This document shows positions 1 through 64,000 of a stretch of DNA of 64,000 nucleotides, in pieces. Each line of letters opens with the position of its first letter. Positions within the stretch are counted from its first letter, which is position 1. The stretch spans positions 51,915,078 to 51,979,077 of the forward strand of contig NC_134841.1 in the NCBI RefSeq assembly GCF_965363235.1. Direction: 5' to 3'. The position numbers and the translations under genes were made by a program. The stretch comes from Mytilus galloprovincialis (taxonomy: Eukaryota; Mollusca; Bivalvia; Mytilida; Mytilidae). Below the pieces are notes generated by a model, which worked only from the letters and a program-made list of their open reading frames with translations, was not told where the DNA came from and did not search any database.

Positions 1-437
1 CCTTGGGGTTTATAAATACATTGAAACTATTGAATCAAGGTTTCCTAATACGCCTATCGATGGACAATAAGATAAATACCACTATTTGAACAGTAACTTA
101 TAACATTTCCTGAACTTTAAGTATGACCACATGATTTGATAGTGTTTGTGTTGATCAGTCTTTTCTTTCTGTGTAATGTTTTGTGAATTGGTCTTTAAAT
201 GTTAGTTTTTACTATGGTGTTGTCCTTCTCTTTTGTCATTTTATGGCTTCAGATTGACATTTTTATTCGTCAGAAAATGGGAACATTATATTTTGTTTCT
301 TTTTAGGCATACTTTAACAAACGAGTCGGTGAATTATCGATATTATAAATTGCATGCAATGTATATTCATTCTCAAAACTAAAAAGCATCTGAATGACTA
401 AACTAGATAAATAAAAAAAAAATGTTTAGGTAAATAC

Positions 438-636
438 CTTCCACCTTGAAGCTGTGAAACTCTCTGTTTAATGGCCACCGCAGTTGGTCGATAGATCGGG
501 TTTTCATTCCAACAGTTTTCCATTAGAGGTTTTACTTTCTGCATTTCTGGAATTTTGTCGAAGTGTTGATCCTCATATCCATCTAAATCTGGTCGAAAAG
601 GGGGATTTGATGAAGCAAGAATTTTCTGAATCACAT
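438..636 (-). CDS. receptor guanylate cyclase exon 16 (end of kinase-homology domain)
   Basis: It encodes [20 protein letters not shown], then [14 protein letters not shown] and [12 protein letters not shown]. The family equivalent is PPFRP...L...CW.E.P..RP. The donor gtattt leaves 2 bases for the next exon, which is outside the window together with the dimerisation segment and cyclase domain. Confidence 0.95.
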
Positions 637-3600
637 CTTAAAGATAAATGAATTATATTATGTTTCTAGAAAGAGATTTATTTTTATATAAAAGAAGCAC
701 ACTGAAGTGCAAAAATCTTATTTCAATACATATGTTTTTATTTTGAATTGGTTTAAATTCTCATCTATAATGCTTGTATGGGCAGCAGCCCCTTTCGTTC
801 AGTCTAGAACCACACCGGCATAATGACACACAACTTGTTATTTGTTCATTGCACTTATGAGTTTTAATGTGCCTTTGGTATTTTTCGGCTCTATTTTATA
901 ACAGTATAGTGAATATAAATCAATTGGTAAAAACTTATTTGATTGAATTCTTTCACTAAACATATCAGACGACCAGAAGTGAGGTTCAATAGAGATTATA
1001 TATACGATTTGAACTTAAGACTTCATTTCAAATGTCTAAATTGCAGATTTATAAGAGACAGTTCTGGTTTGATTTATTTTTTTAACGTTCATTCTCTAAA
1101 TTGTTTTAATTAACTTCTGTCTCTCCTACAAAACATTTTTTTTATAAAAGTTCGTTTGCAATATAACATGCAGTATTGTATAGGTCAAATCCATCCTGAT
1201 ATAAAATTCAAGAAATCATTGTAAGTTGAGGAATATATATCCCTTATGCAAAACTCGGTTTTGGCTATACTTCATGTACCAGCTCTTAACGTTTGTATTC
1301 GGTTTTGGGTTTCAAATAGTTTGGCACCGATTATCACTGTTAATATTTCAAATCTTGTGCTGTGAAATTGGTACCGTTAATTTTATCACTATATTAGTAA
1401 TTGTAGAACTAAAAATAATACTAGTATATGTGTTCTTTCATGTACTTGTAAAAGTTTGTAACCCAAAATTTTCAAGATCTGTTTTTTTTTCTACTCTCAA
1501 TGTAAGTAGAACCTCTTTGAAATGTTTGATCAGTCATGATCCATATAAGAAAAATAAGGATACACTAAAATTTGTTCGGATTTTCAAGAATCATGAAATA
1601 TTTAGTCCAGGGTTGTTTCATTGTTGAAGCAAATGTATAATGTATTAATCAAAGAATAGTTTCTCCAATAGCTGTAAAAATGGAATCTAAAAAAATGCAG
1701 TTCTGACCTTGTGGTGAAATAAGATCTGTATTGTATGGTTCTGTTCTGAAAATAATTTCATATAGAATAATTCCAAAACTGTAGATGTCTCCTTTTTGTG
1801 AACCATAACGTGGTTTGTCTTCCGTTGTAACATGTTCAGGGGCTGTCCAAAACTGATCTTAAATTAGAGAACGAGAAGAAACCTTTAACCAAACACAATT
1901 TACTATCGATGCGAAGATTCTTCATTTACTAGACACAAATATTAATAAGATAACATCGATTTTTGAATTATTTTGTCAATTAAACAATGAATTCATATTT
2001 TGCAATTAATCTTACAATGTTAGGTAATAAATTGTCTGTTATAAGAATGTGAAGGGTACTTTTCTACATATGGTTCATAAAATTAGACGATAAATCGTGA
2101 TTGTAAAGGCATTGGAAATCATAATTCCTTATTTGATATGAATATAATATTTAAATGTATATGTCCAACAAAAACTTAAATAGTATTTGAGGTTAGATCA
2201 AATGATTGGTTCTTTTTAAAACATTTGCGCTGAGTGTCTGTAGAGTTTAATGAAATATGAAAATCACAGAAAGTGCCTGTACTACAATTGAGACAGTACA
2301 ACACCAACGAAGTTGACAATCGTATTAAATCGTCATACATACTGCTGAAACGCTGATATTCTGATGGGTTAGTGTTCCTATAACAATAATTTAAATTAAC
2401 CAATCCAAAGTCTGTGACCTTTAACACCCAGCGGTTATCAATAACACAGTTACTACTCTTTAGATTTCCAAGAAACTTGAGTAATGAATTGTGAATGAAG
2501 TTCATTCCCTGACAAAAAAAAAACACAAAATAACAATATAATGCGTAACGCAATTAATAAGTTATACACAAATTTTAAAGACAAAGAAAAAATTTGTTAC
2601 CTTATTAGATATTTAAAAGAGTGTTCGTTTAATAAAAGGCATTTAAACTCCTTTAGTGTAGAAAAGATGTAAGAAAATCTTTGGAAAGTAAAGAAATTTA
2701 AAAAAGAAATGGAATATCAACAAACTCTCAAAGTTTACCACTTAAATGTAACATATGTACATTACAATAAATAGCCGATGAAAACCAATGAAAAGTCTGA
2801 GGGTTGAAGACAGAAATCTCAAGCTTTTAATTGTTGAACTGTTAAAATGTACATTTTTTTCTTAATATACAAATGAAATGCATCTCATATCATATCAACG
2901 GTAAAGGGTTGTTTCCTTTTAAGAACTTTTGAATCCGCTGGCTTTAACATATGGGTTTAACATTTATCAGTTTGCTGGATATTTTATTTTTTACAGAAAC
3001 TTCCCAGATTTCAACTTATGTCAAATAGATTTCTAAATCAGCTTTAAAAGCAGGTATCATAAGTTTGTAATTTGTTTCACTACATTTGTTTACGCATTTA
3101 GAAGTTATTATATTCATTAAGCTAACGAGTATATTAATTGATAAAAAGTATGCATGTTTAGATGTATACAGTTGTCATTCAAGCATTGCGTCTCCGTTCC
3201 GGTTGTTTTTATGTTGTGTTTTGGTGGGTGGGGTAATGATTCACTCACTAATGTATAAAAATGTAGAGTAAGACTTTTGATAGTTCGTCTGTTAAAGAAC
3301 TTTAAACATAGAAAACGTGAGTGTCAGTGTTAGCCTTTTTTAGTTTGAAGATATATTCATTATAACTGAATACTTACTATTATCAGGTCTGTTATGAGTG
3401 AAAATTTAAACAAGGAATCTAACTTAATATCCTCATTGGCAATGATATCCTGAAATACATGATTATCATAGTAATGTAAATTATATTCCGAGTTTTAGGC
3501 ATATTTTTTCCATTAATTGGCAATATTCCTTTATAATAACTCAATGCTTTGGTACTGAAATGATTTATAATCTTTCAAAAATTATCTATTTATAGATTTT

Positions 3601-6600
3601 GAAAATATAAAGAAACTAATATTTATAATACCACAGGCAAAGTTGTCGTTTGGAGAATTTGGTTATGCTCAGGTTGGTTTTTTTTTCTTCTTTCAGCTCT
3701 TCTTATCCATCATTGGCTTTCAAATATTCAGATTTGAGCGTTCTAAATGCAGTTAAAAATGCAGAAAAGCACTTCAGGTGCATGTACTTTATAAGATGTC
3801 GTTTTCATTTTTTACAGCACTGGGTCGATATCAGCTCAGTAGGCAATATGTCGGAACCGACATGGTTTATAACTTTTGAAATCATAAAATTAGCTAATGT
3901 TTCAACTCTCATAAGCCAAAACTCCTAAAAAGGATTCGGCATTTTTTGTAGGTTCTTTTTGGTCATATAGATGAAACTAATGTTTCGAATCCCTCAGGCA
4001 GAGTTTATATTTGATGCATTTTTTATTAGTTTTTTTCTTATATCTCTTAAAAGTTACGATCCGTATATATATATTCATGACTATCAAATATTCGACTGTG
4101 AACTTTCGTAATGAAGGGAAATCAAGAAAAGCGCTTAGAACGCATGACATTTATAACGTGTTTTATTTTCTTCTTTTTTCAATCCTTCAACCAGCCTCTG
4201 TGTTTCTGTAGAATTTCACTATTAGATATAAAAATACACAAATCATTCTGCAGATCATAAAATTGATCAAACTCAGACAATTCATAAAGATGATACTTCT
4301 ATCCCGGAACATTAATTTACTGGTACTTTGTTCAATTTAGGATCAAAATGTGCTTAATACATGTATCTGTTAAAAGGCTTCAAGGCAATTGAATGCACGA
4401 AAGCGGAAAGGAAAACCTTTAAACTGTCTTTTGGAAAACTAACCATAATTGTATCATTCTTTTATTACGTAAATTCAAATTACTGCTTACTTGTAGGGTA
4501 CATAAAATTCTGAAAATCCGTAGATTTGTACTTCGTTTTTGAAACCAATCATGAAACAATTACATGGGAAATAAAACTGAATTGTTTTAATTTTTCCAAC
4601 TGCTTAACGATACATGATTATTGTTTCGCTATACTCTTATGATATTGCGCGCTGCTAATTGTATTTCTAAAATTCGTTAAATCATGATCTATGTACTTAT
4701 GTGACATTTTAAAAGTGCTTTTGGTCCATATTCTGTTTGATTTCAATCTGATACTTACTTTATTAAATGTTTATGAGTACTGATTTTATTTGATAATTAT
4801 TTGTGCTATTTTTTTTTTGTCTCTATGTGTTAAAACCGTCTATTGGGATGCTATATGTTATAATTTGCTTTAAAAGCTTTTATAAGTAAACATGTGGCGA
4901 CTCCTAATAGAATATAAAATAGTTGCTTACTCAATGCCCTTTACTGTCTGTTGGGGGTGCAAAACTTTTAGACGAACAAGACAATCAAATTATAGCTTGA
5001 ACTACAGAATCTTTACAACCTATATCGCTCACTTTAAAAGCTAGATAAACGATCAAGGGTCATGATATTATCCCTTGTGCTGCAAAAAATTGTGACATTC
5101 TTCAATACTTTAAAAAAAACTTTGTAATTTCAACTGAAAAGGGGGATGTATTAATCTACACACTTCAAATAAGATACTATTGACTACTGTGGATTCATTT
5201 ATTTTCGTGAGTATCAATTTTCGTGGATTGCTGAAAACTTGCATATTCGGGAATATTTGATGTCTTTGTTTTGACAATCTCCGAATACAAAACCTATTTA
5301 AAATATGTATTTCGTTGAACATTTGATTTCGTGGTTCACTTGTGCCCACGAAATGCACGAAAATTGGTATACAACGAATAATAATGAATCCACAGTAATA
5401 TCTAAAGAATTGTGTTCGAAATAACATATGTTTTCAAACATAATGGGTAAAAGGTAGTCTTATTAAATCATCTCCTTTGTGACTTAATTGCTCAATAGAA
5501 GATAGTATACACTCTAACAAATTACTTATAGTTTCAAACATTTAATTATGTAGTTTCGGTGGAAAGTGAAAAGCAAATGTGAGTTTACTGAAAGGATTTT
5601 TATATAAGTATTATATATAACCAATTGTGATGCATCCGATCGTAGAGTGTCCTCCAATCATCATTATCACCATGTTGTGTCACAAGAGGGGATTTTTATT
5701 TGAGTTGCCACTCTGAATCAAAGATTTCTTTTGTTGGCGATGTTCAACTAATAGTAAAGAAATGATGATATTTCATAAGGGATGTTGTATCAATTATTTC
5801 TTTCAGGACTGGTTCGGGTTATGTATTATTTGTTCCGGCCCAATTGAGAATTAGCAGATGATAAAAATTAAATATGTTTAACGAGTTTCAGTTTGCCATA
5901 TAGGAACACAAAATTGTGTCTTAAAATAGTGAAAGAGAATAGATATTGTCCTAGCCCAAACCAAAAGGGCAGACAAACTTTTATTTCGAAAAGCTCTTAA
6001 GAAATCTTATAGCAACCGGATATAATAAAATTGAGAATGGAAATGGGGAATGTGCCAAAGAGACAACAACCCGACCATAGAAAAAAACAACAGCAGAAGG
6101 TCACCACTAGGTCTTCAATGTAGCGAGAAATTCCCGCACCCGGAGGCGTCCTTGAGCTGGCCCCTAAACAAATATATACTAGTTCAGTGATAATGAAGTA
6201 CACCAATTAAAGTTAAAAATGCAAAAAGGAAACTAATATTCAAATAAGCGTTCTGCATGATCTGCATAGACCAACACTCCATTATTTATTTGTAATTATA
6301 ATCATTTTATATTCAGCAGTAAGCTGTTTTATAAAAGGTATGTAAATTATGCATCATGAAGGCGTCAGATGTACCATAGTTATCTTTAGCGAGTTGATAT
6401 CAATTTAGCATTGTGCATTTACGAATGTTTACAAAAAACTTATAACAGAATAAAAACTAATCTACTAATCACCAGGTTAAAGTTGAACTATGTAACGCCG
6501 ATTTGGATTGCATAATGTATTGTATTTTTTGGGTAAATTATGAATGTATAAATTTATTCATAACGTAGTTCGTTCATTAATTAATCAATCACAAAAAGTT

Positions 6601-9600
6601 GCTGTAGTCTTGGTTTTTTTTATATAATCGGATGGAAAAGTTTAATAATCAGTTACGACACTGTTCTCATTTAAAATGTGCATCATGACGTAAAAAGAAA
6701 TATACCATATGTTGATGTAAAACTTAATAGATATCCGTAACTTGATATATATTGAGAAAGCTAGAATGTTTGAACTTCTGATTATAACATGACGTCCTTC
6801 AAACGCTCTGAGTATACACCCGTGGTAAAATATGAATATAGTGTTTGGGCTGTTCCGATCGTACTCCAATGTCATATGTTCTTTTATGAATAAGCTACCC
6901 GACTACATAGAACTATGACGTCAGAATATAAGCGTTTTACGGGAAAATACACGCTTGTGAAACCGAAAATCATCACAAACAAGTAAACAAACTATGCTGA
7001 AATGTGTTATATAAGCCATTTTAGACATATAAGTACAATTGTCATTTAGATTCATCCAAACCTATTTAAATATTTTAGTGTAAATAGTTTAAGAATGTCA
7101 CTTATTCAGATTGCTCTGTTCTTTTATGTCAATTTAATAGTGTGTTTATTTATGGGAACAGCAAATAATGCCTTCACCATGTTCACCTAGAGCGCTTCGA
7201 TCAAAAAACAAATGCAGTATTTGTCCTATAAGAATCGAAATAATCCATGAGGGCTTGAATATATTGTCATTTTACCACGGGTTGTCCCTTTAAGACGAAA
7301 GTTTACCCCTCGTTTTCGCTTAGGGTAAAATATTTGTCCTAAAGGGCCAATACGTGGTAAAATCACGATATGTTCAAGCCACCGTGAATCATTTCTTTAC
7401 TAGTTGATGCCATCTAAAACACTTAGTAGTACAGTGTTTTAGACATAAAGCAACATCTTGAATTGCAAAATATGTGACCGAGTCTAGTTTATAATCTTGT
7501 AGAAAAATAAGAGAAGGAATCACGGTGCCTTCTTAAAAAAGATTATAGTTTATTTATTAATTCAAGGTTTGCTAGCATCCATAAATATAAATTTATTTAT
7601 GTTAAACGAATTTATATAAACCTACCTGAAGGCTTCCTTTAGCGCAATACAGTGTCAATACCATTGGCCCCCTTTCATCAACACTCATTCCAATAAATCT
7701 GTTAACATTTTCATGAACAAATTCTCTCATCTAAAATACCATTATAAAAACTTCAATGGAATCAACACTTTAACGTTTTGATTTCAATAGTAACAAAACC
7801 GAATTCATTCTTTGACAGTTTTATTTTGTACAAAAAGTCGTTTTACTTCTCATTTTATTTCACGAATTGTCGAGTAAATAAATAATTAACATGAGACTGA
7901 TTCCTCGTGCATACTATCATGATTCACTTTGAAAAATAAACTATAACATCATTATTTAATGACTTAAATATTTCTATAAAAGGTTCTTACTTCTTTCAGT
8001 TCCATTTGTGTGTTTCTGTCAATAGTAATCCTGCACTTTTTTAATTGTCTTATAGTTACAGTCATTCCTTTGTAGTGGCCAATCGTTGAAAAAACCTGAT
8101 AATCGTTCACTTTTTGACTAGGACTATTCATCGAATTGGAAGTGTCATCCGTCATTCCTGTGCACAGACTCAGCTGTAAATAATCAAAAATCATTTCGCC
8201 AAGTAACTCTAATATCTCTTTAAAGGTATACAGATTGATTATAATATTGAACTAGAAAAATGTGTGACGCATGAAACTCTGCTAAAATATAAATCGTCAA
8301 AGAACGTTTAAACAACATTAAAGTTTTTATTCTCTCAAATGGCCCAATTATCAGCTCTTGTTAAATCACAAGTAGAACTTTTTGAAAACTCAACAGAAAA
8401 AAATGATTGTGAGATCCCCTACAAGGCTTTATATTCTCGTTGGTACATAACAGTCACAAAAAAATTATGTATCATGAAGGAAAGCTCAAAAAGGTTCACC
8501 CTGTTTGTATATTGAATTCGGCAGAAATGTTATATTGTGTATTTTTTCAGTTTGTTGTTGACTAGGAAGAATGTTATATTCGTACCATACTTATACTGCC
8601 ACTTCTAGATAATGCCTTTTTTGTTTTATGTACGTCTTCGTATTTGATTTTCCATAACTCCAACACAAGGTCTTTTTCATATTTATAGCGCCTGTAAAAT
8701 ATTTGATGAAAACCCTTAGTCATTTCATGCGATATAGTTTTTAATGTAATGTATCATTTCATTTTAAAAAGAAATTCTTGTTCAGTAACGCCAGTAGAAT
8801 TTACAACTGTCGAGATTCCTTTGAGAAAAGTTAGAACCAGCGTCAGTTGACAGCAGAAACAAATACTAGTTGAATAAAAGCAGATGTAATATAAAGAAAA
8901 TTGAACAGACATAGGGGTCAATTCCAAGGGTCTACTAGTGTGAATATGTAATAGCAAATGTATTTTAACCTAATGGTATGTTCAAAAATATCAACGTCAA
9001 GATATACTTCTTAGTTCCAGGAAATCTATCTACATGATCCGTAATGTTTAAACTGGCGATTGGCTGTAATAGACATGTCCATACTAATATGGTACAATTA
9101 CAATACCTAAAACTTGTGTGACCATGTTTCAGTTCGAATCAAAAATAAATTGCTATTTAATTTTTGTTTATTGTAAAGAATCCCATTTTCGATGGGATGT
9201 CCACTTTTCTCATTAGGAATGCGTAATCAACTCTTGTAAAACTTTTTTTTTGTTCAAATTAAAAACTGTGTTTTCTTTGTCAATTCTATTTTCATTATCT
9301 TTTGTTAGTAACAGTATTCGCAATTACTATTCCCGGATATTTCCGTAAAAAATCATGGGGCTACCACATGTCAACTTAAACTAACCGATAACAATTAAAT
9401 GATCCCGCCACCAGAAGAACCATAACCAATGCCATGCATATACATACTATTAAAACAGTCTTATCTGAAACAAAACAAATAAAAACGTTAACAAAAGCTA
9501 AATTATATGTTATCGTGTATGTTGAAATATTGCCTAAAAAAATAAAGAAAATAATGAAAACACAATCGATGTTTGACAGTTACACTTTAATTTCGAACAC

Positions 9601-12600
9601 AAATGACTAAATAATGTAATATTAAGGATGTATTCTTCTGACGTTTCAGTCACGTTGAAATCTCGTTCTGGAGTTATTTCCAAAACATGTGATAGAAGTG
9701 GAAAATATCAATATTTTAAAAAGATTATAATCAAACATGACTCTGTGAAACAATTGTGTATTTACAAGAATAGTTTTTGAACAATCCAGTTTTTAAATTT
9801 TACGACCAATCAAGTCAGTCTTATTAGCCAACATTTTGAGAAAACGGGTGAGGGGTACAAAAAATGATTTTACAAGAATCATGTTCATCCCATATCATTT
9901 TTGTCTTTTCAAATTTCTTAGATATTTATTTTTTCAATCATTTATAACAAAAAAGTTGAAATGATATCCATTTTGTTCTTAAAACTGAGAAAAATAACAA
10001 GTTTACAAATTTGACAGCATGGCAAATTTGACACAAAAAAGCATCAAAATATGATAAAACTTTCTTATTATAGTTTTTTTTTAAAGTTATATGTATTCAG
10101 ATTGGTCCACTTCATCTTTATTGAAAAAAATAAAAGTATAAATTTTTCACAATAATAGCCCAAAAATATGTAAAAATTGATGAAAAATGGGAAAATCATC
10201 AAATTTGGGTATTTTCAAAGGGTCGTACTAATAAAAGAAGTGCACCACCATATGAGTTTTTCTTAACCAGTTATTGTTTTACAGTCTTATAAACCAAAAG
10301 ATCTGCTTAAGAAAAAATGTTTGATTCTAGAAATGTTTTGCTCGTGTACATCCTTAATATGCATTGTTCGAGAAATTGACAAATAGGTTGATTACGGAAA
10401 ATGTATATAGATTTATATCAACATCTCATGTTAGATTTGTTTCTTAATCATAACTTTCATGTGTGATTTTATATTTAAAAAGTAGAGTAAATTACTAAAG
10501 AATTCAAATCTGATTCGTGCTTTTAAAAATACGTACAATAATGCTTTAAAAATACCAAAGGTGTGGTAGCGATAAGTTTTTTTGCAACTGGTGATTAGTT
10601 AAAGACCAAAACCGATACTGAGTTTTTAAATATCAAATAAGTGTCTTATGATTTCATAAAATAAATAAAATTAACAAGGCGGTTAAACAAAATTATTAGT
10701 CGATGAATGAAAACATAACTTAGGATAATATCTGTCATAGAAAAACTAAATTTTGAGCAATATGAGTGCACTAAAAATAAACAAGGTGAACATAAGTGAT
10801 ACAGAAAAAAAGCAGCTTTGCTCAAAAGAGGTATCCACAGTATATCTGACTACTATAACATACCCTTAATATATTATGAATTTTAAGGGCTACTTTTAAT
10901 GTATTTTCTTCTCAGATAAAAGATGATTTGTTTTGTAACTATATACGTTTTTCGGTACAAAGACGATGAAAAGTATGAATATCCTGCTAAGCCCCTCAAA
11001 TCTGCAACAAAGCAAAAACTAGTTTCGTCTCCACAAGTTTGTGTTGCCAGTCCGGAAGTTATATTACCGGCTTACCATTTCTGGGTGGTCTGTTTTAAAA
11101 ATCTCTTTTTGATGACGACTTCAAACTATATTTTTACTTAAATTATAAGTGCCCCATATGTACTTGTAACAACAGGTAACTGTATAAGTAAGGAGATGTG
11201 ATATGATGGCGTTTGTTTTTTCTTTTGAAATCCTAATAGTTTACTTTATAGACAAAAATACAAAGCATCTTGTAAAGTTCTTTAATTTCACTTTCAGATA
11301 TAATCAGTCAATTATCAACAGTTAAAAGAGTGTTGACATCTCAAATATTCTGTTGAACTTTATGAATAATCACTACCTGAAGTAGGAAGATCGATTCATT
11401 CTTGGTCTTTTCCCTCAGTATTGACACAGATGGACCACTTTTAAAAAGTAGATTCTGTGTCCAACGTGATGGTTTCAACTTTCCAATTTTCAAATTCCAA
11501 TTTATCAGCAGAAACATATACTCTCTGTTCCATCGCATGGAGTTTCTATGTCACAGTCAATACGTTACACTCGTGTATGTTTACACTATATAGACATTTC
11601 ATTCTCAATGTTATTTGTTATGCCCGCGTCACACTGTCCCGATTTTTACGCCGATGGCAACACGATAATGGAAATTTTCGAAATCGGGACTGATCGTATC
11701 CAGATCGGGCTATTCGTAGTGCCATCTTTAACCATCGTAGAACAATCGGCCACTTTTTCTAGCCTTCGGGGACAACTTCGGGAAGGGTTCTAAATTTTTT
11801 AACATGTTAAAAAATCCCCGAAGGTGCGTCCGATGTTGAGGGTTCGTATTGAGTTCGTATCACCATCCTCACCATCGTAATGTCACCGGGAATGCATCTT
11901 TGCACATCGTATTGCATTCATGTTTCCATCGTTTCCATCGGGCAGTTTTGACATTACGATGTCTACACGAATGAATCACGAAGATACCCGAAGGTCCTAC
12001 GATGGCAACACGACTTCGTGAAGACCTCGTAATCCCGTCGTTTTGCCATCGAATAAAAGTACGAAGGCGACAAGATGGAACTACGACGGCAATAAATCCA
12101 GCTAAATGTAAGTTAATTGTCGCGCTAAAATACATTTAAAGTGCCATGCGCGATATGCACTGATCAGTCTAATACGACAGTTAAGAAAGACGTTCACAAA
12201 ACATGGAGCTCATATCATATGATTCTATGAGAACAAGAAAGGCGACAGCGGTTGTTTCTATTAATTCAAATGGAACAAGAAGAGCAGCTATTACAGGCTC
12301 AGGATTTACTTTTACAAGTAAAATATTATTTTTTGTCAATTTTTCACATAAAGTAACATAATGAAAATCATAAACGCGCCTCGTACACCGACTGCAGGTA
12401 CACGTATATAGGGAAAACCAACTTTTTCTTCATTATTCAGATTTTTTATGTATCGTCTGAGTTGTTGTCACACCAATGTTTACTCCATAACCATTTTGTT
12501 TTCTATATGTCATATTTTGCCGCATTTGTTGCTTTCCCCACATCCTTCCTTTTGTCTATATTATTATTATATTCTCCTGGAAAGAGCTCTTTTTGAATAA

Positions 12601-15600
12601 AAGGGATCAACGAACCCATTACCTTACCTTTAAGATAGATCAGTAACATGGGCGTAATTATGGGTGATTATTCAAACAAGTGCACACATTTTACACTTCA
12701 AACAAGGCAATGCCGAGGGTGCCATCCCCTCGTATGTAACATATTGGGGACAAATATGGACACTATGTTTGTATAAGACACATGCAGAAAATGATAAATT
12801 GAATATGCATATTTGATACATAAACTATTTTTTTAGAAATCAACCAAAACATTCAGTAACTGGGAATACCTTTAATATTGTCTTTAGAACCAGCAGGTAA
12901 AAAAATTAGCAACCAATTTCCTGTGTATTATGCTATTTCAAGGAGAAAAAACAAGTCCATCTGCATGACCTTGACCTTTGGCCTTGAACATAAAAAATGA
13001 CAGATCATTACATTGAGGAACAATATACCAAATGTGGTTAAAATCTTTTTTAGCATATTGTTTTTAGAGTGTCCACAAGGGTGATATTGCCTTGTATTAC
13101 AACTGCCACTGTGACCTTGACCTTTGAACTTTAAAGTCAATAGCGCTTAAGATATTCTTAACGAGTAACACCATACCAAGTTTTGAGCATTTTGGTTCTA
13201 GAGTGTCCATAACAATTTTATCTACACGCAACTTACATGTAGTATGCGAGGGGATAATAAACTAAGTTTTATAAGAATTAGACAAAAAGATCGATTTCTC
13301 GCCATGCATAGCAGACTTGTACAGAAACGATATGTTGTCGAAATTCTGTTCGTATCTTTTAGACGTCGTATGGCCATCGTACCATCATCTTAATCCATCG
13401 TGTAGCCTTCGTAATCCATCGTGTAGCCTTCGTGATCCATCGTGTAGGCTTCACCTGAGATATGAAGCTTAAATACCCGTCTTCGGTTAACCTTCGTATG
13501 TCCATCTTTTGCTATCGTATATAATGTCGGCACCATCGTATAGACTTCGTTATTCATCGTACTTGCTTCGCTCACTTTTTGGTATTTTAACGAGATCGGG
13601 ACCAACTTCGTACGAACTTACAATTTTCGCATTCGGGTGTCCATCGTATATGTTAAAATCGGGACAGTGTGACGCGGGCATTAACCGGGTCGTATTCTTT
13701 AAACAACAACCATCAGAGAAACAGATATATGACCAAAAATTAACCCCAAATAACCAAATAAATCTTTTAATCTAATATGTGAACATGTTCTATTTGTTCG
13801 ACCCAAGGAACTGTTTTTAATTTGATCTAATATGAACCACAGTTATTGCATGTCTAGATGTAGATCTGTAAGTTCGTCATGAATAACTTTTTTCAATAAT
13901 AACAACAAAAGAAAAGATTTGTTGTTCACTACTCTAGACAATACCGTTCCCATTTTTCAGGTGTGTTATTTTCCAATTACATCATTATGACCGTTTATGG
14001 ATTTATGTTTTATATTTTATTGTATTGTTATACAAAAAAAAAACCTGATAAAATGTAAAGGTTTACCATAAATTCTACCACTTTATAAAAAATAAATTCG
14101 TTAACAGATACAGAGGCTTGTTGTTTGATCTGTAAATTTAGATCTTGTTGTTTTCTCTAAAAAAAAACATTACTTGTCACAAATTGTAATAAAATTATGA
14201 ACACCTATGGCCAGAGATGGTTTCGATACTTATATTATGGCATTTGCCAAAGGTTATACATTTCTCAGACTTTTAATGACGTCTTTTAAGAAAAAGGCAA
14301 TACTAATAACATACAAACAATTATTCAGCACATTTAAGCTATAATCTACAAAAATTAATATATATGAATTCTTATATACAATCAATAAGTGATCTTCTAT
14401 TCCCATTATTTTCTAATTCTGTGAGCCGAGTAATACAATCCTATTAATCCGGAATAAACACTAAAGATTTTTATTATCTAAGGTAAAGCCAGCAATTTCA
14501 TATGCCAAATGATGTCTTCTCATTTATTTTATAAAATTGTTATTTCATTGTAATGACGTAGTTTGTTTATATATCATATGTACGCGTACATGGTGGTTAA
14601 AAATCCTAGTGAATATTAAAGTCAAGGCTTTTATCGCCAACGTTTGGTACAATTAAAACATAAGCAAGACTATTTGTTTGACATTAAAAGGGCATTAGCT
14701 AAGAAATAAAAAAAGAAAAATGTGATTCGTTTTTGTTCAATCATTAATAATAACATTAACGGTACCAATTTTCCTACACCAGATGCGGATTTCGACAATA
14801 CATGTCTCTTCAGTGATGCTCGTGGCCAAACCATTTGAAATCCAAAGCTTATATAAAAGATGAAGGGCTATAATCTAAAAGGTTCAAACATATAGTCAAA
14901 TCCGTTACAAAAGTTAAATAATAATTCACTTTAAGCACCCAATTTGGTTCAATTTTGCCAAAAATAAACGTCGCTGATAAATTATTCACTTTTGAAAGTG
15001 AATAAATCGACCTCATCAAATCCTTATACATGTGACCTTCAATTTAAAAATTGAAATCACAAAAATACTTAACTCAGAGGAAAATTAAAACAGGAGAGTC
15101 CCTAATCAAATTGCAAAATCAAAAGCTCATCAACACATCAAGCGAATAAACAACTGCCATGTTTCTGTCTTGGCGCAGAACTTTAAACCATTTAGCTAGA
15201 GATAGGTTACGCATGTATTTAGCAATTAAATCTATATTAAAGTGATACAAGGATGAACCATTTGGTGGACTGATTCAAATTACACAAAAAAAATCTTATT
15301 AAAATAAAAACGATGATAACATAAAATATGAAATCAAACAGACCTAGAAAAATCCAGTTGAATTTAGTCGCTATTAGTTTATATGTATACCCCGCTTTAA
15401 AAAACAATGGGGGTATACTGTTTGACCTTTTTCTGTCTTTCCGTCTCATAACAAGGATTTCTGAAATTCGGTTTCAGGATTTATGTAAGCCAGCTACACC
15501 TAGTGATGCATTTTCAGGGTTATCACTCAACAACATCCTGTTAACCGATATGTATTTTTAAGATCCTCTTGTAAAATCTGTCGTCAATTACTTTGAGTAA

Positions 15601-18600
15601 AAATGATTTATTCGAACACAACATTGACTCATTAGAAATATATTTCACTTGACCCACATGTGGGATACATGTATAAAAATGATAGAATTCAAAGCGAGAT
15701 GATGTATCAAATATTCTTACTATTTACGTTTTCAAGACAGTATAGCCAACTCAAGCACTCCCGAACATAAAAGGTGCACTTGTTCTTCCCTTTTTTGATA
15801 GAATTATTGCCTTTTTTTCAGGAATATTTTTTTCTTCTTTTAAAGGTATCGCCGGGTGCAGAAATGCAAATTAATGTTTAAAAAAAATCAATATATCATC
15901 TTTCTTTGAAATTTGTTTTCGGTGGAATTTATGCTTATGTACAAAAAATATCCACTTGTATTTGTACTAACCACAATCGACTATTTTATTGATAAGTGTC
16001 TATAATTCAAAAGTTTACAAATATCTCGAAGCTCCGTTCTATAATTTAAGTAAAACCATGTTTATAAGATGCATAAAATTCTAAATTATGCACTTCTTTT
16101 AAACTTTTAAAGCCCATAGAAACAGAAGAAAACAGTTAAAATATACCAATTTGGCTTTCTTTACCTTCACTAATTGACAAACAGTTCCACTTCTTTTTCT
16201 TTTCTTTCAACTAGATATCCGATCCGGCAGTAATGTAATCAATTAGATATGAAAATTTGGGCCAAATCCGTGAACATGAATTTGACAAACACAAAATTTA
16301 ATTATTTTGACAATGATTATTATTTTTATAATGTTAAGTTAAAAAAAAAAACCAAAGACTTAGTCATCAACAAAATAATTCAACAGCCCAACTTTATGAT
16401 GACGGAAAATGCATTTAGAAACTTTCTGTTGAAAAATCATGGTTGTTGGAAGTTATGCTGGTTATATGTATTGTGTTGACGTTTGCTTTATTTTTTCCTT
16501 GTTTTTTTATAGGATATTTACTTTGTTTTAATATTAATTTAACTCATTCTTTTGTAGAAGCACGTTTTACCTATTCTGGACTCTCGGCACTTCGCTCCAT
16601 TGAAACCGCATATTGGTTCATCTGGTGGTGGACCGTGGTAGATTGTTTTCCATTCTATCGATTGCACTTGGAAAATTTTCTTCAAAGATAAAAGAAAATA
16701 CTCTCTTGAATAGTTCATATACGTTTATGTCACCTAATATTCCTGTCATAAAAAATGAATTAAGATAGTATTAAAGACCTTTACTGATCATATATCAGAT
16801 TGAAAGCAGATTAAAACAAAATGATAATGATATTGAAACACGTCAAAAAGAAAGAATAGAACATTTTTTTCACAAATGATTACTAGTAAGTATCTTGTGA
16901 ATGATCCTCTGTTTTCTTTAACTGGACAATGAGCTGTTACAATTTAAACTTTGTTTTTTTTTTAAATATTTCGTACCTGCTGTATCTGATTTGTCATTTT
17001 TGCTTCCATGACAACTTCATATTTAGCTGAGGCCGATTTCAGTCCCCATATCCAATAATCTGGTTCTCGATCACCATGATTATCCAGATGTACATTTCCT
17101 GTAACACCTGTGCATGCAAACAAAACAGGATGAAAGAAAGTGCGGTTAAGATTATTTTCTAGTTATCTTATGTTCTTTTCGCTGACTTCAGAGAAGAATG
17201 AAACCAATCCTCAGGAATTAAATCCATTCTGTTATATAGACAAAAACATGTAAGTCGGATATTTTATACTGACATATGTTCCCGAGAATTTAACATTTTT
17301 CATCAAATATTTTAAATTAAATACGAATATTTTAGTACAATTCAAGTTGAAGGACAGTTATCGATATTCTATTCGAGTATTACATGTTCAATCTATCAGT
17401 TGAAAAGGGGCTTTGAACTAAATAAATTTTCGGTTGCTAATAGTACTGTTAGATCGGTACTATACATTTTTGCCTTGTTTTTTTATATTTGTACTGATTT
17501 ATTGATCGGATGAGATAAGCCTTTTCCAACTGGGTTTTTGTGTTGTTCCATCACATAAAAGGAAACAAATTGTAATACCTCTGAAAGATTTGCCTTTGGC
17601 CCGTTCAAACATCAACGTGCCATTTTTATAATCAAGTCCTTCCTCTAATGTATCATTCAGTGTTATGAGGTAAAGATATACTGCATCATGAAGAAAGGCT
17701 GAATATTCTGAACCCTGAAAATGTGCACTATGGAATTATTACCTTTTTTCATTATGGGATATTTATATGTTGAAAATGATTTTTTCTCTTGAATGATTTT
17801 TGTAATGTGATCATACCTAAAGTGCGGCATTCGGTACACATACGATAACTTCGACGTACTACATAAGTGTGTTGAAAATGTGAGAAGATAACAGAGACAG
17901 GCAATTAAAAACCATAAGTCGATGAAATACTGACAACATCATGGAAACATTATAAATGACGCATAGACGGATCAGTAAACAGAAAATTTATGATTAACAA
18001 AATATGTTTTTCTGTTTGTTCCTGTGATCTCTCCATCTTCTATGCTAATCTCGTTTTTAACAATGCGGTTTGCTTTTTTCTCTATTTCACCTTGAATGTA
18101 TTCACTAGACACAATTTAAACGACTAATGTAAAAGTTTCTGTGAAACTTTTGATGGTTTGCAAGGCGAGCAAGTGTGAATCAAAGCAAAAAGAAAACGAC
18201 GAACATATTAAACCCCTTTCTGTTCCTCAAATATAATCAGAATTTACCTTAATCCCGTTCACATAAGTGTAATTGTAATTCCAAGGAGGAAACGCCATAT
18301 TGTGTGATACTTGGTCAAGAAAGTTTTCGATATCTTGTCCTCCCATTTCAGCAACTGTGACCTGAAATATTGAAAACATAGTATTTCATTTATTATACTT
18401 ATTCTTTATAGTTCTTCACTTTATACCCGTTAAAAAAAGAGAGACGAAAGATACCAAAGGGACAGTCAAACTCATAAATCTAAAACAAACTGACAACTCC
18501 ATGGCTAAAAATGAAAAAGACAAACAGATAGTACACACGACACAACATAGAAAACTAAAGAATAAACAACACGAACCCCACCAAAAACTAGGGGTGATCT

Positions 18601-21600
18601 CAGGTGCTCCGGAAGGGTAAGCAGATCCTGCTCCACATGTGGCACCCGTCGTGTTGCTTATGTGATTACAAATCCGGTAAACTGATGACATCTTAATGAA
18701 ATCAAGGACATGATGTATACACATGTCATCGGGACTTGTCCCTTCAACTTCTTAATAAATCTTACCAAGTATGCACCATATTGTTGTGTGTTACAGAACA
18801 TATTCTTCATTAATTTATATGAATCAAAGATTAAGAGCAACAGCAGATTTAACATCTTTCAATTAACTACAGATAACAGGAACATGATCGTTATTATTTC
18901 GCTATAAAGTTTCGAAAAGCAATTTTTTTCTTTGTTAAAGCGATTTGCAATGAGGTATGATCATTAATGACAGTAAAAAAGTTAACCCCTTACTATGAGA
19001 TGGATAAGTCATAAAGTGGCGTGTTCGGTTATTTAAAGGAAAATAATGTCAACATTGAAAGTGAAACAAAGGTAAATCTGACTGATTCCATCCACCAAAA
19101 AAATCATTCTTATAAAGGTAAAAACAATGATTAACAAATATATTTAATCTATAATATGAAATTAAACAGACCTAGACAAATTCAACTGCACGAGTTTTTC
19201 TTTCTATTTATATCTATATTTATGTTTATATCGATTAAATTAGTTGCATAATTGTTCAAGACATTTGAATAAAGTAACAATTACCTGGAAGGCATGGGAA
19301 TACATTAGCTTTGCTTTTTCGTCATCTTGATTTCCACCTATCCATGGAGTTTCTACATTTGATGGCTGGAGGTGGTAAGGAAGAAAGAATACGTACGATC
19401 CATCAGCCATTCCTTTATCTACTGCTCGTAATAAAAACCTTCGCTTGTCCTCATTGTTCTCAGTACAAAATATAATGACTGGAAAATAGGGATACACAAT
19501 TAGCTGAATGATGTCTAGTTAGTTCCTTTTTGGAAACATGCAATAATAAAAAAAAAAAAATATCATCACATTAATAGGTTCTGCAAAGAGGTGATCCTGT
19601 TTTAAGAGTTGGAAAATTGGACTTTGAAAAGGGGTATGGTAGAACGACGTTTACATTTTGCCTGACAACAGACCCTCTACGTACATCTTTGCCTTCTTGA
19701 ATGCGAGGTATATGATTTAACGGACTTTGCTGCTACGTTAATTTTTTTTTCAAATCCCATACAGCCGAACATGTGACCCCTCCTTCTCCCTATCTGCATG
19801 GATCTTGCTGCTAGACTGTAGACTATCAATATTTATATAGCCCAGTCAATTATTCCGGTCCAGTTTTACATTAGATATAGAGAGCACTAACTAGGTTGCT
19901 TTGATCAACCTGATTTTTATTTTGCTACTTTTAGGGCTGTTTTGTCATATCTTTTGAATATTTACTTGATCTCATAGATAACACACCCTGTTTTATAACA
20001 TAATATGCCATTTTATATTAGATTTAATCATAGATTGTTTATGCAATAATGGTAATAGTTATAGATATATAATATTTGAATTTGAAATTTAATGCAAAGA
20101 TTTGAAATTATTGTATATTCTAAAACTTACCTATCCGACAAGTTTCTGATATTGAAAAGAGTATCAGTAATTCTGCAATGTTTTTTTTTTTTTATAAAAT
20201 AGGATTATGCATACGAATGCTACACATATAACTTTGTTAGATACGTGTATTTGTATTTAGCAAGTTCATTCCTTCAAACCTATATATATATATAGGTTGC
20301 TGCTTTTTACTTCTAATTCACATCTACCCTACATCTATTTTTCTTATATTTTTTTAGAAGTGATTTTCGTTTATATTTCGCATACCACTTTTTGTTTGTA
20401 TCGTACTGAATAGTATAAAAACTTACAAAGGGTTTATACTGCTTATCCAATTTTGTCAGTATAATGAAACTATAAAAAATTAAAAAACTGTCATACAAAT
20501 GGAAGGTTTAGCATGCAATAAAACCAGGTTTAAAATACCATTTTCGACCAAAAGACAACTTCAGGAAATCATATTTAAACTTTTATCTGTTATTTAAGGC
20601 GATCACGCTTGTATCCATGTTTGTTTTGTAATAACAGTCGTTTCTAGACAATGTCCCTTTATTCTGATTATGTTTTACTCAACCAGCTGAACCTGTTGAA
20701 CTTGACAGGAAATGATGTATCATCGATTGAGTGTTCATTGTTTAACATATAATAGTGAGTATTTCACTTTATCGATCAATATTGTCTTCCAGTACGCCCA
20801 TATGATTGTTGTTTCCCTCAATTTGCCACTAGAGGTGGATCTGCAGTAAGAATTGATATAAGTTTGTCGGATGTATATTTCAAACTGTGTTGATACTTAC
20901 TTCTGCCTCTTTGTTTTATCCTGTCCAATACATCATCTATCGCAACATCGCTAATACCATCGTCGATAACAATCCATTCTGCCAATGTTATATTGTTAGC
21001 GCGAAAAGCTTTTTCGTTCGACCTTGATGAATAATCGCAAAAAACATTCTTCTGGTCAGTTTTTCGTCTTGAAATCATCACCAGTCGATCCCATTTGAAA
21101 TGTTTGCAAAGTTGAACAAATGCTGCACCAAGCTTGTCAAACGGTGGACCAAGTCTTATTAGTGTTTTATATATCCCTTTGTCTTCTAATACAGGATCTG
21201 TTGACCCTTGTGAAAACATCGGAATATTCCATACTGCTGCCAACAGACCAGTTGGAATTGTAGCTACGATGTTAGAAAAATTGAATAGTGAGATAAATTA
21301 AAGAATTTAGCATATACTTCTTTGATAAACTGGTACCCAAATACTTTATCAAATAATATAACAAAACACTACTATTCGGGAAAGGCACAAGCTTTAATGT
21401 TGAGACAATAAATTATAATGTTAATATGGATACGGAAAATACTAGAAAACGATTGCTTTGGTCTTAGTGAAGCTAAAAAGATATATAGTTTGATTAGGAA
21501 TATATTTCAATCAACATTAAAATGAAAAAAAATACAGAAAGTAGAATGATATCAATTCAATTTATGTTGCGCAATCTTTTTGTGTCTATTTTTTCGATTG

Positions 21601-24600
21601 TTTTTTGTCGGCTAGTTCTTTTTACTTTTGATCATGCTGTTGTCAAGTTTTTACAATACAGTTTGTTTTGCCTATTGGAATATAGGAATATATTTTTTTA
21701 TAAACAATTTGTTGAATAAATATGTTGACATAAACATATGCTGACTCAAACTGTTATTAATATCGTTTTCTCTTATGTTAACTGTTTAAAAAAACTTTAT
21801 CAATATGTTTTTAATTTTTGGATCCTCGATGCTAATCAACTTCGAGTCCTATTTAGCATTATATATTTTTTTGTCCAGGCGTCATGGTCGAGTCTTTTGT
21901 AGACGAAACGTGCGTCTGGTGTACAATATTATAAGCCCAGCATCTGGAATATAGTTTTTACAATTTCTACCAGCAATGTAACATTTGTTTTCCCTATACC
22001 TAACTCTAGATCTGTATTAATCTGAATATGAGAAGTATTCATTCATCAAATCAACTTAAAAATTCGAGAAAAAAAACCATTTTGTTGTGCGTACATTATA
22101 TTGCGTAGACATTTCGAGGGAATTTATCATCCTTGTTTATCTAGTCTTATTAAAATTTGTGGAGATCATATATTAATTTATAAAACAATGGTAATTCTAC
22201 ATAATAACACATCACTGTCTCTCAAATGTTTGGGAAAGCGCTTAGCACACACGAAATTCATAAACAATTCTTTGAATAAAGAGTCATGGTTGTTATTCGT
22301 TTCGTTGGTTTTATTGTTAAACGAACGCGCCAGTCAGGGTACTTCGCTATCCAAAATTAATGTATTTAGTTATGATGTTGTATTTGTAATTCTGATCAGA
22401 AATTATTAAATGTGTTATTGGTTGTAGTTGTTGTTCTAATTTTTTAATATTCTATTCGTATGTAAAAGTAAAGATAACTAATCACCCAGTTCATATATAA
22501 GATTTTAGTTTGGGGCAACTTAACGTATACGCTTTATTTGTTTTATAGTCTTAAATATAAAATAAATACCTACATAGCTAGATAATACAATTAATAATCT
22601 GGTTGCTAACACAATTCTTTATTAATTAAATTGTAAGTGTTGTATTATACATTAAAAGCCATAATTACAAACCTAATTTTGAACTATATCAAACTTTTCG
22701 AAAATTATCGTGAAATCACAATCACCTGTGACGTCATTTTGTAGCGTAGCGTTATTCTGGAGGTGAAAATGCAAGTTCATTTTGTACTGTTTTTATGTGC
22801 TTTCGTTTTTAGTTTTACATGTTTGTTTTTATTCTGTAGTAAGTCACCACTTCGGTGTTGACATGAACATAAATTATATGGTCATTTTTATAAATCTACT
22901 GTTTGCAAAAGGATGAATTATTCTAAGTACTAAGGATTTTCTTAGCCCAGACATAGACAACCTTAGCATTATTTGGCACCACTTTTTTTATAATTTTGGG
23001 TCACCAATGATCTTCAACTTTGGACTTGGTTGGCTTTCTTTGCTATTTTAATCTGAGCGTCACTGGTGTGTCTTATGTAGACGAAACGCACGTATGGTGT
23101 ATTAAATTATAATCCTGGTACCTTTGATAACAATTAGCATGTCAAAATGTCAAATTGTAATGTTTATTTGTGTATTTATTTGTCCTGAATGTTCTTGCAT
23201 TATTTTGTACTGTAGTCCTGTCATGTTATGTTGTCATTTTAATGTTATATCTAACATTGAAATAAAAGCGCGAGGTTTGGCTAGCCGCTAAACCAGGTTC
23301 AACCCACCATTTTTTCTTAAAAGTCCTATACCAAGTCATTATATTATATTATATATCATAGTTCGCTCCTGTGTGTGTTACATTTTAGTGTTGTGCTTCT
23401 GGTATGTCGTAGTTCTCCTCTTATATTTGATGTTTGTCTCAGTTTTACTAGTAGTTTCTAACCCGGATTTAGTTTTTTTTCTCTCAATCGATTTATGAAT
23501 TTCGAAAAGCAGTTTACTACTGTTGCCTTCATTCATCATCTGACACACAATTTGTTGCAAACGATTCAGTCATAGTGACTCTTTAAGAAAGCACGTAAAT
23601 GTGAAGAAGAAAAATGTTAAAATAAATTTAGTCCAGTCTGTTAAATGAGAAGGAAAATTTTATATTCTTATCCCAGGCATAGATTACCTTAGCCGTATTT
23701 GGCACAACTTTTTGGAATTTTGGATCTTCAATGCTCTTCAACTTTGTACTTGTTTGACTTTATAAATATTTTGATATGAGCTTCACTGATGAGTCGTATG
23801 TAGACGAGACGCGCGTCTGCCGTACTTAATTATAATCCTTGTACCTTTGATAACTATATAACACTCACACTAAAATGTCATGATGATTAAAAACCAAATG
23901 TCCCGATTATACCTGATTTTCAAAACTTATAAGAAAGAATATCATCTTTATCAATTAATCGAAATAAAAGAACTGCCGTGTGTATATAAATAAGTAATAC
24001 ATCTAATAATAGCTCAATAGATGGGATAAAATTGAACCAAAAATATTTTGTTTAAAAGACGTAGTACTGACAATTTACGCTTCGATTGAAAATCAAAACA
24101 TATGTTAGGGAGGGAAAACATCGATATTAATGGACGATTGATAAGGATGCATGAATATCTATTTAGTCTCTTAAGTCTCCGTTAACTTACATGCAGAACA
24201 TGGTGGGCCAATAAAAACATCAACACCATCGTCTTCCTTAAGTGTTAAGGCACTAGCTACACCTCCTGATGCCGAACAGTCGTCATTTCGCCATTGTACC
24301 CTATAAAATGTGCGAAAAAAAAATTAAAACATAAATCGAAATTTAAAATATTGATAACGACAGATTCCAGAATAGTGATCATTAAAATATCTTATTTACA
24401 TATATGTTAACAGACGTTACGGTATGGATCATTAGAAAATCTACAAATTATGAAATATTGATCGTTTATGTTTTAAAGTTCATCGCACTTTATTACCCTA
24501 TCATCTGTTACAGTAATTATAATTGACAGATCAGCAACTTTCACATGTCTACACGTTCTTAAATAAACATAATTAAATAGATCAATTGAAGTTATTATAC

Positions 24601-27600
24601 AAATGTTGTCATTCTGTAGTCTGACCATCAAACGATGTACTTTTAAATTAGTTATAGAAACTGGATTGTATTATTACATAGCAAATATATTCAAGTTTAG
24701 ATATCTACAAATATCAGAATCGAATAATTGATCATTTGAATATCTTAAGTGTAGATTGTTAAAATATCTGTTCTACAGATGTAAACGTATTGTTCATTAA
24801 GGTGGTACCTAACACTACAGGGAGATAACTCTGCAAAGTCAGCCAAACGTTTTAATTACGTTGTGTTGTAAAAGGAATATTAAGCTTCTCAATGATCAAA
24901 ATTGGTGTCAAATTGCTATATAACCAGTGTAATTTTTCTGATTAAACGGTTGGTTCAAATTTTTTAAAATTTTTATATTTTTGTCAAAGGGTCAAAGTAA
25001 ATACTTTGTCAAAATTTTAAGAAAATTAAACGAGCCAAATTCATTTTAGTTAAAGTGTTAGGTACCACCTTAAGACATCTAAAGATGTCAAAGTAATGGT
25101 CATGAAATTGTTCAAATGCCCGTATCGATTATTACATTATCTACAAATGTCAATGCATTGTTCATTGAGAAATCTATAGATGTCAAAGTAATGGTCATGT
25201 AATTTGTTGAAATGTCAGTATCGATCATTACAATATCTACAGATGTCAAAATAAAATGAGATTTAGTATGATTGCCTATGATACAACTAACCAACTATTA
25301 GCTAACGTGGATAAACTTGGATTACGATTGTAAATGCTTATTTATAAGCATCTGTAGGTAACAGAACGGCATTTAGCAATGAGAATAACGCATACATTAT
25401 TGTCAAAATGTGAAATTACAAAAGTATTGATGATTTTCAGTTGTCAAACCACCGGTTAACGACTCAATTATTGTAGACCTAATTTTTCTTTAATCATTAT
25501 CTGAAGAATTTTCCTTTCGATATACTCAATAGGAATCACACATATTATGATTTGAACATGTTCACCTGTCTATATGCCGACTTTCAAAATAGGTCTTCAC
25601 TATCAACTTTATCGAATCCACAAAATATGAAAATAAATTTAAAATATTTCTTTTCAGAAATATGAATATTTTTTTTTAGGATTAACGTTATTGAAACAAA
25701 AAGCAATCGACAAAATAAAAACAAGACATATAGAGAATACAATATTCAACAAAAAGATGTATAAATTCAGTGACAGCCATCGTGTTACTCACTCCCATTA
25801 ATTCCCGTATACGATGGTCGGTAACAATAGAAAATCAACATAATTTAAAACAGCGAAATTTTTTTGTGTATGTTTTGCTTGTGTTCAATACATTGATATA
25901 GATTATAAATCGTATTATTCTCCAGATGATTTTATACAATAGTTTTCCCGCACTTTTTTGTCAATTTTGACATACCATTGATACCATATCAATTTCCTGA
26001 TTCTGGTTCTTGATGAAGGTATTTCCAGAAAAAAGCATTGGACGCATGAAATCTATAAAGCGTTGATTTCTTTTTCGTTTTTTATAAATTTAGAATTATT
26101 CGAAAGAGTGATGTTTTTTTTTCACCCAAATCATACATCATATTCCTATTGATTCATCAATTTTCGTTGGATACACATTTTTGTGGGTGTTGTTTGTACA
26201 GGTGAACCACGAATTCCAATGTTCAACGAATACACATATTGTATGGGCTTTGTATGTAGAAAACTTTCGTATTGCTTTTATTATCTTATACACCTTATCG
26301 CTATTCCAGGCTGACCCGAGAATCTGTCCCGCCTGAACAATTGAGGTCATACAACAATCACTTGTCCATTGTGGCGTCAGATATTTTTTATTATTTTACG
26401 GCAACCTGTGTGATGTCCAGTATAAAGGCGGACAAATGGTGATAAGGTGTATTGATTAATGTTATTTTTGTAAAGTAATTCAGTCTGAATTTAAGAGCGA
26501 AATAAACAGTTATTCGCCAATTTATAACCTGGAGGAGACCTTTACTATTTGTAAACTGTAATTATCTACTTTCTAATTCTGGCATTGTACAAGTCCGTGT
26601 CTTCTCCTGCTGTTTGTGACATTACTGTTGAAAATTATTCCACAGTACATCCACATAAATATCATAGGTTGTTTTTTTTGTTTCAGTCGCTGTTTTGCTG
26701 AAAGTACTTGACATTTTTAGCTTTATCGATTAATAACAACGATACACCTTTACTCGGGTTACTCCAGGCTTCGTTTTATTACTCAGCAGTTTGTCTTTTT
26801 CATTTCAAGCCATGGCGTTGTCGGTTTATTTTCGATTTATGAGTTTGACTGTCCCTCTGGTATCTTTCGTCCCTCTTGTATATAAGTCTATCTCAACGAG
26901 TGTGCGCTCCTTATACGAAATGGGGCCAAAAGACTAAAATAAAGACAAAAATCCACACTACATTAATTGACGATAACCATCAATACTACATGTATGTTGT
27001 CTGATACCATTTGTCCATGTCTGAACCCACTGATGACATGTTTTCGATTGCTTAAATTTTCAAATTGTGTCTTATCTTCGATTGGTATATTTTGATGGAG
27101 TTTTGATTTACATGTTGAACAAATACACTTTAAATACGTATCACAAAAATAGAGAAAGTCTGTAGAATCTGATGAAATCTGACCAGGTAAACTACTGATA
27201 TGTCTTATTTATTCAACAAATCTCATTTTTCTAAAAACAAAAAATTCCACATGGTATGAAAATTACCCAGAGATATTCTAATAAATACTATGGAGTTGCA
27301 TGAAGCCTATTTAGATTTGTAAAACAGACAACTTGCAATGGCACACTATTGATTTTAATGGAAAACACGAAGGGGTTAAGATTTTATAGAATGCTAACTT
27401 AAAATGTAAATAGAAAAAATCACTAGTAATTCTTCTGTGCCAGTGGTTCGATGAATTTAGTTATAAAAATGAGTTGTTTTGTTAATAAGATCCATATGAT
27501 ATTATACAATGACTGTCTTTTGATGAGGTAATGTGTAGTTTTATTGACTTTTGAAAAACTGATATTCACTGAGGCCATCGGCCGAATTGGATATTAGTTT

Positions 27601-30600
27601 TTTAAAAGTCAATTAAACCACATATTTACCGAAACAAAAGACAGTAATTGTTGTATTCCATATTCCAAGAGAAATGTATAGCATGGCAATTATTTACCAA
27701 AAGCATTTGTACATGAAACGTTTTTTACCAAAACTATTCATGTAAAAGCACGCGACGTTTTGCGCGGTGAATATACTTTTTCGGAAGTTTAATATGCTTA
27801 TTTATTCAAAATCCCATTCATATAGAAAAACCTACTAATTTTTTTTCAATGTGGAATAATCTTTTATATTTGCAATCACTATTTTATTAATATCGTCTAT
27901 TTCCTGCTGTTTTAGCTTTAATTTTGCACTCAATAAGACATAATGTCTTTGTTTAAATGACTTTTCTAAATTTTTAATTAAACTAATAAATTTTCACAAA
28001 CAGCGAATATTGACATAAATACGAATTCAGTTGCACACATCTTGCAGTAATGTATATTTTTAAAAAGGTAGATTTCATATAGAAAGAGACATTGTAATTT
28101 TCATATTTATAAAGGGAAGGCTTGCCGAGCGTTTTAAGCTGTGTCAATTTAAACTTTCAAGAGTCGTAATACACGTTATCCGGTCAAAGTATGTGTTTCT
28201 CTTATATTTTTTAAACGATATTAAGGTAGATTCATGGTATACCATCATCTTGGATTGTACATTCGCAGTACACAATCAGACATTGCTGGAATGTTACTAC
28301 AAATAAATGGAAAGTGTACAATTGGGAAGCTGAAATAAATCTTTCTTTTTTTTGTAAGGTTTTGTTTACAACTGACCCTAGATGAAAGTCCAGATGTGAG
28401 GGAGACTTAACTGTATCTGTTGTATCCGTCATCTTAAGTTCGATAATCAACCAACATTGTCACCAAATGAGTGAAAATCATCTATATAGCAGGAAATAAG
28501 ATTAAATGATATTGATGAATAAAGGAACAAGTCGGTAAGTAGAGGGACACAGTTGGTTCCAATGGGAATGCCGGCCAACTGTTTCCTAAAAACCTAACTT
28601 ATATGTTTTCAATCAAGAAATCAGGCATCTTGATAATGCAAGTTTCGGAGAGAGAAAAAAATTCTTTTTTACACACTAGGATTTATCCCTCCTTAAGAGT
28701 AGATATTTGTATCTACCTTGTCCATTTCTAATTAGGAAAGCAGAACCAACTCTTTCAATTTGTCTTTTATTTCTGAATTGGGAATACATGTGTAAAGTGT
28801 GGAAAATTCAAATGTTTCAATACTATTGCAAGATGAAAGAGGCTTAGATTGAAAGTACTCTAAAAGATTTTTGTTTTTGTATCCACATCTGATTAACGCA
28901 TACTCTATAATAAGTAATTTCACATTACTATTGAAGCCCAGCTTTGATTGCTGACAAACTTGATGTTATTATTTAGAAAGAGGTTTCGTGGAACACTTGG
29001 AAGACCCAACAATAAATGTTGTTTGTAAAGACATTAATGTAGTTTATGTATCCAATACAATGATGGAAGATCCAATTATTTATCATTGGTTAAAGTTCCA
29101 AAGGAACATACCTGTGATTATTCAGGAATTCCTCTTTGGTAAGTATTGTTGGGGTGTATGTTGAGTTTCAAAGTGAATTGTCAATATCTAATGCATTGAT
29201 CAAGCATTTTATGTATCTAGATATACACACAATATGATGTTGTTTTGGGCTTTATCTGCGGGGACAAAAACATATTTGTAATAAAGGTAAGTGTTTTGCA
29301 ACATTTTAAAGTTTGAAGTTTGATGATCATAGGTTTTTATATACACATTAAGTTCCTTCATTTTGATTTGTATCAACGACATCACAGCAGTAATCCATCT
29401 GGAAAAAATATATGTCTTCTTTTTCGCATTTAACCCTCGCCTAGCATAATCATCGGATGAATCTATCAAAATTTCAAAGTTGTATTTCCAATTGATAGAT
29501 TTAGGTTCACGATATTTCTGATATTTGGATAACACATTTTGCGGAGAAGTGTTATTTTCAATGTTTAGGTCAACAATATAAACTTGCCAGCCGGATTATT
29601 TATGAATGGAGAACTAGTACGTGTGCAATCAGGAGGTTTAGACTTGAAGTCGTCAATAGTGAGATCTTGCAACACGTGTTTGTAATACAAGTTATTTTAG
29701 TTGCAATTGATTCGGTATAGGTATAAGAAATGATACGTACAGACTGCTCTCTAAATTATGGAGGTATTTTCGAGTGAATTGGTTTATGATGAGGATATTG
29801 TCGAAGTTGATAACAATCAGACCTTTGTTGGCAAGAAAAGTTTTAAAAGGGATCTTTTCTCCTTTTCATCTTTTTCAATACGAGCTGGCTTGAAAAGTCT
29901 GTGACATGCAATATCCTAATTGCGAACTGGCTTGAAAAGTCTCTGACATTCAATATCCTAATTGATGGTTGTAAGTTGGTTTTTGTTTGAATGAGGGTTT
30001 GTAAAGCCAATAACATTTCATCGAAAACAGATAAGACATCTGACGAGAAATATTGTATTGACAGCGGGATTAAAAACTCACATCATGCAGTATTCTTAAC
30101 AAAAGTACAGTACCAATTATGTTGGGAATTCTACATAGATGCTATTATATTTATATTAATAGACTTCACGCTCGATCATTAAATGTGCGAAATGAAAAGG
30201 TCCATTTCGTGTGAATTTTACAATAATGATCCAATATACGCTTTGATATAGGATATTGTCAGTAAATACACCTTATGAATAAATCTGTCAAATAATTATT
30301 ATGGAGATCTTACTGTGAATGGAACAAATAATAGATTTCAATACATCTGTACGTTTTATTAAAATAATGATGTAGATTGAGGAGCATCTACTCCAATAAC
30401 AAAAATGTCTGGCATTTCACATGCGTGGTTGCTTTACATATTGTATTTACATCAACGGTACCAAAGTTACTGCAATCGATGCGCATTTCGACAATAAATG
30501 ACGATGTTATGGGCCAATATATTTGAAAATCCAAAACTTGCAGAGTTTGTAAACCGAAAAGGACAAACAGTAAAGCAAAACCGGGCAATGAAACTTAGCT

Positions 30601-33600
30601 TTGTAACTTTTCGAGCCTAGCTTTTGATGTTTTCGACAATTTCCCAGCCGTTATATTTTCTAATAAATGAAACCATCGAATATATTGTGGCAAGGTGGAC
30701 CTTTCTTCACTAAACATGATGCATGAATTAAAAAAAGGAGATAAAATGGTTATTAGTAGTCAATGATAAGTGGCAGGAAAAGACCGGGCATATGTGCTCG
30801 ACTACATTTGATCTGTGGTGGAGCTATGTCTCATTGGCAATCATATAAAGCTTCTTGTTGTTACACATTAATTAATCCACAGTATATTATAAGCATCGGT
30901 TAATTCTTATGAAAAATGGCAAAATAGTGTTATGAATATCTGATTTTTTGCAACAATTAATTTCTCCAGTGTCCTTACCATATTTTTTTTTTAAATGTGC
31001 AGGTTATAATTTGTTTTGCAGATTCCGCTATTCTTTACATTTAATGTGAAAGGGGTGGAGTATCATATCAGTAAGTAAGTATATTTAGCCGAGAAAAATA
31101 ACTTGATATGGTATTTGTTAATGGCTGTATGTAAAATTTAACAACAAATTTAACATTGAAGAACTTGAAACAATTGCAATGATATTTTATCGATTTACTT
31201 TCTCCCGACAAGCGTAGCAAAATGTACTGAAGGAACATTTAAATTCAAAGGTCGACAACGCATTTGCCAAAAAAAAACCAAAAGACAAACAAAGAGTCAT
31301 ATGACGCCTTCTATGTACAAGAAAAGTTAAAAACGTTGCATATACTTGAATGTCCAAGGTTTACTATTGAACTAGTGCAGTTGGACTTCATTGTAACATT
31401 AAAGCCTTTCGTGCAATTGTATTTTTCTAGGTCTGATCAATTTCATATTATAGATTAAAAATATATGTTAATGCATACGATTTTTTTCATCTGTTGATCG
31501 AATCAGTCAATCAAATGATTTACTTCAAATACTGATCGTTAAGATAAGATAAGATAACTTTATTAGCACTAACGCATTAACAATAAATGGTTATGGCAAC
31601 AAATTAAAGACGAGCTACAATAACATATATACAATGAAGACAGTGGATAATTATGAGAAAAATAAAAGTAAAGGAGAAGCATATAAATTATTACAGAAAT
31701 CAAGTACCTTTTAATAATGAGTTTCTCACCAACAAGCATTGATTCAAATAGTTGATAACAATTTTTAATATTCTTGGGGAATTACTATTTAGAATTGATA
31801 TCAGCAAGTTATATGATAAAGAAGGTGATTTGTTGTTCAATAGAGATTTCCAATAAAATGACTTTACTCGACATAACCGACCTAACTCAACGTATTTCAT
31901 GACTATCAATGACATAGCCTTTCAGAAGCAAGAGACTGGCATCAGTCAAAATAAAAAAAAAACTTTTTTAATATACTATATAAACCAAATAAAAGACCTT
32001 CATATGTTGATCAATGCAAATCCAAATGTGATAGATCAACATTATGTAAATTAAGGTTAAGTGCTCATACTTTATCTATTGAAAGAGGGCGATATCTTGA
32101 AATACCAAAGCAGAGTAGGGTATGTCTTTGCTGCAACAATGGAGACATAGAAGATGAACTACACTTTCTTTTGAAACGTTCATCCTACATGTATATATAT
32201 ATACTATATGATAATTAAATATTAAATAACGTTCTAGTAGAGATTTTCAATAAAATGACATACGTATCTAACTCGACGCACGCACGTAACGGGACCGGTT
32301 ATTGCTAACCAATTAATTTTGTTAAATGCGTTACTCAAGTTTTAACTATTAAAGTATTCATAAACTATGAAACCCATTTAAAATAAATTTTATCAATATC
32401 AAATAATTTAATTTTGGATGTAACGTGTTTTCTGATTGGCTGACGTTATTTTGTTACATTGCCAAGAATTAGTCCGGTTTAAGGGGGTAATCCAATCTTG
32501 TCAATAAATTTATTTTAAGGACTGATAACTCTAGCATACATTGTTATCAATCCATCCCAGCGTGTATGGTTAAATATCGAGGTCAGGCAATCAGCACCTT
32601 GTACATTTTGTATCTTATCTTAAATTCATGTTATAAACACACACAATAAATTTTCTGATTTTATCATGGAAATTGATAACATATCAAGAACCGACTCTGT
32701 TTAACATTTCAACATGTTAAAGTTGGATATAGTTTTCTAAAATTGTTCGGAAAACCCGTTCTTATGAACGTATATATAACAAGCTGCTGTCCCTTTGACA
32801 ACTTCTCTGTTTCCATTCTCTTTTTTGTTTCAGTTTTGATACATTAACTGGTTGTTATAATTAACAACGTGTCTTTTGTTTTAAATTTAAAATTGTTATT
32901 TTTTTTAATTTGTTGGTCGGTTTTTGTCCTTTTTTCTTTTCATAATTTGAATCTTTGATATAAAAATTTTCCAGTTATATAGTTATAGCTCTCCATTCTT
33001 TTGCTCATTCAATAAATCGGCAATCGTCTACGCAAACAACATTCATGAAAGTTAGTCACGTCACAAGCATAACATAAATGTGTTTTGAGTTATGATAAAA
33101 GATGATGTTAATGGCAATGAGACAGTAACCCAAAGACAGATATAACCAAACAACGTCTAGACGGCAACACTCAGTCTACATGGCCCTGGCTTGGTACGGA
33201 TATATATAATCATACAATTCGGTCATATTATTCGCACATAAACATAAGTTGCATTTAAGGAAATAGGTGTGTTTTTCTCTACGACAATTTTTTTGACCCA
33301 CTCCAATACTATATGTTAACGAAGGAACCATAGGACGGTAATCTATATTTCAATTCAATCCAATTCAGTGTAATAATATGAATGGTTATCAATTAAATGT
33401 CTATACACGTAAAGAAAGAAATGCTTATGACAAGAAATGTTTGTCTTGTGACCGTAAAGACGCGGCTCGTTTTTTTCTGACATGAACGCAAACCGAAGTT
33501 GTGCAGGACCTATAACCATAAAGGTAGCAATACACAGTTAGGAAAAAAACTTAAAATTGACACTCATAATTTTTAAACACCCTCTTTCCCCTCCTGTCTA

Positions 33601-36600
33601 ACAAAGAAGGCTTTATATGTGTTTTATGCATGTATATACTTATAGAAAGAGAATCTTCCATAGATTTGATTTCTAATGGTCATAAGGGTGAAATATAATC
33701 CCTCTTGGGTGTAACCATGGCAACAATCTGCATTTCTTAGATACAAAATATAGCAAAAAAGGGGGGTGAACATGTCACAAAAGTCTCCAAAATTTGGTCT
33801 AAAGGAAAATTTCAATCAATTACAGTAATACCTTTCCTGAATCCATAGGTTTATATCTATCAAGTGGTCCCAAAAAAATCATATGCTTATCTGCTCGTTT
33901 TTCCATAAAATTGAATTGAAAAGATCGAGCGCAAAATCTTTGTTGATAAACACTACAATAATGTATGGACCTATGAACGGTACGGATAGGAAAATACGGA
34001 CTGTCAATCATATAAATGGCCTATAAAACATGTTAAAAACAATCTTAATGTTCATATAAACCCGCTAAGAAGGCTATATTATTCTTCAATTATCTAAAAA
34101 TCAATTTTATTGTACAAAAACTTTCATATTTAAAAAATTCACAGGGGCCATAATGCGAAACTAAACTTCTAACTGTGTATTGCTACCTTAAGGATTAACA
34201 TTTTTTTTCCCAATTCCACTTTAAATGGATTTCTGTTTTCTACTAGCTAAAACGAGCAAATTGGCCTGCTAGTTTTGAAAATCGGTTCAGAAATAAATAT
34301 TTTATGAAGGTTAGCAGTTGACACTGAAATGCAACAAAAAAGTGATTTTATGAAACATGCCATGTTAAAGTGCATTTTCTCCTTTTTTAGTCAAATTTCT
34401 AAAACTATACCTTTTAAGCCTGTCTTTTCTTGTTTAAAAACTTAAATTAACCTTAACAGTAGACAAATTTTACAAGTTAAAGCTATTTTAAAGCTCTAGA
34501 ATGTCAATTTTGTTGTGTATTATCATACCAAAGCCTTGGTTAAAATTTAGTAAATACTGAATTCATTTATAATAGCGGGAAAAAATTTAGGCTTAATTCA
34601 TGCTAAATTGTGACTTTATACTTGCTAAAATAATAAATTTGATTTAGTCGCATGAAAAAATATAAAGCATTCCCTTCTAAGGTTTCTACATAACGCGCAA
34701 TCTTCTTTTCCAAGGGGTAGCCAATAAAGTTTCAATTTATGACGGAACCACGTCTTTGTGTCAAAATGTCTATATTGGTTGCTAAGGACAATAAACAACA
34801 AAACTAACATATATTGTCATTCTAAAGGTTGTTTCTCCCTCAGAATTGTATCTATAACCTAGTTATCAATAGATTTGTGGTATGATTTGTCTAAAAAAAA
34901 GCAATTCTTTGCTTTGTCAAATGCCATAAGGTAGCAATACACAGTTAGGAAAAAAACTTAAAATTGACACTCATAATTTTTAAACACCCTCTTTCCCCTC
35001 CTGTCTAACAAAGAAGGCTTTATATGTGTTTTATGCATGTATATACTTATAGAAAGAGAATCTTCCATAGATTTGATTTCTAATGGTCATAAGGGTGAAA
35101 TATAATCCCTCTTGGGTGTAACCATGGCAACAATCTGCATTTCTTAGATACAAAATATAGCAAAAAAGGGGGGTGAACATGTCACAAAAGTCTCCAAAAT
35201 TTGGTCTAAAGGAAAATTTCAATCAATTACAGTAATACCTTTCCTGAATCCATAGGTTTATATCTATCAAGTGGTCCCAAAAAAATCATATGCTTATCTG
35301 CTCGTTTTTCCATAAAATTGAATTGAAAAGATCGAGCGCAAAATCTTTGTTGATAAACACTACAATAATGTATGGACCTATGAACGGTACGGATAGGAAA
35401 ATACGGACTGTCAATCATATAAATGGCCTATAAAACATGTTAAAAACAATCTTAATGTTCATATAAACCCGCTAAGAAGGCTATATTATTCTTCAATTAT
35501 CTAAAAATCAATTTTATTGTACAAAAACTTTCATATTTAAAAAATTCACAGGGGCCATAATGCGAAACTAAACTTCTAACTGTGTATTGCTACCAAAAGT
35601 ACAACACTTAATACAATTTTCAAACTTTAATAACTTGTAAGCCTATGAACTCAAGTTGTGAAAACTAGTGCGCAAAATCTACTTAAAAGGTTTGTGGGAT
35701 ACAACAGAAGTTGGAACAATACGTTTTCAACTACTTCTATAGATCATGACATATAAAGAAACCTAGTGTTGGTCATAATAATAGCCCTGATTCTTCGTTG
35801 ATTGATAAAAAATGATAAATCATATTTTATTTTCTTATTTTTTTTTTATGCATAGTCCGTTGGGACTGTCTTTCAAAAAAGAGGCTACAGACACAAAGAA
35901 ACACTCATGACGCACAAGTTAAGAAAACTCTTAAAAACACTGATATCGCCATGCATGGCAACTTAATAAGGCGTAAATTAGATGACATATGGAATAAAAT
36001 TAAAATAGAAATTGTTTCCATCGAGAAAAAAGGGCGTCTTTTGCAAAAGCACCAATAAGAGAATTTTTAGTATAAAATATTGGCATAATAAACAACTCTT
36101 AATTAATGAAATAAACTCGCTATGTTTCGACACCAATCAGTCTTAATTATGCATAGAAGAGAACAAAATAAACCAAACCACACTTACATTAATCATTGAC
36201 CAAATATGAGATGCGGTGCTTAGAAAAAAATATTTTAGCAAAAAGTATCAATATTGTATCGATCGACTACCAGTTGTTTTTCTCCTTATCATACATGTAC
36301 TCCGCGGGAGGTTATCAAACATCTTACTTTTTAATATTACAAGTAGACAATGCAACTACCGCATACTATGAACAGATCATGGATGTATTATATTGACATT
36401 TTACTTCCATGGATAAAGGGTATTCTAAACTGGTCAACCATTTCATCTAAAGCACAACCCAAAAATGATCTCTTAAAAACATGCTACCAAGTAATATGAT
36501 AAATGACACAAATACTATATTCTGTGTTTAATATCAAAAAAGGATATGACACTGGTAATTCTTCTTTTGTGAAGAGTAATTTTATAATTTTTCTCTTTCA

Positions 36601-39600
36601 AGAAATCATTTGAAATTAAAACTACTAGTATATATTTTTGGCATGGTGGATACCCGATATCCTTTAGTATTCTATTATGACAACATTTATGGAATTATTA
36701 GTTTGTTTTCCTGAACTCTCATATCTTTATAGGACACGTTATATATTGTATTATCGGTACAGAAAAGCTCTACGTTATTATTATATCAATTTACAGTACT
36801 GTTAAACCTTAATATAGCCTGTACCGATAATACAATATATAACGTGTCCTTCAAAGATATGAGAGTTAAGTAAAACAAACGAATAATTCCATAAATGTTG
36901 TCATGATAGAATACTAAAGGATATCGGGTATCCACCCATGACAAAAATAGATAGTTTTAATTTCAAATGATTTCTTGAAAAAGAAAAATTATAACATAAC
37001 TCTTCACAAAAGAAGAATTACCAGTGTCATATTCTTTTTATATATTAAACACAGAATATAGTATTTGTGTCATTTATCATATTACATTGTAGCATGTTTA
37101 AGAGATCATTTTTGGGTGGTGCTTTAGATGAAATAGTTGCATTGTCTATTTGTAACATTGTAAAGTAAGATGTTTGATAACCTCCCGCGGAGTACATGTA
37201 TGATAAGGAGATAGTCCATCAGCTGGTAGGGCAAACATTCAGTTCTGTGTTACACCCCAGGGTACCGCAATTTTTTTGTATAAATTTAAAGAGTAATGTC
37301 TGAAGAATATTTTAAGAGGTGTTAGACTTTTGAAAAAGTGTCCAAAGGGTTTAAAAGGGGACTTATTTAAGGGTATATCAAACAATTTGTTTTGCACATA
37401 TTTACAGAAAAATGTAAAAATAATCAAGTATTCAGTAATATACTGTTTATTAAATGGAACACATCATATCTTATTAAAACGCAGGCTAATTTTTAATTTA
37501 TTTTTAAATCGTAGAGGACCAAGAATAAAAGGGGGAGGGTCATTTTCAAAAGTCAAGTTTTTGAATTAAAAGTGCCATACGTACTAATTTTCTTGATAAA
37601 ATGGTATATGTTTTCACATACAAACATAGAGCATAAAGTATATAAAGGCTGTTGAAAAAAAAATTTAAAGGTAAGAAACACAAACATAAGCAACCAGAAA
37701 TGCACGATTCTGTCACAAATTTATACATCATATTCATGAAATAAATCACATATTAAAACACAAAACTGTCAGGGTTTCTAGATTTCTATTTGTTTTTTTT
37801 AACAATCGAATCGCCATATTTTAAGGTCACACAGAAGGTCAATCCATAGAATCATCATCAGTTTGGTCACATGCATCTACCGAATTATCATTATCATCAT
37901 TTCCATCATCTTCGTCGTCATCGTTAGCAATATCATTTTGATAATGCTTATATCTACAAGCTTTCGACCATAAACATACAGCTATCTGTTCAGGATAAAC
38001 CTTGTCGAACACATGGACATCTTTTTTTGCACAACCAGCTTTACATGAACAGCACATCAGAATTATCAAAGCATCTAACGCTGGTTGGTCTAGCAAATTG
38101 ATACTGATCAAAGTGCTCTAAACAATCCAACCATATAGAACTTTGTTTGGCAACAGACCAGTGTTGTGTTTAAGAGCAGATTTCCAAATCTTCGTCTGAA
38201 AGTTGGCTTGTTTAATGTGCTTTAACATTGCTTCTTTTGCATTTCAAAACGTTCTGATCTTTATTCATCGATATTTTTAATTTCTTAGCCATATATAGAA
38301 CACGAAAACCTCTCGAGTGTTTTGACAACTCTTCACCAACCTATTCAAAGGTTTCAACAAGATGGAATATACCTTCTGAAAACTTCAATTAACGTGTCAA
38401 AAAGCCGAATGCTTTGCTTTTTTTCTTGACCAGACAAAACACTTACTGAATCACAACCTGTATTGGCGTGAAATCCTGGTAGTTTTCTACAAACATACTC
38501 ACCAAATTTCGCACACATTGATTACACATTTAATAATCTGCATTTGGAAGATGTATCTGTCAGACTTACAATGTTAGAATTGATATGCAACTGTGAAAAT
38601 AGTTAGCCAATACTTCCACATCAGTGTCAGAAGGTTTTTTTTGACAAGGGAGTCGTAACCTTTGTCAGCTGCATGTTTTTGCATTAAGAAACATTTTTTT
38701 ATCGGCTTCTTCCTGTTAGATTATAAGCTAAAACAATTCTACGCTATTTCATTTTCAACATATATTTTGTGGCACATACTTCAATGTGATACAAATAAAT
38801 CAATACATGCAAGTGTAAATTATAAGATTGTTTACTCTTTGCAAAACCAAAGAATTCAACAAAAGCAACTTTGTTTCCCCCAACTAACAAACATTTCTTC
38901 CATTCCCAAGAACACGATTGTGATGGTTTAGAACGTATCATAATGATTTGCCCTCCCAAGGACCTGCCGTTCTAATTTCTTTATGAATATTGTGGGATAA
39001 TAATCAGTGACAAAAGCAATTAGGGACCACCTTTTGAAACTAAAAGGATGGTTTTTAAAATAATAATTGCCAAATCGAAAAAAAGTGCTTGGTATCCTAG
39101 TAATGGTTTGAATAACTGCCATGTCATCAAATATCCACATGCTTTCCTAAGGAATGAGCCTTTCTAAAAGACCACACAGGACATATTTTAATTTTTCATT
39201 ACATGTGTACCATCAAAGTTTGCGAGAGACATTGAAACAGGACCTAATTCAAACTGGAGAACCTATCGCATAACCAACTATCTTGTCTGGGTTATGACAA
39301 GCAGTAGACATTTTTTTTTATCTGCTGTCAATGTTTTGGTGTTCTTATCAGCCAATAACTGCTTGACTTTTATTTCCTTTTTTAAAAATGTAAGCAATGA
39401 TTTTCTTTTGAGTGTTTTGAAGATATCGGTTAACTTTTGAATAAGCCGTTCCGTAATTAAAATTTCAGAAGCAAATTTTCCCTTTTCATAGGCGTTTAGA
39501 AGGTCGCACATTAATTCCGAAGAAGCATCATAACCCGTGAACAAGCCATATAACTACTCAGATGTTATAATGGAATTGGCCAGCTTTGCAGTGTCTGAAA

Positions 39601-42600
39601 CAATTTCAAAACATCAGTTTCGTCTCGCTTCATTCGAGTTTTTCTGAGTTCTTTCTGGGCGGATGTTTCAGGGTTAACCATTCCTGCCAAATCTCGACAT
39701 TTTAAGGATATTGAAGCTCTTTCATGTGTATAATTTTAGCAACCAACGTTTATCAGAATCTTTATTTAAACTGAAACCAACAAAAAAACATTTGTTTTTG
39801 TATCTCTAAGAAACCTAAGAAAGTAAAAAGTATTGCCAAATACTACAACTGACTATTTGACGTTCGTTCAAAGCGATGTTTGTCGATTGGATGACTTAAC
39901 AATCTTAAGTCAATCACTACATAGCTAAAACACAAAATGTTATCAAGCACACCTTTATTGAGTTCGATAGAGTGCATCTTTTCTGAACGAAAAAAAATCA
40001 CCTTAATTTGTAATTTTTTCATAAATATTTCGTTACACATTCACTTTATATAATAATTTGTCTCACAAAAACATCATAAACCGACAATTAAATGTTTGTT
40101 TTCAGTTGCAAATTGATAATGCTTATGAGTGAATACATTGTACATGTTGTATACTGAATCAACGACGGTAATTTGATGATTTCCGGTATTTCACGAGTAT
40201 TTGCACGCACATATATTTTATTAAATAATTCATATTTTAAACGATATATAAATACTGCAAATGATTTAAACATAATGATTATGCATAATGCATAATGATT
40301 AATTCTCAAGTTTAATTAACTAAAACGTGTAATTGTATAACGAATTTCTTTATGAAAGGAGAAAATATGCCTTAATTTGAACCCAAAAAATCGGATTGTT
40401 TGTAATGTAAAAAAAACATTTTTTTTTAAACAAAAAATCTTCCGAGTTAAATTTAATATGATAGTTTTGTATCTGTTTTAGTTGTTTAAACCTATACTTT
40501 ATTTTTTTTAATCGCTTTATATTAAAAATTTTAATTAAAAATTACTTAGTCGTGATTGCTAAATGAGGGAACCATTGGAAGGGACGTTTTTAATCCTCTT
40601 TTGGACACTTTTTTTTAGTCTAACACCTTGTATTTTATCAATAAGAAAATAAAGTTGAATTTTATCCAAGAAAATCGCGGTACCCTGGGGTGTAACACAA
40701 ATTCCTTAACTAGCGCGCTTTTGAGAACTAGCTGATGGACTAAGAAAACCAACATAAAGTCGATCGATACAATGTTGTTACTTTTTGTTAAAATATTTTT
40801 TTCTAAGCACCGCATCTCATACTTGGTCAATGATTAATGTGAGTGTGGTTTAGTTTATTTTGTTCTCTTCTATGCATAATTATGACTGATTGGTTTCGAA
40901 ACATAGCGAGTTTATTTCATTAATTAGGAGTTGTTTATTATGCCAATATTTTTATACTGAAAATTGCAGATAACAATTCTCATATTGGTGCTTTTGCCAA
41001 AGACCCCCTTTTTTCTCGATGGAAACAATTTCTATTTAAATTTTATTCCATATGTCATCTAGTTCCAATGGGAACAAACTGTGCCCCTCTACTTGCCGAC
41101 TTGTTTCTTTATTATTATGAGGCTGACTTCATGCAGGAACTTCTTAGGAAGAAAGATAAGAAGTTAGCAATATCCTTTAACTCTACTTTCTGCTATAAAG
41201 ATGACGTTCTTTCACTAAACAATTCAAAATTTGGTGACTATGTGGAACGCATTTATCCAATCGAATTGGAGATAAAGGATACTACAGATACAGTTAAGTC
41301 GGCTTCATATCTTGACTTACATCTAGAAATTAACAAAGAGGGTCGGTTGAAAACAAACTTTACCACAAAAGAGATGATTTCATCTTTCCAATTGTGAACT
41401 TTCCATTTCTAAGTAGCAGCATTCCAGCAGCACCTGCATATGGGGTATATATCTCCCAATTGATACGATATTCCCGTGCTTGCATTTCCTATCGTGATTT
41501 TCTTGATAGAGTGTTACTGCTCACAAGGAAGCTATTAAACCAAGAGTTCCAAATGGTGAAGTTGAAATCATCCCTTCGTAAATTTTACGGACGCCATCAC
41601 GAGTTGGTTGACCGTTATGGAATAACCGTTTCACAAATGATATCGGTTATGTTCCTTACGTCGTAACTACAATCCCCTTCCCTTTCATGAATGTGACCTA
41701 CCGAATTAGACTATTTACCGGATTTGTAATCACATAAGCAACACGACGGGTGCCAAATGTGGAGCAGGATCTGCTTACACTTCCGGAGCACCTGAGATCA
41801 CCCCTAGTTTTTGGTGGGGTTCGTGTTGTTTATTCTTTAGTTTTCTATGTTGTGTCATGTGTACTATTGTTTTTCTGTTTGTCTTTTTCATTTTTTGCCA
41901 TGGCGTTGTCAGTTTGTTTTAGATTATGAGTTTGACTGTCCCTTTGGTATCTTTCGTCCCTCTTTTACGCCTTATCAAGTTGCCATGCATGGCGATGTCA
42001 GTGTTAATTAGGGGTTTCTTTACTTGTGCGTCATGAGTGTTTCTTTGTGTCTGTAGACTCTTTTTTGAAAGACAGACCCAACGGACAATGCATTAAAAAA
42101 AAATATATGATTTATCATTTTATATCAATCAACGAAGAATCAGGGGAGGGTCTAAAACGCAGAAATGGAAAACGCGGAAATGAAAAATGAGTGTATAATA
42201 ACTAATATATTTGGAACCGCTAAAGCTTAATTCATAAATAAAACTGATTTTGAAAGCTAATATAATAGTCTATAAGATAGAATTAAAAAATATATATATT
42301 TGAATATGCTTTTTAACCGAAAAGTTGACCGGAAGGCTTTCTTAGTGCGACTCTGGCAACACATTTTTGAACATTAAAACTTAAATTCACGAAAAAGCAT
42401 ATAACCCGGTCAAAGTCTGTAAATTGACTCTTAAAGACATGTAAATGACAAATAATATGATATAAAGAAAAAAATAAATATATTGCTATAAAAGGACAAA
42501 AAGTTGACTGGAAGACCCCTTGTACACAAATATTGAAGTGAAATTTTCAACTTTGAATTAAAATTCATAAAAATTTATAAAGCCCGGTCAAAGTCTGTAA

Positions 42601-45600
42601 ATTGACTCTGAAAGACATTTAAATGACAAATAATATGTTATAAAGAAAAAAATAAATGTATTACTATAAAAGGGCAAAAAGTTGACCTGAAGACCCCCTT
42701 GTACACAAATATTGAAGTGAAATTTTCAACTTTGAATTAAAATTCACAAAAATATAAAAAGCCCGGTCAAAGTCTGTCAATTGACTCTTAAAGACATTTA
42801 AATGACAAATAATATGATATAAAGAAAAAATAAATATATTACTATAAAAGGACAAAAAGTTGACCGGAAGTCACCCTTGTATACAAATGATGAAGTGAAA
42901 TTTTCACTTTGATACTAAAATTCACAAAAATATGAAATGCCCGGTCAAAATCGAGAACGTAAACACGCTAAATGGCATGAAGTTTTGTATAAATTCTTGA
43001 AAGATAAAATTCCTAGAATAGATAAAAAACAAATTCCTTTTGTCATTGACCAAGAACCAGGTTTAAAAAAGGCTATTAGAGATACTTTTCCAAATTGTCC
43101 GATTATGTTTTGTTGGAATCATATAGAAGAAGATTTTAAATTCTGGTTAAAGGGCAAAGTGGATAGTGATAATATTAAAATTTATATAGATCATTTGAAT
43201 CAGATGTGGCATTCTGATAATGAAGAAGAATTTTTGGGGAAAAAAAATGAAATTAACATCAAGATGGACTCCCGTAGTTTTAGAACATTTCAATAAACAT
43301 ATATCTCCGGCAATTCAAAATCACTCTGGTAAATGGTTAATTGAAAAATATCCCGACATGTTAGATCCTTATTCTGGAATAACAAACATTCTTTCCGAAA
43401 GTATAAATGCCGTTTTAAAAAGAGAAAATGATTGGAAAGAGCTACCAGTAGATTTACTGGCTTTGGGTTTTATTACATACAAAATTTTGAGAATTATGAA
43501 ATGTTACGTGGACGTTCTGTTTTAGGAAATTATCATTTGAAAAAATTGTTTAGTAGAGCATTTATTTCACCATCAGATGTTATATTTCCAAAAAGAATTG
43601 TAAGTACTGATGAAGTAATTGAATACTTAAAAAACGACAAGCCACTTTTTCAGTCTAATTCTTTCCAATCTGACACTGATCCTTTAGGCAATTTAAATTC
43701 ACAGGAAATCATAAAACAAACAAACTCTGATGAGAACACTAGTACTAATCAGGTCAAATAAGAAAATAATGAGGTAATAGCTAATCAACAACCTGTCATA
43801 AATTACCCGACAATTAGTACTGATAGCAGTCAACAAAGTTTGGCACGGTTTATTGTTGACAATATTTTAATTACTTTGGTTCCACAACAAGGTGCGTTTA
43901 TTGTAAATGGCAGGAAAGGGAAATACTGTGTAACTCTTTTTCCAAAAGAAATATGTCAATGTGAATCCTCATCTACTTGTTTTCATATTTTGGCTGCAAA
44001 AATGAGTATAGGGTTAGAGCCAACAAAAACAGATAACGTCGTTAGTTTAAGGGCACTTTAAAACAAATAGCAAGAAAAAAATTGACAAAAAATCAGGAAG
44101 AAAACAACCAAGAGAAAATGATTATGGAATTGAATTCGAACCTGCGCCAGATTCACAATTTTCTATAAATACTCCTTCAAAGCAAAAATTGATGACAACA
44201 CCTTCAACGAATGGTAGCACAAAACCTAATAAAACGCCTAAAATATCAACCGAATTTTCAACTCCTAAATCAAAAAAAAACTTGAACTAAGTGTAATCGA
44301 AGAATATGCAGAGGAAACAAATATTATAAAAAAAATCGACCGAAATTATTAATAAATCACTCCCTGTGAAAAAAAGAAAGATAGACGATATCAACTTAGA
44401 TGAAATGGAAACCCCCACTAAAAAAACAAAAACTCTTTCAGATCTCCCGTGGATAGGTTATTGCAGTCAACAGCACAAACAAAATATTTTAAATAATCAT
44501 TATCTATGTTCTGATATCATTATTTCAACGCAAAATCTTCTGAAAATTGAGTTTCCAGAAATAAATGGGTTCCAGGAAACAACTTTAGCGCCTGTTAAGG
44601 TAAATGGTAAATGGGTAAGTAAAACCGGTTTTCAATCACAAGAGTCACCAAGTGTACAAATACACCATTATGGTAATGCTCATTGGGTTTCGTCTCTTCA
44701 AACTAGAGATGGAAACATCTATCTTCTAGACAGCTTATCATTAAATTTAACAACTTCATTAGAATATCAATTAACGCAAATCTACGGTAAAGACAAGAAA
44801 AAATTAATAATAAGAATACCCGATGTCCAAAAACAACAACACAGCATAGATTGTGGACTTTTTGCAATTGCAAATGCTCTTGAATTTTGTCAATCTGGGA
44901 TTAAAGGCGGTACTCATATCACATACGAGCAAAAAAATATGAGAGAACATTTAATTCATTGTCTTGAAAATGGTAAATCAGGGCTATTCTTATGACCAAC
45001 ACTAGGTTTCTTTATATGTCATGATCTATAGAAGTAGTTAAAAACGTATTGTTCCAACTTCTCTTGTATCCAAGAAACCTTTTAAGTAGATTTTGCGCAC
45101 TAGTTTTCAAAACTTGAGTTCATAGGCTAACAAGTTATTAAAGTTTGAAAATTGTATTAAGTGTTGTACTTTTATGGTTATAGGTCCTGCACAACTTCGG
45201 TTTGCGTTCATGTCAGAAAAAAATGAGCCGCGTCTTTACGGTCACAAGACAAACATTTCTTGTCATAACCAATACTTTCTTTACGTGTATAGACATTTGA
45301 TTAATAACCATTCATAATATAACAATGGGATTAAATTGTAATATAGATTACCGTCCTATGGTTCCTTCGTTAACATATAGTATTGGAGTGGGTCAAATAA
45401 CTTGTCGTAGAGAAAAACATACCGATTTCCTTAAATGCAACTTATGTTTATGCGCGAATAATATGACCGAATTGTATGATTATATATAAGTGTACCAAGC
45501 CAGGACCATGTAGTCTGAGTGTTGCCATCTAGACGTTGTTTGGTTATATCTGTCTTTGGGTTACTGTCTCATTGCCGTTTAATAACATCATCTTTTATCA

Positions 45601-48600
45601 TAACTCAAAACACATTTATGTTATGCTTGTGACGTGACTAACTTTCATGAATGTTGTTTGCGTAGACGATTGCCGATTTATTGAATGAAAAAAGAATGGA
45701 GAGCTATAACTATATAACTGGCTAATTCTTATATCAAAGATTCAAATTATGAAAAGAAAAAAGGACAAAAACCGACCAACAAATTAAAAAAAATAATAAT
45801 TTAAAATTTAAAACAAAAGACACGTTGTTAATTGTAACAACTAGTTAATGTATCAAAACTGAAACAAAATAGAGAATGGAAACAGAGAAGTTGTCAAAGG
45901 GACAGCAGCTTGTTATATATACGTTCATAAGAACGGGTTTTCCGAAAAATTTTAGAAAACTATATCCAACTTGATATGTTACACAGAGTCGGTTCTTGAT
46001 ATATTATCAATTTCTATGATAAAATCAGAAAATTTATTGTGTGTGTTTATAACATGAATTTAAGATTAAAAACACAATGTACAAGGTGCTGATTGCCAGA
46101 CCTCTATATTTAACCACACACGCTGGGATGGATTGATAACAATGTATGCTAGAGTTATCAGTCCTTAAAATAAATTTATTGCCAAGATTGGATTACCTCC
46201 CTTAAACCGGACTAATTCTTGGCAATGTAGCAAAATAACGTCAGCCAATCAGAAAACACGTTACATCCAGAATTAAATTATTTGATATTGATAAAACTTA
46301 TTTTGAATGGGTTTCATAGTTTATGAGTACTTAGTTAAAACTTGAGTAACGCATTTAACAAAATTAATTGGTTAGCAATAACCGGTCCCGTTACGTGCGT
46401 ACGTCGAGTTAGGTAGGTATGTCATTAAATTGATAATCTCTACCTGAACGTTATTTAATTTTATTAATGAGGTTATCTCTCATATAGTATATATATATAT
46501 ACATGTAGGATGAACAGTTCAAAAGAAAGTGTAGTTCATCTTCAATGTCTCCATTTTTGCAGCAAAGACAACTTTATATATATCTGTATTACCAAAGTCT
46601 ATATAAACTATAGGTATACAATTATATCAACATCAATAATACATACATAAACACAGACTATGTGACAGCAGAAGGTGTTGTAATGATAAACAAACATTAT
46701 TTTAACATTTTGGATCTAAGCTTAAAAATAAAGGCAACAGTAGTATACCGCTGTTCAAACTCATAAATCCATGGACAAAAAACAAAATCGGGGTAACAAA
46801 CTAAAACTGACGGAAACGCATAAATATAAGAGGAGAACAACGACACAACACTACGATGGTACAGTAACTAACACACATAGAAACGGACCAAGCATCAGAC
46901 AAAATCCCACGAGAATAACTAATATAACATCAAAACCAAATACATGAATTTGTGATAGACACGTCTTGTCGCAATGTCAATTTACACTCAAAAATAAGAG
47001 AAAACAAACGACGCAACGTTAAAACGTGTAACACACACAGAAACGAACTATAATATAACAATGGCCATATTCCTGACTTGGTACAGGACATTTTTAAAGG
47101 AAAAAATGGTGGGTTGAACCTGGTTTTGTGGCATGCCAAACCTCGCACTTTAATGGCAATGTTAAATATAACATAGAAATGACAACATAATATTACAGGA
47201 CTACAATACAAATAAATAGGAAAACGTATTAGACAAAGAGACACATGATTAATGAATAACAAAAAGCATCAGGTTTAAAATTTAATACGCCAAAAACGCG
47301 CCTCGTCCACACAAGACTCACCAGTGACGCCCAGATATAAAAGATCGAGAGCGAAAAAAAGTACAAAGTTGTACAGCACTGAAGATCAAAAGTTGAAAAA
47401 GGTTGTGTCAAATACGGCTAAGTTTGTATGCTTGGGATAAGAACATCCTAATTATTTAGAACAATTAATGCTATTGCAAACAGTAAATTTTATCAAATGA
47501 ATATAACAGATATACATAATGAAACTGAAGTATTAACTCATTACACAAAACAAACACGAATACATAATGAATGACCAACACAGAATAGACACACCCGACT
47601 CAGTCCAGGCCTCAACACAGTAAATAATGAAAATGACGTCACATACGACGGTGAAAAGGCATTAAAAATTACGTCACATACGATGGTGAAAAGGCATTAA
47701 AAATTTGAACATATGAAATTTCTGAAACAGCAGAAAAATTACGTCACATATGAAAAACTATATCTCAAAAGTAAGATAGAATTAGGATTGATTAAAGATT
47801 AAAATAGAACTAAATACTGATATTGCATTTAAACACAATGCATATTGCAATACTTATTAATAGTAGTTAACTATAATATGTATATGTGCAGATCTAATAT
47901 AAATTTACCTAAATTACACAATTCTTTTACATTATTAGTACTCATCAGTTTAATAAATTTGTACATCGACGTTTTTTCCAATAAAATGGCTTAATATAAA
48001 TTGTTCTAAAACCTTGAAAACGTGGACATTTGAGGATGAAATGAAACTCATCCTCTATATCATTTTTACAAAAAGTACATATTCTATTATTTCTTGTTAT
48101 ACCATAAAATCTTCCATTTTCTATAGCTAAGTTGTGGCTACTTAATCTTATTTTTGTTATACATTTTTTGTAAACATTTGGAATTGATTTGCATGAATAA
48201 AATTGCAGACAAAAATTATCTAACATATATTTATAATTAGAACATTTTGGAGACATATGCAACTGAGCATCAAGTTCTTGTTTTAGACAATCGTACAAAC
48301 GTTACTTTATGACAGCAAAATATACATCAGGAAAGTCACAAATAAGGTTTTGGCTATACCATACATCCCCTAAACCAATAAGAAAAAGTTCGTTCTTTAT
48401 AGAATACAACCAGTTACACTTATTATTTGGACATCTCTCTAATTCACAATATAAGTAGTTATAACAAGTTTTCAATATACAGTTTGAAGTATTTAGCAAT
48501 TTAAACCAATATTTGAAAATCTTACATTTTCTTGCGAAAATAAGAGGCAATCTACCTAGTCCTTGATATATCATAACATTGTTAGTAGACCACCTAACAC

Positions 48601-51592
48601 CAAGTATATTTTTACAATAGTTCATATGGACTATCTCTATTGCCGGGGCTTTATGTGCACCCCATATTTCGCTTGCATAACTCAATAAAGAATTTATATA
48701 AGTATCAAACAGTGATAACAAAGTGACATAGTTTAAACACATACTTTTCACATTTCTTCTGAAAGCAAACATTGTTTTCTACCTTGTTCTGACAATTTCT
48801 GTTGTAACATATTATATTTGCCATTAAAATTTTTAAAGTACATTAAGGTAAGTAAAATTATTAACAACTTCAATTTCCTTATTATCATGATACCATTTGT
48901 CATCAACATGAACTCTTCAAGCTTTCCTAAATACAACAATTTTAGTTTTATCAATCTTAACACTCAATGACCATTTTGATGTATACTCATATTATGTATC
49001 AAGCATATTTTGTAACCCCAAAACAGATTCTGAGAAAATAACCATATCATCAGCATACATAAGTAAAACTAAATTCAATTTTTTCATCTCATATGGTATG
49101 GCATTACTATTAATAAAAGCCATTTCACAATCGTTAACATATAATGAAAAAAATATGGGAGATAACACCTCTCCCTGCATCAAGCCCAATTCATTGGTAA
49201 AGTATTCAGAATTAAAACCATCAACACATACACAAGTAGACACATTGGTATACATAGATTTAATTACAGTTAAAAGTTTACCCTACTCTGCTTCGGTATT
49301 TCAAGATATCGCTCTCTTTCAATAGATAAAGTATGAGCACTTAACCTTAATTAACATAATGTTGATCTATCACATTTGGATTTGCATGGATCAACATATG
49401 AATGTCTTTTATTTTGTTTATATAGTATATTAAAAAAGTTTTTTTTTTCATTTTGACTGATGCCAGTCTCTTGCTTCTAAAAGGCTATGTCATTGATTCT
49501 CTCTTGAAAGGGTTTTAAATACATTTTAATATCAAAAGGATTTAGATTAATAAAATGAAATCCAAGTCCGGAAATAAACCATTTTGACAATTTATTTTTG
49601 ATATTTGAATGTTTCTATATCTCAGTAAATTGGATTGAATACTGAACTTTTGCGTCATATCGATCAAATTACAAATGGAAGTTTTTAACGACCTTGACTG
49701 GCCATACAGCCCTTGCACGGTCGGTAAAATTATTTGACGATCCAATATATATATACTGGTCCAAGGACACAGTTATCGTCCTTTGGTTTTCATAGTCCCT
49801 AGTGTGAATAGTGTATAACTTGCATTTTTTTATACACTTTCCCAAATTATTTCTTGATACTTAATGCATGAAATATTAAGTAGGGGTGAAATGACAGTGA
49901 ACGCAGGATCAATCATCAAAAATTCAAAATTCATCCAGACTAAAATTGTATCAACAATTTCATAATTCAAATCAGCGTAGTCCTTATTTTGTTGTGGCTG
50001 AGTAATAAATTAGAAAGGACATCTGTGTGTATAATAAGATTGAGTGCACACAATATTGCTATTGAAGGTTAATATTTAGGTTAACCCACTGATGAACTAG
50101 TGTGTAATGTATGTAAATCGGGCGAGGTAGAAGATGAAAATCACTTTTTAATGAAATGTGAAAAATCTTCTAACTACAGAATAAACTTTAAAACTATTAT
50201 ATTAAATATACTTCCTACATGTTGTAATGAAAATCAGCTAAATATTAAAAGTTGCATTAATAGTAATTCTTTAAAAGTCCTGAAAGTGAACAGTTCCTAT
50301 ATATATATATATACATAAATGTCTGGTATATAGAAATGAGATTTTAGCTTCTTAACTATAACACTCATTGTTATATTGTACTGAAATATGGGCCTTTGCC
50401 AATTATTGTTATTGTGTTTGTGCCAATAAGATATTTGTATTTTTATATCTGTTAAAAAAAAATGGGTGATGAATCTTTATGTTAAGTAGTGATTTGGTCC
50501 AGTTAAAAAAGATCAAAATTAGTTCGTCTGAAGCTGTCAAACTGAATTTTAGACCCCCTTAACACATAATTGTCAATATTTTGAGTTAGATCTGGTAGAA
50601 GTTTCTATAATCTTAGTATTATTTGTCCCAACAGCAGTATATACTACACGGTAAAAACTTTTTAGATAGAGTAGGTGCGATTTTTTTAATTTGAATTTAT
50701 TGTCTAAAAGAAATGCACTGCGAAAAATACTGTGTTCTCGGGCCTACTAAATCCCAATACTTAACCACCGTTACTCATTTGCCTCGATAACCTGAATGAC
50801 AAACTCGACACAAACTTCTATCATAATTTGATTGAATCAACTAATGTCGATATGCATGTGTTGTAACTAACATGTATATACATACATGTATACATTAGGA
50901 TACTCGTGTAAAACTAGATTTTGAATTCCATCTTAAAATCCGCTTACGGCGAGCATTATTCCAACTTCCGTACCACGTCTTGATAACGGAAACATGACGA
51001 AGTCCATAGATGCTACAAACCTTCATTTTCTAATTCATATTTGTTTTTTTGTTCATTATACTGTACATAAATCAGGCCATTAGTTTTCTCGTTTGAATTA
51101 ATTTACATTTGTCAATTCGGGGCCTTTTATAGCTAACTATATGGTATGAGTTTTTACTCATTGTTGAAGACCGTACGGTGACCTATAGTTGACAATTTCG
51201 GTGTCATTTGGTCATTTGTGGTGAGTTGTCTCATTGGCAAGCATATACCACATTTTTTTTTAATTACACATAACATTTTAGTTTGCATTGCTTCATGTAA
51301 CAACGATAAAAACGTTTTTCAGAATAATTTACAAGTAAAATAATTAAAGAAAAGTTTAAATTATTTATAGGAAAATTTTGTTTAAGAAAAAGACTTTGAC
51401 TTACGTAATGTTGACTCCATTAATAATTCCTTCTGAAATGGCTTTGTCAATTGCAATTGTGGCCGCTGCCGCATTGTTTTCAAAACCAAGTCTTGGATGT
51501 CTGAATGGACTCATCATTCCAAGTTTAATGTTCTTATTCGCAATTAGCTTAAATATTAATAACATTAAAACTCCTTTGAATAAACCAAACAT
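438..51592 (-). CDS. receptor-type (natriuretic-peptide-receptor-like) guanylate cyclase, 16 exons, 3' end outside window
   Basis: This is a membrane receptor that would bind an extracellular ligand and make cGMP in the cytosol. I joined 16 exons by GT-AG sites; the phases agree at every junction and total 2384 coding bases (about 794 residues). The layout is: signal peptide (residues 1 to about 18); extracellular ligand-binding domain (to about 448) with a cysteine pair C71/C97 like the first NPR disulfide; the juxtamembrane motif [11 protein letters not shown]; a transmembrane helix (about 451-471); a juxtamembrane stretch with [11 protein letters not shown]; and a kinase-homology domain (about 520-794) with NLKSSNC, DFGL, WTAPEH and [10 protein letters not shown]. 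The cyclase domain must lie left of position 1. Key kinase residues are degenerate, as usual in this family. The subfamily (NPR, NPR-like orphan or peptide-receptor GC) cannot be set without the cyclase domain. The start ATG at 51592 has an in-frame TAG seven codons upstream. Confidence 0.93.
1708..1857 (-). CDS. receptor guanylate cyclase exon 15 (kinase-homology C-lobe)
   Basis: It encodes [16 protein letters not shown], then [19 protein letters not shown] and [16 protein letters not shown] and DIYSFGIIL are hallmark motifs of receptor guanylate cyclases. The donor is gtcaga, in phase 1. Confidence 0.95.
2343..2508 (-). CDS. receptor guanylate cyclase exon 14 (kinase-homology, pseudo-catalytic loop)
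   Basis: It encodes [20 protein letters not shown], then [10 protein letters not shown]. The catalytic HRD loop is replaced by LGN (family: HGN). I end the exon at gtatgt (phase 1), where the reading frame would otherwise run on into intron. This phase fits the next exon's acceptor at ttaag. Confidence 0.87.
3378..3449 (-). CDS. receptor guanylate cyclase exon 13 (kinase-homology)
   Basis: A short 24-codon exon encoding [20 protein letters not shown] and DLII. The family equivalent is DIL.NE.I.LD..F..SL..DI. The acceptor is tttcag and the donor gtaagt. Confidence 0.9.
5185..5397. mobile_element. MITE with TACTGTGGATTC ends (213 bp)
   Basis: Inverted ends of about 40 bp start TACTGTGGATTCATT and return as AATGAATCCACAGTA. 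The flanking dinucleotide TA is compatible with a Tc1/mariner-type target. I know this family from memory as widespread in bivalves. Fragments of its interior recur near 26148-26240 and 61940-61995. Confidence 0.8.
5995..6205. repeat. dispersed mussel repeat (cccgcacccggaggcg type)
   Basis: The segment contains the phrases gtgccaaagagacaacaac, cccgcacccggaggcg and gctggcccctaaacaaa, which I recognise as a high-copy bivalve repeat. It lies in intron 12. No termini are evident. Confidence 0.5.
7252..7380. mobile_element. short inverted-repeat element (MITE-like, about 130 bp)
   Basis: The left end ggcttgaatatattg...ttttaccacg is mirrored by cgtggtaaaa...atatgttcaagcc. The centre is also partly palindromic (ccctttaag / cctaaaggg). 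It lies in intron 12, 246 bases from exon 12. I see no clear target duplication. Confidence 0.6.
7626..7730 (-). CDS. receptor guanylate cyclase exon 12 (kinase-homology)
   Basis: A 35-codon phase 0 exon that encodes [20 protein letters not shown] and then [13 protein letters not shown], the hinge region of the kinase-like fold. It is flanked by ttttag and gtaggt. Confidence 0.94.
7991..8157 (-). CDS. receptor guanylate cyclase exon 11 (kinase-homology N-lobe)
   Basis: It encodes [20 protein letters not shown] and [20 protein letters not shown]. The acceptor cttctgtgcacag-type site at 8158 is chosen over the better-looking acceptor at 8174, because the latter puts a stop in frame. The position of the ATP-anchoring lysine (VAVK in mammalian receptors) reads VTIR here. 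Confidence 0.88.
8591..8691 (-). CDS. receptor guanylate cyclase exon 10 (cytosolic juxtamembrane)
   Basis: It encodes [20 protein letters not shown] and [14 protein letters not shown]. The family equivalent is YRK...E.EL..ELWRV.WEDV. The serine-rich end resembles the regulatory phosphorylation region of NPR-A and NPR-B. The donor is gtatgg. Confidence 0.93.
9386..9464 (-). CDS. receptor guanylate cyclase exon 9 (transmembrane helix)
   Basis: It encodes [20 protein letters not shown] followed by GSFNCYR: one uninterrupted hydrophobic helix with basic residues on its cytosolic side. The acceptor tttcag and the donor gttagt are in phase with exons 8 and 10. Confidence 0.93.
9621..10358. mobile_element. 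MITE-like repeat with ATTAAGGATGTA ends (738 bp)
   Basis: The termini ATTAAGGATGTA and TACATCCTTAAT are inverted. The interior is AT-rich without coding potential. The family resembles a common bivalve repeat (phrases ggtggtgcacttctttta and aaaacatttctagaatcaaa on the minus strand). It sits 156 bases upstream of exon 9, within intron 8. Confidence 0.65.
11340..11600 (-). pseudogene. coding-like remnant of unknown repeated gene, minus strand
   Basis: The minus strand reads [43 protein letters not shown] and IDLPTSG in one frame, interrupted by two stops. The composition and regular hydrophobic spacing look like once-translated sequence, not intron. I do not recognise the domain with certainty; it resembles proteins multiplied by transposition in bivalves. 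It abuts the Harbinger-like element that starts at 11621 and may be unrelated to it. Confidence 0.35.
11621..13680. mobile_element. PIF/Harbinger-like non-autonomous element, 2.06 kb, TSD TTA
   Basis: Terminal inverted repeats TGCCCGCGTCACACTGTCCC followed by GATTTT match at both ends (26 bp or more). The flanking TTA (11618-11620 and 13681-13683) is a 3-bp target duplication of the TWA type used by PIF/Harbinger. Sub-terminal parts are built from short repeated catcgt/ccttcg words, including 22-bp tandem units at 13395-13450. No full transposase is visible. One short frame near 12250-12320 reads [20 protein letters not shown], possibly an N-terminal relic. Confidence 0.85.
12960..13215. repeat. 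ccttgacctttg-type dispersed repeat inside the Harbinger-like element
   Basis: The words tgaccttgacctttg recur at 12967 and 13111, about 145 bp apart, each followed by similar text (gagtgtccacaag and gagtgtccataac). This is a diverged tandem or dispersed mollusc repeat that makes up the middle of the 2.06 kb element. Confidence 0.5.
14757..14900 (+). repeat. dispersed bivalve repeat (ccagatgcgcatttcgac type), copy 1
   Basis: The phrases acggtaccaattttcc, agatgcggatttcgac and ccatttgaaatccaaagc are shared with the copy at 30452-30580. It sits in intron 8. The family is familiar from mussel sequences; the class is unknown to me. Confidence 0.6.
15328..15470. repeat. dispersed repeat (aaacagacctaga ... 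ataccccgctttaaa)
   Basis: The start, aatatgaaatcaaacagacctaga, is repeated at 19155-19180 in intron 4. The second half, tataccccgctttaaaaaac with ctgtctttccgtctc, resembles a common mollusc repeat. There are no inverted ends. Confidence 0.4.
16571..16679 (-). CDS. receptor guanylate cyclase exon 8 (extracellular juxtamembrane)
   Basis: It encodes [16 protein letters not shown], then [20 protein letters not shown], the conserved W...PPPD.P.CGF..C hinge that precedes the membrane. I chose the acceptor ctttgaag because it alone keeps phase 0 from exon 7. The donor is gtaaaa, in phase 1. Confidence 0.92.
16977..17107 (-). CDS. receptor guanylate cyclase exon 7
   Basis: It encodes [20 protein letters not shown], a signature of natriuretic-type receptors (GVTG...D..GDRE.D). 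It continues to MTNQIQQ in phase 0 and ends at the donor gtacga. Confidence 0.95.
17579..17714 (-). CDS. receptor guanylate cyclase exon 6
   Basis: It encodes [20 protein letters not shown] and then [16 protein letters not shown]. This is the family's HDGLLLY...FQGVTG region, whose final G is completed by the next exon. It carries NDT and NGT sequons. Confidence 0.95.
18248..18361 (-). CDS. receptor guanylate cyclase exon 5
   Basis: A phase 0 to phase 0 exon of 38 codons that encodes [19 protein letters not shown] and [15 protein letters not shown]. It contains an NYT sequon. It is flanked by tttcag and gtaaat. Confidence 0.93.
18428..18685 (-). mobile_element. Penelope-like retroelement 3' tail, 5'-truncated
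   Basis: The minus strand closely matches the end of the plus-strand retroelement at 41695-41963. Shared words are ggtgccacatgtggagcagg, cctgagatcacccctag, tggggttcgtgttg, and the terminal ctttcgtctctc. Only the 3' part is present, the usual outcome of truncated target-primed reverse transcription. It lies in intron 4, just downstream on the plus strand from exon 5. Confidence 0.7.
19285..19478 (-). CDS. receptor guanylate cyclase exon 4
   Basis: It encodes [20 protein letters not shown], then [12 protein letters not shown] and [11 protein letters not shown]. This matches the family segment around 'YVFF' and 'FQA'. It follows a pyrimidine-rich ttttccag acceptor and ends in phase 0 at gtaatt. 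Confidence 0.95.
19479..20900. other. intron 3, no recognised elements
   Basis: AT-rich intron with a short TA tract at 20281-20296 and an A tract near 19550. I see no inverted repeats or coding motifs. Confidence 0.6.
20901..21263 (-). CDS. receptor guanylate cyclase exon 3 (ligand-binding domain)
   Basis: This is the largest exon in the window, 363 bases. It encodes [16 protein letters not shown], then [20 protein letters not shown] and [11 protein letters not shown], the lobe-closing region of the extracellular domain. It also carries an NIT glycosylation sequon. The acceptor is cgtag and the donor gtaagt. Confidence 0.95.
21875..21960 (+). repeat. fragment of gagcgtcactgg...gacgaaacgcgcg dispersed repeat
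   Basis: The words gtcatggtcgagtctttt and gtagacgaaacgtgcgtctgg match the core of the better copies at 22945 and 23665. It lies in intron 2. Confidence 0.55.
22945..23312 (+). repeat. dispersed mussel repeat pair (gtagacgaaacgc core plus caggttcaacccacc tail)
   Basis: The first half (22945-23130) contains tgagcgtcactggtgtgtc and ataatcctggtacctttgat. The second half (23140-23312) contains cgcgaggtttggct and accaggttcaacccacc. The same two modules occur together in reverse orientation at 47095-47445, so they move or are duplicated as one unit. Confidence 0.65.
23665..23860 (+). repeat. dispersed mussel repeat (gtagacgagacgcgcg core), further copy
   Basis: It repeats the first module of 22945-23130: cttagccgtatttggcac, tcttcaatgctcttcaac, gtagacgagacgcgcg and aatccttgtacctttgat. 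It is a direct repeat, about 720 bases downstream, in intron 2. Confidence 0.65.
24191..24300 (-). CDS. receptor guanylate cyclase exon 2
   Basis: The acceptor is ttatag and the donor gtaagt. It encodes [20 protein letters not shown] and then [12 protein letters not shown], with the two cysteines expected of the first disulfide in natriuretic-type receptors. Phase 2 in and phase 1 out fit the exons on either side. Confidence 0.93.
24370..25250. repeat. diverged minisatellite-like repeats in intron 1 (atctacaNatgtcaaa units)
   Basis: Variants of tctacaaatgtc, gtaatggtcatg and ttgatcattNNaatatct recur many times, most clearly at 25078-25145 and 25165-25245, with a period near 100 bp. The TTAA-flanked MITE at 24801-25069 interrupts the run. 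The array is old and strongly diverged. Confidence 0.5.
24801..25069. mobile_element. piggyBac-type MITE, 269 bp, TSD TTAA
   Basis: The ends GGTGGTACCTAACAC and GTGTTAGGTACCACC are perfect 15-bp inverted repeats. TTAA directly flanks both sides (24797-24800 and 25070-25073), the piggyBac target. The interior is AT-rich and non-coding. Confidence 0.8.
26794..26886 (+). mobile_element. Penelope-like retroelement 3' tail fragment
   Basis: The words tttgtctttttcatttc, gccatggcgttgtcggttt and gagtttgactgtccctctgg match the 3' end of the copy at 41060-41963. Only about 90 bases are clear. Confidence 0.55.
27507..27645. repeat. imperfect palindrome (foldback) in intron 1
   Basis: The arm tgactgtcttttg...tgacttttgaaaaactgatattc returns as gatattagttttttaaaagtcaa...caaaagacagta around cactgaggccatcggcc. 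It may be a foldback MITE. No target duplication was seen. Confidence 0.55.
28232..29540 (-). mobile_element. decayed Penelope-like reverse transcriptase, minus strand
   Basis: Reading from high to low position, the minus strand shows [14 protein letters not shown], then [18 protein letters not shown], then [16 protein letters not shown]. These are the N-terminal, middle and C-terminal blocks of the retroelement protein whose fresher copy lies at 41060-41963 (there [16 protein letters not shown]). Many frame breaks and missing catalytic blocks mean it is not functional. Clade assignment to Penelope-like elements is from memory of family resemblance. Confidence 0.6.
29883..29965. repeat. short tandem duplication (about 46-bp unit, two copies)
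   Basis: The text gctggcttgaaaagtctgtg...caatatcctaattg is followed at once by a second copy, ctggcttgaaaagtctctg...caatatcctaattg, with few differences. Confidence 0.8.
30452..30580 (+). repeat. dispersed bivalve repeat (ccagatgcgcatttcgac type), copy 2
   Basis: It shares caacggtaccaaagt, atgcgcatttcgacaataaatg and atatttgaaaatccaaaac with the copy at 14757-14900, in the same orientation. Confidence 0.6.
31540..31905 (-). mobile_element. probable LINE 3' tail ending in a GATAA microsatellite
   Basis: On the minus strand the block ends in repeats of ttatc (gataagataagataac on the plus strand at 31544-31560), like the short tandem tails of CR1/L2-type LINEs. The body has no clear coding motif. 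It lies directly outside the left end of the inverted duplication. Confidence 0.4.
31950..32180 (+). mobile_element. LINE C-terminal fragment inside the left arm
   Basis: The plus strand reads [20 protein letters not shown], then [20 protein letters not shown], the C-x2-C...H...(C) C-terminal motif of non-LTR retrotransposons. The motif also appears in the LINEs at 47945-49278, 50020-50320 and 57481-57720. A reverse-orientation copy is in the right arm, itself interrupted by a newer LINE. Confidence 0.75.
33523..34187. mobile_element. 665-bp terminal-inverted-repeat element, copy A
   Basis: It begins GGTAGCAATACACAGTTAG and ends with the exact inverse. The interior is non-coding. Copy B at 34930-35594 has the same length and appears base-for-base identical, in the same orientation. 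The pair and the 742-bp spacer interrupt the left arm where the right arm reads continuously (near 45172). Confidence 0.85.
34188..34929. other. 742-bp spacer between the twin 665-bp elements
   Basis: AT-rich sequence without coding motif or inverted ends. It has no counterpart in the right arm, so it arrived with the twin elements or between them. The spacer ends in ccataa, the same bases that precede copy A. Confidence 0.6.
34930..35594. mobile_element. 665-bp terminal-inverted-repeat element, copy B
   Basis: A direct duplicate of copy A, with the same 19-bp terminal inverted repeats. The flank resumes the left-arm sequence with aaaagtacaacac. Near identity of the copies implies recent duplication or gene conversion, or an assembly duplication. 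Confidence 0.85.
36282..37210. mobile_element. foldback element, 0.93 kb, long inverted arms
   Basis: The left arm starts ctccttatcatacatgtact and the right arm ends agtacatgtatgataaggag. The arms run about 390-490 bp each around a centre near 36785-36800; the left arm has about 85 extra bases near 36362-36447. It interrupts the left arm of the large inverted duplication, as the right arm reads straight through near 40742. No coding frame was seen. Confidence 0.8.
37830..39740 (-). pseudogene. decayed repeated gene of a bivalve/cnidarian multi-copy family, centre of the inverted duplication
   Basis: From high to low position the minus strand shows [37 protein letters not shown], then [40 protein letters not shown], then [28 protein letters not shown], and finally [10 protein letters not shown] with an acidic tail. 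I recall this block order from large families of uncharacterised invertebrate proteins that multiply with mobile DNA. Function is unknown to me. At least six frame changes or stops separate the blocks, so it cannot be translated as it stands. Confidence 0.6.
41060..41963 (+). mobile_element. Penelope-like reverse transcriptase fragment with 3' tail
   Basis: Frame 41068-41394 reads [20 protein letters not shown] and [20 protein letters not shown], where YKDD is the reverse transcriptase catalytic box. A second frame (41394-41666) continues with [19 protein letters not shown], then [20 protein letters not shown]. One frame shift separates them, and the protein lacks everything upstream of the MGTN block. 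The 3' tail (41695-41963) is the sequence found again at 18428-18685 and 26794-26886. The left arm shows the empty site. Clade assignment is tentative. Confidence 0.75.
42231..42945. repeat. tandem array, about 178-bp unit, four copies
   Basis: The word cccggtcaaa starts at 42405, 42583, 42762 and 42940, a period of 178-179 bases. Units share gactcttaaagacat, caaataatatgatataaag and aaaaagttgacNggaag. The first unit (from about 42231) is more diverged. The last unit breaks off directly into transposase coding sequence. Confidence 0.9.
42946..44995 (+). pseudogene. MULE-type transposase / SWIM zinc finger / Ulp1 protease polyprotein, 5'-truncated and frame-broken
   Basis: A DNA-transposon gene. 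The order is: partial MULE DDE domain ([52 protein letters not shown], then [16 protein letters not shown]); SWIM finger [11 protein letters not shown] (CxCx6CxH, near 43955-43990); a basic low-complexity linker; and a C48 Ulp1-like cysteine protease with His in GNAHWV, Asp in YLLDSL, Gln in QKQQ and Cys in DCGLFAIA (44330-44995). The first catalytic Asp and the N-terminus are missing: coding sequence starts abruptly at the 178-bp array. Roughly five frame shifts and one in-frame stop (43759) occur; three of the shifts sit on A8-A9 runs (43239, 44273 and 44327). The protease part is one open frame with all four active-site residues. Confidence 0.8.
46574..49278 (-). mobile_element. insertion carrying a 5'-truncated LINE (reverse transcriptase)
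   Basis: The minus strand from 49275 reads [20 protein letters not shown] and [11 protein letters not shown] (YADD catalytic box), then [20 protein letters not shown] in another frame. The C-terminal end at 47945-48298 reads [20 protein letters not shown] and [19 protein letters not shown]. The open frames overlap but are shifted, so the copy is dead. The left arm shows the uninterrupted site (near 32120). Between 46574 and 47940 lie a tail and other dispersed repeats. Confidence 0.8.
47095..47445 (-). repeat. dispersed mussel repeat pair, reverse copy of 22945-23312
   Basis: The words ggtgggttgaacctggtttt, aaacgcgcctcgtcc and caagactcaccagtgacgcc are the complements of the modules at 22945-23312. 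It sits inside the LINE-bearing insertion. Confidence 0.65.
49495..50019. other. first-intron stretch without recognised elements
   Basis: Apart from TA-rich words near 49745, I see nothing here that belongs to a repeat family, a coding frame or an inverted structure. Confidence 0.5.
50020..50320 (+). mobile_element. LINE C-terminal fragment
   Basis: The plus strand reads [14 protein letters not shown], then [19 protein letters not shown]. This is the same C-terminal C-x2-C...H...C motif as in the LINE at 47945-48298 but more diverged. A TA repeat follows at 50298. Nothing of the reverse transcriptase remains nearby. Confidence 0.7.
51110..51256 (+). repeat. dispersed mussel repeat (ccgtacggtgacctatagttg type)
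   Basis: It contains gaagaccgtacggtgaccta, gtgtcatttggtcatttgtgg and gttgtctcattggcaagc, familiar from many mussel sequences. A diverged copy is at 51855-51955, and scraps (tgtctcattggcaatcat) lie at 30825. Confidence 0.6.
51405..51592 (-). CDS. receptor guanylate cyclase exon 1 (start, signal peptide)
   Basis: It begins with ATG and a hydrophobic signal-like stretch ([14 protein letters not shown]). Then comes [20 protein letters not shown], the start of the periplasmic-binding-like receptor domain. It ends in phase 2 at the donor gtaagt. An in-frame stop lies just upstream of the ATG, so this is the likely start, although an upstream untranslated exon cannot be excluded. Confidence 0.85.
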
Positions 51593-52866
51593 AACTGTTA
51601 TGTTATTTTTCTACATTAGATATTGCATAAAAAATAATGAATTGGAAATATTTGGAAACTGTCTACCAACTCCTAGTGGTGGAGTTTAGTAGTAGTGGAT
51701 TTGTAATGTAATTAATTGTCTAAAGGTAGGAATATACAATGCAATCCAAAAGATAATCACGTGATAGGATTATACTGACGAATAAGAAACGATTTCTAGT
51801 TATTTTTTTACCAATATGATATAGATTATTTAAGCTTCATCCGATAATTAACCAAGACCATACGGTGACCAATAATTACTTTCTTGAACATAATTCTAAA
51901 CTATCTGGTGGGTAGTCTCATTGGCAAGCATACCAATAACCATAACCGTTTAACACATAGTTTTTTGACAAACTAGATATGAAAAACAGCCCTATACACA
52001 CAAAAAAAAAAAATTTTGACACAGTAACATATGTGTAGCATATATCTTGCAATGAAATATCTTTTAGGGTAAAACTGTTGTTCCTAAATGAATATAATTT
52101 AAAATTAAGATTTCAAAATGAAGCTATTTTTTCGTTTTTGCAGCACGAAAATAGGTCGAAAAAAATCCCTTGAATTTGACAGTTGTAGGTAACTAATCCT
52201 ACATTTTATTGCAGTAAAACATTTATGGGTCATAAAAATATATCTTGGGTATTTAAAAGCAATTCTATAAAACATTTTGGAAACTTGAGGTTACATGGTT
52301 ACTAAAGCTTGTACACAGGTTAAATAAGTGGGAAATTTGAATGGTTAACTTCCAATGATGGTTATTTTCCTATTTGCGATGAAATGAAAATATGTGAATT
52401 TTTTTCAATAGTACTGTTCACTATTGGACAGGATAAAACTTTAATCATGCCAAGTATTTCTTTATTTAAAACAAAGATAGATTCTGCACATTTTTTGAAA
52501 AGTGCAAGTTTAACAAAGACTAATGTATAATGAACTTCTGAAGGGTCATATTTAGTAGATTTATGAAACTTAGTTTTAAGACATGCAAATATAGAGCAAA
52601 TGCTATTACCATCCATAATTAAGAAGCATATACAACAGCTAAAAGAAAAAAGAAACTCACCGTATTATTAACTATAGGTCGATGAGGGAATATAGAAAAA
52701 AAATTCAAAAACATATGAAAAACCTGAGGACAAAAAATCCGAAGGAATATTGGAGATTTTAAATAGGGGAGGGAAAAGAAATAAACCTAACATAGCATTA
52801 GATGTACTGTTTGATTTTTTTCAAATATATAAATAACGCCGAGAATACAAATGACGTCACAAGTTC
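51593..52866. other. immediate upstream region of the receptor gene
   Basis: This stretch should contain the 5' untranslated region or promoter if exon 1 is truly first, but I find no convincing TATA or initiator arrangement. It holds a diverged dispersed repeat at 51855-51955. A minus-strand open frame of 84 codons (52362-52616) has no recognisable domain, and I do not call it a gene. Confidence 0.4.
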
Positions 52867-55075
52867 AGTGGCGTAGCTAGGCCATTTTCAGGTGTACGCC
52901 CGAACCTCGACATAAAGTCTAAGGGCCCCATTGGGTCTTGGTCATAGCACCTGTTGGTATTTGGTTCGAGGGGCGAAGCCCCCTGAAGCTAACGAGTTGT
53001 CAAGAACGAGATACCATTTATTTTATGTCATTTAAAACATACTTAGAGTGTAATTTGTTTATCTTTTGTGTTTAATTTATTCATTTTGTTGATTTGAGAT
53101 ATAAAGGTCATTGGTTTCAGAGAAAATGACCAAACCAGTTACTTTAAAATATGTTTAAAAGGAGCCATGGGGTAAAACAATCACTCAACCAAGACCTCTT
53201 TTTATGTGCAAATTTCTTTAGTGGACATGGAATAATCAACTTTGATAGATTTTCAGGTGTATTATGAAAATTCGTAAAGATTTCCGTGGAATTCTGGCAC
53301 TCCGGTCTAGGACTAGGTCTAGGAGAAACAGTATTTTATATCATTAACTACTGTATTTGTAGTATTTTATAAAATGAATAAGTATTATTTGTATTTTAAT
53401 AGTCTCTCATAATTCTTTTAAGAATGGCACATACATGTATTTAATTGTTTTAACTATGTTTACTGTATAATTAATTTTATAATTGTATCTTGTTTTAATC
53501 ATGTTGTATGTGGTGAGACTTTAATAAACTATTGAATCTGAATCTGAATCTAGGACAACTTCCCGCAAAATAATCTATTTATCAGTCCATTACAGGGATT
53601 AAAAATATTAAAGATTTTCCTAAGACATTTTTTCTTGATAATTTCTTTTGCCAATGTTTCATATGACAATCTATGAAGGTTTACAAATTTACCAGACCGT
53701 CTGTTAATTGCGAAAAAATAAGTCCATCAACTGAAAAATAAAAACAAAATTCTTATAAAATTATGCTTAAGACAGTAATTATAAAAAAGCTTCTGCTAAA
53801 GTTTCATAAAATTCGATGAAGGTTTGACAAATTAATTAATGTGTAACAAACTAACCCCAGACTTTATCTACTTGTTATATTATTATTCTTTATTTACCTT
53901 AAACAATACAGTTTATCGGTATAATATGCATAAATATACAGTTTACAAGTTGTATAGCATTAACATACACATAAATAACAAACGTCAGAAATATCAGTTA
54001 CATATTATACAGTTTGTGAGTTTCAGACTACATATAATAAACATAGGTCTTAAATATCATTCCTGCACTTAAATGCATATAACTGCAAAAACAAACTTTC
54101 TTTTATCAGTAAATACGAGAAAATTAATTATATGTCCAACTTTCGTAAAATATCATGATTGTTTGACAAAGTTATTGATGATCGATCATTGATATATATA
54201 TAAAAAAAAAAAAAAAAAACAACGTTTAACAACATGCTGAACCTAAATGTTGACGCCTCCAACGGAATCTATGATCGCTATGTCTAGCTTTCGCGACTGA
54301 AATGTTGCAGGCTCGACAAAAATGCAAATCTTAACAGTCAAACTCCATACAGATTGAAATAAACAATTAATTTCCCCATAGGCGACAATGGTAGCCTTTT
54401 TCGAGATACAGACTTTAGAAAGTTGATTTTATTAATGAAACCTTGCTAGAATCAAAGAAAAGTTATTAGGACAGTATTTTTTGGTCCCAAAAATATAGGT
54501 TCGCGTTGCTTTTCTTAGCGTATTTTGTACTTATCTCCCATGCCTATCAATTTTGCCCTTAAAAATACGTGTCTTGTCCTAGCGTTGAAAAGTCATCTCA
54601 GTGCCTTCAGGGCTACGGAATAATTTTTATTTTGCCTTTTGTATAAAGCAGACTGCACAAAGTCTCTAAAAATAAAAAAGAACGGGCGCACATATCGACC
54701 AATCAGGATTAGCCATACTCTTAATTCTGAATACCATGTTGCGCCCATAAAATCTAATGGTGTATTGTAACCTACAGCGTATATCGTTCGGGTCATACTT
54801 CCCTTTCTCTACAAAAAGAAAGTAAATTTAAACAAAGGGAAAGTAGTAGAATTCACAGTACAGTCAGACTTTGACAGAAGATGAACAAATTTATAATACG
54901 CGGATACCTTTTGATTGAAAAGTAAATTTCGTCACTTTTATTCGCAATTTTACAAGCCACTGAAGAAAGATTAACAAGGCTTATATAATTTTAGTTTATA
55001 GAGATTTGAATATATTTTTTTAACCAAAATTCAAGTGTACGCCCGAGCGTTTTGACGTAAACGTAGCTACGCGCC
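52867..55075. mobile_element. possible 2.2 kb element bounded by gtagctaNNNN...gtgtacgcccga ends
   Basis: The left end cagtggcgtagctaggcc, then gtgtacgcccgaacc, is mirrored imperfectly: the right side reads gtgtacgcccgagcg, then gtagctacgcgccg, so the order of the two words is not a clean inversion. The word gggcgaagccccct near 52971 is typical of cut-and-paste elements in invertebrates. No transposase is visible. This is a weak call. Confidence 0.3.
53330..53553 (+). mobile_element. LINE 3' end with TCTGAA tail
   Basis: The block ends ttgtatgtggtgagactttaa and then attgaatctgaatctgaatct, the short tandem tail typical of CR1/L2-type LINE 3' ends. The upstream part is AT-rich 3' untranslated sequence. 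It lies inside the possible element at 52867-55075. Confidence 0.55.
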
Positions 55076-55094
55076 GAATGACATGTAAATGAAG

Positions 55095-57885
55095 TTTTGA
55101 ATTCAGAAATTACCGCAGATGAGATTATAAGTGTATACGAGAATTGAAAAACGGAAAGGCCAGTGGCGATGATTTAATAATCAATGAATTTATTAAAAGC
55201 ACATCACACATTTTTATACCCGTTTATGTGAAACTTTTTAATATGATTTTTGATTCTGGTACTTTGCCTGAAATATGGGATATGGAAAATATTATACCTT
55301 TTTATAAAAACAAGGGTGACCAATCTGATCCCCAAAATTATAGACCAATTACTACTAAGCTGCCTGGGAAAACTTTTCTCATCTGTTTTAAATTTTAGAT
55401 TGAGTTCTTTCTTAGAGGATTATTTATTATTAAATGAAAACCAGGGGCCTGTTTATCGAAACTGTCCTAAGTTCCGTCCTAAGAATTTCTTAGGACAGAA
55501 TTTAGGATAAAGTTAGGACCGACTTACGACACGTCTCAGCATGCACATCAAAGCTATCTTAGGAATATCTTAGTTGGGACGTCCTAACCGATGTCCTAAG
55601 TATTGGCGGAAAAGAAAATACAAATTAGATAAGAAAAAATAAAATATGATATCATATTTTATCAATAATTTTGTTTTTTTTAAATATAGTTAATTAGAAA
55701 CTAATTATTAGTGTTACATTAAAGATAATAAATAATTATTGTATAATAATTGTACATTTAAACTGTATAAAAAAAAACATACGATAAAAATAATAACTAC
55801 GTATTATATAAAAATTTAACAAACTAATTGTAAACTAGATATATAATCGGTAAAAATCATTACATGTTTTTGAGTGAGTTGAATTCGAGTGTCAAGGTTT
55901 CAATATTTAACAGTTCAAAGGCAAATCTCATGCATTTTTCATATAAATACGGAGAATTTCAACTAGTTTTCTACTGGTAAAAACAATAATACGTCTGAAA
56001 ATGAACAAATGACGAAATTGAATACATCCTAAAGTTAGGACCATCCTAAGACCATCCAAAGACACCTAAATTGGTATCCTAAAGTTAGGACAATTCCTAG
56101 GATTTTCCTAAGTTGAGATATGTTTGATAAACCCACTTAGGACTAAGATGTGTCCTAAGTTGGTCTTAGGACACGTCCTAATCCTAAGAGAGCTTCGATA
56201 AACAGGCCCCAGGCTTGCTTCTATTCAGAAAAGGTTATTCCACAATAGACAATATATTTGTTATTCACATGCTATTTGAGTTGCTAAAGAGGAAAAAGAA
56301 GAAACTATAGTGTGCTTTCGTTGACTTTGCGAAAGCTTTCGATACTGTTTGGCGGTCTGGTCTCTGGTCTAAACTTATAAAACATTTGATTAACGGAAAG
56401 ATGTATAACGTTATTGTCAACATGCACAATAATATCAAATCACGTATTCACTTTGGCTCAGATTTTTCTGAATTTTTCCCTTGTTCCATTGGTGTTATGC
56501 AGGGAGAAAATCTCTCTCCTCGCTTTTTTCCATTTATCTCAACGATCTGGAATTATTTTTACAGAATGATAATATAGAAGGTTTGTGCACTATCTCTGAT
56601 GAGTTAGAGATAGAGTTAAATGTTTATTTAAAATTGTTTGTCATTTTATATGCTGACGATACTGTCTTAATTAATGTCAGAATCTCAGATAGATTTACAA
56701 AGACAACTGGACTCCTTATATGAATATTGTGAGTTATGGAAACTAAGAGTAAATGTGGAAATGAGTAAGATTGTAATTTTTTCACAAGGTAGACTACCGC
56801 AGAATATTGTTTTTAAGTATGATAATATAAACTAGATATTGTGGGTGAATTTACTTATCTTGGTGTATTACTGTCTAGGTCAGGAAATTTTTCAAGAGCT
56901 AAAAAAAGGCAATGTGAAAAAGCAACACATGCTATGTACGATATCATTCGAAAAGGTAGAGTACATAATCTTTCAATTGAATGCCAACTTGATCTATTTG
57001 ATAAAATTGTTAAACCAATACTTCTGTATGGGTGTGAAGTCTGGAGTTTTGGAAATAATTCAATAATCGAGAGGGTTCATATTAAATTTTGTAAAATATT
57101 ACTTGGAGTAAAAAAGTCTACTCCTGATTTTATGATTTATGGTGAATTGAGAAGATATCCATTAGATATTTCAATTAAGTTACGAATGATAAACTATTGG
57201 TTCAAGTTGGTAACCGGAAAACTTGACAAATTGCCTTTTATTTTGTATAACTTAGCAACTGCCATATATGGTACAAATATTTTATGGTTAAAACAAGTCA
57301 AATAAATTTTAGACACGTGTGGTTTGTCACATGTATGGGACAATATCTTTTTTGTAAATAAAACATGGCTACATGTAACCATCAAACAGAATTTAATAGA
57401 TCAATTCAAACAAAAATGGCTAGCAAGCCTACAGGAATCACCAAAAGCATTAAATTATCGTTTATTTAAAGATACTTTGTTTGGAGTTTGAGAAATACTT
57501 AAATATTTTGGATGACAGGCAAATATCCTTATTTCTTAAATTTCGAACTTTGAACATGAAATTTCCAATAAAAACTGGAAGATGGCAAAACATAGAAAGA
57601 GAAAACAGAAAATGTGTATTGTGTAATTCAGATGCCATTGGTGATGAATACCATTACATTTTTAATTGTTCAGCTTTTGATTACTGTAGAAAACAATGTA
57701 ATTGCATTTTACTATAGAACAAGTGTGGACACAGATGAGTGTGGATAGTATGTATGGATGTTTGACAGTGTCTTATGACAAAATGAGTTCTATGTTTTTT
57801 CTATATGGTGTTATTAAATATGTTGCACGATGACAACCAATCTGAGCATTATGAGTGTTATTTATTAAATTTTTTATGCCCCCAC
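55095..57885 (+). mobile_element. 5'-truncated LINE (non-LTR retrotransposon), interrupted by a MITE
   Basis: In order the plus strand reads: ADEIISVYEN, LKNGKASGDDLIINEFIK and PEIWDMENIIPFYKNKGDQS; then, after the MITE, EKGYSTIDNIFVI, CFRxxFAKAFDTVW-like text (56320-56350), VMQGENLSP, LYADDTVLI (catalytic YADD), LLYGCEVWSFGNNSIIERVH, and finally CVLCNSDAIGDEYHYIFNC. Several frame shifts separate the blocks, so the element is dead. The endonuclease domain is absent. It belongs to the same broad group as the LINE at 47945-49278. Confidence 0.85.
55445..56209. mobile_element. MITE, 765 bp, palindromic tcctaag-rich ends, TSD CAG
   Basis: The ends GGGCCTGTTTATCGAA and TTCGATAAACAGGCCC are inverted. 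CAG flanks both sides (55442-55444 and 56210-56212), and removing one copy with the element restores the LINE reading frame across ENQ. Sub-terminal parts are dense in tcctaag and cttagga words in both orientations. The middle is AT-rich and non-coding. Confidence 0.85.
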
Positions 57886-58495
57886 CTACAATAGTAGATA
57901 GGCATTATGTTTTCTGGTCTGTGGGTCCGTTCGTTCGTTTGTCCCGCTTTAGGTTAAAGTTTTTGGTCAAGGTAGTTTTTGATGAAGCTGAAGTCCAATC
58001 AACTCGAAACTTAGTACACATGTTCATTATGATATGATCTTTCTAATTTTAAAGCCAAATTAGACTTTTGACCCCAATTTCACGGTCCATTGAACATAGA
58101 AAATGGAAGTGGGAGTTTCAGGTTAAAGTTTTTGGTCAAAGTAGTTTTTGATGAAGCTGAATTCCAATCAACTTGAAACTTACTACACTTGTTGCATATG
58201 ATATGATCTTTCTAATTTCAAAACTCATAACTGCTCCAAAAGTAATCTGATAGAATTTCAAGCATTTTAAGCCAATATTATCAACATCTACTAATGAGTC
58301 TTAATATGTCTACATATCTAAAAAAGTCATAGTATTCAAAAGGTAATGCAAAATTATTCCTTTTCATTTTTTTTGTTATATGGATACACATTTGAGTGAT
58401 ACATGTACCAATACAATATATGTTGTGGTATGAAAGTGCAGTAATTAGCATTTACTGTAACTATGTTAATTCACACAAATTGAAAAATAAACAAA
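57886..58495. repeat. dispersed mollusc repeat with a 103-bp direct duplication
   Basis: The block aggttaaagtttttggtcaa...gatctttctaatttNaaa occurs at 57951-58053 and again at 58120-58222 with few changes. The preceding text, tatgcccccacctacaatag with ggtccgttcgttcgtttgtcc, is a common mollusc repeat that I recognise from memory. Confidence 0.7.
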
Positions 58496-58690
58496 TGAAT
58501 GGACCAGATGCTCCGCAGAGCCCAGCTTTATACGACTGCAGAGGTCGAAGCCTGAACAGTTGGGGCTAGTATTGACACAACATTCAAGCTGGAAACAGCT
58601 CTGAGTTTGAATTGTGATTAAATAGATGACACAGCTTAGGTTTCTGACACAGAATGAATGTGGTCTAATGAACTTAAATATTTGTTTTGC
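58496..58690 (+). repeat. dispersed bivalve repeat (gatgctccgcagagcccagc)
   Basis: The phrases gatgctccgcagagcccag, tatacgactgcagaggtcga and gaatgtggtctaatgaactt are familiar from very many bivalve sequences. Class and ends are unknown to me. Confidence 0.6.
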
Positions 58691-59489
58691 TTTTGTGTTA
58701 GGAGCAATTCACTATGCTGCTGAATATTAATCCTTTCAAACAAAAATATCTAAAGAAATTTTCTTTTCAATTTCTGAAATGAGATACATTTAGAGGAGAC
58801 AAACTTCAGTTAAGAGATCAGAAACTAAAAAAATGTACAATTTTTCCATTTGTAAAAGGGCATACCCTAGAAAGTGCTTGCAATCACTGAATGGTTATTA
58901 ATGACTGCTTTAATTTATCAGTTGGTAATAAAGTGAATATTGCATTGTATATTGTATAATTGATTTAAGTTGACTGAACAAAGAAAGATAACTCCAATTT
59001 TCAAAGAAGATTTCATAAAGCATTGGTATTAGGTAATTCAAGAACCATTCTGGACAAACTCCAATTAAGGGTCTTGAATTTACAAAAATGTTTGTTTTTG
59101 GTCCGTAATTATTAGACTGTTTGTCCCATAACCCACACAATATATCCGAACCTTCTACTTATGGTATTAAACATTGTGGTACAATTTCAGAACAATTGAA
59201 ATACTTATACACAACTTTTTAAACCGACACTAGATTAAAGCTTGTTTTGGGCACCTTTGTACCCCTTATTCCTAAACCTTAGGGACCATAACCCCCAAAA
59301 TCAATCCCAAGCTTCCTTTTGTGGTTATAAACGTTGTGTTATAATTTTGTTGATTTCTGTTGACTTATAATAAAGTTATTATCCAGAAACCATCTTTCGG
59401 ACAGGATACCAATTTACGACCCCAAATTTTTTGTGGTTGTATAAAAATGTTGAACATGTGCAATGAAGTATAGTTTTAGAAATCGATTA
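58691..59489. other. intergenic stretch, nothing recognised
   Basis: AT-rich DNA without coding motifs, inverted repeats or known repeat words. Confidence 0.5.
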
Positions 59490-59782
59490 GGGAGCTACCA
59501 TTTGATTTTTATGGGGGGGGGGGGGGGGGGGCTAGGATGAAAAATTTTGTCCTGCCTTTTTTTTTAGTTGTAATCTCTGTCCTGCCTTTTTATTTTTCAG
59601 TCTATTCGGTCCTGCCTCTTTTTTTCTTAGCTTATCCTGACTTTTTTACAACAATTGTCATCCTGCCTTTTTTTTTTTGCCAAGTTACTCATCCTGCCTT
59701 TTTTTTTTACTCAAAATCCTGTCCTGCCTTTTTTTTCAAATTTCATCCTAGCTCCCCCCATAAAAATCAAATGGTAGCTCCC
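59490..59782. mobile_element. MITE, 293 bp, G-tract/T-tract interior, TSD TTA
   Basis: GGGAGCTACCATTTGATTTT at the left is mirrored by AAAATCAAATGGTAGCTCCC at the right, and the inner words ggggctaggatgaaa and tttcatcctagctccc continue the inversion. TTA flanks both ends (59487-59489 and 59783-59785), as for PIF/Harbinger. The interior holds six or seven tcctgcctttttttt units about 40 bp apart. The open frame across it is an artefact of these units. Confidence 0.85.
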
Positions 59783-59785
59783 TTA

Positions 59786-61608
59786 GACTGGATAGGCCTT
59801 ATAATTTTTTTCCCTCCTAATTGAAGGACCGTTTACACTCAGGGCCGAGTCATCAGCAGGCAATACAGATGTATTAAAACAACCTAGCATCATATTGCTA
59901 GTAGTGGGAGTAGCATTGTCCGGTAAATTTGTTCCCACTTTTTTTTATAAAATGTATGGTTCAAATCAAAATAGAATGCTTTTATCTCCTGAATACTTAC
60001 ATTGTACATAGAGATGATACTACTTTGACAAATCCTTGTCCATTAGAGTTGTCTGTCAAATCTTAATTTCACAAAGAATGAATTGCATAACAATGAACTG
60101 AGCTCATAGCAAAGTACTTTAATAATACACTTAGACAAAGAGCTAAATCCAGTGATATACTTTGTACTACAGGTCCTTCATGACCATCCATCCACCCAAA
60201 CCATATCTCAATAACATTCCATACTACATGATTGGATTCAGAAGTCCTGAAAAAGACATGACTTTTTTTATCTTGTTTTAAGTATATATGCACAGGTTAA
60301 ACCTTTATTGTTGATATAATCATTCAGTATCTAGCAACTATCAATTTGCTTCATGCACATATTGATATAGGTTGATTGCTCCTCTGTTGGAAATTAGAAC
60401 ACACCTCCATCTAATTTTAGTCAACTGACGAAGAAAAATTCAAAACTATATAAAATGTTATCTAAGACTTGTCAGTGTCTATTTCCTTTGCCACTGAATA
60501 AGATTCCATATTTACAACCAATGAAAATCAAATATCCCTCTAATAGACTTAGCATTGAAATCGTTTTCTAAAATGGTAGTTATGTGGAACCTAGAACTAA
60601 AAAAATTGAAACAATATATCTTAAATATTTCAAATGCATGTACATTTAATAATTCTCCAAAATTCACTTTATTTTTCCTTTTTTGGTTTTCTGTTGGAGA
60701 CTGTATATTGACCTCTATGTAGCCTTTTCAACTTATAAAAGGGGGGATACATTTCCATAGAATTAAACTTTTCTGAAAGAATTGATTCCATTTATTTTCA
60801 ATAAACAATAAATATTGAAGTCTATAACAGGCATCTAGGAACAGGCTCAACATTATTTCTAAACATGTATTAATATATACCAAAATGTGGACAAACCTAC
60901 ATTAAATATTCTACTTCAACGACTTTAATTAGTGGAGTAGATCAAATTAAAAAGTCACAATGGTTAAAAACTCCAACATGTCCAATGGCAGTCTTTTAAA
61001 TTTAGGTCATTTTGACACGGCAAAATATGAAAAAAAATGTAAACTATGGTCTGGAAAGCACACAGTTTGTGATATTTTAAGGTATCTTTACTAAGAAAAC
61101 CTGCAAATCTCAGTGGCAGATCCAGAACTTTTCAAAAAGGTGTGGGGGCTCTGATGGACCAGAGGGTTGCCCACTCCCATCAAGCTTCAATGATTTCTTA
61201 CATATATGTCATAAGCTAAATTTCCCCCACCCCCTTTGTCTGTCTATGCATCTGTTTATCGTTCTGCGAAATAGTACTAATACTAATTTTTCCCCTCCCT
61301 TACCTGGCCCTAGACAGTTGCTTACCTTTGTAAACATTTTATAATTATAGTCAGGTATATATTGATTGAGAGTAACTTACATAGTAGTTAATGGGACTCT
61401 TTTTCACACGGTTCTGTGAAATATAATACGGCAAATATATACCCGTACATACTATCCGCATAACACAGAAATCTGATAGATTTTCACTCCTCTGGGAAAA
61501 ATCAACCTGTGAAATGAAATACCATGCCTGGAAAAAAATTACCGGGACAAATTATCCTCAGGATAAAATATCACAGAGGACGAAATAAACCGTTACATTA
61601 CATGAGAA
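59786..61608. other. intergenic stretch, nothing recognised
   Basis: I see no coding exon, terminal inverted repeats or repeat family with certainty. A short motif near 61110-61160 (cagtggcagatccagaac...gtgtgggggctctgatgg) resembles the end of a hAT-type element, but no partner end was found. Confidence 0.45.
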
Positions 61609-61802
61609 GCCGGTTTGGTTACAAATAATTATGTCACGTGAAGGCGCACTGACGTCACAATTTGCATTAATTTTGCAATACACTACAGTTCACTCATACA
61701 GAACCCATTATCATGCAAACATGCAACGTGAATGTGATTGGTTATCAAATAATACAGAATTTATGCACGTACAGTTAATATAGAAGAAATTAGTTCATCA
61801 AA
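61609..61802. repeat. diverged copy of the end of the 1.02 kb tandem unit
   Basis: The words atgtcacgtgaaggcgcactg, catgcaaacatgcaacgtga and gaagaaattagttca match 62790-62960 and 63815-63985 with more substitutions. It therefore marks an older duplication of the same unit. Confidence 0.75.
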
Positions 61803-61805
61803 TGT

Positions 61806-61882
61806 GAGTTCGTGATCTTGTGGTTAAGACCGATGGCTACAGTGCTGAAAGTCCTGAGTTAGATTCTCACTTGGGGTGCTAA
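61806..61882 (+). mobile_element. degenerate tRNA-derived SINE head
   Basis: The text cttgtggttaagaccgatgg resembles a polymerase III A box, and gagttagattctcacttgg, about 30 bases later, resembles a B box. The flanking sequence is not tRNA-like and no cloverleaf closes, so this is a SINE relic and not a tRNA gene. Confidence 0.5.
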
Positions 61883-62012
61883 AAATATCAGTACATCAGA
61901 AGGGTAATTTTCACCCTCTCACACACATCTTTGTTAATGTTCCGGGATTGTTGAAAACTTGCATATTCATCAATATTTGATTTTGTGGTTTTAACAATCC
62001 AGACAGACAAAT

Positions 62013-63035
62013 AGCAATAAGGTGTTTAGGAAAACATGACCTAAAACCTCCTTCATATATGACAAAAATACATGGGAACTCATATTGAACACAAATGTTG
62101 AATGGTCAAATGTGTTCAATATGAAAATTGAAATTAAGATGGTAAAATCAAATATTAGCCGTTACTGTAAATGGACTTAAAGTATGACTTTTCAGCAAAT
62201 TTAAAGGGAAATGACACGGAAGGGGCCAAATAGTGTTCAAGGGGAGCAAATGCTATTTAAATTAGTATGCAGGTTTTAAATATAGAGGGAAGTTGAGTCA
62301 TCTTTTTGGGTGAAGTTAAATACTGACTAGTGTGTGGTTCTCATTGGGTCTAAGCGTGACCAATATTGACAATTTTTCGCAAGCGTGAAACGTGAAAGTC
62401 AAATTATTGTGTCATGAAAACGGGAAATGAGGTCTGTCGTGAAAACGGGAAATGGGGTTCTGCAGGACCCCGGAAATGACAAAAAAATGAAAATTGATCA
62501 TGTACATAGTGTAAGCGGGATATGGGAATCTGACAAAACAGTAAGTGGGATCTGGGATCAGAACACCACCCCCCCCCCCCCCCCAATTAGACCCCCTTAT
62601 GTAGATTTACCTTCTAATTCTATATAAAAAAAAAAAACACAACTAAGAACTACGTTTAATTCACTTTGACTACTGATATGCAAACCTAGAAATATTTCAT
62701 AAAATAGTGATTGAAAGATTCATAACACTTTGAAAGGATAATTCAGACACGTGTTACGCGGGGAGCATGTTTTAAATTTGTTTACACATAATAATGTCAC
62801 GTGATCGCGCACTGACCTCAAGTTGCATCGCCCTTACAATTCACTAATACATGACCATTTTCACATGTTTCATGCAAACATGCAACGTGAATGTGATTGG
62901 TTATCATATAATACAGAAATAATGCATGCACAGTTTAAGAAGAAATTAGTTCAATAAATCGATGCGATTTTCACTTTTCACACGAATAGGTCGGGTTGAC
63001 ATTACTGTCATTGGAGATAATATTGAGATAAATGG
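62013..63035. repeat. 1.02 kb tandem duplication, copy 1
   Basis: From agcaataaggtgtttaggaa onward it is repeated at 63036 with an offset of 1023 bases. I saw a single substitution (aagcgtgacc versus aagcatgacc near 62350 and 63373) and one base of length difference in a C tract (16 versus 17 Cs). It contains short internal repeats (gaaaacgggaaatg twice). No coding content. Confidence 0.95.
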
Positions 63036-64000
63036 AGCAATAAGGTGTTTAGGAAAACATGACCTAAAACCTCCTTCATATATGACAAAAATACATGGGA
63101 ACTCATATTGAACACAAATGTTGAATGGTCAAATGTGTTCAATATGAAAATTGAAATTAAGATGGTAAAATCAAATATTAGCCGTTACTGTAAATGGACT
63201 TAAAGTATGACTTTTCAGCAAATTTAAAGGGAAATGACACGGAAGGGGCCAAATAGTGTTCAAGGGGAGCAAATGCTATTTAAATTAGTATGCAGGTTTT
63301 AAATATAGAGGGAAGTTGAGTCATCTTTTTGGGTGAAGTTAAATACTGACTAGTGTGTGGTTCTCATTGGGTCTAAGCATGACCAATATTGACAATTTTT
63401 CGCAAGCGTGAAACGTGAAAGTCAAATTATTGTGTCATGAAAACGGGAAATGAGGTCTGTCGTGAAAACGGGAAATGGGGTTCTGCAGGACCCCGGAAAT
63501 GACAAAAAAATGAAAATTGATCATGTACATAGTGTAAGCGGGATATGGGAATCTGACAAAACAGTAAGTGGGATCTGGGATCAGAACACCACCCCCCCCC
63601 CCCCCCCCAATTAGACCCCCTTATGTAGATTTACCTTCTAATTCTATATAAAAAAAAAAAACACAACTAAGAACTACGTTTAATTCACTTTGACTACTGA
63701 TATGCAAACCTAGAAATATTTCATAAAATAGTGATTGAAAGATTCATAACACTTTGAAAGGATAATTCAGACACGTGTTACGCGGGGAGCATGTTTTAAA
63801 TTTGTTTACACATAATAATGTCACGTGATCGCGCACTGACCTCAAGTTGCATCGCCCTTACAATTCACTAATACATGACCATTTTCACATGTTTCATGCA
63901 AACATGCAACGTGAATGTGATTGGTTATCATATAATACAGAAATAATGCATGCACAGTTTAAGAAGAAATTAGTTCAATAAATCGATGCGATTTTCACTT
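63036..64000. repeat. 1.02 kb tandem duplication, copy 2 (cut by the window edge)
   Basis: Nearly identical to copy 1. The window ends inside it, so the number of copies is not known. Confidence 0.95.

Follow-up and report, generated by a model that had tools for sequence, protein, structure and literature searches.

Mutator-like elements (MULEs) of plants that bear a ULP protease are said to have been described by Hoen in 2006 and by van Leeuwen in 2007, and to have been named Kaonashi and CUMULE. Some plant elements of this kind lack a transposase, the protease of Kaonashi has been proposed to act in trans, and we know of none with a CG-1 domain. Compared by description only, the Mytilus element characterized here is like Kaonashi and the melon CUMULE in combining a MULE with ULP1, but its host is an animal.

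Mutator transposons encoding Ulp1 were reported from hydra, lancelet, Arabidopsis, maize, rice and melon in the passages on Ulp1 in Bao et al. (2010; PMC2836005), where the hydra and lancelet cases trace to Repbase Reports of 2008 and 2009. Thus, the pairing of MULE and Ulp1 was already known in animals, and the novelty that the original prediction had considered possible for an animal MULE with such a protease is lost to these precedents. The hydra and lancelet elements, like the Mytilus element, unite a MULE with Ulp1 within a single animal transposon; compared by description only, they differ in that CG-1, SGNH and sub-repeated terminal inverted repeats (TIRs) go unmentioned in the same passages. 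Ginger1 likewise has a DDE transposase with a C-terminal Ulp1, and Ginger1-9_HM has Ulp1 and PHD, the legend of Figure 1e in that article referring to aligned Ulp1 and PHD domains of Ginger1 and Mutator transposases. However, Ginger1 is described there with a Gypsy-like integrase and 4-bp CCGG-type duplications, whereas the Mytilus element has a MULE domain and duplications of 9–10 bp. Composite TIRs made of tandem repeats and 9 bp target duplications are also found in the Tm1 Mutator/Foldback elements of root-knot nematodes, but these have repeat units of about 14 bp and a Phantom-like transposase, and Ulp1 is absent from the main text of that article (PMC3169594).

For molluscs, a MULE survey from 2019 lists groups without a protease, and the words peptidase, C48 and ULP are absent from its main text (PMC6446971). 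A bivalve transposon paper gives 39 MULE consensus sequences with no mention of Ulp1, C48 or SGNH in the main text (PMC10294476), and Ulp1, C48, CG-1 and SWIM are absent from the main text of PMC13359780. A search of the open-access literature for a mollusc MULE transposon with C48 found nothing.

The window copy and the ends of the element

The window, i.e., the whole stretch of 64,000 nucleotides of Mytilus galloprovincialis DNA that was analysed, contains at 42144–44978 one frame-broken and truncated copy of a MULE (Table 1). The span had been given earlier as 42946..44995, but the element begins with its terminal repeat at 42144, and homology to a related copy at C13:36456976-36463544 (the C13:36.46 Mb copy) stops at 44978. 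The last codons of the 44330–44995 frame are therefore non-element sequence, and the PHD-like finger and the right terminal repeat have been lost from the window copy; neither a second element copy nor a right terminal repeat was found elsewhere in the window. The terminus GGGAGGGTCTAAAACG at the start of the window element was also present in related copies. Identities of the left terminal repeat of the window element to its two counterparts in the C13:36.46 Mb copy were 93.7% (left) and 94.1% (right, inverted), and the coding parts of the two copies were 95.4% identical over 1850 aligned bases. Between the points matching window 42952 and 43038, the C13:36.46 Mb copy contains about 2.5 kb and lacks 85 window bases; the loss of these 2.5 kb has removed from the window copy the region of CG-1 and of the first catalytic Asp. 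The window copy thus has no CG-1, SGNH or PHD-like part.

MULE, SWIM and C48 were originally predicted to lie in a single coding run. All three were found in this order, but the run contains roughly five frame changes (near 43230, 43470, 44060, 44275 and 44328) and a nonsense TAA at 43759–43761, and activity of the window copy is excluded. Other lesions are present in the C13:36.46 Mb copy, including a 67-bp gap removing the Cys region that the window retains. The complete catalytic set claimed for the window protease was borne out, with codons for His at 44681–44683, Asp at 44729–44731, Gln at 44834–44836 and Cys at 44852–44854, and the Pfam Peptidase_C48 match on 44330–44995 scored just above the cut-off (21.2 vs. 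20.7 bits, E 2.9e-4). A structure predicted for the window protease by itself had a pLDDT of 31.7.

Window 42919–43296 matched positions 63–96 of 99 in the Pfam MULE profile, below the cut-off (20.3 vs. 27.6 bits, E 7.9e-4), and the relative L066 showed 43.9% identity over 114 aa to the MULE part of the window in tblastn. Checked codons in this part specify an Asp (43048–43050) and a Glu (43397–43399), which we take to be the second catalytic Asp and the catalytic Glu of the MULE DDE domain. L066 itself scored below the MULE cut-off (20.9 vs. 27.6 bits), and L064 scored above the cut-off for Transposase_mut (24.2 vs. 21 bits) and under that for MULE (21.6 vs. 27.6 bits). The SWIM motif was uncalled by Pfam in the window, and in L064 it scored below the cut-off (16.9 vs. 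19.6 bits, E 0.0046).

Table 1. Predicted parts of the window copy (window coordinates) and target duplications found at related copies
Feature	Position	Strand	Remarks
Left terminal inverted repeat	42144..42952	+	about three tandem sub-repeats of ~178 bp inside, 42405–42949
MULE transposase domain, C-terminal part	42953..43525	+	partial Pfam match, genome relatives, tblastn
Region joining DDE domain and SWIM	43526..43950	+	ORF list; aligns with the C13:36.46 Mb copy
SWIM-type zinc motif region	43951..44060	+	CxCx5CxH at 43954–43986, read from the sequence
Basic low-complexity linker (KKSGRKQPR...)	44061..44420	+	frame changes within; L061 protein matches from residue 82
Ulp1/C48 cysteine protease domain	44421..44978	+	Pfam Peptidase_C48; broken off at 44978
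Target duplication TTGTGCAAG	C13:36456976-36463544		
Target duplication CGAATTTGG(A)	L064		
Target duplication TGCCAACTC	L062		~10 extra bases at right end
Target duplication GGTGAGGACC	L061		

Six copies with a pair of inverted repeats were found (C13:36.46 Mb, L060, L061, L062, L064 and L065). The terminal repeats of the C13:36.46 Mb copy are about 770 bp long and showed 94.8% identity over 784 aligned positions; identities between the two ends of the same copy were 94.9–99.3% in L061, 84.6–96.5% in L060, 88.8% in L062, 77% in L064 and 75% over 280 in L065. Target-site duplications of 8–11 bp are a hallmark of MULEs, and direct duplications of 9–10 bp flank four of the six copies; they were sought without success at L060 and L065, the ends of the latter being imprecisely placed. 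As a chance control, 1040 pairs of stretches of the same width were drawn at random, and 52 of them shared a 9-base match. With a MULE-type DDE domain, 9–10 bp duplications and long inverted repeats, the family belongs to the Mutator superfamily.

Upstream in the window, a reverse-transcriptase fragment was detected at 40924–41666 (+; RVT_1, E 0.019, below cut-off), and 41063–41856 aligned over 810 bp, with 90.5% identity, to DNA in the vicinity of the C13:36.46 Mb copy. There it lies on the other side of the element and outside the target duplication, and it was rejected as an element part and regarded as an unrelated repeat. Downstream, a 118-aa stretch at 47945–48301 (−) with a CxxC...HxxxxC tail resembles by eye the final part of a non-LTR retrotransposon protein, and 47630–47705 holds 2.2 copies of a tandem 35-bp unit with 95% matches.

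Linkage of transposase and protease across the genome

In the Mytilus assembly (1.385 Gb, 331 contigs, at least 14 of them chromosome-sized), the window protease gave 70 matches, its own included, at 48 places, although the weakest (24–33% identity) may be other genes and all family counts are lower bounds. The MULE part of the window gave 20 other matches at 18 places with 32–86% identity, including one at C13:25976029 (46%) inside an 877-aa open frame, and transposase queries found 61 places genome-wide. Pfam MULE gave at least 140 matches in the whole genome (150 of 324 candidates scored), most of which belong to other families than the Ulp1-bearing one.

At 17 of the 48 protease places, window counted, transposase or CG-1 sequence was located up to 10 kb upstream in the same orientation, two of them having it at distances of about 6 and 8 kb; with additional matches from a further search the count was 22/61. 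No alternative domain order or strand was found within 10 kb at the 48 places. At the 10 places that have both parts, with the window excluded and weak fragments pooled with good ones, identity to the window MULE increased with identity to the window protease (Spearman 0.73, p 0.016); C12:58.26 Mb departs from this trend (85% MULE and 59% protease identity) because of frame lesions. The protease was thus not found as an always independent gene, and differing distributions of the two parts, which would likewise speak against a common element, were not seen.

MULE, SWIM and C48 are most likely made as a single polyprotein, which is supported by the finding that every adjacent pair of domains shares an open frame in some copy: CG-1 and MULE in L066 (877 aa), the second Asp through SWIM in L065 (380 aa), the catalytic Glu, SWIM and linker in L067 (262 aa), and the linker, C48 and a PHD-like finger in L061 (435 aa) and L062 (392 aa). 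Joining neighbouring domain frames requires no intron, and SGNH, CG-1 and linker are joined in a 958-aa open frame in L078, from which the MULE part is absent with the frame preserved. That protease and transposase are instead separate genes in the same transposon seems improbable: the window frames are broken, a long basic linker separates SWIM from C48 and none of the copies read has an open frame spanning the whole element, in line with such an arrangement, yet SWIM shares an open frame with the linker in L064 (228 aa) and L067, the linker shares one with C48 in L061, L062 and L067 (250 aa), CG-1 is in frame with the linker in L078, and in L064 only one stop interrupts the reading frame that runs from SWIM and linker into C48. 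We give hardly any credence to a third arrangement, in which the protease would be an independent SENP-like host gene that lies beside a MULE fragment by chance or was captured once here. The identical order and strand at the 17 linked places argue against it, and while 31 of the 48 protease places have no upstream transposase by the two queries and MULE-less open protease frames exist in L060, L061 and L062, these very frames lie between terminal repeats, with exact 9–10 bp target duplications at two of the three MULE-less elements read. The linkage and the frames joined across copies therefore uphold the original view that MULE, SWIM and C48 are parts of one mobile element.

CG-1, SGNH and other modules of fuller copies

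To our knowledge, CG-1 has been described in CAMTA transcription factors alone, where it binds DNA and is accompanied by further domains. In L066, residues 430–539 matched Pfam CG-1 above the cut-off (27.6 vs. 23.5 bits), about 140 residues ahead of the MULE match (676–769). A genome scan with Pfam CG-1 gave 10 matches up to E 1, two of which, at C13:66.98 Mb, are by score presumed to be exons of the host CAMTA gene, and two weak ones on C5 are below the cut-off. The six remaining places are above the cut-off, one only together with its frame neighbours, and all six adjoin transposase or C48 of the Ulp1-MULE family, the sixth having the protease at a distance of 7.9 kb. Eight chosen CG-1 stretches were aligned (alignment A1, omitting the frame-split L052, L078 with its two partial copies, and the repeat fetches L013, L017 and L075); at a threshold of E 0.01, Pfam CG-1 was the only family matched by each of the eight (best E 1.2e-8), although they are not eight independent tests because they were drawn from about three subfamilies. 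L078 scored 24.9 bits, the L064 stretch in a longer frame scored slightly below the cut-off (22.9 bits), and the best matches span nearly the whole profile (7–115 of 116).

The element CG-1 is thus shared with CAMTA by Pfam but is joined to a transposase, which CAMTA lacks, and direct similarity to the host protein is weak: hhalign of the element CG-1 against a 70-residue portion of what is presumed to be the host CAMTA gave a probability of 3.3% (E 0.013, 25% identity, 65 columns), and tblastn of the L066 CG-1 against the presumed host CAMTA exons gave no match. Pfam reported no other CAMTA domains in the element proteins. No PDB chain was matched by the CG-1 profile, and a PDB match for the CG-1/MULE half (E 0.76) was dismissed as chance. 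Searches of the open-access literature yielded no transposase with CG-1; papers there on CG-1 and transposons concern, by title, CAMTA or plants, and a CG-1 N-terminus, with fused SGNH in some copies, looks new for an animal Ulp1-MULE.

A GDSL/SGNH hydrolase domain was detected by Pfam ahead of CG-1 or the protease in L066 (E 1.5e-12) and L060 (E 3.8e-10). Close SGNH relatives (at least 44% identity) gave 12 matches, L066 included, at 11 places, and at eight of these, according to a comparison of coordinate lists, C48, CG-1 or MULE of the Ulp1-MULE family lies no more than 10 kb away in the same orientation. The places without linked family sequence were C3:92.77 Mb, C10:53.43 Mb and C4:21.05 Mb, the last having a C48 match 10 kb off on the opposite strand. 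Within the 8 kb read, no C48 was seen near L066. In L060 (2232–4559), NADAR (E 1.3e-20), C48 and the PHD-like finger share one 776-aa frame of a TIR element without MULE, NADAR being either a captured host domain or else an element module. The finger is termed PHD-like as it scored below the Pfam cut-off (18.2 vs. 24 bits).

Repeats were also observed within two of the long frames. The 958-aa frame of L078 (110–2983) holds a duplicated CG-1-linker unit and serine-rich repeats, and the 877-aa frame of L066 (4359–6989, −) has long RARVVSPS-type repeats ahead of CG-1 and MULE.

Constraint on the protease and a possible mode of action

L061 scored 40.3 bits with Pfam C48, and its best solved structure by sequence was yeast Ulp1 (E 7e-4). 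Both the window and L061 combine the His-Asp-Gln-Cys set with the profile match and are predicted members of peptidase family C48. The four residues were kept in six of seven aligned protease copies (the window and six others); in L063 (C12:78.63 Mb) Tyr replaces the catalytic His. Between subfamilies, pS was saturated (0.71–0.88) but pN was 0.27–0.40, in the protease as well as in the CG-1/MULE part, which points to purifying selection. For recent pairs, which include partly pseudogene copies, dN/dS was 0.39, 0.53 and 0.67 for the protease (three pairs) and 0.16–0.34 for CG-1/MULE (four pairs), which suggests weaker recent constraint on the protease. By these substitution rates the constraint on the protease appears old and clear, yet does not exceed that on the transposase.

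Four of the 31 MULE-less protease places (L060, L061, L062 and L077) were closely examined. In L062, comparison to its relative L064 showed that a deletion removed the transposase, and no MULE match was listed at L061 or L077 in the Pfam or transposase searches. Such transposase-less elements might be present selected units, whose protease would act in trans and help relatives evade SUMO-dependent silencing. Five protease matches lie in frames of at least 390 aa (776, 504, 439, 435 and 392 aa), none of them with a listed upstream transposase match in 10 kb, the three of them that were read (L060, L061 and L062) have terminal repeats without MULE, and L061 and L077 are near-identical (98.6% over 1775 bp) at two places. 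We nevertheless find this account doubtful, as the protease match is split between frames at the place of the 504-aa frame, the 5′ part of the frame is absent from L077, the recent protease pairs have the dN/dS values given above, and the open frames may be young deletions, the outer repeats of L061 being 99.3% identical.

The reading that we favour, with a probability of roughly 85%, is that the window holds a dead, internally deleted and 3′-truncated Mutator copy, and that its fuller relatives are cut-and-paste elements of about 6.4–6.6 kb with sub-repeated TIRs (~180-bp units) and one protein consisting of SGNH (in some), CG-1, MULE DDE, SWIM, basic linker, Ulp1/C48 and PHD-like parts. In such an element, CG-1, together with SWIM, would bind the terminal sub-repeats and bring the DDE domain to the ends, which it would cut and paste, leaving the 9–10 bp duplications. 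The protease may act on SUMO, a similar modifier or conceivably ubiquitin, removing it from the transposase itself or from chromatin and repair proteins of the host near the element, which might aid repair or lower silencing; alternatively, it may trim the polyprotein. The PHD-like finger could tether the protein to chromatin, and relatives may supply the transposase that moves elements which have lost their own but keep the protease frame open. Bao et al. (2010; PMC2836005) had already suggested that such proteases take part in transposition and repair. The presence of Ulp1 in MULEs of plants, hydra, lancelet and a bivalve, as well as in Ginger1, argues that SUMO or ubiquitin control matters for transposition.

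We consider the chances evenly balanced for a wider proposal, in which CG-1 is the N-terminal DNA-binding domain of an animal SGNH - CG-1 - MULE - SWIM - Ulp1 - PHD-like polyprotein, CAMTA may descend from a transposon or have donated CG-1 to one, and the protease is disseminated as a helper by copies without a transposase. Transcription factors related to MULEs are known in FAR1/FHY3. If CG-1 does reside on a transposase, the DNA-binding domain of a transcription factor would have a mobile relative, and the origin of CAMTA would become testable by genome comparison.
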